DNA of 45,539 nt, taken from the IMG/VR virus record IMGVR_UViG_3300047319_001382, positions 1 through 45,539 of that record. One strand, written 5' to 3'. The position numbers and the translations under genes are program-made. The notes below the pieces were generated by a model that was not told the DNA's origin, did not search any database, and saw nothing but the letters and a program-made list of their open reading frames with translations. The DNA comes from a virus. Positions 1 to 45,539 of the stretch are shown here, piece after piece. Every line of letters begins with the position of its first letter. Within the stretch, counting starts at the first letter, position 1.

Positions 1-136
1 GTCCATGATCACGCTGTTCATCCATGTACATGAGTGGTCTCTCGCCTGCTCGGTAGAGGGTGCACGGTGCTCTTCGTGCCACCTGCCCAACGCTGTAGAT
101 AGGGCGACCGAGGAGGGGCGGGATCTTCTTCTTCAT
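1..136 (-). CDS. Partial ORF running off the window edge, unknown
   Basis: An open frame starts with ATG at 136 (MKKKIPPLLGRP) and stays open for 45 codons to the left edge. There is no good Shine-Dalgarno sequence, unlike most genes here, which lowers confidence. If the contig is circular, the frame continues in phase from 45539 to a stop at 45121, giving 184 codons and a GTGA overlap with the terS start. The continued part is Arg/Pro-rich and does not look like a folded protein. It may be a real but odd gene or chance openness in GC-rich DNA. Confidence 0.25.
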   Translation of the reverse strand, partial: MKKKIPPLLGRPIYSVGQVARRAPCTLYRAGERPLMYMDEQRDHG

Positions 137-137
137 C
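121..137. repeat. 17-bp direct repeat, copy 1
   Basis: The 17-base word GGATCTTCTTCTTCATC occurs here and again at 919-935. Both copies overlap an ATG start on the minus strand, encoding MKKKI in each case. The two copies flank the papain-like protease gene and its downstream inverted repeat. They could be a remnant of duplication or insertion, or simply similar gene starts. Confidence 0.6.
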
Positions 138-162
138 ACGATCTGACCATACCTAAGATCTG

Positions 163-247
163 GTGCGTGGCTGCGACGGAGTGAAAGGAACAAAGCTCCT
201 TCCAGTGGCAGGAGACCCAGGCCCACCATGCTGGTGCAGCCACGCAC
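163..247. repeat. 12-bp perfect inverted repeat downstream of the protease gene
   Basis: GTGCGTGGCTGC (163-174) is perfectly complementary to GCAGCCACGCAC (236-247), separated by 61 nt that contain further small stems such as ACCA-TGC-TGGT. It lies just after the minus-strand protease gene, which stops at 254, and fills the 137-253 gap. No T-run follows on the minus strand, so it is not a classical terminator. It may stabilise or process the 3' end of the transcript. Confidence 0.55.
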
Positions 248-253
248 TCACTG

Positions 254-934
254 CTACGCGATCGGCACGGCGAACGTCGCGTCCCCCTGCTCGCTCAACA
301 GCTGGCCCAGCGTGTCCCACGTGAAGAAGAAGTTGCCGGTGCCGTTGAGTCCCCACGATCCCCAGGAGTTGATGCACCACACGCGCTTCAGCTGTGCATC
401 CACGCCGAGCATCGCGATCTCGTGACCTCCGCGCACGTAGGCGTTCTGATCGAGCGGGCACTCGCCCGTCTCGAGAGGCGAGTCGAAGCTGCTATACCAG
501 TTGATCCCCAGGATGCCAGGCCTCAACACGAGAGCGCCCAGCAGATGCTTGAGACTGAACGTGTGCGTGTAGCCCGCGATCAGCTTGAGAGTCTTCGCGA
601 CCTTCATCACCGCGAGACCTGAAGACCCGGTGTCGTCGGGCGGGTAGGAGCCCGGATAGCCATCGATCACGGTGGCCTTCGAGTAGATCAGCACTGCAGA
701 TCGCTCCAGGAGCAGCTTCTTCCGCGGCTTGTGGAACGGTGCGGAGTTCAGAGACTGAGCCATCGCGTTGCCCGTGCACGAGCCGAGATCGCCCTGATCC
801 AGAGGCGGCCCGTAGTGCTTGTGCTGCACAGTCACGATCTTGGCTGCCACCTGCGCCTCGAACTTGCGTGACCTGGGATCGTGCTCGATGTGGCGACCTA
901 GCCTGAGCATCTTCTCCTGGATCTTCTTCTTCAT
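254..934 (-). CDS. Papain-like (C1A) cysteine protease
   Basis: The 226-residue product has the papain order of active-site residues: Gln47 and Cys53 in DQGDLGSCTGNA, His171 in GGHEIAM and Asn189 in INSWGSWG. These fit the oxyanion Gln, nucleophile Cys, general base His and orienting Asn of the C1 family. There is no signal peptide and no evident propeptide, so it would act in the cytoplasm or virion. The ATG at 934 is chosen because AAGGAGG lies 5-6 nt upstream. The gene ends the minus-strand accessory operon. C1A proteases are uncommon in phages; possible roles are virion protein processing or attack on a host protein, but neither is shown. Confidence 0.8.
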   Translation of the reverse strand: MKKKIQEKMLRLGRHIEHDPRSRKFEAQVAAKIVTVQHKHYGPPLDQGDLGSCTGNAMAQSLNSAPFHKPRKKLLLERSAVLIYSKATVIDGYPGSYPPDDTGSSGLAVMKVAKTLKLIAGYTHTFSLKHLLGALVLRPGILGINWYSSFDSPLETGECPLDQNAYVRGGHEIAMLGVDAQLKRVWCINSWGSWGLNGTGNFFFTWDTLGQLLSEQGDATFAVPIA

Positions 935-947
935 CGCGCCTCCTTGA

Positions 948-1124
948 TCACTTGAACAGCTTCTTCGCTTCACCCCAGCTTACTTGGATCGTCGGCGTCT
1001 TGCCGCCTCCCTTGGTACGAGTGCTGTCCGGGTTGCCACCGTGGCCGTGGTGCTTGTGCGGCTTTGAGGCTGACATCAGCATCAGCATCAGCAATGAGAC
1101 GATCAAGATCGTGATCCTTCGCAT
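948..1124 (-). CDS. Small exported or membrane His-rich protein
   Basis: A 58-codon frame begins at ATG 1124 after a strong GGAGGAAGGACG leader. The N-terminus (MRRITILIVSLLMLMLMSAS) is a signal peptide or single membrane anchor, followed by a His/Gly-rich stretch (KPHKHHGHGG) and a polar tail. There is no lipobox cysteine. It overlaps the 3' part of the gene at 970-1335 by 155 nt in another frame, and its stop sits next to the protease ribosome-binding site. The His cluster may bind metal. The good RBS and textbook hydrophobic start support it as real. Confidence 0.6.
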   Translation of the reverse strand: MRRITILIVSLLMLMLMSASKPHKHHGHGGNPDSTRTKGGGKTPTIQVSWGEAKKLFK

Positions 1125-1335
1125 CGTCCTTCCTCCTCTGCTCTACTACGCGCCTCTCGTCGTCCAGCAGCATCTCGGTCTTCATCAGCCTGCGCGCTTG
1201 GTCGAAGAAGTGGGCGCCGCCATCTGGCTCGATCGACTCGAATACCTGTGTCGAGATCTTCATCTCCACGCTCAGCGTGCGACTGTTGTGGGTCGTCGTC
1301 ACCACGACGTGGTAGTAACCCCACTCGCTCACCAT
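970..1335 (-). CDS. Hypothetical protein, charged C-terminal half
   Basis: The 121-residue frame begins at ATG 1335, preceded by GGAGAGG and overlapping the upstream nuclease stop (ATGGTGA). The first 75 residues have a plausible beta-rich start (HVVVTTTHNSRTLSVEMKIS) and then a charged helical segment. The last 45 residues are encoded in DNA that also carries the better-looking signal-peptide gene at 948-1124, so the tail may be a by-product of that overlap. No known family was recognised. Confidence 0.55.
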   Translation of the reverse strand: MVSEWGYYHVVVTTTHNSRTLSVEMKISTQVFESIEPDGGAHFFDQARRLMKTEMLLDDERRVVEQRRKDDAKDHDLDRLIADADADVSLKAAQAPRPRWQPGQHSYQGRRQDADDPSKLG

Positions 1336-1766
1336 GTCCTCTCCATCTCGGCCTTCCACTTGCTCCCAGACTGCATCGCGACCATGGCCGCCGCGTCCTC
1401 GATCGAGCGCGCCACCATGGCGATCGCGCCGTTCTGGTGCACGTCATCCAGGAAGTCGCGTTGATCCTCGCTCACCATGCCGTCCTTGGTCTTCGCCTCG
1501 ATCCAGATCGAGCGCCCGTTCGGCGCCACGCCGCACACGTCCGAGATGCCTCGGCGATTGTTGAGCTTGCGATAGCCCAGGAACTTCACGTTGTCGCCCG
1601 ACCTGGACAACTGCATCGTCGGCTGATTATTGAATCGAACTGCCACGCACCCGTGAAGAGTGAGCAGCTCCAAGATCGCTCTGATCAAGCTCGTCTCGAT
1701 GCCGCGATTCTTCCTGGGAGATCTCTTCCCCACGTCAGTCCCCAGTCTATCCGGATGCGCAGTCAT
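1329..1766 (-). CDS. VRR-NUC domain nuclease
   Basis: The 145-residue protein matches the small phage VRR-NUC nucleases of the PD-(D/E)XK superfamily. Asp76 in GISDVCGV, Glu90 and Lys92 in IWIEAKTK, and Gln102 in SEDQRDFL fit the D-(E/Q)xK-Q pattern. Family members cut branched or structured DNA, and phage stand-alone forms are thought to serve as Holliday-junction or flap resolvases. The ATG at 1766 has GGAGGAAG 7 nt upstream. It follows a 28-codon gene directly and overlaps the next gene by 7 nt. Confidence 0.8.
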   Translation of the reverse strand: MTAHPDRLGTDVGKRSPRKNRGIETSLIRAILELLTLHGCVAVRFNNQPTMQLSRSGDNVKFLGYRKLNNRRGISDVCGVAPNGRSIWIEAKTKDGMVSEDQRDFLDDVHQNGAIAMVARSIEDAAAMVAMQSGSKWKAEMERTW

Positions 1767-1853
1767 CTACGGCTTCCTCCAGGGGTTGTGGATGAACGCG
1801 TCCCACAGCCCGTGTATGCCGATGACGTAGAACAGCCACGGATCGTGGCTCAT
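1767..1853 (-). CDS. 28-residue small protein
   Basis: ATG at 1853 follows a good ribosome-binding site (GGAGGTGAGGC) and overlaps the upstream stop as ATGA. The 28-residue peptide MSHDPWLFYVIGIHGLWDAF... has an aromatic, hydrophobic centre and a basic end (NPWRKP), suggesting a short amphipathic or membrane-associated peptide. Its stop TAG abuts the start of the VRR-NUC gene, so translation of the two is probably coupled. No family is known. Confidence 0.55.
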   Translation of the reverse strand: MSHDPWLFYVIGIHGLWDAFIHNPWRKP

Positions 1854-2227
1854 GCCTCACCTCCGTTGAACATGTCCTCGAGCTTCAGCTCCTTGATCAT
1901 GTAGCGCACTGCGTCAGCCACTGCTGCCTTGTCGATCTTCATGAACTCGACCGAGGCCTCGACCGTGGTGTACATGTCGATCTTGATCTTGGCCTTGGTC
2001 ATCACGCCTACCCAGATCTTGCCCTCCTCGGCCTGCATGATCGGCATGTCCGTGGGCATGAACACGAACGAGGCCTTCTTGCCGTGGATCGTCATCGGCA
2101 CCGTGATCATCGACTTCGACACCGTCGCCCCTGTTGGCGCGGGATAGATCACGCCCGGTGTGTAGGTCACGCCCGGGCTGAACATCGGGTTCGAAGGCAG
2201 GTGACCGCCCTTGATGTCCTGATTCAT
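1850..2227 (-). CDS. Hypothetical protein, 125 aa
   Basis: ATG 2227 has GAGGAAGG upstream and overlaps the methyltransferase stop as ATGA. The N-terminal 40 residues are Pro/Gly/Thr-rich and look disordered; the rest (from SMITVPMTIHGKK) alternates beta strands and ends in two helices (AAVADAVRYMIKEL). No catalytic motif or known family was recognised. It sits in an accessory string of methyltransferase, small peptide and nuclease genes. Confidence 0.7.
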   Translation of the reverse strand: MNQDIKGGHLPSNPMFSPGVTYTPGVIYPAPTGATVSKSMITVPMTIHGKKASFVFMPTDMPIMQAEEGKIWVGVMTKAKIKIDMYTTVEASVEFMKIDKAAVADAVRYMIKELKLEDMFNGGEA

Positions 2228-3027
2228 CTCGCCTTCCTCAGCACCCAGGCGCAGTTGCTGGACGCCATGGGATACTTGGGAGCCAGGAAGTTCGACAACA
2301 CCTCGTTGCTCAGGAACTTCCCGAGCTCGTCCAGGAGCTGCCTCTCCTGCTCCGTGCAGGCCTTGCGGATCTTGTTCGCAGACGCGAACGTGCCGTGCAC
2401 CGACTCCACGCGGAGACCCGCCTGGATGATCGCTGCGTTCAGCTCGTCGAAGTCCCACTCGTAGATGTGATTCGCGGCCTGAGCCTTCTTGTTATACACC
2501 GGCGTCGAGAGCAGGAACCTGGACTCGCTGTTCATGAAGCTCTCAGCAGCTGCCAGGAGCCTGAGACCGCGACGCTTGTTCATGTGCTCGATCACCTCGA
2601 AGCACGTGATCACGTCGAAGGTCTTGCTGATCTTCGAGATCTCCTGGTAGCGCTCCACGAAGTTGAACTCACCCAGGAAGTGAGCCCACCTGAAGTTGTA
2701 GTGAACGTCGATCTCGTTGATGTCCACGCCGACGTAGATCTTGGGCACCCAGCTCATGTGAGGCCTGCCCAGCACGTAGGCCAGCGTCTGATCGCGACCG
2801 CAACCGATGTCCAGCACCCGCGTGCCGTTGCCCACGAACCGGCCTGCCCAGCCGTAGCGGAAAAAGTGAGCCGCGTAGTCGCGGTGCACCGTCCTCGTGT
2901 AGTGCTTGGCCGGCAGGTACGTGCGATCGTAGTCCCTCTCCAGGTCGATGCCGTTCCTGGCGTTCAGCACGCGCACGCGACCGCCCCCTCGTGTGACCTT
3001 GATCCTCGGTCTCCCGCCCTTCGGCAT
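2224..3027 (-). CDS. SAM-dependent methyltransferase, class I
   Basis: The 267-residue protein has a Rossmann-fold methyltransferase core. Motif I is VLDIGCGRDQTL (around residue 70), the acidic ribose-binding residue lies in YVGVDINE, and motif IV is FDVITCFEVIEHM, followed by a strand FLLSTP. This resembles Methyltransf_11/23-type small-molecule, sugar or protein methyltransferases rather than DNA methylases, since no (D/N)PPY motif is present. ATG 3027 overlaps the upstream stop as TGATG; a TTG at 3030 is an alternative. The target is unknown; the nearby carbohydrate-active genes allow a glycan substrate. Confidence 0.8.
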   Translation of the reverse strand: MPKGGRPRIKVTRGGGRVRVLNARNGIDLERDYDRTYLPAKHYTRTVHRDYAAHFFRYGWAGRFVGNGTRVLDIGCGRDQTLAYVLGRPHMSWVPKIYVGVDINEIDVHYNFRWAHFLGEFNFVERYQEISKISKTFDVITCFEVIEHMNKRRGLRLLAAAESFMNSESRFLLSTPVYNKKAQAANHIYEWDFDELNAAIIQAGLRVESVHGTFASANKIRKACTEQERQLLDELGKFLSNEVLSNFLAPKYPMASSNCAWVLRKAR

Positions 3028-3278
3028 CAAGACGCCACCGCCTTCTTGGCGCGGGGCCTCTTGGGCGGAGCTTCGCCACGAAAGAACGGAGCCTTCCTCA
3101 CCTCATAGTCCGGCGGCCACTTGTGCGTGGCTTGACGGACATACGACTTCACGCCCTTCTTCTTGAGCGCGGCCTGGCGCGCCAACAACTCCTCCTCCGG
3201 GATCAACGAGCTCCCGTCCTTGTCGACCAACACGAGAGCGATCCGGTCGTTCTGGTTCGCAAAGTCCTTCGTCTTCAC
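3027..3278 (-). CDS. Small basic protein, unknown
   Basis: GTG 3278 is preferred over ATG 3290 because GGAGG lies 5 nt before it and it overlaps the upstream stop as GTGA. The 83-residue product has an N-terminal strand-rich part (DRIALVLVDKDGS), a short helix (PEEELLARQAALKKKG) and a very basic Pro/Lys/Arg tail (PPKRPRAKKAVAS), suggesting nucleic-acid contact. No family is recognised. Confidence 0.65.
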   Translation of the reverse strand: MKTKDFANQNDRIALVLVDKDGSSLIPEEELLARQAALKKKGVKSYVRQATHKWPPDYEVRKAPFFRGEAPPKRPRAKKAVAS

Positions 3279-3652
3279 GCCCGCCTCCATTGTTCGTGCA
3301 TCTCGGGTCTGATCAGCATCACCGGCTTCCCCAACTGCTTGGCCAGCGACACGACGTGAGCCGTGCCGCTGCTCTTGCCGTCCCAGAACGCGACCATCCT
3401 GCTGCACGTCTGGGCGATGGTCCGGTTGCGCTCGAGAGGCGCCCTGGGACCATGCTTCAGGTAGTCGGGCTTGATCACGACCACCATCATCTGCCTCAAC
3501 CTGGCGACGCGCTCGGCCTCACGATCCACGCCGCGCGCGCCGCCCGTGATCACGATCGTGTGGTCGGGCAAGGCCATCAGGTAGGCCTCGACCATGCGCA
3601 TGATCGGGTATTCCCTGCTGCCGACGACTGCGACTCGCTCGGCAGTGATCAC
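3275..3652 (-). CDS. YspA/DUF2493-type SLOG protein
   Basis: The 125-residue protein matches the small SLOG-fold group related to YpsA and DprA. It has GSREYP near the start, the nucleotide-binding signature ITGGARGVDREA (residues 34-46), then ERNRTIAQ and FWDGKSSGTAH. SLOG proteins bind nucleotides or nucleotide-sugar ligands and occur in phage and defence contexts. Translation starts at a GTG that overlaps the upstream stop. A second, more divergent relative may be encoded at 10012-10491. Confidence 0.8.
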   Translation of the reverse strand: MITAERVAVVGSREYPIMRMVEAYLMALPDHTIVITGGARGVDREAERVARLRQMMVVVIKPDYLKHGPRAPLERNRTIAQTCSRMVAFWDGKSSGTAHVVSLAKQLGKPVMLIRPEMHEQWRRA

Positions 3653-5775
3653 TTCTCAGTCCTCTCGATCGCGCCCTTGTCCGGGGCTGATCCGAAGTAC
3701 AAGATGCCGCCGATCGTGGTGTTGAGTCCCGTCCACCGCCTGCCGGTGTTCCACCAGTCGGCCTGCTTGATCGGCAGCCAGTTGAAGTGGGTCGAGTCCG
3801 CGAACACCAGAGGCGTCTGGTTACCGTTCGTCTCCTGGCCGAACACCTGCATGCCGGTGAGCGTCCAGTCCGTTCCCTGATAGCGGAAGATGTTGAGGGA
3901 CGCAGAGTTCGCGAGCACGTCGAAGTTGAACGTGTTCGAGGCACCGCCAGTCGCGGGCATCAGGATCGTGGTCTGGTTGTTCGAGCCCAGGATGTTGTTC
4001 ACATAGTGCGTGTTCTCCACGATCCCGCCCACCGCGTAGTCGACCGCCGGCGCCCCGAATCTCGTCGAGGTGATCGTGTTGCCGACGATCTCCAGGTCCC
4101 CAACGTTGCCGCTGCCCTTCATGCCGCGACCGTGGAAGTCTGTCATCTTGTTCCTGAGGATGAAGATCGGTCCGCCGTCCCAGATCGGCGCCAGCGAGAA
4201 GCATGAGTTGTTGTCATGCAGCCAGTTGTCCATGACCAGCACGTTGATCGCGTGGCTGTCGTCCAACTCGATCGCGTCGTCCGATGTGTGCCTGACGACG
4301 TTGTTCGTGATCTCTGCGTCATACACAGAACCCGAGTCAGTCGGATCGCCGGCATCCATGCCGATGCCATTGAACACGTTCTCGATCAGGTTGTTGTCGC
4401 ACACCGTGTTCGTGCCGCGGATCTCGATCTGGTTTGCACTCTCGTATTCGCGGCTCTTAGAGGCTGAGTAGTGCCAGTCGCCGATGCGCAGGCCGTCCAG
4501 GTGGCAGTTGGTCACCGAGCAGTTGTTGGACGTGCCGCCGCCTGCGCCCTTGACCAGGTAGACGGCTGGCTGGTTGCAGCCGTAGATCGTGCACGAGTCG
4601 ATCACGGCGCCGTCGCAGGTTCCAAGCAGACCGCCAGCGATACCGGAGCCCTGCATGTCCGGGCTCGGGTCGGCTGAATATGCATAGTGAATCCTGGTGC
4701 CACCCGAGTAGCGGACCGTGAGGTTAGCGATGCGGACGTTCTTGCGACCGATGTTGATCAGGTTGTCTAGATACCCGCAGTGAAGAACCATGCCCTGAGG
4801 ACTCTTGCCGCTGCGGCGCTTCACGTAGAGAGTGTCGTTCTGCCAGATCCATCCCGAGAGCTCGCCGTAGTTGGAGGATGAGCTCGAGTTCGACACCCAG
4901 GTGCTGTCGTCCAGCACTCCCTTGAGCGTCGTCTTGCGGTGGATGAGCTCCGCCCAACCGAGTATCACCTGCTGCAGCGAGTCGCCTGGGCCGGTGGCCG
5001 CAGGGATGTAGGCCTTCCACGTCGAGTCCTGGTTCGTGTTCAGCCACTTGATCGCCTTGCCCGGCGCGTAGTAGCCCTTCTCCATCCACTGGTTCGCGCC
5101 GCAGATGATCGTCGAGTCACGGTTCGTGCCGTCGCCCTCGATGAACCACGGGCCGCCATCCACTGGGAAGTTCGCGGAGCCGAAGTCCAGGCGCTCGTGA
5201 TACTCACCCGGAGCGATCAGGATGCCGCCGTTGACGCCGTGGTTCGTGGACGCGGCGAGAGCCGTCTTAGCGGCGTTGATCGTCTTGAACGGATAGGCGA
5301 GCGTGCCGTCGTTGGTGTCCACGCCTCGACCCTGATCCACGTAGAAGATCGGGCCGGTGGTCGTCATCTGCCTGGGCGCGAAGAAGAATACGGTCTGAGG
5401 CGCCGTGCTGAAGTTGCCGCCCGGGTCTATGCCCTCGATGAAGAACTCGAAAGGCGTGTTGGGATCGCCGAACAGGATGCGGCCCTCGTAGACGTTGCCC
5501 GTCGCCTGCTGGGTCTGCCCGTTCGGCCCGAAGCCGATGCGCCTCACCATGACCATGAGGGTGTCGAACGGGTTGCCCGACGCGAAGACTCTGCCCTTGA
5601 TCCTGATCACTGCGTTGGAGTCGTCGTCGCCCGTCACGATCGCCTTGATCGCCGCCGACTTCCACTGAGACACCACCTGGGTGGAGATGCCGTTGATGCC
5701 GTTGCCGGCAATCGCGATCGCAGGCATCACCACGACGAGTGCGATCAACAACCACAGCCTGATCTTGCGGTTCAT
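3649..5775 (-). CDS. Secreted right-handed beta-helix protein (pectate-lyase fold)
   Basis: The 708-residue product begins with a typical Sec signal peptide (MNRKIRLWLLIALVVVMPAI, cleavage probably after AIA near residue 23). Next is an Ig/FnIII-like module (about 25-140), then a DUF1565-type start of a beta-helix (YVDQGRGVDTNDGTLAYPF) and a long series of Asn/Gly/Thr-rich parallel-strand turns (NVRIANLTV, VIDSCTIYG, NVVRHTSDDAIEL). The fold is that of polysaccharide lyases and tailspikes. ATG 5775 has GGAGG 4 nt upstream. A Sec signal is unexpected on a tailspike, so the protein is probably exported from the infected cell. Substrate unknown. Confidence 0.8.
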   Translation of the reverse strand: MNRKIRLWLLIALVVVMPAIAIAGNGINGISTQVVSQWKSAAIKAIVTGDDDSNAVIRIKGRVFASGNPFDTLMVMVRRIGFGPNGQTQQATGNVYEGRILFGDPNTPFEFFIEGIDPGGNFSTAPQTVFFFAPRQMTTTGPIFYVDQGRGVDTNDGTLAYPFKTINAAKTALAASTNHGVNGGILIAPGEYHERLDFGSANFPVDGGPWFIEGDGTNRDSTIICGANQWMEKGYYAPGKAIKWLNTNQDSTWKAYIPAATGPGDSLQQVILGWAELIHRKTTLKGVLDDSTWVSNSSSSSNYGELSGWIWQNDTLYVKRRSGKSPQGMVLHCGYLDNLINIGRKNVRIANLTVRYSGGTRIHYAYSADPSPDMQGSGIAGGLLGTCDGAVIDSCTIYGCNQPAVYLVKGAGGGTSNNCSVTNCHLDGLRIGDWHYSASKSREYESANQIEIRGTNTVCDNNLIENVFNGIGMDAGDPTDSGSVYDAEITNNVVRHTSDDAIELDDSHAINVLVMDNWLHDNNSCFSLAPIWDGGPIFILRNKMTDFHGRGMKGSGNVGDLEIVGNTITSTRFGAPAVDYAVGGIVENTHYVNNILGSNNQTTILMPATGGASNTFNFDVLANSASLNIFRYQGTDWTLTGMQVFGQETNGNQTPLVFADSTHFNWLPIKQADWWNTGRRWTGLNTTIGGILYFGSAPDKGAIERTEK

Positions 5776-5793
5776 CTGTCCTCCGTTGACTTG

Positions 5794-5875
5794 GCGGCAC
5801 CGGCTGCTCGCGAAGGGGTTAGCGAGCCCGAGGTCCTCGGAACCGTCAAGTACGAGGTTCGGTCGCCGGTGCCGC
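5794..5875 (-). ncRNA. Cloverleaf-like structured element between two genes
   Basis: A perfect 11-bp outer stem pairs GCGGCACCGGC (5794-5804) with GCCGGTGCCGC (5865-5875). Inside are three more stems: GCTCGC/GCGAGC (5806-5811 with 5822-5827), CCGAG/CTCGG (5828-5832 with 5836-5840) and AACC/GGTT (5841-5844 with 5856-5859). Together they form a four-way junction of 82 nt filling the 124-nt gap between the glycoside-hydrolase-like and beta-helix genes. It lacks tRNA invariant positions. It may be an RNA regulatory or processing element, or a DNA cruciform. The pairing is seen; the function is inferred. Confidence 0.5.
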
Positions 5876-5899
5876 ACGATCCTGGTCATCTTACTGCCG

Positions 5900-7279
5900 T
5901 CACAGGTTCACGTAGAAGCGACCGTCCTTGCCCTGGATCGTCGCGTTCTGCTCGATGGAGCCGTCGTTCACCGACGGGAACTGCGTGCCGGTGATGCGTC
6001 TGTACTGTGCGCCGAGATTGATGGTGTGGGTGTTCGTCTGGTCACCGTTCACCGCCACGATGCCGTTCTGGAAGCGTCGAGTCCAGCACCCAGTAGTTCC
6101 GGTGAAGTGGGCGGCCTCGATCGGCTGACCCAGCCACCCCATGTGTGCGGCCGTGAAGTCGGTGACGCCTCCAGGGAGCGCGACGCTGTACTCGTCGGCC
6201 CACCACAACGCCGCAGTAGCGTCCTGGTTCCCTTTCCACATCGTGTGCATGCCGCTGAGGATGCACGACGATGCGAGGCCGAAGCGGCTATTTCGCTCCC
6301 ACGCATTCGCACCCGGGAAGCCGCCGTCGTTCTCGGACTTGATGAGCGCCGTCCCAGCCGCCGTCCACGGGCGCGACAGCGCGGTAGTCATGATCTGGTC
6401 GAAGCTCTGCGTGCTGTTGTTGATGATCGGCGGCAGGGCGTTTCCACCGCCCTGGCCCGGGTCCCAACCCTCATAGAGTTCGCCGGTCATCTTGAATGAA
6501 GTGGTGTCGTCTAGCACGTTCGAGAAGAACCCGCGATTGAAGTAGCACAGGCCGGTGCCGAGCATCGCATTCACGAACGCCTTGCACTCAGCGTCATTCG
6601 CTGCATTCAACGCCGCGACCGTGCCGTAGCCCGCTGGGTTCACGTTCGCGAACACGTTGCCGCCGAACACGTCAAAGAAGTAGCCATCAGCCTTGCCCTG
6701 CGCGAACTGCTTCCACAGATTCGCCATGGTAACGCCGATGACAGGGTGGCCGGTACCGCCGTTTCCATAGTCGATATAGAGACCGGAGATGGGGTTGTTG
6801 AAGGCGTAGTAACCCCCGCCGTTCAGAGCGTCGAAGAAGACGCGGCGATCTGGCGGGCCAAGCACCTGGAGCCACTGCTGGCCGGCGAGGCTGGTCGTGA
6901 TCAGAGCTTGAGTGAAGAACTGCCACAACTCGTAGACGAGGATCTTCTGGTCGGGATGGATGCTCGCTGCGCGGACCAACGGGATGACATTCTGGTTCGA
7001 CGGCTGCCCCGTGTTCGTCCACGGTCCGGACGCGAACGTCACGAGATGCCGCTTGCCAAGCGCGGTAATGATGCTCTGGTCAAACACGCCCGGCGAAGTC
7101 ATCAGCGGAGTTCCGTTGGAGTGGTTGCCCTGGTAGCTCCAGATGCGCGGGAACCCCGACACGACCGGCGGCGTCGGTGCCGGCGGCGTCGGATCAGGAA
7201 CGGGGATTCGAAGGTGCTTCGTCTTATCCTTCATCGTCTCGACGAGCACGCCGATCTGAGCCTCAACGAACGGCTTCAT
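5900..7279 (-). CDS. Putative glycoside hydrolase (GHL-like TIM barrel)
   Basis: The 459-residue protein has a short N-terminal helix, a Pro-rich linker (PVPDPTPPAPTPP, near residue 30) and a barrel-like domain. Signatures resembling the putative glycoside hydrolase-like families include DGYFFDVFGG (possible catalytic Asp), a run like SRFGLASSCILSGMH, WWADEYS and a C-terminal beta domain with RRFQNGIVAVN. ATG 7279 follows GGGGGTGAG and overlaps the upstream stop. There is no signal peptide, unlike its neighbour. It probably acts on host or environmental polysaccharide; assignment to a family is by eye only. Confidence 0.65.
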   Translation of the reverse strand: MKPFVEAQIGVLVETMKDKTKHLRIPVPDPTPPAPTPPVVSGFPRIWSYQGNHSNGTPLMTSPGVFDQSIITALGKRHLVTFASGPWTNTGQPSNQNVIPLVRAASIHPDQKILVYELWQFFTQALITTSLAGQQWLQVLGPPDRRVFFDALNGGGYYAFNNPISGLYIDYGNGGTGHPVIGVTMANLWKQFAQGKADGYFFDVFGGNVFANVNPAGYGTVAALNAANDAECKAFVNAMLGTGLCYFNRGFFSNVLDDTTSFKMTGELYEGWDPGQGGGNALPPIINNSTQSFDQIMTTALSRPWTAAGTALIKSENDGGFPGANAWERNSRFGLASSCILSGMHTMWKGNQDATAALWWADEYSVALPGGVTDFTAAHMGWLGQPIEAAHFTGTTGCWTRRFQNGIVAVNGDQTNTHTINLGAQYRRITGTQFPSVNDGSIEQNATIQGKDGRFYVNL

Positions 7280-7707
7280 CTCACCCCCGCCGAAGCTGCG
7301 ATGGCTTCCCTGACGACAATGCACAACCTCTCGACATTCCTGCTGTCGTTCCACATGCGGTTCATCCCGCTGGGGTGCGGAACCTTGTAGATCGTCGGCC
7401 CGCCCATCCAGACGGCCGACCACCACTCCAATGGTCCCTTGGTGTAGAACGCCGCGGAGACCTTGGCGCCGAGGCAGACGATGTGTCCCTTGGGATATGC
7501 GCCGAGCAGCGCGCTCGCGGAAAAGGATGCATACTTATCACACCACGGATCGCCGTTCATCAGGTTGTGGCGCTCGAACGTGCTCACGTACTCAGTCTCA
7601 CTCATGCCGAGCAGGCGACACAGGCGACCACCAGAGGCGCGAGGCGGCAGCGGCCACAGCGGCTCGCAGCTGTACGGGTTCGACTCGCCAACCAGGACCG
7701 GCCTCAC
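7276..7707 (-). CDS. Uracil-DNA-glycosylase-like protein
   Basis: The 143-residue product resembles phage proteins with the uracil-DNA glycosylase fold. It opens with LVGESNPYS, has SAGGRLCRLL-like text (SGGRLCRLLGM), a central strand HIVCLGAKVSAAF and a C-terminal PHPSGMNRMWN that corresponds to the HPSP-type motif B of the superfamily. Whether it excises a base is not certain because the catalytic motif A is atypical. A role in uracil or modified-base handling would fit the dUTPase, dCMP deaminase and TS-like genes elsewhere. GTG start overlaps the upstream stop. Confidence 0.6.
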   Translation of the reverse strand: MRPVLVGESNPYSCEPLWPLPPRASGGRLCRLLGMSETEYVSTFERHNLMNGDPWCDKYASFSASALLGAYPKGHIVCLGAKVSAAFYTKGPLEWWSAVWMGGPTIYKVPHPSGMNRMWNDSRNVERLCIVVREAIAASAGVR

Positions 7708-7976
7708 GTAGTTGTCCTCGCCTTGTCGGCGTCACGGATGAGAGCCGCCTTCGCCTTCGTGTCCGTGATCCTCGACAGCATCTGTTGATACTCGCGGCGC
7801 AGAACGTCGGCGCGCCTCTCATGCAACACGGCGAGGGAATCCCAAGCCTGATCCTCGGTGACGTAGAACTCAGCACCCTTCTCGTCGTTGACGACTTCGG
7901 CGATCGTGCATGCCTTCACCGTCTCGTCATTGGCGTACCTCGCCACGATCACGTAGCACGTGGTGTCCTTGTTCAC
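7704..7976 (-). CDS. Hypothetical protein, 90 aa
   Basis: The preferred GTG at 7976 overlaps the upstream stop (GTGA), the pattern used throughout this operon; a GTG at 8003 is possible but also lacks a Shine-Dalgarno sequence. The product starts with strands (CYVIVARY, ETVKACTIAEVV) and continues as a charged helix (AWDSLAVLHERRADVLRREYQQML). No family was recognised. Confidence 0.6.
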   Translation of the reverse strand: MNKDTTCYVIVARYANDETVKACTIAEVVNDEKGAEFYVTEDQAWDSLAVLHERRADVLRREYQQMLSRITDTKAKAALIRDADKARTTT

Positions 7977-8197
7977 CGCGCTTGATCCCGGCACGCGCAG
8001 CACTCATAGATCGCGCCCTCAGTGCGCCGCCAGGCGGCGACGTTGCCCGACTTCGCTGGGCCGGGGAAGATCGTGTCCCAGCAGCACGCGCAGATCTGCA
8101 TGCCGGTGATCTTGACGAGAGGAGTCCACGTCTCCTTGGCGACCGGCTTCGCGATCTCTCGGAGGATGCGATCCATCTCAGCGAGCATCTGGGTCAC
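7973..8197 (-). CDS. Small zinc-ribbon protein
   Basis: The 74-residue protein has an N-terminal helix and a likely zinc site formed by CACC (around 36-39) and CCAC (around 68-71), a Cys-x-x-Cys pair repeated with about 28 residues between. GTG 8197 follows AAAGGA and overlaps the previous stop. Such small zinc ribbons in phage early operons often bind nucleic acid or host polymerase, but no specific function can be assigned. Confidence 0.65.
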   Translation of the reverse strand: MTQMLAEMDRILREIAKPVAKETWTPLVKITGMQICACCWDTIFPGPAKSGNVAAWRRTEGAIYECCACRDQAR

Positions 8198-8607
8198 TCG
8201 GTTTCCTTTCTCTTGCTCCTCAGCCAGTAGAACTTCTTGATCGCGCGGCGGTACAGGATCTCACAGCCCCAGCATCTCTTCGCAGCGTTGCCGCCGAAGA
8301 AACTCTCGCCACACGTCGCGCACTCTCTGCACTTGATCCATCGTCCTGGTCGGTGATGCTTCTTGCGGCGATGGAGCACGAAGTTCTCGTCCGCAACTCT
8401 CTGCTGAGGCTTCAGGTTCTTGAACGCTCTGATCGCTCGCGCCTTCGCGAGCCTGGTCTCGTATCCCACGCGCTTCATGATCGCGCCCTTGACCGTTGAC
8501 CAGTACTGCTTTCGCCAACAGCTATCGTGGCGAGTCCTTTGCTTCCCGAACTTCTTCTTGAGTGGTATCAACTCGCCGCAGATCTTGCACGGGATTCCCT
8601 TCGCCAC
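8194..8607 (-). CDS. Basic zinc-finger protein
   Basis: The 137-residue product is very basic and has three Cys clusters: CKIC near residue 7, CRECATC around 97-103 and CWGC around 115-118, plus basic helices (RLAKARAIRAFKNLK, RRAIKKFYWLRSKRK). This fits a treble-clef or HNH-like nucleic-acid-binding protein, although no complete HNH motif is seen. The GTG at 8607 has AAGGAG 7 nt upstream. It is followed by another zinc-ribbon gene. Confidence 0.65.
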   Translation of the reverse strand: MAKGIPCKICGELIPLKKKFGKQRTRHDSCWRKQYWSTVKGAIMKRVGYETRLAKARAIRAFKNLKPQQRVADENFVLHRRKKHHRPGRWIKCRECATCGESFFGGNAAKRCWGCEILYRRAIKKFYWLRSKRKETE

Positions 8608-8719
8608 TCGGAGGCTCCTTCTCCGCCACGACCATGATGTACTGACGCCTAGGCAGGAGGCTGTGCCTCATGAAGCCGTCGCTCGGCGCCGTCACTCGCT
8701 TCCAGATCACGCGTCTCAC
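8522..8719 (-). CDS. Small ORF coupled to the DUF1376 gene
   Basis: A GTG at 8719 overlaps the DUF1376 stop as GTGA, and the frame runs 65 codons (RRVIWKRVTAPSDGFMRHS...). The first 37 codons fill the gap to the next gene start at 8607; the rest overlaps that gene by 86 nt in another frame, which is unusual here. Coupling argues for translation; the long overlap argues against. No family. Confidence 0.4.
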   Translation of the reverse strand: MRRVIWKRVTAPSDGFMRHSLLPRRQYIMVVAEKEPPSGEGNPVQDLRRVDTTQEEVREAKDSPR

Positions 8720-9642
8720 TTGCCGAACAGCTCCCTCACGTGACGCTCGTTGTCGCGGCGATCCTCGTCGGCCGAGGCCTCGCGCGCCCTGATCTCGGTC
8801 GTGGTCCTGGCCTCAGAACCCGGCGCGTAGTACGCGAACTCGGTCGTCACCTTGCGCTCGATCGCGTCAGCGATGAAGAACTTGATCCACCGCATCTCGT
8901 GGACGCCTCCAGCCCACAGCCAGCCGGCGAACTTGAACCAGCGTTTACGGTCGGCAATGCCGGCACGCACAAGCATAAGCTGGATCTCCTGTGCGTTGAA
9001 ACTCTTTCGGTCGAGATCCTTGCCCTCACTGAGGTCCACGAGCAGCCTGCGGACGCCGACCAGGTTCGCCATCGCCGCGTCCTCCCGCTCCGAGACAGGT
9101 CCGTCGGCGACGCTGCCGACGATCTTGATTCTTGTCTTCGTGTGGGGGTTTGGTGGGGTAGGGGAAGGAAGGGTCCTAGGGGAGGAAGGGGAAGGGGAGG
9201 AAGGGGACCAAGGTGGATCACAGCTGCTGTCAGACGAGGGTTGATTCTGCGGATTGTTCAGAGCTATTTCAGAGTCATGTTGATGGACATCTTCTGATCC
9301 GAGGAATGACAGCTGCTCAGCGGCCTCGGAACCGATGGCGGATCGCGTGCGCTTGGCGGCGTCGTGGAACTCGATCAGGAGACGCTTCTGCACGAACTTG
9401 CCGCGCGACTTCTTGAAACACGCCATGATCGCGGGGCCGACACGTTGCCACACGTGCTGAGCCTCAGCGAGGCGAGCGATCGTCGGCTCGTCGGCGATCA
9501 CTCCTGGAGTCGTCGTCTTCCACGACTTGAACAGAACCTTCATGTATGCGCCGAAGGTCTCCAGGTCCATGCCCACCACGTTCTCGTCGCCGAGCAACGC
9601 GTCGACCCAGATCGACAGGAACTGCCTCTTGCGCGCCGTCAT
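8716..9642 (-). CDS. DUF1376-type replisome organiser
   Basis: The 308-residue protein has an N-terminal DUF1376 domain (FLSIWVDALLGDENVVGMDL, AYMKVLFKSWKTT, FVQKRLLIEFHDAAKRTRSA), a Ser/Pro-rich linker around 145-180 and a C-terminal helical domain (LVRAGIADRKRWFKFAGWLW). DUF1376 proteins are found in phage replication modules and are regarded as replication-initiation/organiser proteins of the winged-helix type. ATG 9642 has GGGGAAGAG upstream. It follows a strong terminator, so it may have its own promoter or depend on antitermination. The linker DNA carries a polypurine tract. Confidence 0.7.
   Translation of the reverse strand: MTARKRQFLSIWVDALLGDENVVGMDLETFGAYMKVLFKSWKTTTPGVIADEPTIARLAEAQHVWQRVGPAIMACFKKSRGKFVQKRLLIEFHDAAKRTRSAIGSEAAEQLSFLGSEDVHQHDSEIALNNPQNQPSSDSSCDPPWSPSSPSPSSPRTLPSPTPPNPHTKTRIKIVGSVADGPVSEREDAAMANLVGVRRLLVDLSEGKDLDRKSFNAQEIQLMLVRAGIADRKRWFKFAGWLWAGGVHEMRWIKFFIADAIERKVTTEFAYYAPGSEARTTTEIRAREASADEDRRDNERHVRELFGK
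9144..9207 (+). repeat. G-rich polypurine tract with tandem 15-bp repeat
   Basis: The plus strand carries many closely spaced runs of three to five G, with a tandem repeat of GGGGAGGAAGGGGAA (9179-9193 and 9194-9207). It encodes the Ser/Pro linker of the DUF1376 protein on the other strand. Runs of this spacing could form a G-quadruplex or triplex. Lambdoid origins lie inside their initiator gene, so an origin role is conceivable but unproven. Confidence 0.55.
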
Positions 9643-9662
9643 TCTGTCTCTTCCCCAAGTAG

Positions 9663-9707
9663 AAACAAAAAAAGGCCCGGCCTCCCGCGAGGGAGGACCG
9701 AGCCTTT
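9663..9707 (-). terminator. Rho-independent terminator
   Basis: On the minus strand AAAGGCTCGG-T-CCTCCC pairs across a TCGC loop (complement of 9687-9690) with GGGAGG-CCGGGCCTTT, with one G-T wobble and one bulge, followed directly by seven T. It lies between the LexA-like gene (stop at 9746) and the DUF1376 gene (start at 9642). It should end or attenuate transcription of the upstream part of the early operon. Confidence 0.85.
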
Positions 9708-9742
9708 GTACCACTGACCAACGTGAATCGCGAAACTCTTTC
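9703..9742 (-). promoter_or_regulatory. Conserved intergenic element, copy A
   Basis: Read on the minus strand, GAAAGAGTTTC (complement of 9732-9742) is followed after 15 nt by a CAGTG-TACAA-GG-like block. The same arrangement recurs at 13242-13282. The two blocks are spaced like promoter elements, but copy A runs into the terminator stem. It could be a promoter for phage early genes or a protein-binding site. Confidence 0.35.
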
Positions 9743-9745
9743 TTC

Positions 9746-10015
9746 CTACGCCACCAGCTTGATGCTCCGCGGGATGCGCGGCTCGCGCGTGATGCGGCCC
9801 TGCTTCTGCAGTTCCCGCAACCACACCACGACCGCACTGTGCGAGACCTTGATCGCCTCGCTCAGGTCGCGGATCGACGGCGGGTAGCCATGTGCCTCGC
9901 TGAACTCCTTGATCTTCTCGATCACGTCGTCCAACCGGCCCGCCGTCTTCGAGCTCTTGATCTCGGGCTTCTGCGGCTTCACTTCCTTCTTCGGCGCCTT
10001 CTTCCTGGTGCTCAT
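9746..10015 (-). CDS. LexA-type winged-helix DNA-binding protein
   Basis: The 89-residue protein consists of a basic N-terminal tail (STRKKAPKKEVK) and a domain like the LexA N-terminal winged helix: IKEFSEAHGYPPSIRDLSEA, then VSHSAVVVWLRELQKQGRITREP. The S24 autoprotease half of LexA is absent, so it would not be RecA-cleaved. It is a probable regulator of the early operon or of host SOS genes. ATG 10015 follows GGGAGG and overlaps the upstream stop. A terminator lies just downstream. Confidence 0.75.
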   Translation of the reverse strand: MSTRKKAPKKEVKPQKPEIKSSKTAGRLDDVIEKIKEFSEAHGYPPSIRDLSEAIKVSHSAVVVWLRELQKQGRITREPRIPRSIKLVA

Positions 10016-10491
10016 GCATCCTCCCGTCTGCCGTGTGCTAGATCGTCACGCAACGCAGCGTCTGCGTCGGCGTGCACGTCGAACAGATCGCCCGCGAACG
10101 GCAGCGGCTCGACCTTGAACTTCCTCTTCGTCGCCTCGAACTCGCCCACGTGGCCGACCGCGACCATCTTGCCGTGCTTCACCATACGCGCGATGAAGTC
10201 GGCCGTCACCCAACCCCTCTGGTCCCACGCCACGTACGCGCTGTCGCACTCGCGAGCCATCGCCTCGTTCCTGCACATCGTCGCCTCGCGTCGCGACTGG
10301 CCTTCCTCCTGGACGATCGCGTATTGCTCGAACGTCTTGCCGGCGGACAGGATCGCGTCGCCGAGTCGCCGGTAGTCGCCCTCCTCGATAATGAAACTCG
10401 CATCCGTGTCGGCCTTAGCGATCACTTGAGAAAGGCTGTTGATCACCTCCTTGTGCATGCCACGACTGACCATCAGCGCCAGCTTCTTCAT
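10012..10491 (-). CDS. Divergent SLOG/Rossmann-like protein
   Basis: The 159-residue product contains a stretch CRNEAMARECDSAYVAWDQRG followed by a helix and GKMVAV. This parallels the C-terminal half of the SLOG protein at 3275-3652 (RNRTIAQ, MVAFWDG, GKPVML). The N-terminal half (SFIIEEGDYRRLG) is less clear and lacks the GGARG signature. It may be a degenerate nucleotide-binding protein. ATG 10491 has AGGGGA upstream and overlaps the previous stop as ATGA. Confidence 0.5.
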   Translation of the reverse strand: MKKLALMVSRGMHKEVINSLSQVIAKADTDASFIIEEGDYRRLGDAILSAGKTFEQYAIVQEEGQSRREATMCRNEAMARECDSAYVAWDQRGWVTADFIARMVKHGKMVAVGHVGEFEATKRKFKVEPLPFAGDLFDVHADADAALRDDLAHGRREDA

Positions 10492-11006
10492 CGCGTCCCC
10501 TTGATGCTCAAGAGAAGGAGATCCGTGTGCCACAGGTTCCCGATCGGCACCTCGTAACGCTCCTTCTCGGGGTTGAACTTGCCGCGGGCTTTCACTTGAT
10601 CGTAGGTGAGATAACCGAGGCATGCAACCTTGTACAGCCCTCCACTCGGACTCGGCCTCTTCAGGGTGACGAAGAGGATGTTGACGTCGTCGGTGTAGCG
10701 ATCGCTGCAGCAGTAAACCAAGCCGTTGTCGAAGCTCACCGACTTCACGTCGACGTTGATCTCCGGGTAGTCCAGCTTGTCCCAACAGTCAATGCTCTTG
10801 TTCCACTTGATCGCGCCCTTGCTGAGAGGCTCCAACACCGACTCAGAGATGGCGCCCTCGCAGTCGTACTCCCACCACCTGCCTCGATCGACCGCCTTGT
10901 TCGTCAAACCATTGATCCTGGAGCTGACCTGTCGAGCTGCTCCGATGCCGGCTGCCATCGTCGTCCACTCACGCGACATGACGACGTAGACCTGCTGCGG
11001 AGTCAC
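10488..11006 (-). CDS. PD-(D/E)XK-like protein
   Basis: The GTG at 11006 overlaps the upstream stop (GTGA). The 172-residue protein has an N-terminal helix with RINGLTNKAVDRGRWWEYD, an acidic helix EGAISESVLE and a strand with NVDVKSVSF. The E...D-x-K arrangement resembles the PD-(D/E)XK nuclease core of phage exonucleases and resolvases. A C-terminal beta region follows (LYKVACLGYLTYDQ). Its position one gene from Gp157 and a recombination-type protein supports DNA metabolism. The nuclease call is inferred from motif order only. Confidence 0.5.
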   Translation of the reverse strand: MTPQQVYVVMSREWTTMAAGIGAARQVSSRINGLTNKAVDRGRWWEYDCEGAISESVLEPLSKGAIKWNKSIDCWDKLDYPEINVDVKSVSFDNGLVYCCSDRYTDDVNILFVTLKRPSPSGGLYKVACLGYLTYDQVKARGKFNPEKERYEVPIGNLWHTDLLLLSIKGTR

Positions 11007-11365
11007 GACTCGCTCGACGACGCTTCCAACTGGCCCCTCAACCATTTGATGGACTCCTCCTTGGCGTCGTCCAGGAGCCACCTCGACAACAGATCGGTGG
11101 CGTCCGGGATCGCCGCTGACGGTTTGAAGTTGCGGTCCTTGAGCAACTCCTTGGTGGTCGGCCCGCCGGCTCTCGTGAGCTCGCGCACGATCTCGTTGGC
11201 GATGCAGATCTTCAGCACCTCCAGCTGAGGCAGCGGCGGGACTTCGTGATACGGGATGCGCTGCGCCCACGTCTCGATCGCATTGATCGCGATCCTGAGC
11301 GCAGCTGACGGATGCGTGCCTCGTCCATGGCCCCTCATGATCAGGTCTCCGAGTGGTCTCGTCAC
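11003..11365 (-). CDS. Hypothetical protein, 120 aa
   Basis: The GTG at 11365 overlaps the Gp157 stop as GTGA. The product is mainly helical (ALRIAINAIETWAQRI, LEVLKICIANEIVRELTRAG, LLSRWLLDDAKEESIKWLRGQ) with no membrane segment or metal site. It lies between Gp157 and a nuclease-like gene, suggesting a DNA-metabolism accessory role. No family is recognised. Confidence 0.65.
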   Translation of the reverse strand: MTRPLGDLIMRGHGRGTHPSAALRIAINAIETWAQRIPYHEVPPLPQLEVLKICIANEIVRELTRAGGPTTKELLKDRNFKPSAAIPDATDLLSRWLLDDAKEESIKWLRGQLEASSSES

Positions 11366-11937
11366 TGGATCACCAACCTCGCGGTCCTGGTCAACCGCGC
11401 CCCTTCAACGTGGTGGCCGCTCTTGATGGCCTCCTTGATCTTGGCCTTGTCGGGGACGAGCGCGGGCGGCGGTGGTACCCGCTTCATGTCGTCCGGGATC
11501 AGGTGAGGCTGGGTGATCTCCACCGACTCGGGATTGAGGCGGCGTACCAGCTCACAGGTGTTGCACACGATCTTGTCCTGATCGCGCATCTCCATGACGC
11601 GGAGTACGTACTCCCGCATGCGCCTCGCGGCGCCGTCGAACCTCTTCTTCCTGGCGGTCACGCGGTCGATCTCGCTCTCCGCGGCCTCGACGCACATGTC
11701 CATGTCCAAGATGAAGTCCGCCACCGCCTCGACCTTCGACAGCAGCGCGTCAGCGGTGCGAGCGAACTCGCGTTGAGCCACCTCCAACTGCTCGACCGCC
11801 TCGGGGTTGATGCCGCCGTCCTCGGCCTCCAGGTTTGCGTTGGCCTCGTCCATGCGCTGGCTGAGGCCGACGAGGGTGTTGTAGGCCACCATCTCGTCGG
11901 TGCTGATCTCGAACAGACTGCGCTTGCGGAGGCTCAT
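11362..11937 (-). CDS. Siphovirus Gp157 family protein
   Basis: The 191-residue protein fits the Gp157 family named after Streptococcus phage Sfi21: an N-terminal LFEISTDEM motif, a long coiled coil with alternating charges (VEAVADFILDMDMCVEAAES, IDRVTARKKRF), and a short C-terminal beta part ending KEAIKSGHHVEGARL. In streptococcal phage the family was linked to phage resistance and it is usually near recombination genes. ATG 11937 has GGAGGG upstream and overlaps the previous stop. Confidence 0.75.
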   Translation of the reverse strand: MSLRKRSLFEISTDEMVAYNTLVGLSQRMDEANANLEAEDGGINPEAVEQLEVAQREFARTADALLSKVEAVADFILDMDMCVEAAESEIDRVTARKKRFDGAARRMREYVLRVMEMRDQDKIVCNTCELVRRLNPESVEITQPHLIPDDMKRVPPPPALVPDKAKIKEAIKSGHHVEGARLTRTARLVIQ

Positions 11938-13013
11938 GCGCCGCCCTCCGTCGAGATGATCTCGATCTGCGAGATGAACTCGTCGATCTCGGCATCGCTG
12001 ATCTGCGAGTACTTGCGCCACGACTTGCCCATGGTCTCGTTGATCAGATCCATCATCTCGCCGTCGTTGAGACCGCGCCGATCGCGCACTGCGTCGAGCG
12101 CCTTCAACTTCTCGATCCGCGGGTGGGCCGACTTCTCCGGCGCCTTCGCCGGCGCCTTCGCCGGCTCGGCCTTGGCCTCGGGCTTCGTCTCGGCCTTGAG
12201 GTCCGCCGCGGCCTTGGCCTTCGTCTCGGCCTCGGCCATGTCCTCCAGGTCCTGCGTGAAGAGGTCGCTGCTGCCCGTGGCCGCGATCGTGGCGTCCACC
12301 TTGGCCCTCTTCTCGGCCATCTTCACGAGGGTGTTCTCGAGGTCGTAGGCGTCGGGGTTCGGCACGCGGCCCGCCACCAAGTCCACGAGCCGCGAGTCGT
12401 TCTCCGCGAACTCCATGCCGCAGCCGCCCGCCTTCTGCATGCACACGAACGGCTTCGTGCCCTTGAACGGACCGCCGCGCGCCTCCCACTTGCTGAGGAT
12501 GATCGTGGGCTGACCGCAGTTCGGGCACTTGCGCCCAGCGTTGCGGAAGCGGTGCTTCACCTCCCAGCTGTTCGCGGCGCCCATGCCGACCCCGACGACC
12601 GGCCCGGCCGTCGATCCGACGTGGACCGTACAGCGGACGATCACCGAGATCGCCGGCGTCTCGGCGTTGGCCACGTCGCCGCGCACGATCTGAGGCGCCT
12701 CGGGGTTCGCGACGTACTTGTGCAGCTTGAGGAGGAGCTCGGCGCCGGCCTTGAACAAGCCGACGCGCCCCTCGGCCACCGCCTTCTTCAACTCCTCGTC
12801 CTTCAACCCCGGCACGCCGTAGTGAACGCCGGCCACCATGAGCTCGCGGCAGATCTTCCGCATGCGCTTGTAATGGACGGTCATCTTCTCCAGGAGCGCG
12901 GAGAACTGCGTCTCGTCGAGCTCCGCCAACGGGTACGCGGGCTGCTCGATCACGATCATGCTGCTGCCCGCGTTCGGTCCACGGACTTCCATGCTCTCAT
13001 CAAGATTCAACAT
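11934..13013 (-). CDS. Zinc-ribbon phage protein, probable recombination role
   Basis: The 359-residue product has an N-terminal helical part (KAGAELLLKLHKYV), a beta segment (ISVIVRCTVHVG), a zinc ribbon (CPNCGQ around 163 and CMQKAGGCGMEF around 191), a conserved helix NTLVKMAEKRAKVDATIAAT followed by FTQDLEDM, an Ala/Lys/Glu-rich linker and a C-terminal three-helix domain. The NTLVKMAEKRA region and the adjacency to Gp157 suggest a protein in the position of single-strand annealing proteins, but homology to RecT, ERF or Rad52 was not established. ATG 13013 has GGAGG upstream. Confidence 0.6.
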   Translation of the reverse strand: MLNLDESMEVRGPNAGSSMIVIEQPAYPLAELDETQFSALLEKMTVHYKRMRKICRELMVAGVHYGVPGLKDEELKKAVAEGRVGLFKAGAELLLKLHKYVANPEAPQIVRGDVANAETPAISVIVRCTVHVGSTAGPVVGVGMGAANSWEVKHRFRNAGRKCPNCGQPTIILSKWEARGGPFKGTKPFVCMQKAGGCGMEFAENDSRLVDLVAGRVPNPDAYDLENTLVKMAEKRAKVDATIAATGSSDLFTQDLEDMAEAETKAKAAADLKAETKPEAKAEPAKAPAKAPEKSAHPRIEKLKALDAVRDRRGLNDGEMMDLINETMGKSWRKYSQISDAEIDEFISQIEIISTEGGA

Positions 13014-13236
13014 GTGCTCCTCCGATCCGGTTCATCTCGTCGATCAAGATCCTCACCGCCTCAGCCAACACGATGCGCTTCCCCTTCGGACTCACGCCTC
13101 CCTTCTCGATCACCACTACCGTGACGCTCGGCGCGGGGAGGCGGCGCATCGATCCGACCACGATCTCAACGCTCCCCTCCTCCGCGGCCTCGAACTTCTT
13201 GACGCCGTCCTCCTTGACCACGACGTAGCTGAACAT
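13000..13236 (-). CDS. Small hypothetical protein, 78 aa
   Basis: ATG 13236 is preceded by AAGGAG with a 5-nt spacer, and the 3' end overlaps the next gene by 14 nt. The protein is beta-rich at the start (MFSYVVVKEDGVKKFE, VEIVVG) and ends in a helix (LAEAVRILIDEMNRIG). It is the first gene after a conserved intergenic element and so may open a transcription unit. No family is known. Confidence 0.65.
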   Translation of the reverse strand: MFSYVVVKEDGVKKFEAAEEGSVEIVVGSMRRLPAPSVTVVVIEKGGVSPKGKRIVLAEAVRILIDEMNRIGGAHVES

Positions 13237-13241
13237 GGTGT

Positions 13242-13282
13242 CTCCTTGTACACTGAAACCGCTGTCAAGCAGAAACTCTTTC
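13242..13282 (-). promoter_or_regulatory. Conserved intergenic element, copy B
   Basis: Minus strand GAAAGAGTTTC (complement of 13272-13282) is followed after 16 nt by CAGTGTACAAGG, matching copy A at 9703-9742. The segment also contains TTGACA and a CCGCTG/CAGCGG stem that includes the stop of the upstream gene at 13281. It lies immediately before the ribosome-binding site of the gene at 13236, so it is a candidate promoter. Confidence 0.4.
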
Positions 13283-14222
13283 AGCGGATGGTCTCAGTGA
13301 AGCCGCTGCCCACGTCGCCCGTGAACGAGACCTTCGGGATCTCCATCGGCGGCGGGTTGCCCGCGATGTCGATGACGTCCGTGTACTCCCAACTCTTGAG
13401 GTGCCACGCCCCGTCGTCTCCGCGTGCCGCGATCGCCCGCCACGGCCTGACCGACAGCCGAAACCCCTGCAGGCGGTCCACAGCGACGCGACCAGCGATG
13501 ACCTCGACGCGATCCTGCCCGTCGGGCGGACTGGCCCAGAGAACAATCGAGCCGTCCACGGTCTCCAGCCCTCGGTTACGGAGCTGCATGTAGTCGAGGC
13601 CGAGGTTGACGCGCATATGCGCGACGCCGGTGGCCACGCCCTTCTTGTCGATCGACAGCGTGGACTCCCAGAGGAGGTCGGGCCGCGCGGCGCCGAAGCC
13701 GACCGTCAACTGAGTCGCATACTCGCCGAACTTCGCGCGTCCCTTCTCCGACCCGGGCACCTCGGCCATCTTGTACAGCGCCGTGGCGAACCGACTGGTG
13801 ATCTCCGACCGCGCATCCTGGAGGACGTTGGCGCGATTGGTGTAGGACTCGCTCTTCAACTTCTGATCCGCGGCGAATCGCTCGCGCCACAGTCGGCGCG
13901 AGCTGCGGTTCATGCTCGTTCCCATCGCCTCGGTGGAGAACTCCTTGAACTCCCGCCGCTGCGAGTAGGTCGTCTTCATGCCCTTCACCATGTCGAGGCA
14001 CTGACACTGCTTGTCGCCCATCTTCTGGAACATCGCCATCGCGGCGAGCTCCGCCTTGCTGTGATTGTGAGTCGTGATCGGGCCGAGCCGCGTCCAGGAG
14101 ATGCGGTGCAGCGCGCCCGAGCATCTGATCCTCGTCGTCTCGACCACCTTCTTGCCCGACAACTTCAGCCTGCGCTTCTCACTGAGCCGGTACGCGAGCG
14201 ATCTTTCCCACATGTGGTTCAT
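13281..14222 (-). CDS. Hypothetical protein, 313 aa
   Basis: ATG 14222 has AAGGAG 7 nt upstream. The N-terminal half is basic and helical (LAYRLSEKRRLKLSGKK, SRRLWRERFAADQKLKSES), with a small Cys pair (KQCQCLDM). The C-terminal half is beta-rich and Trp-containing (HMRVNLGLDYMQLRNRG, IVLWASPPDG, RPWRAIAAR, WHLKSWEYTDVI). No catalytic motif was recognised. It directly follows the metallopeptidase/VWA gene with a 23-nt gap and shares the AACCAAC leader, so it may be an accessory of the MoxR/VWA set. Confidence 0.7.
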   Translation of the reverse strand: MNHMWERSLAYRLSEKRRLKLSGKKVVETTRIRCSGALHRISWTRLGPITTHNHSKAELAAMAMFQKMGDKQCQCLDMVKGMKTTYSQRREFKEFSTEAMGTSMNRSSRRLWRERFAADQKLKSESYTNRANVLQDARSEITSRFATALYKMAEVPGSEKGRAKFGEYATQLTVGFGAARPDLLWESTLSIDKKGVATGVAHMRVNLGLDYMQLRNRGLETVDGSIVLWASPPDGQDRVEVIAGRVAVDRLQGFRLSVRPWRAIAARGDDGAWHLKSWEYTDVIDIAGNPPPMEIPKVSFTGDVGSGFTETIR

Positions 14223-14245
14223 GGCTGGACTCCTTCATCCGTTGG

Positions 14246-15535
14246 TTACTTGACGTCCACGACCTTGCCGACGTGGATGGGCACGTTGCCCGGTTGACCT
14301 GAGACGTTGCAGACGATGACCACCATGTCGCGAGGCATCTCGTGCTTCGCGGGCCACGGCGTGATGCAGTCGGTGATCAAGACCATCATGTTGTAGCCCT
14401 TCTCCTCGGCGTACTTGAAGGCGAGACGCATGTCGGTGCCGCCGCCGCCCTTGAGGAGTTTCTTGATCGCCTCGGCGTCACTCACGGACGCCACCTCCTG
14501 GATCTTCGCATCCACCGCGAAGCACTCGCATGCGCAGTTGACCGCCTTCAAGATCCCCGCGGCCTCGCTCACCGCGGAGACCAGCAGGCCGGCCATACTG
14601 CCCGAGGTGTCGATCGCGATCGCGGGCCGCGGTACGCGGGAGATCGTGCTCGGCAACACCGGCGCCTTCGATCCCCACAGGCCTGCGACCGCCCAGCTGC
14701 GACGCGACGGCCGACGATACGAGAAGTCCGTGGCGCCCTTGACCACGTTGATGCCGTGACGGACGTGCGCGGCGAGTTGCTTGCGCCAGTCGATCGTCGG
14801 CGGCTTCAACTGCTCGTTGGCCCACACGGCCCAACTGCCCGGGACCGTTCCCGGCTGCTGACCACGGATCGCCTCGGCCGTGGTCTTGCGGATCACGCCC
14901 TGCTCGATCTCGTTGTTCTTCGACACGTCGCACGCCTTGCCCTCGATCGGATCGGGGTTCGATGCGCAACCGCCGCAGCGACCGCCCGCTCCGGGCATCG
15001 GCTTGCCCAACGTGATCTTGACGATGCGGCCGTCCTTCACCGCCTTCTCCGCGCCCTCCAGGAGTGCGAGCACGTAGAACTCCATGGTCTTCCTCTCGGG
15101 GAACTTAAACAGCCGCGGCGTCAACGGCGTGAAGCCGACCGGCCACGCGAATCCCGTGGCCAAGATGTCGTCGTTGATCTCGAGGTCGCCCGCGTAGTTG
15201 CACAACGCGTGCATGGACTCGATGCCGTACATCGCCATCAACGCGTCCCTCACCTGGTCGTAGCGCGAAGAGATCAACGGCTTGATCGCGTTGCCGCGGG
15301 CGTGATGCTCCCGCTCGTTGTGCTGCAACTCGTGGAGCTGGACCGTGGCCGCGCCGTCCGGCCCGATCGCCTCGGCGAAGTCGGGGTCGTAGAACATGCG
15401 CGACCCCTCATCCACCGCGAACGTACCGAGACCCTTCGACTCGACGGGCTTGAGATTGTAGACGGCCGTCGTGAACCACGTCAAGATGCTGTGGATCTTG
15501 AGACGGCCTGCGGCGAGGATCGAGAGACCCCTCAT
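14246..15535 (-). CDS. DUF2201-type metallopeptidase with VWA domain
   Basis: The 429-residue protein has an N-terminal putative metallopeptidase domain with an HExxH motif (His68, Glu69, His72 in LHELQHNEREHH). A Cys cluster follows (CGGC near 187-190). The C-terminal domain is a VWA-like fold with the MIDAS sequence DTSGSM (309-314) and a GGTD loop (366-369). This is the architecture of the DUF2201 partners of MoxR AAA+ ATPases, which act as metal-dependent chaperone or remodelling machines. The MoxR gene lies two genes upstream. ATG 15535 overlaps the upstream stop. Confidence 0.8.
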   Translation of the reverse strand: MRGLSILAAGRLKIHSILTWFTTAVYNLKPVESKGLGTFAVDEGSRMFYDPDFAEAIGPDGAATVQLHELQHNEREHHARGNAIKPLISSRYDQVRDALMAMYGIESMHALCNYAGDLEINDDILATGFAWPVGFTPLTPRLFKFPERKTMEFYVLALLEGAEKAVKDGRIVKITLGKPMPGAGGRCGGCASNPDPIEGKACDVSKNNEIEQGVIRKTTAEAIRGQQPGTVPGSWAVWANEQLKPPTIDWRKQLAAHVRHGINVVKGATDFSYRRPSRRSWAVAGLWGSKAPVLPSTISRVPRPAIAIDTSGSMAGLLVSAVSEAAGILKAVNCACECFAVDAKIQEVASVSDAEAIKKLLKGGGGTDMRLAFKYAEEKGYNMMVLITDCITPWPAKHEMPRDMVVIVCNVSGQPGNVPIHVGKVVDVK

Positions 15536-16077
15536 GACTGCACCCCCTTCTTCTTCGCGATGCGGTTGTACTCGTCGGAGATCGCCGCCTGCTCGGCCGC
15601 GTACATCTCCCTCATCCCCTTCAGCACCTCGCCCATGTCGCCCGTGAGGTCGAAGGCGAGGGCGCACTCGTCCGCGGACTTGATCGCGTCCTGGACGCGC
15701 TTCATGTGGACCGACGCGTAGGCGCCAGCCTTCTTGAAGTCGAGATCATTCCACGACTTCTTGACGGCTGAAAGTCTGCTCTTCGCGACGCTGACTGTGT
15801 GGTCCAACGCCCTGCGGATGCGGCCCGCCTCCTCCATCATCGCGATCTTCGCCATGCGCATCAGCGAGTCCTTCTCATTGGAGTCGAAGCGGACGATCTC
15901 CACCTTCGCGCCCTTGCTCGTCATCTCGTTGATCGGCAGGAGGGCCACGCGGCCCTCCGGCACGATCCAGCACGAGTAGTTGATGCGGACGCCGTGGCGC
16001 TTGAACTGCTCGCTAGGATTGACGATCTCCTTGGTGAGCCGCGCCGGGATGTCGTACACGATCAGGTAGTAGTTCAT
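15532..16077 (-). CDS. Third member of MoxR/VWA cluster, unknown
   Basis: The 181-residue protein begins MNYYLIVYDIPARL and continues SEQFKRHGVRINYSCWIVP, which resembles the first half of small ferredoxin-fold proteins such as Cas2/VapD, although no CRISPR array is present. The remainder is a charged helical segment (SVAKSRLSAVKKSWNDLD). It sits between the MoxR ATPase and the metallopeptidase/VWA gene and is coupled to the latter by ATGA. ATG 16077 follows AAGGGAACCGTCA, a leader shared with the ATPase gene. It may be an adaptor or substrate for the pair. Confidence 0.65.
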   Translation of the reverse strand: MNYYLIVYDIPARLTKEIVNPSEQFKRHGVRINYSCWIVPEGRVALLPINEMTSKGAKVEIVRFDSNEKDSLMRMAKIAMMEEAGRIRRALDHTVSVAKSRLSAVKKSWNDLDFKKAGAYASVHMKRVQDAIKSADECALAFDLTGDMGEVLKGMREMYAAEQAAISDEYNRIAKKKGVQS

Positions 16078-16102
16078 TGACGGTTCCCTTCGGTTGGTTG
16101 GT

Positions 16103-17263
16103 TTACTTCTTGTCGAGGGCGATGCCGCTCGCGTTGATCACGGGGTTGACGATCGCCGCGATCTTGACGACGAGCGGGTTGTCGGCCCAGTTGGACGGAC
16201 GGTTCTTCTCGTTGACGAGGATGCGCGTCGCGATCGCGACGAAGTCCTCGCCCATCGGCAGAACCTTGTCGAGCAGAGGCCACGCGGCCGACCAGCGCCG
16301 CTTGTACTCGGCGGTCTTCTTGTTGTCCGCACGGACGGCGGCGCGGCCGATGGCGCCGCACACCGCGAACGTGATGTCGGGACGGTCGGCCTTCGGATTC
16401 CACTTCACCTTGCCGTCCAGGAGGTCGTCGGCGTTGGGGAGGTTCATCTCCTTGCGCGCCTTCTCGAACTGAATGCCGCACGGCTCGCCGATCGTGCCGA
16501 TGGCGATCGTCGGCAACAGGTCCTCCATGTCCAGCGCGATCGCGGTCGCGTAGAGGTTGACGAGGTTGCGCCACGACCGGATGGTGGCGTACGCCATGGG
16601 GAACCGCCCGCGGATCGCGGCCGGCGACTCCTTAGGAAGCGCGCCGAGTTTCCTCGCGTAGCCCTCGACCACGGACTGCACGTGGTCGTACGCGATCTGC
16701 CGCTTCTCGGGATCAACCTTCTCCAACGCGGGCACGTTGTCCTCGCCCGCCAGGTGGGCGAGGAACTCGGTGAGGTCCGGGCCGTCCGTCTGCACGTGCT
16801 GCAGGCGGTTGGCTAGCGGGTACGGCATCTCGGTGCCGTTGGCCGCGGTCTCCGGCGGGTTGCCGATCAACATGTGCCGCGCGGTGTCGGGCAAGTAGTC
16901 GTCGTCGATCGCGCCCTCGTGGACGATGCGCATCGTCGCCGCTTGACACGCGGCCGGGCTCGACGTGATCTCGTCCCAGATGATCAGCGTCGGTTCGCCC
17001 TTCATCGCGTCGTGGAACCACTGCGGCTTGAGGTGCTTGGTGTACTCGTTCTTCTCCGACGGGTACGGCGTACCGCCGATGTCGGTCGGGTCCATCATCG
17101 ACGTGATCAGAACGTTCTTCCGCCACTTGTAGCTTTGGGCGAGCGCGTACGCGGCGCTCGTCTTGGCGGTGCCCGGGTCCGACCAAATCATGAGAGGCGG
17201 CGCGACATTCTTCGGCGTCTGCAGGTTCACGTGCATCAGGCGGATCAACTGTTTGAAGTTCAT
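16103..17263 (-). CDS. MoxR-family AAA+ ATPase
   Basis: The 386-residue protein has a Walker A loop SDPGTAKTS (28-36), a Walker B LIIWDEITSS (Asp97, Glu98), a sensor-like IGNPPETAANG and an Arg-containing PLANRLQHV segment typical of MoxR-type AAA+ proteins. These ATPases form hexamers that work with VWA-domain partners to remodel or insert metals into target proteins. The partner is encoded at 14246-15535. The ATG at 17263 is preceded by AAGGGGAACCGTC. Phage examples are known but their role is not established. Confidence 0.85.
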   Translation of the reverse strand: MNFKQLIRLMHVNLQTPKNVAPPLMIWSDPGTAKTSAAYALAQSYKWRKNVLITSMMDPTDIGGTPYPSEKNEYTKHLKPQWFHDAMKGEPTLIIWDEITSSPAACQAATMRIVHEGAIDDDYLPDTARHMLIGNPPETAANGTEMPYPLANRLQHVQTDGPDLTEFLAHLAGEDNVPALEKVDPEKRQIAYDHVQSVVEGYARKLGALPKESPAAIRGRFPMAYATIRSWRNLVNLYATAIALDMEDLLPTIAIGTIGEPCGIQFEKARKEMNLPNADDLLDGKVKWNPKADRPDITFAVCGAIGRAAVRADNKKTAEYKRRWSAAWPLLDKVLPMGEDFVAIATRILVNEKNRPSNWADNPLVVKIAAIVNPVINASGIALDKK

Positions 17264-17294
17264 GACGGTTCCCCTTCGTGTTGGTTGGTTGGGA
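17264..17294 (-). promoter_or_regulatory. Repeated AACCAAC leader before start codons
   Basis: The gap carries CCAACCAACC followed by GAAGGGGAACCGTC and ATG. Nearly the same leader (AACCAACCGAAGGGAACCGTC) lies at 16078-16102 before the next gene. Shorter versions precede 14222 (AACCAACGGATGAAGGAG) and the plus-strand gene at 19704 (AACCAACCAGGAGG). It is probably a translation-enhancing 5' leader. Confidence 0.5.
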
Positions 17295-17522
17295 CTACAC
17301 TTTTTCCTTGCGGCGTGCGGCCAGGTCGCGGAGCTTCTGCTTCGCCTCGTCGGTCATCGTCTTCTTGATCGCGCAGAGCAGCATGAACTTCTTGCACGAC
17401 CGACACTTCTTCCGGCGCTGCTCCAGCGGCCAACTCGCATTCCACTCGTGCTGGACTTCCTCGTTGCGGTGCTTGCATTCCATCGTGACGCAGACGTACA
17501 CGCCCATCTCGTTCGGCATCAT
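17295..17522 (-). CDS. Small zinc-binding protein
   Basis: The 75-residue frame has several potential zinc ligands (CVTMECKHR, then CRSCKK and a further Cys), a His/Trp-containing middle (VQHEWNASW) and a basic helical tail. ATG 17522 lacks a strong Shine-Dalgarno sequence; a second ATG follows directly. A perfect 11-bp hairpin lies just upstream and could modulate its translation. It may bind nucleic acid. Confidence 0.6.
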   Translation of the reverse strand: MMPNEMGVYVCVTMECKHRNEEVQHEWNASWPLEQRRKKCRSCKKFMLLCAIKKTMTDEAKQKLRDLAARRKEKV

Positions 17523-17536
17523 TTTGATCCGAGGTT

Positions 17537-17562
17537 GCGGCGGGGGACCATTCCCCCGCCGC
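17537..17562. repeat. Perfect 11-bp hairpin in intergenic gap
   Basis: GCGGCGGGGGA (17537-17547) pairs perfectly with TCCCCCGCCGC (17552-17562) across a 4-nt loop. It sits in the gap between the genes at 17573 and 17522. No T-run follows on either strand, so it is more likely an mRNA-stability or translation-control hairpin than a terminator. Confidence 0.65.
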
Positions 17563-17572
17563 CCTCGCCTCG

Positions 17573-18313
17573 TTACTTCCTCGCCAACTCGTGCAGCGTC
17601 TCGAGCGTCTCCAAGTCGTCGTTCACCAGGAGCACCATGACGCTCGCGATGATCGCTTGCGCCAACACCGCGGCGCGAGATCGCCGCCTCGCTACCTCGG
17701 CCATCTGCGCCGCCTCGCGTTCTCCAGCCGTGGCAACAACTGGCGCTGCGGGGATGCTGCGACTGCGGATGAACTCCCCGAGCGCTTGGTCCGTGAACGT
17801 CGTGCCCGTCATGTCGACCAGGAGCGCGGGGTGGTTGTAGTGGATCACGGTGATCAGCTTGTTCACCGTGGTACGCGGGATGAACCCGTTCTCCTTGATC
17901 CATCCGTCAACGACCGCCACCAACTCCTGCTTCGGCTTCCAAAGGTGGCGGACCTTCCTCGTCTTCGTCTGCACGACGGCCTCCGCGATCGGACCGACTA
18001 CGGCGTCGATCTCCTTGTTGGTCGGTACGTACTCCATGGTCGCCACTCCCTTCACGGTCTTCGACGGCTCCAGGAGCGCGGCCGCCTTCACCGCGAACTT
18101 CTCCAAGGCCGGCGTCGGCGTGTCGCTGCGCTGCCACTTCTTCATGATCTCCTCCTTGTTCCGCTCCCACTTCCTCTTGCATGAATGCCGATCGTGGATC
18201 ACTCGCGGGTAGCCTGTCACGCGACGCCCCACAACGATCACCTCGTTGTGGCCGACGCGATCGGGGCACACCTCGCAGACAACCGGGTGCTTGCCACCTC
18301 GTCCGCCTTGCAT
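17573..18313 (-). CDS. Hypothetical protein with N-terminal zinc motif
   Basis: The 246-residue frame starts at ATG 18313 after AAAGGAGGGG. Residues 13-45 carry Cys/His ligands (CEVCPDRVGH, HDRHSC). An internal ATG at 18145 (MKKWQRSDTPTP) also has a strong AAGGAGGAGATC leader, so a shorter 190-residue form may be made. The rest is helical with a hydrophobic C-terminal part (AAVLAQAIIASVMVLLVN) that could be a buried helix or weak membrane segment. No family recognised. Confidence 0.65.
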   Translation of the reverse strand: MQGGRGGKHPVVCEVCPDRVGHNEVIVVGRRVTGYPRVIHDRHSCKRKWERNKEEIMKKWQRSDTPTPALEKFAVKAAALLEPSKTVKGVATMEYVPTNKEIDAVVGPIAEAVVQTKTRKVRHLWKPKQELVAVVDGWIKENGFIPRTTVNKLITVIHYNHPALLVDMTGTTFTDQALGEFIRSRSIPAAPVVATAGEREAAQMAEVARRRSRAAVLAQAIIASVMVLLVNDDLETLETLHELARK

Positions 18314-18532
18314 CTACCCCTCCTTTGATGTGCGACGGTCCGCTTCGATTTGCTGCGCGATCTCCATGATCGTGTTCTCCAACTTCCAACCGAGTTCGGT
18401 GATGGCGACGGTCGCCCACGCGTAGTCCTTCTGTCCCTTCAACTCCGCGCGCGCTTCTTCCACTGACCGCTCCGCCTCCTTCAACTTCCGGAGCGCGGCG
18501 ACTGCCCTGAGAATCGCTTGGTGGTTGACCAC
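18314..18532 (-). CDS. Small coiled-coil protein, 72 aa
   Basis: GTG 18532 is chosen because GGAGG of the preceding gene end lies 6 nt upstream. The product is almost all helix with charged heptads (ALRKLKEAERSVEEARAELKGQ, ENTIMEIAQQIEADR), typical of a short dimeric coiled coil. It is 1 nt from the next gene in the early operon. Function unknown. Confidence 0.65.
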   Translation of the reverse strand: MVNHQAILRAVAALRKLKEAERSVEEARAELKGQKDYAWATVAITELGWKLENTIMEIAQQIEADRRTSKEG

Positions 18533-18533
18533 T

Positions 18534-18860
18534 TTACTCCTCCACGTTGAACACGCGAACGTTTCGCGCGAGGACATACAGCTTGCGGCGCCCACCGAAG
18601 TCGAGCGCCACCTTCGTCACACCGGACTTGCGGTACACCCGCTCCACGACGTGGACGCCGAACGCCAGCGCCGTGTCGTGCGTGAGTAGCACCGAGTCGC
18701 CCTTGCGGACCTTCCTGTCGTCCGCGTCGTACGCGAACTCGAGATCCACTCCAGGAGCGGGCTTCAACTTCGCGGGGATCGTCATCTTGGATTCCTCCAG
18801 TCGCTTGTCGAGATACGCGTTCTCACGGATGATCGCCTTCGCCTCGCTTAGGTAACTCAT
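18534..18860 (-). CDS. Hypothetical protein with SH3/KOW-like half
   Basis: ATG 18860 has GAAGGAG upstream. The first 30 residues are helical (MSYLSEAKAIIRENAYLDKRL) and the remainder is a small beta barrel-like run (VRKGDSVLLTHDTALAFGVHVVERVYRKSG... LYVLARNVRVF) reminiscent of KOW or SH3-like domains. It lies among small early genes next to the divergent control region. No firm family. Confidence 0.6.
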   Translation of the reverse strand: MSYLSEAKAIIRENAYLDKRLEESKMTIPAKLKPAPGVDLEFAYDADDRKVRKGDSVLLTHDTALAFGVHVVERVYRKSGVTKVALDFGGRRKLYVLARNVRVFNVEE

Positions 18861-19100
18861 CTAGATCTCCTTCTTGTTGGCAGCGTGCGCAGCGGTGAAC
18901 TGCTTCATCCCCGCGTAGCACTTGATGGTCGACTGCATCTCGTTCACGAACTTCCGGCTGAACCTGCCCGCGATCATGTCCTCCAGCTTGTTGATGCAAC
19001 CGAGCAGCCACTCGCGCTCGTTCTCGATCGTCGTCTTGTCGCGGAGGTTGCTGATGTCCGTCTGCAGCATGATGACTTCGCGTCTTTGTTGGGTGGTCAT
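18861..19100 (-). CDS. Small helical early protein, 79 aa
   Basis: ATG 19100 is preceded by AAGGAG with an 8-nt spacer. The frame remains open upstream to 19418, but that extension is Arg-rich, has no RBS-supported ATG and is treated as leader. The product is a predicted helical protein (MLQTDISNLRDKTTIENERE, MIAGRFSRKFVNEMQ). It is the first gene of the leftward early operon, next to the presumed promoter region. Function unknown. Confidence 0.65.
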   Translation of the reverse strand: MTTQQRREVIMLQTDISNLRDKTTIENEREWLLGCINKLEDMIAGRFSRKFVNEMQSTIKCYAGMKQFTAAHAANKKEI

Positions 19101-19155
19101 TGAGTTGCTCCTTGAGGTTTTTGGTTGAGGGTTTTCTTCGTTTGAAGTTGTTGCG

Positions 19156-19181
19156 ACGAGACGGGCGCTACCCCGTCTCGT
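19156..19181. repeat. Perfect 10-bp hairpin in control region
   Basis: ACGAGACGGG pairs with CCCGTCTCGT across CGCTAC. It lies 56 nt before the first leftward gene start, inside its probable leader. On the plus strand it is followed by TCCTTTCG, a weak U-tract, so a terminator facing right is possible but not convincing. Confidence 0.6.
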
Positions 19182-19657
19182 TCCTTTCGTCGCGTCGCCT
19201 CCATAACGAGTGGCTACCACCGGCGCGTCCGTCACGACGCTCGCGGTCCTTTGAGTCACTCGATCCGATTCCCGTTGCCGCGGTGCTCCGCGGCGTTCAC
19301 GGTTAGCGCGCCAACGGTTCCGCCCTGGTCGGTGCGGATTGCGTTGACGTCGCTTCGGCTTCGCTATGTCCGTTCGGTCAGCGGCCCCGTGCGCTCGTCG
19401 CGGCGGTTGCCGGTTCACTTGCCCCTCGGTCCGCGGTGCCTTATCAGCCCATCCCGCGCAACCTCGATCTGACCTTCCGTTTTCGTCGGCCCGTTTTGCG
19501 GTCCGCCGTGCTCCGTGCTACGTAGAAGAATATACAGCAACTGGTTGTCCTTTGTACACCTCCATAGGACCCTAGAGAAGCCATCACGGAAAGGGGCTGG
19601 CCCGACGGCCCCCAAAGAGTTTGTCCCGTGGGCGATCGTGGAGTACCTTCGGCGTCC

Positions 19658-19674
19658 GAGGAGCAACGCTCCTC
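19658..19674 (+). repeat. 7-bp hairpin upstream of the dUTPase-like gene
   Basis: GAGGAGC-AAC-GCTCCTC forms a tight hairpin 30 nt before the GTG start at 19704. Its location in the leader of the plus-strand operon suggests control of transcription or mRNA stability. Confidence 0.5.
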
Positions 19675-19703
19675 TATAGACTAACCAACCAGGAGGCGAG
19701 GCG

Positions 19704-20144
19704 GTGGCCGACCACGATCTTCTCAAGCGGATGTTCGAGATGCAGCACGATCTCCAAGCGCGACTCGGGACGCCGATGATCGGCGACGACGCGAGGCGGA
19801 AACGCGGCGGCATCCGGATCAACTCACTCGCGGACCTCAACGAGACCGACCGCGCTGTGATCAAGAAGTGGCACAAGGAGTTCTCGCTCGCGCTGATGAT
19901 GGAGGCGAGCGAGTTGATGGACTGGAGTCCGTGGAAGCACTGGAGCTCGCGACTCGGCAACAAGGCGGAGATCACGTTCCTCGGACCCGACCACCTGCGC
20001 GAGGTCCACATGGAGATCGTGGACTGCTTCCACTTCCTGATCGATCTCGCCTTGCTGTACGGCTTCACCGCGGAGGATCTCTTCGAGACGTTCGCCGAGA
20101 AGAACGCGATCAACCACCGCCGCCAGGACGGAGGCTCGTACTAA
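19704..20144 (+). CDS. Dimeric dUTPase/dCTPase-type NTP pyrophosphatase
   Basis: The 146-residue protein belongs to the all-alpha NTP pyrophosphatases (dimeric dUTPase, MazG, T4 dCTPase). Metal-binding ExxE (Glu67, Glu70 in MEASEL) and ExxD (Glu104, Asp107 in MEIVDCFHF) are present, and the C-terminus has the KNAINHRRQDGGSY signature of dimeric dUTPases. It would convert dUTP, and possibly dCTP, to the monophosphate. GTG 19704 follows AGGAGG with a 7-nt spacer. It opens a five- to six-gene nucleotide operon and overlaps the kinase start by one base (TAATG). Confidence 0.85.
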   Translation: MADHDLLKRMFEMQHDLQARLGTPMIGDDARRKRGGIRINSLADLNETDRAVIKKWHKEFSLALMMEASELMDWSPWKHWSSRLGNKAEITFLGPDHLREVHMEIVDCFHFLIDLALLYGFTAEDLFETFAEKNAINHRRQDGGSY

Positions 20145-20656
20145 TGATCATCGTGGAGGGAGTCGATCGCGTCGGCAAGTCGAGCTTGGTGAAGGTGCTC
20201 GCACGGAACCTTGGATTCAAGATCGTTCACTGTGTCGTCCCGCCGGACGGCGAGAGCGTCTTCGACTACCACATGCGCATGATCCAGGACGGCGAGGACG
20301 CGATCGTCGATCGCCTCCACTGGTCGGAGTACGCGTACGGCGAGACGTACCGCCAGGGATGTGGGTACACGAAGAAGCAGTGGCGTCAGCTCGAGGACGA
20401 ACTCCAGGCGGCGGAGGCTGGCGTCATCCTTCTCAGCGACTCGCTCAAGCTGATCCGCGAGCGTTGGGGACCGGAGGAGCAGTTCGACGTCGCCGGCCTC
20501 GTGCGGCTCGACAGTTTCTTCTTCGACGTGTTCTTCAACCGCGCGCCGTTCAAGTCCGACCTGCCGCGGCGTCACTACAACTGGCGTGACTTCTTCAACC
20601 CCGACGGGTCCGAGCGCGGCGACGCCTTGAAGACCATGACGAAGTCGCTGTGGTGA
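20144..20656 (+). CDS. dNMP kinase (thymidylate-kinase-like)
   Basis: The 170-residue protein starts with a P-loop MIIVEGVDRVGKSS (GVDRVGKSS at 6-14), as in thymidylate kinases, followed by IVDRLHWSEYAYGETY (DR-type motif) and VILLSDSLKLIRERWG in place of the LID region. It would phosphorylate a deoxynucleoside monophosphate. In the T4 hydroxymethylcytosine pathway a dNMP kinase handles the modified nucleotide, and the gene set here is analogous. Substrate cannot be read from sequence alone. Confidence 0.8.
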   Translation: MIIVEGVDRVGKSSLVKVLARNLGFKIVHCVVPPDGESVFDYHMRMIQDGEDAIVDRLHWSEYAYGETYRQGCGYTKKQWRQLEDELQAAEAGVILLSDSLKLIRERWGPEEQFDVAGLVRLDSFFFDVFFNRAPFKSDLPRRHYNWRDFFNPDGSERGDALKTMTKSLW

Positions 20657-21096
20657 AGGACATGCGGCTCGGGGTTGACGAGTACTTCATGCAGATCGCC
20701 CACGCGACCAAGACGCGATCGACCTGCCCACGCGCCCAGGTGGGAGCTGTCCTCGTGTCTGACGGTAGGATCGTGAGCGCCGGATTCAACGGCGCGCCTC
20801 ACGGGGCGCCTCACTGCAGCGAGTTCGGGTGCTTCATCGTGGACGACCACTGCCGCGGGGCGGTCCACGCCGAGATCAACGCCCTGCTCCACGCCGAGAA
20901 GTACGGCGACACGATCTACGTGACCCACACGCCGTGCCTCGAGTGCCTCAAGGCGATCATCAACCACGGCGTCATCCGCATCGTCTACGACCTGGACTAC
21001 CGTGACGACGCGCGCGAGCAGTTCATCGGCTGGCTCGCGAACAACCCGACCACGAAGGTCCGGCTGGTGATGCAGCGGATCAGGAGGGAGTCGTGA
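20653..21096 (+). CDS. dCMP deaminase
   Basis: The 147-residue enzyme has the zinc cytidine/deoxycytidylate deaminase motifs: HAE (His72, Glu74 in AVHAEINALL) and PCxxC (Cys95, Cys98 in TPCLECLKAI), preceded by RAQVGAVLVSDGRIVSAGFNGAP typical of dCMP deaminases. It converts dCMP to dUMP for thymidylate synthesis. The GTG at 20653 overlaps the kinase stop as GTGA; GTG 20650 and ATG 20662 are alternatives. Confidence 0.9.
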   Translation: MKDMRLGVDEYFMQIAHATKTRSTCPRAQVGAVLVSDGRIVSAGFNGAPHGAPHCSEFGCFIVDDHCRGAVHAEINALLHAEKYGDTIYVTHTPCLECLKAIINHGVIRIVYDLDYRDDAREQFIGWLANNPTTKVRLVMQRIRRES

Positions 21097-21590
21097 GCGA
21101 GCTGACGAAGAACGAGGAGGCCGCGATCACCGCCTTCAACGAGGCCACCGGGCACGTCGCTCACAACTACGGCACGCGAGCCTCCATTGCTGTCGGCCGC
21201 GAGCTGATTAGGCTCCGCGCCCGCATCGCGGAGCTGGAAGCCGAGACGAAGCGCGCGCGGGACTACTCCATCCACATGGATGGTCTCCTGCGTGCGGAGG
21301 AAGCCCGCATCGCGGAGCTGGAGCGGGAGCGGGACGCCTTCGGGGCTGGGTTGGACAAGGCCAACCACAAGCGGGCCGTCGCCGAGTCACAGCTCGCCGC
21401 TGCGCGGGAGGCGCTGAGCAACGTTCCGCATGAGGACCACTGTCTAGCGGACGCCGTGACCATCGGCCCCGCCGGCATCCGCGGCATCGTCAAGCGCGGG
21501 GGAGACCCCGACGCATTCCCGCAGCCCTGCACTTGTGCGTTGGCCGCAGTCCGCGCCGCTCTCGACGGGCTCGGGGAGAAAAAGGCGTGA
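21093..21590 (+). CDS. Coiled-coil hypothetical protein
   Basis: GTG 21093 overlaps the deaminase stop and has AGGAGGGAG upstream. Residues 30-110 form a long coiled coil (LRARIAELEAETKRARD, ARIAELERERDAF, AVAESQLAAAREAL). The C-terminal part has His/Cys residues (HEDHCLADA, PQPCTCALAAVR) that may bind metal. Similar coiled-coil proteins are common in phages without known function. It is embedded in the nucleotide operon. Confidence 0.7.
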   Translation: MSELTKNEEAAITAFNEATGHVAHNYGTRASIAVGRELIRLRARIAELEAETKRARDYSIHMDGLLRAEEARIAELERERDAFGAGLDKANHKRAVAESQLAAAREALSNVPHEDHCLADAVTIGPAGIRGIVKRGGDPDAFPQPCTCALAAVRAALDGLGEKKA

Positions 21591-22495
21591 ACTACCTCGG
21601 CTCGTTCCCGTCGATGGATCAGGCGTACCCCATCCTGGTGAGCCGAGTCGTCAAGGACGGCGAGAGGCTGTCGCCTCGCGGGATGGTGTCGATCGAGATG
21701 AGGCCGGCGTCGTTCACGATCACTGATCCGACACGGGCCGTGTACACCGGCGAGAAGCGCAAGATGAGTTACAGGTTCCTCGCGGTCGAGACGCTCAGCT
21801 ACCTGGCGGGTCTCGGCGACGAGAAGACTGCGAAGCTCCTGGTCGCGGTGAACAAGAACCTCGATCCATACCTCAACAAGTTGACGATGAAGTTCGACGG
21901 CGCCTACGGACCGCGGCTCAGGCAGAGTCTCCCGGCGGTGGTCGCGCTCCTCGATCGAGATCGCGACAGCAGGCAGGCGGTCGCCGCGATCTGGTCTCCC
22001 GGCATACCGGAGTCGATCGACGTCCCATGCACCGTGTCGCTGCACTTCTACGTCGCCCACGACAAGCTCGAGATGACGGCCTACATGAGGTCCAACGATC
22101 TGATGTGGGGAACGCCGTACGACGTCGCGGCCTTCTGCATCCTGCAGCAGGCGGTGGCGAAGAGCCTCGGCCTCCAGGTGGGCGCGTATCACCACGTCGC
22201 CGACTCGCTCCACGTCTACCAGGAGCGCGTGCCCGACGTCAAGGACGACAAGACGATCGACCTGCCGTTCGAGCCGTTCAAGAAGATGGTGTGCGAGTCC
22301 ATGCACCCGAGCTCGATCATCCGTCACATGATGGATGACTCGGCCGACCTGATCAAGCAGATCTACAGGTTCTTGAACCTCGACAGCATCGACGGTCCAC
22401 CGAAGACCGCCAGCCACCTGCGGTTCTTGTTCGGGCAGTCCAAGGACCCGGTGGAGAACGCGTGGGTACGCATGCTCAACGGGAAGTGGCTGTGA
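21587..22495 (+). CDS. Thymidylate-synthase-fold enzyme, probable dCMP hydroxymethylase
   Basis: The 302-residue protein keeps the thymidylate synthase core: RQAV near 129, the nucleophile in VPCTVSLHFYV (Cys148), the phosphate-contact RSND (168-171), WGTPYDVAAF and HHVADSLHVYQ. In thymidylate synthase the segment PFNIAS supplies the Asn that recognises dUMP; here the matching residue is Asp179. An Asp at this place is the hallmark of dCMP hydroxymethylases such as T4 gp42. Together with the neighbouring pyrophosphatase, kinase and deaminase this predicts synthesis of 5-hydroxymethyl-dCMP. Alignment was by eye. GTG start overlaps the upstream stop. Confidence 0.75.
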   Translation: MNYLGSFPSMDQAYPILVSRVVKDGERLSPRGMVSIEMRPASFTITDPTRAVYTGEKRKMSYRFLAVETLSYLAGLGDEKTAKLLVAVNKNLDPYLNKLTMKFDGAYGPRLRQSLPAVVALLDRDRDSRQAVAAIWSPGIPESIDVPCTVSLHFYVAHDKLEMTAYMRSNDLMWGTPYDVAAFCILQQAVAKSLGLQVGAYHHVADSLHVYQERVPDVKDDKTIDLPFEPFKKMVCESMHPSSIIRHMMDDSADLIKQIYRFLNLDSIDGPPKTASHLRFLFGQSKDPVENAWVRMLNGKWL

Positions 22496-23595
22496 GGGCG
22501 ATCGGTTACTTGGTCGGCGGCGGCTCGATGTCGCTGGGCGTCGAGGCGGCTGGGTTCGAGATCTCCGGCGTGTGGGAGACGCCCGGTTACTCGAAGAACG
22601 CTCAGTCGTGGGATCTCAACCGCCCGATGCTCGCGCACTCGGTCCAGGAGGTCCGCGCTGGGTCTCGATTCCTGGGCGGTGACGACGTGGATCTGATCTA
22701 CGGCAACCCGCCGTGTGGAGGTCTCTCCAACACGACGGGTGCTCAGCACACGAGTCCCACGAACCTCGTCATGCAGAACTGGTTGGGGATGGTGATCAAG
22801 GCGAGGCCTCGCGCGATCCTGATGGAGAACGCGTTCCAGCTCGCCACCGGGGCCGGCGCCCCGATCCGCGATCTCCTCGGCTCACAGCTCGACGACGCGG
22901 GCTACAAGTCGACGATCTGGCTGATCGACTCCTGGGAGCTCGGTACGCCTCAAGTCCGGCGGCGCGCGTTCCTGGCCGCGGTCAAGGAGGGCTCGATCGT
23001 TGACGTCAAGTGGAGCGTGCCCTACCAGTTGAGGGAGGAGAACTCGTATCCCAAGGAAGTGTGGGCGGAGACGCGCTTGATCGACGCCGACCCGAGCCCC
23101 AGTCCCTTCTACGACGTCGCCGGGACCAAGATCACGCAGCACTGGTGGAACAAGACGGGCTATCAGCACAACGAGCTGCTCAAGGAACATGGCGATCGGA
23201 TCACGCTCGGCAAGTTCCTCACTCCTCACGAGCTCAAGATGCTCGAGGCGCGCGCGGCGGCCGGAATCAAGTCAGCGAAGCGAGAGATCGAGAAGCGGAT
23301 GCCATTGCTCTGGCCTGAGGTGCCGCGCGCGTTCTCGAAGCCCAAGCAGTTCAAGGTGATCAGGCGGCTCAGGGCCGAGGCCCCGAGCTTCGTGGTGCTG
23401 TCGGAGTTCAACCTGGCTCACCCGACCTTGAACCGCCTCCTCACGATGCGCGAGATGGCGCGGCTCATGGGCTACCCGGACGACTGGGTGTTCCACGTCC
23501 TCCACCCGCGGCTGGTCGCGCAGGGGGTGCCCGTGGCGAACGCGAGATGGGCGGCGTCAAGGCTCATGGAAGCCTTGACGGCCGCCCACTCGTGA
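22492..23595 (+). CDS. Cytosine-C5 DNA methyltransferase
   Basis: The 367-residue protein has the ordered motifs of C5 methyltransferases: a glycine-rich motif I (LVGGGSMSLGVEAAGF), motif IV with the catalytic Cys75 (YGNPPCGGLS), motif VI MENA (Glu112-Asn113), motif VIII QVRRR (154-158), and motifs IX/X near the end (LTMREMARLMGYPDDW, GVPVANARW). A region of about 170 residues between VIII and IX is the likely target-recognition domain. The GTG at 22492 overlaps the upstream stop. No cognate restriction gene is nearby, so it is an orphan methylase. Specificity unknown; CCWGG is a candidate because that word is enriched. Confidence 0.85.
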   Translation: MRAIGYLVGGGSMSLGVEAAGFEISGVWETPGYSKNAQSWDLNRPMLAHSVQEVRAGSRFLGGDDVDLIYGNPPCGGLSNTTGAQHTSPTNLVMQNWLGMVIKARPRAILMENAFQLATGAGAPIRDLLGSQLDDAGYKSTIWLIDSWELGTPQVRRRAFLAAVKEGSIVDVKWSVPYQLREENSYPKEVWAETRLIDADPSPSPFYDVAGTKITQHWWNKTGYQHNELLKEHGDRITLGKFLTPHELKMLEARAAAGIKSAKREIEKRMPLLWPEVPRAFSKPKQFKVIRRLRAEAPSFVVLSEFNLAHPTLNRLLTMREMARLMGYPDDWVFHVLHPRLVAQGVPVANARWAASRLMEALTAAHS

Positions 23596-23596
23596 G

Positions 23597-24001
23597 CTAG
23601 ACGCCGAACGCCTTGTCGACGTGAGGCTTCAGCCAGCCGTCCCACAGGACCTTGGCCATCCCGCTGTGGAGGAAGCCGAGCAGGAGGTTGGTCGCGAAGT
23701 TGTGCGGCTGGCCTCCGCCGGTGGCGGCGAGCGCGTTCGTGACGCCGCCCAGTGTCCCTAGGATATAGAGCACGACGTTGACCCAGGGGATGAGATCGTT
23801 GGACCAGTTCTTGGCGAAGGGCGCGAACTTCCAGATCATCCCGACTGCAACCATGATCAGCACCGCACTGCCCTTCAACCACGCGAGCAGGTTGACGGCG
23901 ATCTCGGGATGGATGGGCGACGGCGCCGGCGGCGCCTGAGCGAGGACGGTCGCGGCAACGAACAGCCCGACAACCGCCAGAAGCAGCTTGAGAATCTTCA
24001 T
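23597..24001 (-). CDS. Membrane protein, holin candidate
   Basis: The 134-residue protein starts with a hydrophobic signal-like segment (MKILKLLLAVVGLFVAATVLA), a Pro-rich linker, a transmembrane helix (GSAVLIMVAVGMIWKF) and another hydrophobic stretch (IPWVNVVLYILGTLGG). This multi-spanning small protein next to the endolysin and another membrane protein fits a holin. ATG 24001 has AGGAGG upstream. Its stop lies 1 nt from the stop of the convergent methyltransferase, with no room for a terminator. Confidence 0.6.
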   Translation of the reverse strand: MKILKLLLAVVGLFVAATVLAQAPPAPSPIHPEIAVNLLAWLKGSAVLIMVAVGMIWKFAPFAKNWSNDLIPWVNVVLYILGTLGGVTNALAATGGGQPHNFATNLLLGFLHSGMAKVLWDGWLKPHVDKAFGV

Positions 24002-24011
24002 CCTGAGCCTC

Positions 24012-24416
24012 CTATGGGGTGATGGGGACGACGTGACGTCTGTGCCTGAGATCCTCGATGGCGCTCTTCTGCTCGGCGCTCCCGTCGGGTTCTATGATCG
24101 CGACGACCGCGATCTCTACGACGTCCATCACGCGCTCGAATCGGATCGAGTCTTGGACTGCAGTGTTCCTCTGGGTTCTCTCCAGCCTCTCCAGGCCGGC
24201 TGAAGTCTCTGCGATGTGCTGTCGGACGTCCATCGTCGACTTTCGGATGATCCAGCCGATGGTCGCAGAGCCGACCGCGACCACCATCCCTCCAGTGAGT
24301 ATCCACAGCCTCATGCGGCGGAACAAATCGTCGATCCGTCCGATGCCGACATGTATCTCGTTCATCTCTGGGCTCACGCGGCCTTCCTCCCTGGTGTCAT
24401 CCTCGATGTCCGCCAT
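24012..24416 (-). CDS. Single-span membrane protein of the lysis region
   Basis: The 134-residue product has a charged cytoplasmic N-terminus, one membrane helix (LWILTGGMVVAVGSATIGWII, about 38-58) and a helical C-terminal domain (DVRQHIAETSAGLERLERTQR). It overlaps the endolysin stop as TAATG. A holin, antiholin or inner-membrane spanin-like role is possible, but no diagnostic motif separates these. Confidence 0.55.
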   Translation of the reverse strand: MADIEDDTREEGRVSPEMNEIHVGIGRIDDLFRRMRLWILTGGMVVAVGSATIGWIIRKSTMDVRQHIAETSAGLERLERTQRNTAVQDSIRFERVMDVVEIAVVAIIEPDGSAEQKSAIEDLRHRRHVVPITP

Positions 24417-24925
24417 TAGTCCTCCACCCAGGCGATCCTGGCCGCGATCGCTCCATTCTTCTTGAACAGGGTTGCGTCTGTCTCCTGGATGGCGTCTCCA
24501 TCGTTCCTATAGTTACCAGCGGAGCAGTGGATGACTGCGATCGGACCGAGCTCGTTGCTCAGAGTGACGATGCCGATGTGTCCCTGCTTGTCTCCTCTGT
24601 CCGGCCACACGAGGACGTCGCCGGGCATCACCAGGTTCCACGGGACCTCTGCAGCGAAGCCGAGAGGCGTCTTGGCGTCCTCGTATACGTTGCTGCACTC
24701 CAACCAGTCGCCTCCAGGGAGGTGAGGGATCGCTCCGTTCGGCAGGTAGCGATCCACTCCCATGGCCCAGGCGACGAAACCGCTGCAGTCGAGCTTCACG
24801 TCGGGAAGGCGAAGCTGGGGCGCGCGACCGCCGGCACCGAGTGAGTAGATCGTCGGCCTGCCGATGGCGCTGCGCGCACGATCGACCACCTGCTTCCTGG
24901 TCATGATCCCCAGAGACTTCGCCAC
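24416..24925 (-). CDS. NlpC/P60 endolysin
   Basis: The 169-residue enzyme has the NlpC/P60 cysteine-peptidase triad: Cys47 in LDCSGFVAW, His116 in GHIGIV and a third polar residue, probably His133 in VIHCSAGN. The family cleaves peptidoglycan stem peptides, so it is the probable endolysin. GTG 24925 is chosen because GGAGG lies 5 nt upstream; the GTG at 24937 has no ribosome-binding site. It is followed by two membrane protein genes that fit a lysis cassette. It could alternatively be a tail-associated NlpC/P60 protein, as it follows tail-tip genes. Confidence 0.8.
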   Translation of the reverse strand: MAKSLGIMTRKQVVDRARSAIGRPTIYSLGAGGRAPQLRLPDVKLDCSGFVAWAMGVDRYLPNGAIPHLPGGDWLECSNVYEDAKTPLGFAAEVPWNLVMPGDVLVWPDRGDKQGHIGIVTLSNELGPIAVIHCSAGNYRNDGDAIQETDATLFKKNGAIAARIAWVED

Positions 24926-25003
24926 CAGTTCCTCCACTACGCCGGCTCACCGCGCGCTACGACGAGAAGGCGGGTTCCTCGCTTTCGCGCGCGGCTCACC
25001 GGG
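24926..25003. repeat. Gap with 10-bp direct repeats
   Basis: CGGCTCACCG occurs at 24943-24952 and 24992-25001, each next to a GCGCGC stretch. The 78-nt gap separates the last tail gene from the endolysin, a natural boundary for regulation. No T-run is present. The repeat may be incidental in GC-rich DNA. Confidence 0.35.
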
Positions 25004-25768
25004 TCACTCAGAATCGGGTCCGTCTGACTCGTCCTCCGGCGTGCCGGAGCCAATCCCGAAGCGGCCGAGGAGCGTCGCGGCAACGGTCCCGGCGATCGCC
25101 GACTGGAGGAGGCCGGACGCGCCCTTGGCCATCGTGTGGTTCATGGACGCGACCACCTGCTCGTGGAGCATCGCCGGCAGCACCTCGTTGGTGGTGTGGA
25201 TCGCTACCGAGTAGAAGTGGAGACGGCGCTGGATGTCCTCGGACGCCACGAACCGATACAGGGTCTTGATCGCGCCGCCCTCCCTGATGAAGACGCCGCG
25301 GTTCTTGATCACGAACACTGGTCCCATGGGCGACGTGCCGCGAAGTTGCGATCCCTGGCGGTGGAGGTTCAGTCGGCTGAGGTACATCCCTGGAGGGACG
25401 CTCTCCCTCTGTGACGGCCTGGCGCCGCCCACGATCGGGATCGCGATGTTGGCGCCCAACTCCGGATGCTGGCTGCCGCCCTCCTCGAACTGCGAGAGCC
25501 TCAACCTCTTCTTCTGCCCGATGCGGATCATCGCCCACATGCGTCCGACCGTCGGCCTGGCGAACGGCTTGATGATCGCGATCTGACGGAGGATGAACTT
25601 CGACTTCCTCACGGTGACGTCTTCCTGGATCTTGAGGCGCTGCCTCTCCTGTATGAGTTTCATCGTCGCGTTGATCGAGTTGGAGATGGCATACGCCTTC
25701 TGGCGCTCGCTGAGGAGTAGGGCTTCCAGGACGAAGTTGTCCTTGAGTTCCGCCTCCATGGTGACCAT
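25004..25768 (-). CDS. Probable distal tail or virion protein
   Basis: The 254-residue protein follows the tail-tip genes with a TGATG coupling. It has a helical N-terminus (LEALLLSERQKAYAISNSIN), a basic middle (IRIGQKKRLRLSQF), a beta domain (GMYLSRLNLHRQG, VFVIKNRGVFIREGG, LHFYSVAIHTTNEVLP) and a Gly/Ala-rich end. No family was recognised. Its place between tail proteins and the lysis cassette suggests a tail or baseplate component. Confidence 0.55.
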   Translation of the reverse strand: MVTMEAELKDNFVLEALLLSERQKAYAISNSINATMKLIQERQRLKIQEDVTVRKSKFILRQIAIIKPFARPTVGRMWAMIRIGQKKRLRLSQFEEGGSQHPELGANIAIPIVGGARPSQRESVPPGMYLSRLNLHRQGSQLRGTSPMGPVFVIKNRGVFIREGGAIKTLYRFVASEDIQRRLHFYSVAIHTTNEVLPAMLHEQVVASMNHTMAKGASGLLQSAIAGTVAATLLGRFGIGSGTPEDESDGPDSE

Positions 25769-26202
25769 CAGACGGGGAGGAGGCCGTCCTGCCCCATGTA
25801 CAGCTTGTCGGTCTCATTCTCGTACACGACCCACGCATCGACCGTGACGCTGGGAACGTCCGGTCCAGCCACTGCGGCGACGAGACGCAGTGTGATATAC
25901 GGCCAGCCCATGTATGGAACACCGGTCGCCACGGTGATGACCACTGGCATCGGGTTCGTGAGGCTGAGTACGTGACCGCTCACGCCGTCGCCGAGAAGGT
26001 TGGTACCTGCCGGGTTGAAGAAACCGCCGCTCCCCGTGCCAGATCCAATCCACGTGCACGGCTGCGGCGCACCGCCGCCGTTGCCGTACACCAGGAAGTG
26101 AATGGCCTTTGCACCCAGACACGGGATGTACTTCGTGAACAGCTGGTTGTTGGTCACGAGAGTCTGGTTGTCGATGACCTTCGGGTATTTGAACGTCTTC
26201 AC
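25768..26202 (-). CDS. Tail-region protein, paralogue 1
   Basis: The 144-residue product shares FKYPKVIDNQTLV, TKYIPC-GAKAI, GGAPQ, SGGFF-PAG, VYENETDKL and GQDGLLP with its neighbour at 26215-26661, so the two are tandem duplicates. Both look like compact beta proteins and could form part of the tail tip or host-range apparatus. GTG 26202 has GGAGG upstream. Amino-acid differences concentrate in central loops. Confidence 0.65.
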   Translation of the reverse strand: MKTFKYPKVIDNQTLVTNNQLFTKYIPCLGAKAIHFLVYGNGGGAPQPCTWIGSGTGSGGFFNPAGTNLLGDGVSGHVLSLTNPMPVVITVATGVPYMGWPYITLRLVAAVAGPDVPSVTVDAWVVYENETDKLYMGQDGLLPV

Positions 26203-26214
26203 CGCGCACCTCCG

Positions 26215-26661
26215 TCAGGCCGGCAGCAGTCCGTCCTGACCGTTGACCAGCTTGTCAGTCTCGTTCTCATAGATCACATAGGCATCGACAGTGACGTTGG
26301 TGACGTCGTTGGCTGGAGACGCGCCGGCGTTGCCGATCAGTCTCAAGATCAGGTAAGGCCACCCAAGATAGAAGAGACTGGGGGTGGGGTAGAACGTGAC
26401 TGACATCGGGTTCGTCGGAGTGAGGGCGTGGCCGTTCACGCCGTCGGCGGTCGCCAATCCAGCGGGTGCGAAGAATCCTCCGCTAGGAATCCCTGATCCG
26501 ATGGTGTTGATGGCCTGAGGCGCGCCGCCTACGGCAGCTCCGACAACGAGGAACACAATCGCCTTGGCTCCCTGGCACGGGATGTACTTCGTGTTGAGTG
26601 CGCCGCCAGCGGCAACGAGCGTCTGGTTGTCGATGACCTTCGGGTACTTGAATACCTTCAC
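26215..26661 (-). CDS. Tail-region protein, paralogue 2
   Basis: The 148-residue duplicate of the gene at 25768-26202. Conserved blocks are MKVFKYPKVIDNQTLV, TKYIPCQGAKAIVFLV, GWPYLILRL, VTVDAY-VIYENETDKLV and GQDGLLPA, roughly half of the positions by eye. GTG 26661 has GAGGACACC upstream. The pair lies directly downstream of the large tail-tip protein, suggesting two versions of a beta-rich accessory tail protein. Confidence 0.65.
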   Translation of the reverse strand: MKVFKYPKVIDNQTLVAAGGALNTKYIPCQGAKAIVFLVVGAAVGGAPQAINTIGSGIPSGGFFAPAGLATADGVNGHALTPTNPMSVTFYPTPSLFYLGWPYLILRLIGNAGASPANDVTNVTVDAYVIYENETDKLVNGQDGLLPA

Positions 26662-26668
26662 GGTGTCC

Positions 26669-29600
26669 TCACTCCGCTGAGATCGCGAGGATCTCGGTTG
26701 AGTAGTTCGGGCCGAGACCCTGATCGACCTGCAAGATCCTCATGGTCTTCCCGACCCACGATCCGTCAGAACCATACCTCGGGAACGCCACCTTCGGGTT
26801 GATCGTCGCGTCGAACTGGAACGTCATCATGCGATGCGCGTCCGGCATCCTGAACGTGTTGAACCTCACGATTGTTCGAGGCTTCGCTGAGAAGTCGAAG
26901 AGGCGATTGCGGAACTCGACCGCCGTCACCTCGTCGCGGATGAAGTCCGCCACGACCTGATCCTCGTCTCGCGGCCCGTAGTAGCTGACGAATGTTGCGG
27001 CGTCGGTCTCCCTGGTCCCGCGGGTGTATCCACCGGTGTTGTTGTTCACGAATCCGGAATCCGTCTTGTCGTACCCCATCGTCGTGGCGCAGTTGGTCGC
27101 AGCGTTGGTGCCGCTCGACCACTTGTTGTTGAAGATGCTGGACGAGTTGACGCTGAACCAGAAGCGGTCTCGGTAGCGAGGGATCGCCGCAGTGATCGAT
27201 GCCGCGTAGGTGCCGCCGCCTGGAGAGATGCTCAGGTTGCCCATGGCCTTGTTCGCAGACGTCCCAGTGCCAGGCGGTACTCCGGCGTCTAGACCGCACA
27301 TCTCCATCGTGTCGCCGGCGATCGTCCATGTGAACAGGTTCACGGAGTGGTCGTAGGAGCATCCGATCGTGACGCCGACTGGGACCACGGTATTCATCGC
27401 CCGCGCACATTCAGCAGCTAGACTCTCTGCCGTGTAGTCGCCTGGGTTCAAAGTCGCAGTGTGGTTCGTCGGCCCAGTGGCCCGTATGAACGCGATGACG
27501 TCGTTGTAGCCCGCCTTGATCGAGAAACCCCAGCCGACGCTGAGTTCGGTGCCGCCAGAGGCGACGCGCATCTTCCCCTGGACCTCCGACGCCAAGTCGA
27601 TCGCCTTGGTATACGTGGTTGCAGTCAGAGTGAGGTGCTGGTCCGTGGCAGCGAAGTTGTAGTCGAGACGATCGTTGACGCCGCCGACGATCTTGAGGAG
27701 CTGGTCGCGGGTCGTGGGACTCGTGAAGCCCTGACTGCTGCCGCTGTCATTGACGAAGGCCTCGAACAGCGTCTTACCCTTGAAGTTGTCGTAACCATAC
27801 TTGATGCGGATCGCGTGGCGCACGTCTACGGTGCTGGTCTCCTCGGCGGTGAAGGACCCGGTGTCGTCCCACCCGATCGCGATGTCATACTCGGATATTG
27901 CGCCGACCTTCCAGGGGTACGCAAGCCACTTGTTCGAGAGGCGATCGAGATACACGCAGAGACCGCCCTGGAGCGCGATCGCCTGGGCCGCCCTCTGGAC
28001 CGTCGTGCGATCTCCGAGCCACGCTGCGAGCTTGATGTCACTCGCCTGGCCGTTGCGGAGAGTGGATCTCACGTCAACGAAGCTGCCGGAGACGCCCGCG
28101 CCCGTCTGGAAGTCGGAACCGGCGACGCCACCGTACGTGACCATCAGGTGCCGGAGTATGTCCGGCGGCTTCTCGATCAGCGAGGCCGATACGCCGGTGA
28201 ACGTTCCAGGGAAGTCGTCGGGTTGCCCCTGGATGTTTCCGTAGAACTGACCCTCGAGCTTCAGTGTCGGTTCAACGATGATGTCAACTTCCTTGAGATA
28301 GTTCCTGCTGCGCCGTGACTTGTGGCCCGACTGAACGACGTAAGTCTTGGTCAGCGATCCAGGAGTCACCGTGCTCCTCTGTGGTCTGTACTTCACCACG
28401 AGGGCCACCCAGTAGATGCTAGCCTTGTTCGCCGCGCCGGCGACGAAGTCGATGCGCACATCCCAAGCGTGCGTGGTGCCGCCTGATCCGAAGTCCCACG
28501 CCTGAGTCGGCCCCCAGTCCGCCGTGGCCCAGGTCCCGGTCTGCACAGCGGGCGTCGTCGCGGTGGCGACCCAGTTCGCAGTCGTAGTGCCGAAGCCCAC
28601 CGCAGGATTGCGCGACTGAATCCTGAGGTTGTTCGCGTTGCCGGCATTCCCTGACCAGGCGACGTAGTACTGCACGGACTGGACCTGACCCAGGTTGTTC
28701 GCGTTCGGCAAGATCAGCTGCAGTATGCCGTGGGTAGTGCTCTGGTCGAGGGACGCGAAGCTCGTCTCATCGAAAGGGTCCATGGCCCTCTTAGGATTGG
28801 TGGCGGTGTTCTCGCTCGCCCTCACGTCCATCGGGATGATCGCGGCGTAGGCGACCGTGTTCTCGTCGGTGATCTCGAGCTTCGACTCGCCCACGGCCAG
28901 AGTCGCAGTGATCCCGGTGACGTCCAGAGGACTGAGGAGGTTGCCGCCAACAATGAACGCCGTCCTGCCGTTCGCTCTGCTCAGAATGTCCGTACACAGG
29001 TGGCAGGCGGCGACGAGTTTCACTTTCGCGGCGCCGACGCCAGAGTCCACCAGGATCAGCGGCACCGCTCCCAGACCGGCACCAGAGTCTTCCTGGAGAG
29101 ACTTGTTAGCGAGGGCCGAGGTCCAGGGCGTGCGCATGTTCAATGCGTTGAAGTTGCCATACGCGATCGGGATGGGCTGACCCTGCGATCCGTCTGGCGA
29201 GTCGGGGTAGCTCACCTTGTCGACGACCGTCGGCGGCACCAGTTTGTTCCAGGCCATATCCTGGAGCAGGTAGAGGCTCACACCAGACACCGACATCTCG
29301 ACCGGCCTGGATACGCGTCCCTTGAACACCTGGAGAGCATCGCTGAACGAGGTCAGCGTCGCCTCCCACAGGTAGATCGTGACCACCGCGTTCTGGAAGA
29401 GGAAGCTGGAGAGGAGATCGTGGATCGTGCCGCCAGTCGAACTCTGGCTCGCGTCGCGAACCTTCGCGAACCTGATCGTGGCGTCCACTGGGTCCATACC
29501 CGTGCCCAGAAGATCGACGGACTCCCTGACCGTCTCGCAGGTCACGCCCTCCTGCCACGTATTGCCGTCTGGCGTGTGGGTCTCGTGCGTCGCATATCTC

Positions 29601-29695
29601 AGGGTCCTGGAACTCGGTACCGTGAGATCGATCTGAACGAGCGTGACCCGAGACGCCGTGTAGCTGCGCCACGCGTTCTTGAATGCCGTAGTCAC
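26669..29695 (-). CDS. Large tail-tip/hub protein
   Basis: At 1008 residues this is the largest protein of the phage and follows the tape measure by one gene, the usual place of the distal tail or hub protein. The N-terminal 170 residues are beta-rich with SRTLRYATHETHTPDGNTWQ and TIYLWEATLTSF, resembling hub-type tail proteins. A lectin-like region (about 300-450) and long beta stretches follow, ending with TMRILQVDQGLGPNYSTEIL. GTG 29695 overlaps the upstream stop as GTGA. It probably anchors receptor-binding proteins. Confidence 0.65.
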   Translation of the reverse strand: MTTAFKNAWRSYTASRVTLVQIDLTVPSSRTLRYATHETHTPDGNTWQEGVTCETVRESVDLLGTGMDPVDATIRFAKVRDASQSSTGGTIHDLLSSFLFQNAVVTIYLWEATLTSFSDALQVFKGRVSRPVEMSVSGVSLYLLQDMAWNKLVPPTVVDKVSYPDSPDGSQGQPIPIAYGNFNALNMRTPWTSALANKSLQEDSGAGLGAVPLILVDSGVGAAKVKLVAACHLCTDILSRANGRTAFIVGGNLLSPLDVTGITATLAVGESKLEITDENTVAYAAIIPMDVRASENTATNPKRAMDPFDETSFASLDQSTTHGILQLILPNANNLGQVQSVQYYVAWSGNAGNANNLRIQSRNPAVGFGTTTANWVATATTPAVQTGTWATADWGPTQAWDFGSGGTTHAWDVRIDFVAGAANKASIYWVALVVKYRPQRSTVTPGSLTKTYVVQSGHKSRRSRNYLKEVDIIVEPTLKLEGQFYGNIQGQPDDFPGTFTGVSASLIEKPPDILRHLMVTYGGVAGSDFQTGAGVSGSFVDVRSTLRNGQASDIKLAAWLGDRTTVQRAAQAIALQGGLCVYLDRLSNKWLAYPWKVGAISEYDIAIGWDDTGSFTAEETSTVDVRHAIRIKYGYDNFKGKTLFEAFVNDSGSSQGFTSPTTRDQLLKIVGGVNDRLDYNFAATDQHLTLTATTYTKAIDLASEVQGKMRVASGGTELSVGWGFSIKAGYNDVIAFIRATGPTNHTATLNPGDYTAESLAAECARAMNTVVPVGVTIGCSYDHSVNLFTWTIAGDTMEMCGLDAGVPPGTGTSANKAMGNLSISPGGGTYAASITAAIPRYRDRFWFSVNSSSIFNNKWSSGTNAATNCATTMGYDKTDSGFVNNNTGGYTRGTRETDAATFVSYYGPRDEDQVVADFIRDEVTAVEFRNRLFDFSAKPRTIVRFNTFRMPDAHRMMTFQFDATINPKVAFPRYGSDGSWVGKTMRILQVDQGLGPNYSTEILAISAE

Positions 29696-30495
29696 GGCAA
29701 CCTCACGAGCGTGACATCGATGTCCCAGGTGTTGGAGAAGCCCTTGGTCTCCGTGTACTGACCGTCTTTCAAGAAGACTTCATAGATGTGGTCTTCCCAG
29801 TCCAGGAACGCGATCGAGCCGCGCTGGAGGAACGCCTGGACCCAGGCATCCCTGACCGTCGAGGACGCGCTCCTCCAGGGATGCGTGAACATCATGCCGT
29901 CGTCTCCCAGGATCGAGATGACGGTCACCCCTGACGGCAGTGGGATCTCCAGGCGGTTCTTCATCGGCGTGCGCGTGCCGCCAGGCGAGTGGATGCCCCC
30001 CAGGTCGGTCATCGATCCCACGAAGAACTTGCCCAGGGAGAAGACCACGTTCGCGAGAGACGGGCTGATCGTGAACCTCACCGATCTGACGTTGGCCACC
30101 GGCGAGAACGTGACGAAGTCATCCCTGAACGAGTTGAGCCCGAGATTCCCCATCGATCCCTGGAACGTCCAGGTGCCGCCTGGAGTGTAGGCTCCGGTCT
30201 GAGTCGAGAAGTCGAGGAAGAAGCCGCCGACGCTCGACAACCTGGACCCGAAAGCCGCAGCCGTGTCGATCGTGAACGCCGCGCCGAGATCGAAGTCGAC
30301 GTTGTATTGAGTTGGCGTCGAGAGCGGACTCGACTTCCACAGCGTGTAGCGATCCGGCGTCAGGAGGTTCGCCATGACGTACGGCGCGGTCTCGATCAAC
30401 GCCGGGGCGCCGCCGCCGGTGCCGTTCTTGAGCAGCACGCCCGGATTCCGGTCCAGGGTGAGGCGGTTGAGGAGCAGCAGTCTGGTGTTCGACAT
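29692..30495 (-). CDS. Distal tail protein candidate
   Basis: The 267-residue protein follows the tape measure with a TGATG overlap. Its central part (YNVDFDLGAAFTIDTAAAFG, TWTFQGSMGNLG, VRSVRFTISP) resembles an F5/8C-like beta-sandwich, and the C-terminal part (LDWEDHIYEVFLKDGQYTETK, WDIDVTLVRL) resembles distal-tail-type minor tail proteins. It likely initiates the tail together with the hub protein. Assignment is by order and fold impression. Confidence 0.6.
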   Translation of the reverse strand: MSNTRLLLLNRLTLDRNPGVLLKNGTGGGAPALIETAPYVMANLLTPDRYTLWKSSPLSTPTQYNVDFDLGAAFTIDTAAAFGSRLSSVGGFFLDFSTQTGAYTPGGTWTFQGSMGNLGLNSFRDDFVTFSPVANVRSVRFTISPSLANVVFSLGKFFVGSMTDLGGIHSPGGTRTPMKNRLEIPLPSGVTVISILGDDGMMFTHPWRSASSTVRDAWVQAFLQRGSIAFLDWEDHIYEVFLKDGQYTETKGFSNTWDIDVTLVRLP

Positions 30496-32054
30496 CAGGA
30501 CACCGCCGCGAGTTCACGAATGCGCGAGTTCGCCGACCGCATCTGTCCGGTGGGCGAGAGCATGGACTGGATCAGATCCTTGGCGCTGATCGTCTGGATG
30601 ATGAACGTGTCGCCACCGCTAGGACTGGTCGGAGCAGAGCTCACGATGTTTCCACCCGCGAGTTTCGAGCCGACGCCGCCGACGAACGGCGCGAGCGGTC
30701 CGGTGAACGGCGCGATGGCCAGCAAACCGAGACCGATGCCCATCTGCGCCGCGGATTGGATCACGTCGTCCAGGATGGACTTCATGAGGTGGTGGAACGC
30801 GGAGCCGATGCTCTCGGTGCCCAGAATCACGTTGGAGATCGTCGCTGAGATGCTGCTCGCCACGGCCTGCTCGGTCTGCTTCAAGGCCTCGGCGACGGCT
30901 TTACCCCTGATCGCCATCTCGTCCATGGCGGGATCGAACTTCTCCTTGATCACCTTGGTGGCCTCGAGGGTCGACATGTACACCTTGTCCCATGCCTTCG
31001 CGGCGTCCTCTGCGGCGTTCTTGCCGCCCTCGCCACGGAGCTTCATCTTGTCTGCGTCTGCGGCTCCCTTGATGTTGGGCAGGAGCGCGAAAATGCCGTG
31101 AAGATCGGGGAACAGATCCTCAGGCGGCGGCATCGTCGTCTTGGCCTTGGTCCCAGACGTCGTGGGGAATCCCTGGTCGGTCAACTGAACGCCGTGGGCG
31201 CCGGCCATGACCCGAGTCATCAGATCGCTGAATGCCTTGGCTGGATTGGCGACGATCTCAGCGATCGACTGGAAGACGTTGACGGTGGAGTCCCAGAACT
31301 TCTTCAGCGCTTCCTCCAGTTGCCTGATGATGTCGAGTAGGCCAGTGAGGCTCTGCAGGATCACGGTCGTCGGACCGACTGCGATCTGCGAGAACAACAG
31401 ACCCACTCCGGCCCAGGCGGCGTGCATGTCCTTGACGCTAGCGGTCAGGGCGGCCGTCTTGTTCACTGCGTCGTTGCCGATTATGGAGTTGAATATCCTG
31501 GCGCGGTCGGCGGTAGCGTCGAGGCCGTCCGCGATGTCCTTTGCGGAGCCGATCAACTCTCCGGCGCCGCGCCCCATCAAGGTCATCGCGTCGTTGGTTG
31601 CGTCGAACTGGTTGGTCGCGTCGGCGACGTGCTTGATCAGATCGGTGAACGCCGAGGCCGTGTCCGTGGTGTTCAGGTGGAGCTTCTCGACCAGCGGGTT
31701 GTGCAGGGCGATGTTTCTGTTGAGCTGCTGGAGTGAAATGTTCAGGCCTGAGGCGCTGCCGCCGCTGTCGATGATCGCCTGCTTGAGGAGTTGGTACTGC
31801 TGGATACTGAGGCCGGTGCGCCGGGACGAGTTCTCGAGCTGGGTCACGATCTCTTCGTAGTGGACCCCGGCGACGGCCAAGGACGTGGCGATCCCAGCTA
31901 CCGCCACGGCGACAGCTCCGAGCGGGCCGGCCGAGGCCACAGTCTCGGCGAGACCCTGGTTCATGCCCGTGATCTGCGAGGCGATCTTCTGGATCACCGC
32001 GCTAGACTCATCCTTGGCTCGGATGATGAACTCTACCGCTCCACCGTCTGCCAT
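30495..32054 (-). CDS. Tail tape measure protein
   Basis: The 519-residue protein has the tape-measure pattern: N-terminal coiled region (FIIRAKDESSAVIQKIASQI), hydrophobic Gly/Ala segments (GPLGAVAVAVAGIATSLAVAG; MGIGLGLLAIAPFTGPLAPF), and long amphipathic helices. At the usual 0.15 nm per residue it predicts a tail near 80 nm, short for a siphovirus. It follows the chaperone genes and precedes tail-tip genes, with TGATG couplings at both ends. Confidence 0.85.
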   Translation of the reverse strand: MADGGAVEFIIRAKDESSAVIQKIASQITGMNQGLAETVASAGPLGAVAVAVAGIATSLAVAGVHYEEIVTQLENSSRRTGLSIQQYQLLKQAIIDSGGSASGLNISLQQLNRNIALHNPLVEKLHLNTTDTASAFTDLIKHVADATNQFDATNDAMTLMGRGAGELIGSAKDIADGLDATADRARIFNSIIGNDAVNKTAALTASVKDMHAAWAGVGLLFSQIAVGPTTVILQSLTGLLDIIRQLEEALKKFWDSTVNVFQSIAEIVANPAKAFSDLMTRVMAGAHGVQLTDQGFPTTSGTKAKTTMPPPEDLFPDLHGIFALLPNIKGAADADKMKLRGEGGKNAAEDAAKAWDKVYMSTLEATKVIKEKFDPAMDEMAIRGKAVAEALKQTEQAVASSISATISNVILGTESIGSAFHHLMKSILDDVIQSAAQMGIGLGLLAIAPFTGPLAPFVGGVGSKLAGGNIVSSAPTSPSGGDTFIIQTISAKDLIQSMLSPTGQMRSANSRIRELAAVS

Positions 32055-32341
32055 CAGCCCACCTCGTGCAGGATCATCTTCAGGGTAGCGATCACTCGAG
32101 CGATGCCCAAGTCGTCTCCCTCGCTGCAGGAACTCATCGCCAACCTGAACATCGTGTCAACGTAGATGTCGTGAGCCCTCATCACCGTGAAGTCGAATGC
32201 GAGCTGCCCAGCCTCACTGCACTTGAGCCTCATCAGGCTTGCCGGCGACTTCCGTCTGGCCCGCGCCATTCTCCACAGCTCCCACGCCGCCAGGGCTCCC
32301 TTCTCCCCCTCCATCATGAAAGGAAGCTTCCTTGGCGGCAC
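32054..32341 (-). CDS. Tail assembly chaperone, second frame (T-like part)
   Basis: This frame overlaps the 3' end of the first chaperone gene by 128 nt and carries a helical domain (AAWELWRMARARRKSPASLM, VRVIATLKM-like IARVIATLKMILHEVG). Its own starts (GTG 32341, ATG 32317 or 32314) are possible, but the arrangement matches the gpG/gpGT pattern, in which it is made as an extension of the upstream product by frameshift. A GGA-GGG-GGA string at 32304-32312 allows a +1 (or -2) shift, giving a 228-residue fusion. Confidence 0.65.
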   Translation of the reverse strand: MPPRKLPFMMEGEKGALAAWELWRMARARRKSPASLMRLKCSEAGQLAFDFTVMRAHDIYVDTMFRLAMSSCSEGDDLGIARVIATLKMILHEVG

Positions 32342-32741
32342 CTCCGACGCCGCTCAGTTCAAGGACGGCGTTGACCAGCGACAACCTCTCCTCGAGCCTG
32401 ATGAAGCGGGCATCGATGCTGCCCTGGACCTTGTGTGCGTCGTCGAAGTGGAACGCCGGCCGGATCGTCGGGTTGCCCTCGGCGTCGGCGAGCGCCGTGC
32501 CGGCGTGGATCAACTCCGGAGTCATCGCCTCGGCGATCCTCATGACTTCCATCGGGTCTCGTTCCCTCAGTTTGTCGCCGTCGGCACTCCTGAGTCCAGG
32601 CATGCCGTACATCTTGGCCAGCGTCAACTCGTCGATCGGCTCGCAGTAGATCTTCACGGGCTCGCCCGACTTCGTCTTGAGATACTGGAGCGTGACGATC
32701 CTGGTGGGGATCGCCACGTCCTCAGCCTTGGTGACGTCCAT
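32214..32741 (-). CDS. Tail assembly chaperone, first frame (G-like)
   Basis: The 175-residue protein lies between the tail tube and tape measure genes, as gpG-type chaperones do. It contains a beta-helical N-terminal region (RIVTLQYLKTKSGEPVKIYC), a helical centre (ALTP-type MTPELIHAGTALAD) and a Gly-rich low-complexity end (EASFHDGGGEGSPGG) that lies in the overlap. It should coat the tape measure during tail assembly. ATG 32741 has only a weak Shine-Dalgarno match. Confidence 0.7.
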   Translation of the reverse strand: MDVTKAEDVAIPTRIVTLQYLKTKSGEPVKIYCEPIDELTLAKMYGMPGLRSADGDKLRERDPMEVMRIAEAMTPELIHAGTALADAEGNPTIRPAFHFDDAHKVQGSIDARFIRLEERLSLVNAVLELSGVGGAAKEASFHDGGGEGSPGGVGAVENGAGQTEVAGKPDEAQVQ

Positions 32742-32768
32742 TCTTTGAACCCGCCTTTCAGATTGGAC

Positions 32769-34016
32769 CTAGGGGAGAATGACCTCGCTGCCGCGAATCC
32801 TCACGACCATCGCCGCGGTGTCGACCGAGTCGTAGAAACCTTCCCACGTCGCGGTCGACATCAGGCGACCCCAGCGGTCGATCGGGGCCGACATGTCGAC
32901 CAGGTTGGCGCTGTTCATCCTGATCTCGAGCTCGCGGTTGGTATTGAAGTTCACGTTGCCACTGACCAGCGACGTCAGGGCGCCGCCGGCGTTGTTGGCG
33001 ACGGTCACGGTGCCGACTGCCACGATCGTCACATAGGTCCCGGGCGGGAACACGCCGTTGCCGGTGTCGATGTACATACCGACCTTCACGCCGTTGGCCC
33101 CGAAGTCGAAGGCAGCTCGCGTGATCGTGGTCGCACCGGCACCGCTGACGTTGCAGGTGGTGATCGGAGTCGTAGAGATCTGAGTCGGGGACTGGAAGAT
33201 CAACTTCGGTGACCCAACGGTGAACGCTCTCGCCTGCTGCCACTGGGAGACCGAGTTGTACTCCTGGGTGAACTTGATCTTGCCGACGACCACATCGTCG
33301 CGAATCGGCTCGTCCATGAGGAGCGAGCCCAGATACACGCGATCCTCGACGTGCGGACCCTCGAACGTCGCCTCGAACTGGGTGATGCGGAGGTTCAACT
33401 GGGAGTCGGTCGTGCCGTCATCGACCTGGACTGCCTGGTGGAACAGTACCGGGAACAGGTTGGGCAGACCGAGACCGCCGGTGGCGTTGTAACCGACTCC
33501 GCCGTTGTTGTCGACGTCGCGCGCGACCACGCTCAGGTCGATCATGAGGATGCCGTCGTCGCCCGTGCTGGCGCTGCCCTTGACCGTGATCCCCACGATC
33601 TTCAGACCGTTGACGTGGACCACCTTGCCGGCAGGGAGATCGCCGTACCCAAGCTCGATCGAGTAGCTGTTGAGAGTGAGGCCTTCCTTGAACGTGTCGT
33701 CCAGGGCCGGCGTGAGCGTCGCGCTGCTGGCGTAGGTGCCGAACGCCGCTCGGAAGATCTCCTTCAAGCCCTCGTAGTTCGCCCTCAGCGTGAGCGTACC
33801 CTTGTAGTAGATCGGCCCCTGGTAGAGGGCTCGCCTGGACAGGTTTCCCCACAGCGACTTGTCGTGGATCACCGCAATCTGCGGCGCCAGGTTCCAGGAC
33901 ACGAGCTCGAGCCTGTACTTGTACGTCCCGGCGGGCGCAGTGAAGACGCCGAAGGCGCTTTCCTTCGCGCCGAGCTGGATGAAGGACTTATTACCGAACG
34001 CAGGAATCGGCGACAT
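32769..34016 (-). CDS. Major tail tube protein
   Basis: The 415-residue protein precedes the chaperones and follows the tail terminator, the standard position of the tube protein. It has an N-terminal FIQLGAKESAFGVFTAP, a tube-like strand pattern (YYKGTLTLRANYEGLKEIFR, NLRITQFEATFEGP) and a distinct beta insertion (about 285-365, TITRAAFDFGANGVKVGMY... TVTVANNAGG), possibly an Ig-like decoration. ATG 34016 has AAGGAGG with a 6-nt spacer, the strongest RBS in the block, fitting a high-copy virion protein. Confidence 0.8.
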   Translation of the reverse strand: MSPIPAFGNKSFIQLGAKESAFGVFTAPAGTYKYRLELVSWNLAPQIAVIHDKSLWGNLSRRALYQGPIYYKGTLTLRANYEGLKEIFRAAFGTYASSATLTPALDDTFKEGLTLNSYSIELGYGDLPAGKVVHVNGLKIVGITVKGSASTGDDGILMIDLSVVARDVDNNGGVGYNATGGLGLPNLFPVLFHQAVQVDDGTTDSQLNLRITQFEATFEGPHVEDRVYLGSLLMDEPIRDDVVVGKIKFTQEYNSVSQWQQARAFTVGSPKLIFQSPTQISTTPITTCNVSGAGATTITRAAFDFGANGVKVGMYIDTGNGVFPPGTYVTIVAVGTVTVANNAGGALTSLVSGNVNFNTNRELEIRMNSANLVDMSAPIDRWGRLMSTATWEGFYDSVDTAAMVVRIRGSEVILP

Positions 34017-34027
34017 CGCGGACCTCC

Positions 34028-34477
34028 TTAGGGGTTCGAGTCCGTCGTCTGATAGTCGATCTGGATCTGCTGCAGACCAATCCAGACGCCGCCCGACGTC
34101 ATCGAGTTGTTGAAAGAGAAGTTAGTCGGGAACGGAACCGCCTCGAACATGGTCGTGAAGGTCGACACGGCTGCATACACCGCCCTCAACACGTCTGCCT
34201 TGATGCTGAGGACGTCGCTCTGCTCGCGAGCGCAGATCCAGACGTTGAAGGTCGAGCGCCACCTATGGCTGCCACTCGGAGTGGGCGGTGATCCTGGCTC
34301 AGTCGACATCACCTGGGCGAACACCTTGGAGACGCCGGTGGGCAGGGTGATCGCGGCCCCGGGCACGCCCTCCTCGATGCTGCTCGGTTGAGTGAGCCAG
34401 TTCGGCGGACCCACGATCGCGTTGAGCTGGACCAGGAGCTGGTCGAAGACCCGATTCTCGAAGGCGTCAAGGGGCAT
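34028..34477 (-). CDS. Tail terminator protein candidate
   Basis: The 149-residue product has the size and layout of gpU-type tail terminators: an N-terminal helix (AFENRVFDQLLVQLNAIV), a strand with WRSTFNVWICAREQ, a helix (LSIKADVLRAVYAAVSTF) and a C-terminal strand (GVWIGLQQIQIDYQT). It lies just upstream of the tail tube gene. ATG 34477 overlaps the previous gene by 11 nt and lacks a clear ribosome-binding site, so coupling is likely. Confidence 0.7.
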   Translation of the reverse strand: MPLDAFENRVFDQLLVQLNAIVGPPNWLTQPSSIEEGVPGAAITLPTGVSKVFAQVMSTEPGSPPTPSGSHRWRSTFNVWICAREQSDVLSIKADVLRAVYAAVSTFTTMFEAVPFPTNFSFNNSMTSGGVWIGLQQIQIDYQTTDSNP

Positions 34478-35489
34478 AGATCGCTCGGAACTGAGGCATC
34501 GAGAACCAGGCGTTGATCGAGCCCAGGTTGTTGGAGCCAGTGCAGACGAAGAGGCCGAAGTGAACGCCGTCGCCGCCGGCCTCGAAGTCTGGATACTCCG
34601 TCGCCAGGCTCTGACCAAGGAGGACGCCGTCAGCGAACGCGCTGACGACCTGGGCCGTCGGGTCGAACTCCATCTCGAGGTAGACGCCATGAGGCGCGAG
34701 AGGAGCGAGGCTGTATGACCTCACGACGGCGTTTGAACCGTCGCTCCTTCCGACGACGAACTCGATCGTCCCATCGGGCGTCGGCACGATCCTCAGCTGG
34801 GCTACTGCGATCCCAGGGGCACTCGGGAAAGGCGGAAACTGCATCCATGATCCGACCTCGATGCCGGCGCACGTGGTGGCGGTCTGATTCGCGACCTCGT
34901 ACGGTCCGACGAAGCAGCCGACGCGCCTCTTGAAGTTCGTGAACGTCCCGGTCCTGATCTCGAACGGCTCGTCATCGTTGAAGCCGATCAGGGAGTACTC
35001 GATCCACTTGTTCGCGCCTGGATTCGCCGTCGTGACCTTGAGCGACCCAGATCCAGGGAACGACGCGAAAGCTCCAGGCGTCGCCCTCAAGATCGTCGGC
35101 GCCTGGTTGAGCGGCGAGAAGAAGAATGTCCGCTGGTTGAAGTACTGGTCGATGAGTGCCATGACCTGATCGTTGGTCATGTCATCTGCCTCCTGGAACG
35201 CCACGAACGACTCGACGATGTTGCCGTCTACGCGCTTCTTGGTGATCAAGACCTTGTGGATGCCACCGTCGAACGTGATCAGCGTCCCCTCGTCGATGTC
35301 GACCGAGAACGCGTCGGACCTGGTGATGACCTTGATCAGTCTGCACGGGAAAGCCGCCGTCCCGTTGTCGTACTGATTGAGACGATCGTACTTGTCGATG
35401 ATCGCGAACCCGGTCTCCGCGCCGATCGCGATCGGCTTGCCGGAGTTCTTGATCATGAAGTCGATGTCTGACGGAGAAGTGGTGATCAC
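34467..35489 (-). CDS. Neck-type adhesin: head-closure-like domain fused to lectin-like domain
   Basis: The 340-residue protein has an N-terminal domain of about 110 residues (DIDFMIKNSG, GFAIIDKYD, LIKVITRSDAFS, LITFDGGIHKV, VDGNIVESFVAFQE) that is clearly homologous to the N-terminus of the protein at 36293-37576. The domain resembles head-tail joining (gpFII-like) proteins, which fits its place between capsid and tail terminator. The C-terminal 200 residues look like a concanavalin-type jelly roll (WIEYSLIGFNDDEPFEIRTG, GVYLEMEFDPTAQVVSAFADG). It may be a neck-mounted adhesin. GTG 35489 abuts the upstream stop. Confidence 0.65.
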   Translation of the reverse strand: MITTSPSDIDFMIKNSGKPIAIGAETGFAIIDKYDRLNQYDNGTAAFPCRLIKVITRSDAFSVDIDEGTLITFDGGIHKVLITKKRVDGNIVESFVAFQEADDMTNDQVMALIDQYFNQRTFFFSPLNQAPTILRATPGAFASFPGSGSLKVTTANPGANKWIEYSLIGFNDDEPFEIRTGTFTNFKRRVGCFVGPYEVANQTATTCAGIEVGSWMQFPPFPSAPGIAVAQLRIVPTPDGTIEFVVGRSDGSNAVVRSYSLAPLAPHGVYLEMEFDPTAQVVSAFADGVLLGQSLATEYPDFEAGGDGVHFGLFVCTGSNNLGSINAWFSMPQFRAIYAP

Positions 35490-36296
35490 TCACGGGCTCC
35501 CCACCGGGAACGGCGTCAGGTTGGGTCTCGCGTACATGCCGATGAGATCGAAGGACGTGTCGTTTCCCGCGAGGTTGTTGGAATTCGACAGACCCGCCTG
35601 CGGAGCCATGAAGGCTGTCTGGGCGGGCATGGTGGCGCCGACGTTCTGAGTGCGGAGCAGCGACTGGGACAGGACGTCGACCAGGTAGGTCACGATGACA
35701 TTCTGGTTCGGGTTGCAGATCATCACGAACTCATAGACGGTGTTCAGAGAGATCGTCAGAGGCAATGGAGTACCGTTCGACAGCAGCATCGGCGTCTTCG
35801 TGAAGTGGGTGTTGCCGCCAGTGCCGTCGATCGTCAGGATCGACATGCTCCCGAGGTCCGTGTCGTCGAACCACAGGCCCACGCTGTTGATGGAGCCGAC
35901 TGCGGACGAGGCGGCCTGGCACACGCCGTTGCCGCCGGAGCCGACCAGCTGGGAGAGACCGACGAACATGCGGATCGACATCGGGGACGGCGCCGCGGAG
36001 ATGAAGAACCTGGCGGAGAAGTAGAACCCGCCGCGACTCGCGGCGTTGCCTCTCCAGAACTTGCGATCGCTGGCCAAAGTCGGGTGAGTCCCGATCTCCA
36101 GGTTCGCGATCCCGCCAGGACCGATGAAGTTGGTGCGCGGGAACTGGGTAGTGAACCCCGCTCCGAGCGCAGGGCTCGTCATCGTGACGCCGATACTCGT
36201 TGACCACGACGGCACAGACGGGCCGAAACTCGTGGGTGAGAAGATCGTCGGAGCCTCGTGCATGATCGCGGGCTCGAAGATGCTGGGTTTGTTCAT
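35490..36296 (-). CDS. Lectin-like structural protein
   Basis: The 268-residue protein has an N-terminal Pro-rich strip (FEPAIMHEAPTIFSPTSFGP) and a jelly-roll-like domain (FWRGNAASRGGFYFSARFFIS, SIRMFVGLSQLVGSGG, GLWFDDTDLG, TVYEFVMICNPNQNVIVTY) of the kind found in phage tail fibre and adhesin tips. It lacks the head-closure-like domain of both neighbours and is placed between them. ATG 36296 overlaps the upstream stop as ATGA. It is likely a virion surface protein. Confidence 0.6.
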   Translation of the reverse strand: MNKPSIFEPAIMHEAPTIFSPTSFGPSVPSWSTSIGVTMTSPALGAGFTTQFPRTNFIGPGGIANLEIGTHPTLASDRKFWRGNAASRGGFYFSARFFISAAPSPMSIRMFVGLSQLVGSGGNGVCQAASSAVGSINSVGLWFDDTDLGSMSILTIDGTGGNTHFTKTPMLLSNGTPLPLTISLNTVYEFVMICNPNQNVIVTYLVDVLSQSLLRTQNVGATMPAQTAFMAPQAGLSNSNNLAGNDTSFDLIGMYARPNLTPFPVGSP

Positions 36297-37576
36297 CGCG
36301 AGTAGTCCTCGATCCAACTACCGACGTTGACCAGGTGGTTGACTCCCTGGCTGATGTTCTGGCTCGTCTCAGCGACTCTGCAGACGCCCGCGGCGCCCCA
36401 GCCCTCGAAGCGGTTCTCCTCGTAGCGCCCGCTGGCGCAACCGGCCATCAGGAAGCCGTGGACCGCGGAACCCTTGAGGAAGTTGTTGCCGATGATACGG
36501 ACGCTGTTCACGTTCTCGAACTCAACAATGTTGTTGATCGCCACGTCCGTAGGATCGCGCTCGAAGTCGACGCCCAGGATAGCCACGACGCCGCAGTTCT
36601 CGGCGTAGAACTCACCGCCGACCGGGACCCCCAGGACGATTGAGCCGTTGCTCTCCATGTTCCCGCCGTTGAACTCGGCGACCGTGCACGACGTCGTGAT
36701 CTTCACGCCGTAGAGAGCGTTCTGGACGAACGAGCACATGTCGAACTTGAGGGTCGTGTTCCCCTCGGCTCCGGTCGAGTCCACGAGCAACCCCTGGCCG
36801 GTGCAGAACGCGACCGTCAGTTGCTCTGCGAGCAGGACGCCGGCGGCGTCCAGCTGGATGCCGTCGACAGGACCGTCGCCAGCCCCATTGAAGCTCGCGC
36901 CCACGAAGACGTGGTTGAACCAGCACCTGGGGGTGAAGGTGCCGCCGTTGTAGATCCTCATGGCGTACGCGGCGCCTGGAGGCCTCATGAAGAGCTTGCT
37001 GAAGCCGACCGACGACGAGGCGTTGAGGATCGGGGAGCCGATGCCGCTGATGGAGCCGCCCATGCCGAAGATCTCGATGGGCTTGGTGATCACCAGGGGC
37101 GTCGAGGGGTTCAGGGGGTTCGCGTAGTAGGTCGCGTCACCGATGGCGATCGTGCCGCCCGACGCCGGCAGCGAGTCGTGGACGGCCTGGAGGCCGTCTC
37201 CCGGATTGACCGAGATGACTGCTGGCGTCATGCTGGCGATGATCGCTCGCACCTGGGCTTCGGTCACGATCGCGGGCTCCTGGTAGACCACGAACGACTC
37301 GCAGAGCTCGCCGTCATTCGTGATCGCCGTCTTGACTACGCCATACACACCACCGTTGAATGAGAGCTGGTCTCCGACCACGATCTGGCTGAACGCCGAC
37401 GTCTTGGTGGTCACCTTGACTAGGTTGCCGGTGAACTCCCCGATGTCGATGTCGAGAACCGTCTCGTCGTAGTCGTCAACGATGCCATAGCCTGACTCCT
37501 CGTCTCGCTGCCCACGCGCGACGAGCACGCCGGAATCTTTGATGATGAAGTCGATGTCCGGCGTGCTGTCGAACAT
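36293..37576 (-). CDS. Neck-type adhesin: head-closure-like domain fused to beta-helix
   Basis: The 427-residue protein shares the N-terminal domain of the 34467-35489 product (DIDFIIKDSG, YGIVDDYDE, LVKVTTKTSAFS, LSFNGGVYGVV, ITNDGELCESFVVYQE). From about residue 125 the sequence changes to a right-handed beta-helix start (VNPGDGLQAVHDSLPASGGT) with repeated short strands and turns (DGIQLDAAG, GVKITTSCTVAEFNGG, NIVEFENVNSVRIIGNNF), the fold of tailspike depolymerases. Thus a probable joining domain carries a spike-like module. ATG 37576 has an AAAGG leader. Confidence 0.65.
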   Translation of the reverse strand: MFDSTPDIDFIIKDSGVLVARGQRDEESGYGIVDDYDETVLDIDIGEFTGNLVKVTTKTSAFSQIVVGDQLSFNGGVYGVVKTAITNDGELCESFVVYQEPAIVTEAQVRAIIASMTPAVISVNPGDGLQAVHDSLPASGGTIAIGDATYYANPLNPSTPLVITKPIEIFGMGGSISGIGSPILNASSSVGFSKLFMRPPGAAYAMRIYNGGTFTPRCWFNHVFVGASFNGAGDGPVDGIQLDAAGVLLAEQLTVAFCTGQGLLVDSTGAEGNTTLKFDMCSFVQNALYGVKITTSCTVAEFNGGNMESNGSIVLGVPVGGEFYAENCGVVAILGVDFERDPTDVAINNIVEFENVNSVRIIGNNFLKGSAVHGFLMAGCASGRYEENRFEGWGAAGVCRVAETSQNISQGVNHLVNVGSWIEDYSR

Positions 37577-37601
37577 GGTGGGGGCCTTTGCGCCCTCTTT
37601 G

Positions 37602-37976
37602 CTACCGGACCTTCAGGATGCCGGTCGCCGTGACCGCCACCAAGATGCTGGTGCCCGCAAACGTGTTGGTGTAGCGGATGAACCTCTGGCACAACGCCGT
37701 GTCGAGCGCGAGGATCTGCACTGAGTTGCCCGTGGTGACCGTCGAGAACGCCGCGCCGGTCACGTCGGTCCACACGGAGTTGTCGGGGCTGGACTGAATC
37801 TTGCCCGCCAACGTGCCGCCGACCTGGGCACCGCAGTTCTGGGTGACATGCAGGATGCCGTCGAAGTCGGTGATGTCGACTCCGGCCGGCGTGATGACGC
37901 CCGTGACGCTCTGGGCGTTGACCAACTGTGCAGCCAGCTGGAACAGCGCGGCCGCACTACCAGTTGCAGGGGACAT
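37602..37976 (-). CDS. Small beta-rich head protein, decoration candidate
   Basis: The 124-residue protein lies two genes after the capsid gene. It is a compact beta protein (ITDFDGILHVTQNCGAQ, GKIQSSPDNSVWTDVTG, RFIRYTNTFAGTSILVAV) resembling small phage head proteins encoded next to capsid genes. ATG 37976 has AAGGAG with a 6-nt spacer, suggesting strong expression. Its role as capsid decoration is inferred from position. Confidence 0.55.
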   Translation of the reverse strand: MSPATGSAAALFQLAAQLVNAQSVTGVITPAGVDITDFDGILHVTQNCGAQVGGTLAGKIQSSPDNSVWTDVTGAAFSTVTTGNSVQILALDTALCQRFIRYTNTFAGTSILVAVTATGILKVR

Positions 37977-38003
37977 CTGTCTCTCCTTGGTTGAGGGCCG
38001 CTG

Positions 38004-38219
38004 CTACTTCTTGCCTCGCTTCTTCTCCTCCGCCTGCTCGCTCTCCTCGTGAGGAGGAGGCGGCGTCTCCGCCACCTCCTCCTTCACCTCGATCGCGGAG
38101 CCCTGGCGGATGAAGAGTCTGCCCATGTACTCGTCGATTTCCACGATCTCGCCGGGGAAGACACTCTTCGAGCCCACGCTGAACCCGAAACCCTCGGGTC
38201 CGATGACCTTGATCTTCAT
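38004..38219 (-). CDS. Small SH3-like head protein
   Basis: The 71-residue protein starts MKIKVIGPEGFGFSVGSKS and forms a small barrel-like module (VFPGEIVEIDEYMGRLFIRQGSAIEV), followed by an acidic then basic charged tail (EEVAETPPPPHEESEQAEEKK). Such short proteins next to the capsid gene often are decoration or stabilising proteins. ATG 38219 has AGGAGG 7 nt upstream. No specific family is assigned. Confidence 0.6.
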   Translation of the reverse strand: MKIKVIGPEGFGFSVGSKSVFPGEIVEIDEYMGRLFIRQGSAIEVKEEVAETPPPPHEESEQAEEKKRGKK

Positions 38220-38265
38220 CGTCCGACCTCCTGGAACTTCGAAACCCTGGAGCACCACGGCCGAC

Positions 38266-40251
38266 CTACGACGTCATGCCGTTCGTCTTGCAGAACGACT
38301 CGGGGTGGCGGATCAGGATGTCGCACATCTGGAAGCTCGTGAGCTCGATCACGCCCTGCTTCTTGAGCGCGTACGGGTCCACGATGATCTCCATCGCCGC
38401 GAACAGGCCGATGATCAGGTCATTCCAGTTGCCGAAGATACCGCCGCGCTCCGCACCACCCGTGGCCTCGTTCGTCGACATCGTGATCGAGACCTGGTTG
38501 GTCGCGAAGGCCTTGTAACCGGCGATCGTGCCGCCCTGGAAGGGACCGTCCCAGATCGGACGACCCGGGGCGCTGCCCGCGAAGTCCGTGGTCTGCTTCA
38601 TGAAGCCGGCCGACGTGGGCGACACCAGGTAGCCCAGCGTGCCGTCCAGCGCGTTCAGGTTCGCGACCTGGGTCTGCATGTCCACCAGCTTGCCATACGT
38701 GACCGCGCCGCCGACGGACACCGTGCGCGTGCCGGTCTGCTTGTAGATGCCGACCGGCTCGCCGTTGGCGCCGAGACCGTGGATCGCGGCGCGATCGAAG
38801 GCGAGACCGTGCGTGATCCCGAACTCGTCCCGGATCCAGGACTCCGCGTCGATCGTCGCCGTGAGCAGGAACTGGCGCGAGTACGCGGTGGTCGCCTGGA
38901 TCGTCTTCGGGATCAAGGTCGCCAGCCCGAGGGCCGGGTCGCTCGCGGTCACGTTCGTGCCCGGGTTCTCCGGCACCCAGAACGTCGTGACCGTGCCCGT
39001 CTGACGCGGGAACGAGACCGGCTGCGAGAGACCCGTGAGCACGCGCGCACCGAGCTGGATCACATAAGCCCGGTTCCGCAAGAGCTCGATCAGGTCGCCC
39101 TGGATGTCCGGCACGAGCTCCACGCCCTTACCGAACGTCTTGGAATCCAGGGCGCGGTTCAGCATCGGACCGTTCATCTCGCGCTCGCGACGCGCCGGGT
39201 CCACCAGGCTGAGGCGGTTCGGCAACAGGAAGCCGCCGTGCCGCTTGACACCGGTGGGGACGTGACGCTCGAGTTCCGTGTTGACCTCGGCCTCGAAACC
39301 GCCCTTCTCCTCACCCGCCGCGACCAGGATCGCGCGCGCGAACGAGTACCGCTTGATGTCCTTCTTCGACGCGCCCATCGCTTCGACGGACTCGGCCCCG
39401 GGCTGCAGGGTCTTGTCGCCGCGGCTCTGGCGCTCGCTCAGGATCAAGCGCGCAACCTTGTCCGGCGAGTGACCGGCCTTGATCCACTCGGTTGCCCGAT
39501 TGGAGAGGCCGTTCGCCTCGCACATCTCCATGATCTCCACGAAGTCGGCGCGGTTGTCCCGCGTCTCGATCGTGCGAGTCGCTGCCGCCGGTGCCGCCGC
39601 CGCCGCAGGGTCGGCTGCCGCACCGCCCCCGCCGCCGCCGGCCGCGCCGCCGTCGAGCTTCAAGCCGCTGCGATGCAGCATCTTCTCCTCCTCGAGTTCG
39701 ACGGGGAACTGGTCCCCGTCACCTTCCGCCCTGTTGACACCAACACTTGCGTCCGCCGGCACACCGACGATGCTGATCTCGTACGGCATCCACCTCGTCA
39801 CCCTGTAGACAGGGATGTTCCCATCGGGCGTCACGCGATTCTCGACCTGCTTCATTGAGATCACGCGGTAGCCCAGGCTCGTGTTGCGCCTGATGTTGTC
39901 TGCGACGTCCTGCTCCACCTCCTGGCCCCTGGAGCTCTTGGAGAACCTCACGTCGGCGCGAAGCTTCCGCGCCTGGGTGTCCAGGGTGGCGCTCTCCACG
40001 ACGCCGACCTGATCGGAGTAGTGATCGACCAGGACGGCCGCACCGTTGTTCATGCGGCTCATGTCGATCGCATTAGGAGAGTGGTCCAGCACTTCGATGC
40101 CGAACCACCGCGTGACCTCGGCCTCGCTGCTGACACTCATGCTATAGAGCGCAGGCTTGGCCGCGTCACTCGCGTCTCGCTTCACCAAGACGTCTGCAGT
40201 CATCGACCTGAACAAGATCGGCAGCTTGCGGACGTCCTCGATCCTCTTCAT
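38266..40251 (-). CDS. Prohead protease-major capsid protein fusion (HK97 type)
   Basis: One frame of 661 residues joins an S78-type prohead protease to an HK97-fold capsid protein. Protease signatures are LVDHYSDQVG (His77), NTSLGYRV (Ser125) and PYEISIVGVP (Glu158). A Gly/Ala-rich linker of about 25 residues starts near 201. A helical segment (about 235-325) corresponds to the scaffolding delta region, and the capsid fold follows (LVPDIQGDLIELLRNRAYV, FPRQTGTVTTFWVPEN, FLLTATIDAESWI, EIIVDPYA). Maturation should cut the fusion. ATG 40251 has GGGAGG upstream and overlaps the portal stop. Confidence 0.9.
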   Translation of the reverse strand: MKRIEDVRKLPILFRSMTADVLVKRDASDAAKPALYSMSVSSEAEVTRWFGIEVLDHSPNAIDMSRMNNGAAVLVDHYSDQVGVVESATLDTQARKLRADVRFSKSSRGQEVEQDVADNIRRNTSLGYRVISMKQVENRVTPDGNIPVYRVTRWMPYEISIVGVPADASVGVNRAEGDGDQFPVELEEEKMLHRSGLKLDGGAAGGGGGGAAADPAAAAAPAAATRTIETRDNRADFVEIMEMCEANGLSNRATEWIKAGHSPDKVARLILSERQSRGDKTLQPGAESVEAMGASKKDIKRYSFARAILVAAGEEKGGFEAEVNTELERHVPTGVKRHGGFLLPNRLSLVDPARREREMNGPMLNRALDSKTFGKGVELVPDIQGDLIELLRNRAYVIQLGARVLTGLSQPVSFPRQTGTVTTFWVPENPGTNVTASDPALGLATLIPKTIQATTAYSRQFLLTATIDAESWIRDEFGITHGLAFDRAAIHGLGANGEPVGIYKQTGTRTVSVGGAVTYGKLVDMQTQVANLNALDGTLGYLVSPTSAGFMKQTTDFAGSAPGRPIWDGPFQGGTIAGYKAFATNQVSITMSTNEATGGAERGGIFGNWNDLIIGLFAAMEIIVDPYALKKQGVIELTSFQMCDILIRHPESFCKTNGMTS

Positions 40252-41816
40252 CGACCCCTCCCAACGACGTAAGGCCTGAGTCTGGGGGCCACGTGGCCGT
40301 TTCGGTTTCCGCCGCCGGACTTCTTGCTCGGTGCAGGAGACGCCGTCGCGCTGTCGCCAGACTGATTCTCGCTCCCGACCACCGGTTCGAGCGACGGCTT
40401 GATGTTGGGGTCGATCGAGACACCGGCCGCATCAGCCATGTCCTCCTCTTCGGCCAACTGCTCCAAGACGTCCTCGAAGTCCTCGCCCTGTTCGGCGAGG
40501 AGAGACGACCGCGACGCGAGACCCGACTGGACCGCCAACACGCCTGCCTGCGTGTCCTTCAGCGGATCGACCCACGCCCATCCGCGAGGAATCCAGCGAG
40601 CGTCCAGGAACTTCCTCACGTCGCGGTTGTCGAGCTTGATCGCGCCGGCCAGGAGTGAGACGTTGAGCCACTCCTTGAACACCGGCTTCAGGAAGGAGCA
40701 GATCCACCAGTCCTGGTACGTCCGCCACACGTCGCGCTCGGACAGGAGGCCAGAGCGGATGCTCGAGTAGTTGACGCTCTCCAGGTCATTCGCGAGAGAG
40801 TTGTAGGAGACACCGAGACCCGCGGCGATCGACCTGATCTGCGCCTTGATGAACTCGCTGAACGCGGTAGACGGATGATCAGGCGTCCAGTTGGCGACCT
40901 CGTATCCGTCAGGGAGGACTCCGAAGGTCCCAGGGTCTGCGTTCATGGTGAACTGGCCGGGATTCTCTGGATCGCCCTCGAGCGCGACGCCGAGCTCCTG
41001 CTTGCGCTGGAAGAAGCCCATCTTGCTGGCGCCCGTCCTGGCTGCGATCAGCTCGGCCTCGGTGTACGCGCCCAGGTGCCTCATGGCGACCAGGACAGGC
41101 GTGAACCAGGACACGCCTCGCGTCTGGTTCACGCGATCTGGATCATAGAGATGGATGATCTCGTCGCCAGGATAGACGACTCGGCGCCTGGGTGAGGGGA
41201 GCGTGAGCTCTGGCTGAACGTTCCACCCGTGGTACGCGACCGGGCGGCCGTCACTGTCTACCTCGACGCCGAGTCGGATCTCATTGCCGCCGCCTAGGGC
41301 AGAGTGGTTGAAGAGCTCGTCGATCAGGACCGGATCGATGATCTCGAGCGCGAACTCGAAGCGGTTCTTGCTGAAGCCGATGTGCTTGCGGACGAAACAC
41401 TCGCCGTCTCGGGCGATCGTCTTGATGATCAGGCGAGACGCGGCGTTCAGGTCCATCTTGCCGTCGCGCATCGGCGACTCGGCCCATTCTGACCAGGCGT
41501 CCTCGATCTTCTCCTCGAACGCGTCATTCGGCTTGGTCGAGTTGTTCATCACCCGCGACTGGAGCTTGATGCCATCGGGGCCGACGACGTTGATCGCCAG
41601 CATGCGCAGGAACTGCTTGACGAGAGCGTTGTTTCTCTCCAGGTCTCGCGCGCGATCACGGATCTTCGCCAGGCTCCAGCGAAGCTCGTCGTCGGCGCCC
41701 ATCCTGGACGTGCCCCAGTCCTTGGTAAGGCGGTTAGCCTCGGCTGCGACGAAGGGCATCGATCGCTTGAATGCGTCGACAGCGAACCCGAGCCGGTGGA
41801 AGAAGTTGGGCTTCAT
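40248..41816 (-). CDS. Portal protein, lambda gpB family
   Basis: The 522-residue protein is a lambda-type portal: RDLERNNALVKQFLRMLAINVVG, DGECFVRK, LEIIDPVLIDEL, GDEIIHLYDPDRVNQTRGVSWF and IRSIAAGLGVSYNSLANDLESVNYSSIRSGLL match the family order, with a charged C-terminal tail. It forms the dodecameric DNA gate of the capsid and contacts terminase. ATG 41816 overlaps the upstream stop as ATGA. The fused protease-capsid gene follows directly. Confidence 0.9.
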   Translation of the reverse strand: MKPNFFHRLGFAVDAFKRSMPFVAAEANRLTKDWGTSRMGADDELRWSLAKIRDRARDLERNNALVKQFLRMLAINVVGPDGIKLQSRVMNNSTKPNDAFEEKIEDAWSEWAESPMRDGKMDLNAASRLIIKTIARDGECFVRKHIGFSKNRFEFALEIIDPVLIDELFNHSALGGGNEIRLGVEVDSDGRPVAYHGWNVQPELTLPSPRRRVVYPGDEIIHLYDPDRVNQTRGVSWFTPVLVAMRHLGAYTEAELIAARTGASKMGFFQRKQELGVALEGDPENPGQFTMNADPGTFGVLPDGYEVANWTPDHPSTAFSEFIKAQIRSIAAGLGVSYNSLANDLESVNYSSIRSGLLSERDVWRTYQDWWICSFLKPVFKEWLNVSLLAGAIKLDNRDVRKFLDARWIPRGWAWVDPLKDTQAGVLAVQSGLASRSSLLAEQGEDFEDVLEQLAEEEDMADAAGVSIDPNIKPSLEPVVGSENQSGDSATASPAPSKKSGGGNRNGHVAPRLRPYVVGRGR

Positions 41817-42115
41817 GCGACCACCCACTTGCCGTCGCGGATGAAGCCGTGGTCGCCACAGTCGGTGCGGAGTAACGACGGCTCGAGCGTCAGCGGTGAC
41901 TCACTGGTCATCGTCCACGCGTTGGGACCGAGTACCGGGATGAACGAGCCGTCGGGCTCCGTGTGCTTCGCGCAGGTGTGTCTCACCCAGACGCCGCAGA
42001 TCTTGCCGTCGTCGGCTCCGGCAGCGGGACCGTCAAGGCGCACGATCTGGTAGCTGTGGTCGTTGCCGAGGTCCACCCACTCGTCGCTGGCGATCTCCTC
42101 GGGGATCTCGCTCAC
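41813..42115 (-). CDS. DUF6527-like small Cys/His protein
   Basis: The 100-residue protein contains WVRHTCAKHTEPDG, WTMTSESPLTLEPSL and TDCGDHGFIRDGKW, a layout like DUF6527 proteins with a probable metal site made from Cys and His residues. It lies between the head-joining and portal genes, an unusual place for a metal-binding protein. GTG 42115 overlaps the upstream stop. It may be structural or an accessory protein of packaging. Confidence 0.55.
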   Translation of the reverse strand: MSEIPEEIASDEWVDLGNDHSYQIVRLDGPAAGADDGKICGVWVRHTCAKHTEPDGSFIPVLGPNAWTMTSESPLTLEPSLLRTDCGDHGFIRDGKWVVA

Positions 42116-42660
42116 GAGATACCGCCGAACTCGACGTTCACCTGGGCGCCGAACGTCCCAGCCCCGGCCGACTTCGCGCGGAGCTCGGACTTGAGCGTGG
42201 ACCTGATCCTCATCAGCTCGTCGATCGCGATCTTGGTGACCATGCGATTGCCGATCTGGTACTGAGCGATGTCGTCCGTGATCCGGCCGGTGATCACGCC
42301 CTCGATCGCGACGAGGGTCTTCTCTGCCCAGGCCTGGAAGCTTCCCGCGACCGCGGTGGCGAAGTTGGGCAGCACGGTGACGTTGGAGGTGGCGGCGGTG
42401 TAAGTGTCGGTGCCGTCGGTCACCACCTCGCCGATCGTGTAGCCACCGGGACCCAGGCTCGCCGTCTGCGCGGCCGTGAGCGTGACCAGGAACCCGGTGC
42501 CGCTCTGCGCAGCCGCGATCGGCCCCAGGATGTTGATGCCGTTGACGAAGACGTTGAGCGCCCAGGTCGGCGCGATGAAGTCAGGGAAGAACCTGCTCAC
42601 CTTGACGGTGTTGCCGGCCGTGATCGCGGAGGGCCACTCTGTTGGGATCGAGGGTGCCAT
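42112..42660 (-). CDS. gpW-like head-tail joining protein with N-terminal beta domain
   Basis: The 182-residue protein lies between TerL and portal, the position of lambda gpW. The last 70 residues (VITGRITDDIAQYQIGNRMVTKIAIDELMRIRSTL) resemble gpW in length and pattern: short helix, beta turn, long helix. The first 105 residues form an additional beta module (VSRFFPDFIAPTWALNVFV, GFLVTLTAAQTASLGPGGYT), not present in gpW. ATG 42660 has a poor Shine-Dalgarno match. Homology is inferred. Confidence 0.6.
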   Translation of the reverse strand: MAPSIPTEWPSAITAGNTVKVSRFFPDFIAPTWALNVFVNGINILGPIAAAQSGTGFLVTLTAAQTASLGPGGYTIGEVVTDGTDTYTAATSNVTVLPNFATAVAGSFQAWAEKTLVAIEGVITGRITDDIAQYQIGNRMVTKIAIDELMRIRSTLKSELRAKSAGAGTFGAQVNVEFGGIS

Positions 42661-42744
42661 GACCGCGGATCTTCAAGCACCCGCTGGTATGCGCCGGCGC
42701 CACGAGTTTTCTCTTTAGTGTAATAGAGATCCCGCGGTGACTTC
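42661..42744. repeat. Gap with inverted repeats after terminase gene
   Basis: ACCGCGGATC at 42662-42671 is complementary to GATCCCGCGGT at 42728-42738 with one bulge, and a 15-nt palindrome GACTTCTCAGAAGTC (42739-42753) covers the TerL stop codon. The gap is one of few longer spacers in the late operon. The repeats may separate terminase expression from structural gene expression. No T-run follows. Confidence 0.45.
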
Positions 42745-44643
42745 TCAGAAGTCCTTTACCCAGCTTTTCCCTTGCTTCTTGATGGCCTGGGACGCCTGGA
42801 CGATAACGGGCGGCAGATCGGCCTGGCCGGAGTCAGTTGTCAATCGCGTGCTGATGCGTTTCGCCAACTGGCCGAGTGACTTCACGTACAGTGGCCCGCG
42901 GATGTAGAGAGCGGCCAGCGCGTAGACCTCGAGATCGAAGGCTTCGTTGCGATCTCTCAACTTCTCCCACTCGCGGACGGACCCGCGGCCCTTGACGTAC
43001 TTGAAGACCGCCCTCTCGGCCGTCAGCTGCTCGATGAACTCGTCATCCAGCCAGTGTGGGAGGTGCATGTAGCCAGGGCCGGGCTGGCCCACCATGAGCC
43101 TCGACATAACCATGTCCTTGCCCGTGTCCACGCAGATGACGAACAGAGGGATGCGATAGCGGTTGGTCTGGGACGGTCTCTCCACGATCGGCTTGCCGAC
43201 CTGCGTGCCGCCCTTGATCGCGAAGACGTTGCGGTTGACTCTCGCCGCGCAGTACCTGTACACTGACTCGGTGTGGAGGCCACCAGAGTCCACGACGGTG
43301 ATGTCGGCGCGGAGCTTCTTGCCCGACTCGGTGACGAACTCCTGAGCGATGAACTTGTCGAGCTCGCGCCACACCTCGGCCCTGGATGGATCGCCGAAGA
43401 TCTGGCTGAACGCGATCAGCCAGGACTCCTCATCCTGGCCGTAGCCCTTGGCCACAGCCTCCAGACGGTCACCCTGGGTGTCCACGGCGATCACGATCGA
43501 ACCCACGCCGTCCGGCACCTCGGCCTTGTAGGTCTCGCGCCGCCTCTTGATCACGCCGGCTTCGATCGAGTCCCCAGGCTCCTCGAACGTCTCCGCGAGC
43601 ACAGTGTTCACCCAGGCCTTGAGCTTGAAGCGATCGTTCTTCGAGGAGATGAACTCCTCCGCGCACTCTCGCCACGACTTCCATCCGAGAGGTGAGTACA
43701 AGCCGGAGATGTGGAATCCGACCGTGCGTCCATCACCTTCAGCGGTCGCTCGCCACTCGCCGCGCGCCAGCATGTCGGTCTTGTGCCTCTCCTCGACCTC
43801 CTGGGCACAGCCGCCGCAGACCATGTGGGCGGTGGCTGGGTCGTGGTTGTGCCACTCGATCCTGTGGTGGCCGCCGTCGTCGTGCTTCAAGAAGTCCGAG
43901 TAACCGCTCCAGGTGAGGAAGTCTCTATGCCCGCAGTGGGGGCACGGGATGTAGTACCTCTGCTGGTTACTCTGCTTGTACTCGCGCTCGATCCGGCTGA
44001 CGTGACGGACGGTCGGCGTCGAGGCCATGTAGATCTTCTTGCGGGCGAACGTGGTCGTGCGCTTCTCGGCGAGCGAGATCGGGTCTCCCTGGCCCTCCAG
44101 GTCTCCTGGATACTCGTCCACTTCATCCATGAAGAGCTTGCGGATCGGGGCGGACCTGACGCCAGCGGAGCTGTTCGCGCCGGTGATCAGGAGGAGACCA
44201 CCTGGAAACTCCTTCGCCCGGATCGTGTTGCTGCTGTCGCGGGTCCTGGCCTCGGACACTCGCTCGCGCAGGACCGGCGTGGAGTCGATCATCGGCGCAA
44301 TGCGCTGCTTGGACACGCGCTCGGCGACCTCGACCGTCGGCTGGACCATCAGCATCGGGCACGGGTCTCGGTGGATCGTGAAGCCCATCCAGTTGTTCCC
44401 GATCTCAGTCTTGCCCACCTGGGCGCCGCCCACCACCACCACGCGGATCGCCGGGTGCCAGGGCGACAGGCACCTCATGATCTCCTTGACGTATGGCGTG
44501 CGCGAGGTGCGATACCTGCCCGCCTCGGCCGAGGCGATCGCGCTCAGGTAGCGGTACTCGTCTGCCCACTCGTCGACGTACAGCTGACGGTCTGGGCGGA
44601 GGCCGGCGCAGGCCGAGCTCTCGCACCTCTCAATCAGGCTCAC
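42745..44643 (-). CDS. terL: Terminase large subunit (lambda gpA-like)
   Basis: The 632-residue protein has the ATPase Walker A GGAQVGKTE (72-80), Walker B LFMDEVDEYP (Asp173, Glu174), a coupling-type STPT segment, a zinc-ribbon insertion (CPHCG, CGGC) and a nuclease domain beginning IVIAVDTQGDRLE with later acidic residues in TVVDSGG and AFDLEVYAL. This is the gpA/GpA-like terminase family, which cuts cos-type ends in lambda relatives. GTG 44643 follows GGAGGAG and overlaps TerS by 14 nt. Confidence 0.9.
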   Translation of the reverse strand: MSLIERCESSACAGLRPDRQLYVDEWADEYRYLSAIASAEAGRYRTSRTPYVKEIMRCLSPWHPAIRVVVVGGAQVGKTEIGNNWMGFTIHRDPCPMLMVQPTVEVAERVSKQRIAPMIDSTPVLRERVSEARTRDSSNTIRAKEFPGGLLLITGANSSAGVRSAPIRKLFMDEVDEYPGDLEGQGDPISLAEKRTTTFARKKIYMASTPTVRHVSRIEREYKQSNQQRYYIPCPHCGHRDFLTWSGYSDFLKHDDGGHHRIEWHNHDPATAHMVCGGCAQEVEERHKTDMLARGEWRATAEGDGRTVGFHISGLYSPLGWKSWRECAEEFISSKNDRFKLKAWVNTVLAETFEEPGDSIEAGVIKRRRETYKAEVPDGVGSIVIAVDTQGDRLEAVAKGYGQDEESWLIAFSQIFGDPSRAEVWRELDKFIAQEFVTESGKKLRADITVVDSGGLHTESVYRYCAARVNRNVFAIKGGTQVGKPIVERPSQTNRYRIPLFVICVDTGKDMVMSRLMVGQPGPGYMHLPHWLDDEFIEQLTAERAVFKYVKGRGSVREWEKLRDRNEAFDLEVYALAALYIRGPLYVKSLGQLAKRISTRLTTDSGQADLPPVIVQASQAIKKQGKSWVKDF

Positions 44644-45124
44644 CGGACATCTCCTCCAGGGCTTGCCTGATCTCAGCCGCCACGAGCCTGTGCATCTCGG
44701 CGCTGTCCACCATGCCGGCGATCATCGGGACCACGCGATCGGGCACGGACATCAGCTTGTCCCTGGTCATCCGGCAGATCGTGAACCACTTCTTGCGGAC
44801 CTCCTCGGCGTCGATCAGCTTGCCACGTAGCTGCTCAAACTCGAGCTTAGCCTTGCGAGCCTTGTAGGTCTCGTGGACCGCCCGGGCCGAGTTGAAGTTC
44901 ATGGTCTCCTTGCCGCGGAGACCTCCCTTCCTGGGCGTACCGTTGACGGAGTTCAGCGCCTTCGTGGTGTCCGTGTTCGCGGCCCACTGGCGATCCGCCT
45001 CGGCTGGGTCCACTCGCTTCGGCTTGCCGGTTGTGGAGATCCTGCCCAGCTGCACCGCCCTGGTCACGGCGGTCTTGGAGACTCCGCGGTGCCTGGCGTA
45101 CTCGACGATCGTCATGAGTTTCAC
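44630..45124 (-). CDS. terS: Terminase small subunit (Nu1-like)
   Basis: The 164-residue protein starts with a winged-helix DNA-binding motif (MTIVEYARHRGVSKTAVTRAV, LGRISTTG) as in lambda Nu1, followed by a charged helical oligomerisation region (VHETYKARKAKLEFEQLRGK) and a C-terminal helix for the large subunit (MHRLVAAEIRQALEEM). GTG 45124 is selected because AGGAG lies 10 nt upstream; ATG 45115 would be too far from it. It should bind the packaging site, which may be the CCTGG-rich segment just upstream. Confidence 0.8.
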   Translation of the reverse strand: MKLMTIVEYARHRGVSKTAVTRAVQLGRISTTGKPKRVDPAEADRQWAANTDTTKALNSVNGTPRKGGLRGKETMNFNSARAVHETYKARKAKLEFEQLRGKLIDAEEVRKKWFTICRMTRDKLMSVPDRVVPMIAGMVDSAEMHRLVAAEIRQALEEMSGEPD

Positions 45125-45539
45125 AGCACCCACTCTCCTGATTGCTTGGCAACCTGACTGGAGCCAGGGCTCGCGATCCAGCAGATCCACCAGTGCCCAC
45201 TCATCGTAACCCTGGTCTGCCGAAAGCTCTCCAGGCTCAGAGATCCGATACCTGGCTCCACATCCACCCGACCTATGATCCCTGGTTGCCTGGTTGTCCT
45301 GCCAGGGGCCGAGATCTGGGACCTGGCTGGCGTCCCGTAACCCCTTGATACTGCACGGCCCTTTTGGGCCGTTCCTGGGGTTGTCCTGGCTGGCGATCCC
45401 GGGTCCTGGCGCGGTGGATATGCACCTGGCCGTCGGATCGCCGCCCTGGTCACGTCCTGGAGATCCTGGCGACGTCCTGGTGCCTGGGCAATATGCCTTG
45501 ACACCCTCAACCTAGACATTCTTCGGGGTCGCCGGCACC
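45125..45539. other. Gene-poor segment with CCTGG/CCAGG array, candidate packaging site
   Basis: Between 45164 and 45487 there are 17 CCWGG words: 14 CCTGG (45211, 45251, 45281, 45289, 45322, 45374, 45385, 45405, 45425, 45445, 45456, 45465, 45476, 45483) and three CCAGG (45164, 45231, 45302). About one is expected by chance at this GC content. Many are within TCCTGGC or GTCCTGG. The segment lies directly upstream of terS, where lambda-type phages hold cosN/cosB. A hairpin lies at 45355-45372. An Arg/Pro-rich minus-strand frame (stop at 45121) spans it but is not convincing. Confidence 0.5.
45355..45372. repeat. 7-bp hairpin in presumed packaging region
   Basis: ACGGCCC-TTTT-GGGCCGT forms a perfect hairpin. 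No T-run follows on either strand, so it is not an obvious terminator. It sits in the middle of the CCTGG array and may contribute to recognition by terminase or host factors. Confidence 0.5.

Follow-up and report, generated by a model that had tools for sequence, protein, structure and literature searches.

A predicted hydroxymethylcytosine operon

The window, by which we mean the whole stretch of 45,539 nucleotides analysed here, carries at 19704–23595 on the plus strand a single compact operon of six genes that probably leads to 5-hydroxymethyl-dCTP and so to hydroxymethylcytosine (hmC), replacing cytosine wholly or partly in the phage DNA, after which a C5-methyltransferase homologue from the same operon would act on the hmC-containing DNA; from sequence and structure we give this reading a probability of about 0.75. 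The first-pass annotation had suggested that the phage may replace cytosine with a 5-modified form, which is supported by Asp145, Thr149, Ser169 and Arg129 of the thymidylate synthase (TS) homologue and by the homology to T4 gp56, but the suggestion was incomplete in that the methyltransferase homologue was missed. Phages with hmC escape many restriction and CRISPR systems, the decorations of hmC known so far are sugars or carbamoyl groups, and the base is widely studied in the epigenetics of animals. If an enzyme with the methyltransferase fold is indeed linked to the synthesis of hmC, it would represent a new class that decorates, edits or un-decorates the base and could serve as a labelling tool for it. 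Because the same pair of genes is present in a cultured virus, Bacillus phage G, the claim is directly testable.

Organization of the operon and genes of nucleotide metabolism

Neighbouring genes overlap at each of the five junctions read out, indicating one plus-strand operon. The four genes named earlier in this region are all real and in place, but two more had gone unmentioned, a coiled-coil ORF (21093–21590) and the C5-methyltransferase homologue (about 22492–23595). The first gene (19704–20144, plus strand) encodes an all-alpha NTP pyrophosphatase of the dUTPase_2 or T4 gp56 dCTPase kind (PF08761, E 1.3e-13; phrog_173, 8e-19), which in pairwise BLASTP matches gp56 at 33% over 72 residues (E 1e-13). 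The ExxE/ExxD motifs noticed earlier are present in the translation as E67xxE70...E104xxD107, and from motif and homology the enzyme is proposed to be of the gp56 type, removing dCTP (and dUTP) and yielding dCMP. Among 42 dereplicated relative loci, 28 have a homologue no more than 10 kb from the methyltransferase-like gene (29 of 43 with the window).

The ATG of the second gene (20144–20656, plus strand) overlaps the preceding stop. Its product is a P-loop dNMP-kinase-like protein, proposed to be an hmdCMP kinase, and the gene is real as first called, though the match is weak, with phrog_761 'thymidylate kinase' at 9e-11 and Pfam Thymidylate_kin at just 5e-5, below the cut-off; a homologue is fused to an Asp-type TS in one relative (L101). 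The third gene (20650–21096, plus strand) encodes the dCMP deaminase already recognized, with HAE and PCxxC motifs (PF00383, 5e-22; phrog_174, 2e-46), and of the 80 Asp-type TS loci, 69 have a homologue at most 7 kb from the TS gene. The small coiled-coil protein of the fourth gene (21093–21590, plus strand) has no PHROG match, and no homologue was found in the 80 TS loci.

The thymidylate synthase homologue

The fifth gene (21587–22495, plus strand; PF00303, 1.8e-20; phrog_5131, 7.5e-47) encodes an Asp-type TS homologue, a predicted dCMP 5-hydroxymethylase, whose residues are numbered here from the GTG at 21587. It has the TS fold with the nucleophilic Cys148 and the catalytic Glu68, and the residues of the active site are E68, Y107, R129, D145, C148, T149, S169, D171, D179, H209 and Y211. 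Asp179, reported at first pass to replace the PFN-type Asn, indeed sits at the position of Asn177 in E. coli TS, and Cys148 and Asp179 are numbered as they are in T4 gp42. The accompanying claim was that the change from Asn to Asp separates dCMP hydroxymethylases from thymidylate synthases; by itself it would not tell a hydroxymethylase from a methylase or a flavin hydroxylase, and further active-site residues were therefore examined.

Aligned with T4 gp42 and E. coli ThyA, the homologue agrees with gp42 at Asp179 and also at Asp145, the third position ahead of the Cys, where the gp42 signature has Asp or Glu and ThyA has Leu. In T4 dCMP hydroxymethylase the water is activated by Asp145, and a D145N variant is described as yielding no hm-dCMP (PMC6400193). 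The positions of Thr149 and Asp179 are given in the MetaGPA study as those distinguishing modified-cytosine contigs from others (PMC8670742), and Ser169 and Arg129 are associated with a preference for deoxyribose over ribose (PMC5175136). Together, Cys148, Asp179, Thr149, Asp145, Ser169 and Arg129 point to dCMP 5-hydroxymethylation rather than dTMP synthesis as the predicted activity. Cys146, Thr147, Asp177, Ser167, Arg126 and Tyr94 (E. coli numbers) are found in all 80 related viral TS loci and likewise in the window, and Asp143, the equivalent of T4 Asp145 and thus of D145 in the window, in 79 of the 80. Arg127 of the E. coli enzyme is Gln in the window and in 76 of the 80 relatives, and Trp80 and Trp83 are Leu and Tyr in the window. 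The T4 Ser94 signature, with Ser or Thr at the second position ahead of the active-site Tyr, is lacking in the window, which reads Gly-Ala-Tyr; the position is Gly in 67, Ser in 11 and Ala in 2 of the 80 relatives, and Ala in SPO1 gp29. The protein is for this reason filed as an Asp-type, MilA-like TS homologue that would work like gp42, not as a member of the gp42 subfamily. The best structural matches to the model (pLDDT 82) are MilA (Z 29.9), AfhB (25.0) and TS (about 23.8).

Xanthomonas phage XP12 has a dCMP methylase and 5-methylcytosine in its DNA. That the TS homologue is such a methylase, with 5-methylcytosine made before replication, is improbable; dCMP methylation is possible for a TS with the Asn-to-Asp change according to PMC8670742, but Asp145 replaces the Leu of TS, Leu and Tyr replace Trp80 and Trp83, and it is hm-dCMP formation that is reported absent in T4 D145N (PMC6400193). 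Still harder to accept is that the homologue forms 5-hydroxycytosine as a flavin-dependent dCMP 5-hydroxylase of the kind represented by AfhB in RB69-like phages. In structure AfhB ranks second among the matches (Z 25.0); it has the Cys, the Thr and Asp177 in common with the window, and ORF048c of RB69, which is nearly identical to it, has Glu at Cys-3. MilA is clearly nearer in structure, however, and ORF048c has Asp169 changed to Asn, Gly173 to Val and Tyr209 to Phe where the window keeps all three, so that the conserved folate-site Asp171 and Gly175 disfavour a hydroxylase of the flavin type. A plain thymidylate synthase supplying dTMP, as suggested by membership of PF00303 and by the database family names, can hardly be reconciled with Asp179, Thr149 and Asp145, nor with two other genomes: the close relative L096 carries a ThyX beside its Asp-type TS, which is therefore not required there for dTMP, and phage G carries an additional TS of the Asn177 type.

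The C5-methyltransferase homologue

The last gene (22492–23595, plus strand; PF00145, 4.2e-28) encodes a homologue of C5-cytosine methyltransferases in which motifs I and X are altered; the longest ORF begins at 22462, and the GTG at 22492 makes a GTGA overlap with the TS stop. The model has the C5-methyltransferase fold and is closest to M.HaeIII (1dct; Z 27.8, rmsd 3.0 over 280 residues). The catalytic Cys81, Glu119, Arg163 and Arg165 are present and kept in nearly all members of the group, and the ribose-binding Glu40 is kept as well. Phe18 of motif I, which stacks on adenine in C5-methyltransferases, is Leu in the window; it remains Phe in 15 of the 79 relatives but in all 80 of the ordinary C5-methyltransferase controls, and Asn304 of motif X is Gln in the window, Lys in most relatives and Asn in 5 of 79 against 77 of 80 controls. 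The search patterns for the controls force Gln82, Asn120 and Val121, and these columns are unused, Phe18, Gly20 and Asn304 being unforced. The residues of covalent catalysis are kept, the pocket that receives the donor and the group on C5 would be rebuilt, and the enzyme most likely acts on hmC-containing DNA.

A TS is carried by 53 of the 79 whole viral records with a methyltransferase relative, with Asp177 in each of the 53, whereas 3 of 80 control records carry one, all Asn177, and none the Asp type. For members without Asn304 the comparison is 53 of 74 against 0 of 80 (Fisher p about 2e-24), an association that is not an unbiased sample, since some of the seeds for the methyltransferase search were enzymes previously found beside Asp-type TS genes; 6 of the 53 records were already known from the TS search, and the remainder amounts to 47 of 73. 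In records of at least 30 kb, 38 of 42 members without Asn304 are accompanied by an Asp-type TS. Conversely, a methyltransferase homologue is found no more than 7 kb from the TS gene in just 6 of 80 Asp-type TS loci, indicating an optional add-on. A phylogenetically independent test of whether loss of Asn304 goes with an Asp-type TS yields 1–2 independent pairs and has no power, because the change at this position falls on few branches of the tree, as does the association. The tree comprised the window, L012, 27 controls and 44 dereplicated members, with the fragmentary members L147, L150 and L172 left out. Single-sequence scans of viral and genome contigs gave no confirmed relative, and alignment queries were required to find relatives. 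A search of the openly licensed literature found no paper tying such a methyltransferase group to an Asp-type TS.

An ordinary SAM-dependent, site-specific C5-methyltransferase that counters restriction and lies in this neighbourhood by coincidence is unlikely, even though the full fold, with its Z of 27.8 to M.HaeIII, the catalytic residues and Glu40 are kept; the counts for Phe18 and Asn304 argue against it, as does the presence of an Asp-type TS in 53 of the 79 records of relatives and in none of the 80 control records, and hmC has no replaceable hydrogen at C5. Somewhat less likely again is that the homologue transfers a carboxymethyl group from carboxy-SAM in the manner of CmoX, the cofactor being made by the host. 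The same motif X residue is changed in both, but NPPC and Gln of the window stand against SPPC and Arg350 in CmoX, and the motif I Phe is retained in CmoX and lost in the window. CmoA, the source of carboxy-SAM and typically encoded in the same genome as CmoX, was also not found in the window record, nor in 50 of the 53 Asp-TS records, searched whole, with a query that matched S-B43 at 8e-30 as positive control. The Lys of most relatives is, on the other hand, the change engineered in M.MpeI for acceptance of carboxy-SAM (PMC12783734). A class I methyltransferase gene of the window (2224–3030, minus strand) was considered as a CmoA and rejected: it matched no CmoA family, and a phmmer comparison with E. 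coli CmoA gave no hit even at E values as high as 10.

Proposed pathway

The reactions, their order and the extent of replacement that we infer would run as follows. The gp56-like enzyme would split dCTP to dCMP, onto whose C5 the Asp-type TS homologue would transfer the methylene of methylene-tetrahydrofolate, and water activated by Asp145 would attack to give hm-dCMP, which the phage kinase and then a host kinase should convert to hm-dCTP, with the dCMP deaminase supplying dUMP for dTMP synthesis by the host. A polymerase, probably that of the host, as none turned up in the scanned window genes, would incorporate hmC, and after replication the methyltransferase homologue might still attack C6 through its Cys on the hmC-containing DNA. 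None of the 36 window proteins scanned with Pfam is a glucosyl- or carbamoyltransferase. We tentatively suggest that the homologue belongs to an undescribed group with the C5-methyltransferase fold working on hmC in DNA, where the Cys would attack C6, the 5-CH2OH be expelled or activated as an exocyclic methylene, and a nucleophile or non-methyl donor in the rebuilt pocket be added, or the group be removed at chosen sites; if true, this chemistry would lead to hypermodified cytosine directly and without a kinase. There are precedents in vitro: engineered M.SssI is reported to couple thiols to hmC (PMC7176277), and stripping of the hydroxymethyl group by C5-methyltransferases is also described (PMC11347137).

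Comparison with known systems

With the T4 dCMP hydroxymethylase pathway of gp42, gp56, gp1 and cd the window shares a dCTPase homologue, a dNMP-kinase-like protein, a dCMP deaminase and a TS fold with Asp179, Cys148 and Asp145, but the likeness to gp42 itself is distant (26% over 69 residues, with Gly for Ser94), the window adds the methyltransferase homologue, and no glucosyltransferase family was found among the window genes scanned. The CMP 5-hydroxymethylase MilA is the best match to the TS homologue in sequence (E 2.6e-20, with a common DVxCT stretch in the active site) as well as in structure, but has Ala176 and Lys133, which are described as setting the preference for CMP, where the window has Ser169 and Arg129 (PMC5175136). 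The dUMP hydroxymethylase gp29 of SPO1 shares the TS fold, the Asp at Cys-3 and the Gln for Arg127, but is of the uracil type with Asn177 and Asn147. CmoX, the cytosine C5-carboxymethyltransferase of phage S-B43, is another C5-methyltransferase fold taken over by phages, with its changed motif X residue, Arg350, at the position of HhaI Asn304 (PMC12783734), but the window differs in Gln, NPPC, the lost motif I Phe and the lack of CmoA, and its relatives accompany an Asp-type TS. Bacillus phage G resembles the window in having a Gln-type methyltransferase homologue (gp301) about 13 kb from an Asp177 TS (gp319), but differs in its second TS, of the Asn177 type, and in two genes annotated as alpha glucosyl transferase that lie between gp301 and gp319.

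Organization of the operon

The window comprises an entire IMG/VR virus record of 45,539 bases. It encodes terminase, portal, head and tail genes, and all genes named here that lie outside the region 19704–23595 are on the minus strand. This region is a single compact plus-strand island of six genes, in order a gp56-like pyrophosphatase, a dNMP-kinase-like protein and a dCMP deaminase, all three assigned by family matches, a coiled-coil ORF from 21093, a thymidylate synthase (TS) homologue with a GTG start at 21587, and a C5-methyltransferase homologue from 22492. The genes overlap at all five junctions (TAATG at 20142–20146, 7 bases at 20650, and GTGA at 21093, 21587 and 22492) and therefore constitute one operon, the 3' end of which meets a minus-strand gene at 23597 tail to tail. 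The four genes that the first-pass annotation had named here, as a set that may replace cytosine wholly or partly with a 5-modified form, are all present, but the C5-methyltransferase homologue inside the same interval had gone unnamed. T4 gp56 dCTPase aligns with the pyrophosphatase with 33% over 72 aa. Taken as a whole, operon-encoded synthesis of hydroxymethylcytosine (hmC) is likely, with a probability of about three in four. An hmC gene set by itself is already a known kind, and the novelty lies in the paired methyltransferase homologue.

The thymidylate synthase homologue

With numbering that starts at the GTG (21587), the TS homologue carries E68, Y107, R129, D145, C148, T149, S169, D171, D179, H209 and Y211. 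Asp179 is seen where the first-pass annotation had placed it, and is the cytosine-type residue. Asp145 is shared with T4 gp42, whereas E. coli ThyA has Leu at that position; in gp42 it is reported to activate the attacking water, and T4 D145N gives no product (PMC6400193). Thr149 and Asp179, both carried by the window homologue, correspond to the two positions at which, in the MetaGPA study, conservation differed most between contigs with and without modification (PMC8670742). MilA, with Ala and Lys at the Ser169 and Arg129 positions, is reported to prefer CMP, and a double change to Ser and Arg shifts it to dCMP (PMC5175136); by analogy, Ser169 and Arg129 would favour deoxyribose. Ser94, a T4 signature residue, is replaced by Gly in the window and in 67 of 80 relatives.

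The closest structural match of the AlphaFold2 model (pLDDT 82.1) is MilA (Z 29.9, 26% identity over 276 residues), followed by AfhB (Z 25.0) and E. coli TS (23.8). AfhB is a phage FAD-dependent dCMP hydroxylase, and its second rank makes a flavin-type dCMP hydroxylase a real rival for the TS homologue. RB69 ORF048c, nearly identical to AfhB and used for it in the residue comparison, is without the folate-site Asp169 and Gly173 and without Tyr209, but the window homologue keeps all three, and on these residues folate chemistry is favoured.

An alignment-based scan of viral contigs gave the best 80 TS loci, matched to an Asp-type query and not a random sample, with Asp177 and Thr147 in 80/80 and Asp143 in 79/80 (E. 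coli numbers). Within 7 kb of these loci there is a dCMP deaminase in 69, a kinase-like gene in 29, a pyrophosphatase in 12 and a methyltransferase homologue in 6. In the relative viral locus L096, the methyltransferase homologue of which is 47% identical to that of the window, the hmC gene cluster encodes ThyX, pyrophosphatase, methyltransferase homologue, dCMP deaminase and Asp-type TS, with a weak glycosyltransferase-like match, and at 6987–7988 one fusion of a dNMP-kinase-like protein and a uracil-DNA-glycosylase-superfamily domain. In another relative locus, L101, kinase and Asp-type TS are fused into one protein.

The methyltransferase homologue

The model (pLDDT 70.8) has the full C5-methyltransferase fold and matches M.HaeIII (Z 27.8), HhaI (25.5) and CmoX (25.1). 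The catalytic Cys, Glu and two Arg are retained, Leu replaces the motif I Phe, and Gln replaces the motif X Asn. The motif X column was verified by the CmoX Arg, published as Arg350 (PMC12783734), and the Asn of a canonical phage enzyme, both of which fall there. At motif X, 53 of 79 relatives have Lys, 16 Gln, 5 Asn, 3 Leu, 1 Ala and 1 Arg, against Asn in 77, Asp in 2 and Glu in 1 of 80 control C5-methyltransferases, and motif I Phe is found in 15/79 relatives versus 80/80 controls.

TS genes were sought in whole viral records, which may be fragments, for relatives and controls alike. They are present in 53/79 relative records (27/40 and 26/39), every one with an Asp177 TS and two with an additional Asn177 TS, and in 3/80 control records (2/40 and 1/40), all Asn177. 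By motif X residue, an Asp-type TS accompanies Lys in 38/53, Gln in 13/16, Ala in 1/1, Arg in 1/1, Asn in 0/5 and Leu in 0/3, and is found in 38/42 non-Asn members in records of at least 30 kb. Five of the six seeds used to search for methyltransferase relatives came from beside Asp-type TS genes, and 6 of the 53 Asp-TS records were already known from the TS search, without which the count is 47/73. After dereplication at 70% identity, an Asp-type TS is found in 35/53 relative clusters, scored by representatives, and in 0/56 clusters of the 80 controls, none of whose records has one. The association is thus strong, but common descent accounts for part of it, since the motif X change maps to few tree branches. 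It is also one-way, as most of the 80 Asp-type TS loci are without a methyltransferase homologue within 7 kb, as would be expected of a tailoring enzyme for which phages have several alternatives, glucosyltransferases among them.

hmC has no hydrogen on C5, and ordinary methylation of hmC is therefore impossible. Judging from the retained catalytic residues, attack on C6 would persist, and by analogy with HhaI and CmoX, in which the motif I and X positions are described as lying at the adenine and at the donor end of the pocket (PMC12783734), the altered residues would sit there. Thiol coupling is reported as a side reaction of C5-methyltransferases on hmC (PMC7176277). An hmC-acting enzyme of undescribed kind is a tentative reading. 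The case for carboxy-SAM as the donor is weaker because no CmoA is present in the window record or in the 50 Asp-TS records (of 53) that were searched whole, whereas the positive control S-B43 matched at 8e-30.

In Bacillus phage G (relative locus L317, JN638751, 219303–234494) a Gln-type methyltransferase homologue (gp301), an Asp177 TS (gp319) and a deaminase lie within 16 kb, together with two genes annotated as alpha glucosyl transferase. The gp301–gp319 gene set suggests that this phage may have modified cytosine.

Other genes in the window

A class I methyltransferase at 2224–3030 (minus strand; Methyltransf_23, 2.5e-12) was rejected as CmoA, with no CmoA family or sequence match. At 3275–3652 (minus) a small SLOG-superfamily protein is encoded (YAcAr 5e-9, DprA-like 3e-10), a fold of nucleotide-sensing type. 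A MoxR-like AAA ATPase at 16103–17263 (minus; phrog_1297) adjoins a DUF2201/VWA metallopeptidase-like protein at 14246–15667 (minus), and the two constitute an ATPase-VWA pair. The adjacent ORFs 25768–26202 and 26215–26661 (minus) encode clearly similar proteins, both starting MK[TV]FKYPKVIDNQTLV, and are a tandem duplication of a small protein, probably a virion protein.

Follow-up and report, generated by a model that had tools for sequence, protein, structure and literature searches.

Neck stoppers and neck-mounted appendages

The head-closure (stopper) protein gpFII of phage λ is 117 amino acids long, and the family that includes it and the R4C stopper (Pfam PF05354, Phage_attach; PHROG 'head closure Hc1') is almost always free-standing. 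R4C stoppers dock on the adaptor through their N-terminal helix (PMC10276861), and the C-terminal loop of λ gpFII (residues 108-117) contacts gpU (PMC10721106), so that a bulky C-terminal fusion needs room at this place. The stopper of Staphylococcus phage 812 carries an external β-sandwich, and its N- and C-termini touch decoration proteins to which putative whiskers are attached (PMC12886913).

The neck passage structure (NPS) of lactococcal 936 and P335 phages joins an N-terminal anchor that stays constant to C-terminal modules that can be exchanged, of carbohydrate-binding, β-helix or esterase-like type, and host-cell binding has been shown for an NPS CBM domain (PMC6669499). The anchoring part belongs to an extra collar protein and is a BppU-like β-sandwich; the NPS of TP901-1 is non-essential. 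Phage phi29 gp12 is a β-helix adhesin. This pre-neck appendage, T4 wac, XM1 gp40 and the neck fibres of A-1(L) are all mounted on the neck or collar as separate proteins, held non-covalently on neck rings (PMC10491603, PMC10966104).

A viral locus with two extended stopper-domain proteins

The window analyzed here, by which we mean the whole stretch of 45,539 nucleotides, is IMG/VR virus record IMGVR_UViG_3300047319_001382, a linear record that may be incomplete, from a virus known from metagenomes only. Its portal-to-tail operon is complete and reads, in order, portal (41828-40248), protease-capsid (40251-38266), an 84-amino-acid protein, a 124-amino-acid protein, P427, P275, P340, tail terminator and major tail protein. 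The open reading frames of interest had been placed correctly by the original prediction, and all lie on the minus strand:

42112 to 42660, minus strand: head-tail adaptor, matching phrog_5774 (head-tail joining, E 1e-31) and expected to form the ring that partners the stopper
37602 to 37976, minus strand: 124-amino-acid structural protein, with orthologues that occur alongside free-standing stoppers
36293 to 37576, minus strand: P427, with a stopper domain (residues 1-100), a linker helix (about 105-114) and a right-handed β-helix
37277 to 37576, minus strand: stopper domain of P427 (residues 1-100), from profile similarity to gpFII, an AlphaFold2 model and Foldseek
36293 to 37192, minus strand: β-helix module of P427 (residues 129-427), from a homologue in locus L003 and Pfam Beta_helix
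35490 to 36296, minus strand: P275, the β-helix partner gene, 268 amino acids from the ATG at 36296, with a homologue in L003; an upstream TTG start would give 275 amino acids (35490-36317)
34467 to 35489, minus strand: P340, with a stopper domain (1-100), a linker helix and a C-terminal domain without a fold match
35190 to 35489, minus strand: stopper domain of P340 (residues 1-100), from BLASTP to P427 and the tree
34028 to 34477, minus strand: tail terminator (gpU-slot protein), with orthologues directly downstream of a free-standing stopper in L011 and L014; its start (34477) overlaps the end of P340

P427 and P340 resemble λ gpFII and the R4C stopper in predicted fold, profile, position before the terminator and possession of an upstream adaptor gene, and differ from them in being duplicated and in carrying 248-335 extra C-terminal residues. 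We consider it probable that both proteins are stoppers of a λ-like siphophage neck whose C-terminal extra domains serve as neck-mounted adhesins or depolymerases. The likeness to the lactococcal NPS lies in the constant anchor and the exchangeable modules. In contrast to the NPS, the anchor here would be the stopper itself: the N-terminal domain matches stoppers, no BppU-type structure is among the top 50 Foldseek matches of the P427 domain, and no long coiled coil is seen. The phage 812 stopper also bears an added external domain, but one that is small and structural, with no large adhesin or enzyme fused to it, whereas the appendages of phi29, T4, XM1 and A-1(L) are not fused to the stopper. 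On the best reading, the way of anchoring is new and the kind of device is already known, for example from the lactococcal NPS.

The shared N-terminal domain is a predicted stopper

BLASTP of P427 against P340 yields a single strong alignment over residues 1 to about 114 (47 of 116 identical, 41%; E 2e-18), which reproduces the alignment and the motifs (DIDF-IK-SG and others) of the original prediction; the C-terminal halves are dissimilar. Among 48 members of the stopper family, Pfam Phage_attach is matched by 45 and PHROG 'head closure Hc1' by 36, and the family profile finds λ gpFII (E 2e-14) and the R4C stopper (7e-12) in the PDB. A profile built from free-standing members only ranks P427 first among the 351 open reading frames of the window (E 1.1e-7). 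The P340 domain fits this profile much more poorly (E 0.25, not significant alone), and the direct Phage_attach score of P427 (E 0.017-0.034) lies under the gathering score.

The AlphaFold2 model of the stopper domain, made for P427 only and of moderate confidence (pLDDT 78), is a β-sandwich with an N-terminal helix. Its best Foldseek match is the λ neck protein gpFII (8k37_M), others are 8xow_f, 8gtf_M and 7z4w_1, and the top matches are neck proteins from λ, Pam3, R4C, T4, SPP1, chi and other phages. The comparison with gpFII and SPP1 gp16 that had been suggested as a check on the N-terminal 115 or so residues thus retrieved neck proteins. Sequence profile, predicted fold and gene position all place the shared domain in the λ gpFII head-closure family, as had been proposed.

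Duplication, and the number of working stoppers

Of some 130 related loci, nearly all have a free-standing stopper of 90-120 amino acids, and the closest relatives (L011 and L014) encode one of 101-102 amino acids immediately before the terminator. The terminator HMM reached these closest relatives only; elsewhere, the gap to the terminator was taken from the order of reading frames. In the window, the slot between capsid and tail terminator is occupied, but the copy number is atypical, with two copies and none free-standing. No other reading frame of the window matches the stopper profile, and since the record has no free-standing copy, P427, P340 or both are almost certainly the stopper itself. 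The 124-amino-acid neighbor was considered as an alternative stopper and ruled out, because its orthologues coexist with real stoppers. The suggestion that closure domains were turned into anchors has to be amended: since the record holds no separate stopper, closure must still be carried out by P427, P340 or both.

The P427 and P340 domains are sisters in the tree (support 99/98), and both proteins have a helix of about 14 amino acids that is missing from free-standing stoppers. This bears out the predicted duplication, which by the tree arose within this lineage. Probably, a C-terminal module was first added to a free-standing stopper at the linker helix; duplication of the fused gene followed, and one copy exchanged its module.

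Duplicates often diverge, and one copy may have lost the closure role, its N-terminal domain now docking at another site, such as on top of the first ring or on the tail. The remaining stopper would then most likely be P340, which adjoins the terminator, or P427, which is the better profile match. The much worse fit of the P340 domain to the family profile and the single stopper carried by nearly all relatives are consistent with such a loss. Both copies, however, keep the N-terminal helix motif (DIDF-IK-SG) that corresponds to the adaptor-docking helix of R4C (PMC10276861), along with the core strand motifs, and we regard the loss of closure by one copy as possible but doubtful.

The β-helix and its partner gene

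Different adhesin folds had been predicted for the C-terminal regions. They are indeed unlike one another, and one is supported as a β-helix: the P427 C-terminus scores 22.5 bits against Pfam Beta_helix, just short of the cut-off, and its homologue in another phage (L003) passes the cut-off with 38.4 bits. The lectin label given to the P340 C-terminus and P275 was not confirmed. Neither has a significant match in Pfam, NCBIfam or the PDB, P275 finds no fold among PDB profiles, and the two lack profile similarity to each other. A single-sequence model of full-length P340 (pLDDT 34) is too low in confidence for a reading of the fold. In named phages, tblastn returned no match to P427 and only weak matches to the P340 C-terminus (E 0.06).

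The β-helix module is 43.6% identical across 312 columns to L003 5959-6897, and P275 is 44.7% identical across 275 columns to L003 6894-7679. The start of P275 overlaps the end of P427 by 4 nt (ATGA), the overlap in L003 is identical, and the junction ...TGGATCGAGGACTACTCNCGATGA is common to both. L003 carries this pair without a stopper domain, next to a lysin 54% identical to that of the window. P275, which itself lacks a stopper domain, has its domain also in L174 and L175. The β-helix module and P275 thus form a two-gene cassette that moves between phages, and P275 is probably a partner subunit of the β-helix protein.

Stopper fusions in other loci

The suggested search for the same domain fused to other modules was productive. 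At least 100 extra C-terminal residues are present in 5 of 132 distinct stoppers. Two bacterial genomes (L116 and L187) encode a stopper followed by a putative GH43/32-like propeller. This assignment draws on low-scoring Pfam matches (E 0.15 and 0.019) and on conserved motifs identified by eye (QNDH, SRDP and E), and the propeller has no match among PDB profiles; by comparison, the P340 C-terminus is unrelated to it. Viral contigs add a fusion to a fibre-type domain (L058) and one to an Ig-like domain (L018). A constant N-terminal anchor with exchanged C-termini is therefore found between P427 and P340 and again in these four loci, and such fusions arose independently. Long frames at stopper matches in Alphaproteobacteria, Gammaproteobacteria and the phylum of a Gemmatimonadetes MAG were, where examined, N-terminal extensions or C-terminal stoppers and not adhesin fusions.

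A proposed neck-mounted device

In the model that we favor, the stopper domains, alone or mixed, would form one hexameric ring that closes the head between the adaptor and terminator rings. The short linker helix would project the C-terminal domain outwards (the β-helix in P427, the domain without a fold match in P340), where it would act as an adhesin or depolymerase; for P427, glycan binding is no more than hinted at by the β-helix fold. From the genes we infer the position in the virion, the make-up of the ring, the outward projection and the binding or cleavage of glycans. The original prediction assigned host recognition to the neck in place of the tail tip. The stopper domain, the duplication, the separable β-helix and the independent fusions agree with its overall interpretation, but to exclude the tail tip is an overreach, as the tail-tip operon is still present in the window (for example, a 1008-amino-acid protein with an orthologue in L011). 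Attachment to the host may take place at the neck in addition to the tail tip.

The C-terminal domains might instead resemble T4 whiskers or the Milano collar, as structural decorations with a stabilizing or sensing function and no part in host recognition. Roles in assembly and environment control have been suggested for the T4 neck fibres (PMC10966104), the collar of Milano appears to lend strength (PMC10491603), and the neck-fibre carbohydrate module (CBM) of A-1(L) did not bind its host (PMC10966104), so that a neck position is no proof of adhesion. Nevertheless, we find this role unlikely given that the β-helix/P275 cassette moves between phages with a common lysin type, that other fusions bear enzyme-like putative propellers with conserved motifs, and that binding to host cells is documented for neck CBM domains of lactococcal phages (PMC6669499).

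Related cyanophages encode separate fibre genes in the stopper slot, so the place of a gene does not by itself show where its product sits in the virion, and in a linear, perhaps incomplete record the real stopper could have been missed or lie outside; yet it is very improbable that P427 and P340 are ordinary tail-tip fibres or tailspikes with a borrowed stopper-like trimerization or assembly domain, since the complete portal-to-tail operon holds no other match to the stopper profile and the fused gene of L116 is the sole stopper match in a 7.1-Mb genome.

Implications for host recognition genes

Returning to stoppers that carry adhesins or depolymerases, a broader proposal is that the head-closure ring, essential as it is, serves several unrelated tailed phages as a chassis for exchangeable host-binding or glycan-degrading domains, and that here two paralogues share one ring and so place two adhesins at the neck, perhaps as three trimeric copies each. 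We hold this to be not far from an even question, but lean against it. Searches for the determinants of host range usually turn to tail-tip genes. If stoppers do carry such domains, then host-recognition genes are currently overlooked because annotation goes no further than 'head-tail joining protein' or 'hypothetical'. A further consequence would be that a small ring that retains the DNA can bear large external domains, and perhaps sense through them, and that host contact at the neck could be linked to genome release. The fusions provide a simple search rule, namely a PF05354 domain with over 100 residues C-terminal to it. For the exact P427/P340 subfamily, a search of IMG/VR for further members found just one record, apparently near-identical.

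A head-closure domain shared by two predicted neck proteins

The window record, a linear metagenomic sequence of 45,539 bases, carries on its minus strand a structural operon of the λ type, whose closely spaced genes are arranged in the following order:

(-) terminase
(-) head-tail adaptor, 182 aa, matching phrog_5774 head-tail joining
(-) portal
(-) protease-capsid fusion
(-) 84-aa protein
(-) 124-aa protein
37576-36293 (-) P427
36317-35490 (-) P275, starting on an ATGA overlap with P427
35489-34467 (-) P340, starting immediately at the P275 end
start 34477 (-) tail terminator, its start overlapping the P340 stop
(-) major tail protein
(-) tape measure

As originally noted, P427 and P340 align at their N-termini, with 41% identity over the first 113 residues (E 2e-18) and no alignment thereafter. 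Iterated searches with both N-domains recovered a free-standing protein of approximately 90-120 aa that precedes the terminator in about 75 related viral loci and is also present in further bacterial genome contigs, and the matches include RcRhea and CRP-823 proteins annotated for head-to-tail joining. The prediction that this domain is a head-closure protein, or stopper, is upheld by its gene slot, by its predicted fold and by the family profile, which matches λ gpFII (E 2e-14) among solved structures, as well as the head-to-tail joining protein of R4C (7e-12). Pfam Phage_attach is matched by 45 of 48 family members, and PHROG head closure Hc1 by 36 of the 48. When a control profile built with the window's own sequences left out was searched against 351 window ORFs, P427 ranked first (E 1.1e-7); P340 alone is not significant (E 0.25), and its assignment as a stopper rests mainly on similarity to P427.

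An AlphaFold2 model of P427 residues 1-114 (pLDDT 78, pTM 0.63) is imprecise but supports the same fold. Foldseek returned λ gpFII as the best match (E 1.7e-4), followed by neck proteins of Pam3, R4C, T4, SaPI1, SPP1 (gp16), Bxb1 and chi, with TM-scores of about 0.45-0.62.

Origin of the pair and the task of closure

A tree of 82 stoppers places P427 next to P340 as its sister (support 99/98), showing that the closure domain was duplicated, and the pair groups with the free-standing stoppers of its nearest relatives (93/96); the few alignment columns leave deeper forks uncertain. Unlike free-standing stoppers, both proteins have a linker helix at about residues 105-114. The simplest history, we infer, would begin with fusion; the fused gene would later have been duplicated, and one copy would have had its C-terminal domain exchanged at the linker.

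The closest relatives (L011 and L014) each encode one stopper of 101-102 aa immediately before the terminator. Among the window ORFs, there is no stopper match besides P427 and P340, and therefore closure must be performed by one or both of these proteins, provided that the operon is complete in the record, as appears to be the case. The 124-aa neighbor was rejected as a substitute because its orthologues adjoin genuine stoppers.

C-terminal modules

The C-terminal module of P427 is indeed a right-handed β-helix, whereas the lectin-like label given to P275 and to the P340 C-terminus found no support; sequence searches with the latter recovered no relatives. The β-helix and P275 form a cassette that also occurs in a different phage contig (L003), with full-length identities of 44% (β-helix) and 45% (P275) and a nearly identical junction (TGGATCGAGGACTACTCNCGATGA). 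In L003 no stopper domain is attached to the β-helix, and the cassette is preceded by a lysin (4411-4905) that is 54% identical to the CHAP/NlpC-type lysin of the window siphophage (24416-24937, minus strand). Because lysin type and cassette are common to two otherwise unlike phages, these sequences suggest that the two may infect the same or similar hosts. A Manatee Spring siphophage also has a P275-type domain, as does Microcystis phage Mae-JY02, in which the domain adjoins a gene annotated as glycerophosphodiester phosphodiesterase.

A second, large right-handed β-helix protein is encoded at 3649-5889 (minus strand; Beta_helix E 8.5e-9). Its frame includes a signal-peptide-like start (MNRKIRLWLLIALVVVMPAIAIAG), and it is possibly secreted, which would be unusual in a phage.

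Stopper fusions in other loci

At least 100 extra C-terminal residues are present in five of 132 distinct stoppers, namely P427, P340 and those of L116, L058 and L018. The search for stoppers fused to other modules yielded further, independent cases, among them L187:

L116: 635 aa, stopper plus a weakly GH32-like domain
L187: 646 aa, same architecture (Phage_attach E 3.5e-12, GH43 E 0.019)
L058: stopper plus a tail-fibre-type motif
L018: stopper plus an Ig-like Big_1 domain

L187 is a second genome from the phylum of L116, and identity between the two proteins is 35% across the stopper and 42% across the remainder. The motifs QNDH, SRDP and E are conserved in both and may constitute a glycosidase triad. 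A genome-wide search of the 7.1-Mb L116 genome found no second stopper. On the tree, the fused label requires five changes, at least two of which are forced by well-supported branches.

Other arrangements include a single 207-aa polypeptide with two tandem stopper domains (L092, 6274-6894; E 1.8e-25 and 4.3e-22) and gammaproteobacterial proteins of ~435-475 aa in which the order of fusion is reversed, the stopper domain lying C-terminal to another part (L193, 2516-3817; L194, 1412-2836; L195, 2730-4037).

Five relatives (S-CBS1, S-LBS1, L040, L083 and L067) carry short stopper extensions of 25-50 aa, and separate fibre-type genes adjoin the stopper in S-CBS1, S-LBS1, L083 and L067. In Synechococcus phage S-CBS1 (L006), a gene in the neck slot, adjoining the stopper, which has a 50-aa C-terminal extension, is annotated as major tropism determinant (7610-8671; phrog_11262 tail protein). 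Separate tail-fibre-type ORFs lie between stopper and terminator in L053 (5237-7253), L059 (6343-8490), L067 (3759-6783), L083 (6458-8823) and L005 (7484-9998). This slot looks like a recurrent site of adhesin insertion in cyanophage-like relatives.

A proposed neck-mounted device

The computations show stopper homology and fold, the gene slot, duplication, a mobile cassette and repeated stopper fusions. λ gpFII forms a hexamer between adaptor and terminator (PMC10721106), and the N-domains of P427 and P340 would form the usual hexamer in this position. Their C-terminal domains would then sit outside the neck as putative adhesins or depolymerases, and a hypothetical mixed ring of three plus three subunits would suit trimeric β-helices. 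The phage 812 stopper has an external β-sandwich, and its ends touch outer decoration proteins (PMC12886913), showing that such additions are tolerated; the contact of the gpFII C-terminal loop with gpU calls for caution regarding C-terminal fusions (PMC10721106).

Neck appendages are known in T4, XM1, phi29 and A-1(L) (PMC10966104, PMC10491603). In the lactococcal neck passage structure, the BppU-like N-terminus stays constant while the C-termini vary among CBM, β-helix and esterase-like types, and one of its CBMs binds host cells (PMC6669499). The device proposed here would resemble it as a modular binding device mounted on the neck. Such neck devices are established; the literature searched, mostly freely accessible papers, contained no account of a stopper that itself bears a fused adhesin or enzyme.

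Elsewhere in the window, tandem paralogues of 144 and 148 aa (25768-26202 and 26215-26661, minus strand) follow a 1008-aa tail protein. Both carry FKYPKVIDNQTLV near the start and neither has a family match; they are candidate tail-tip receptor-binding or decoration proteins.
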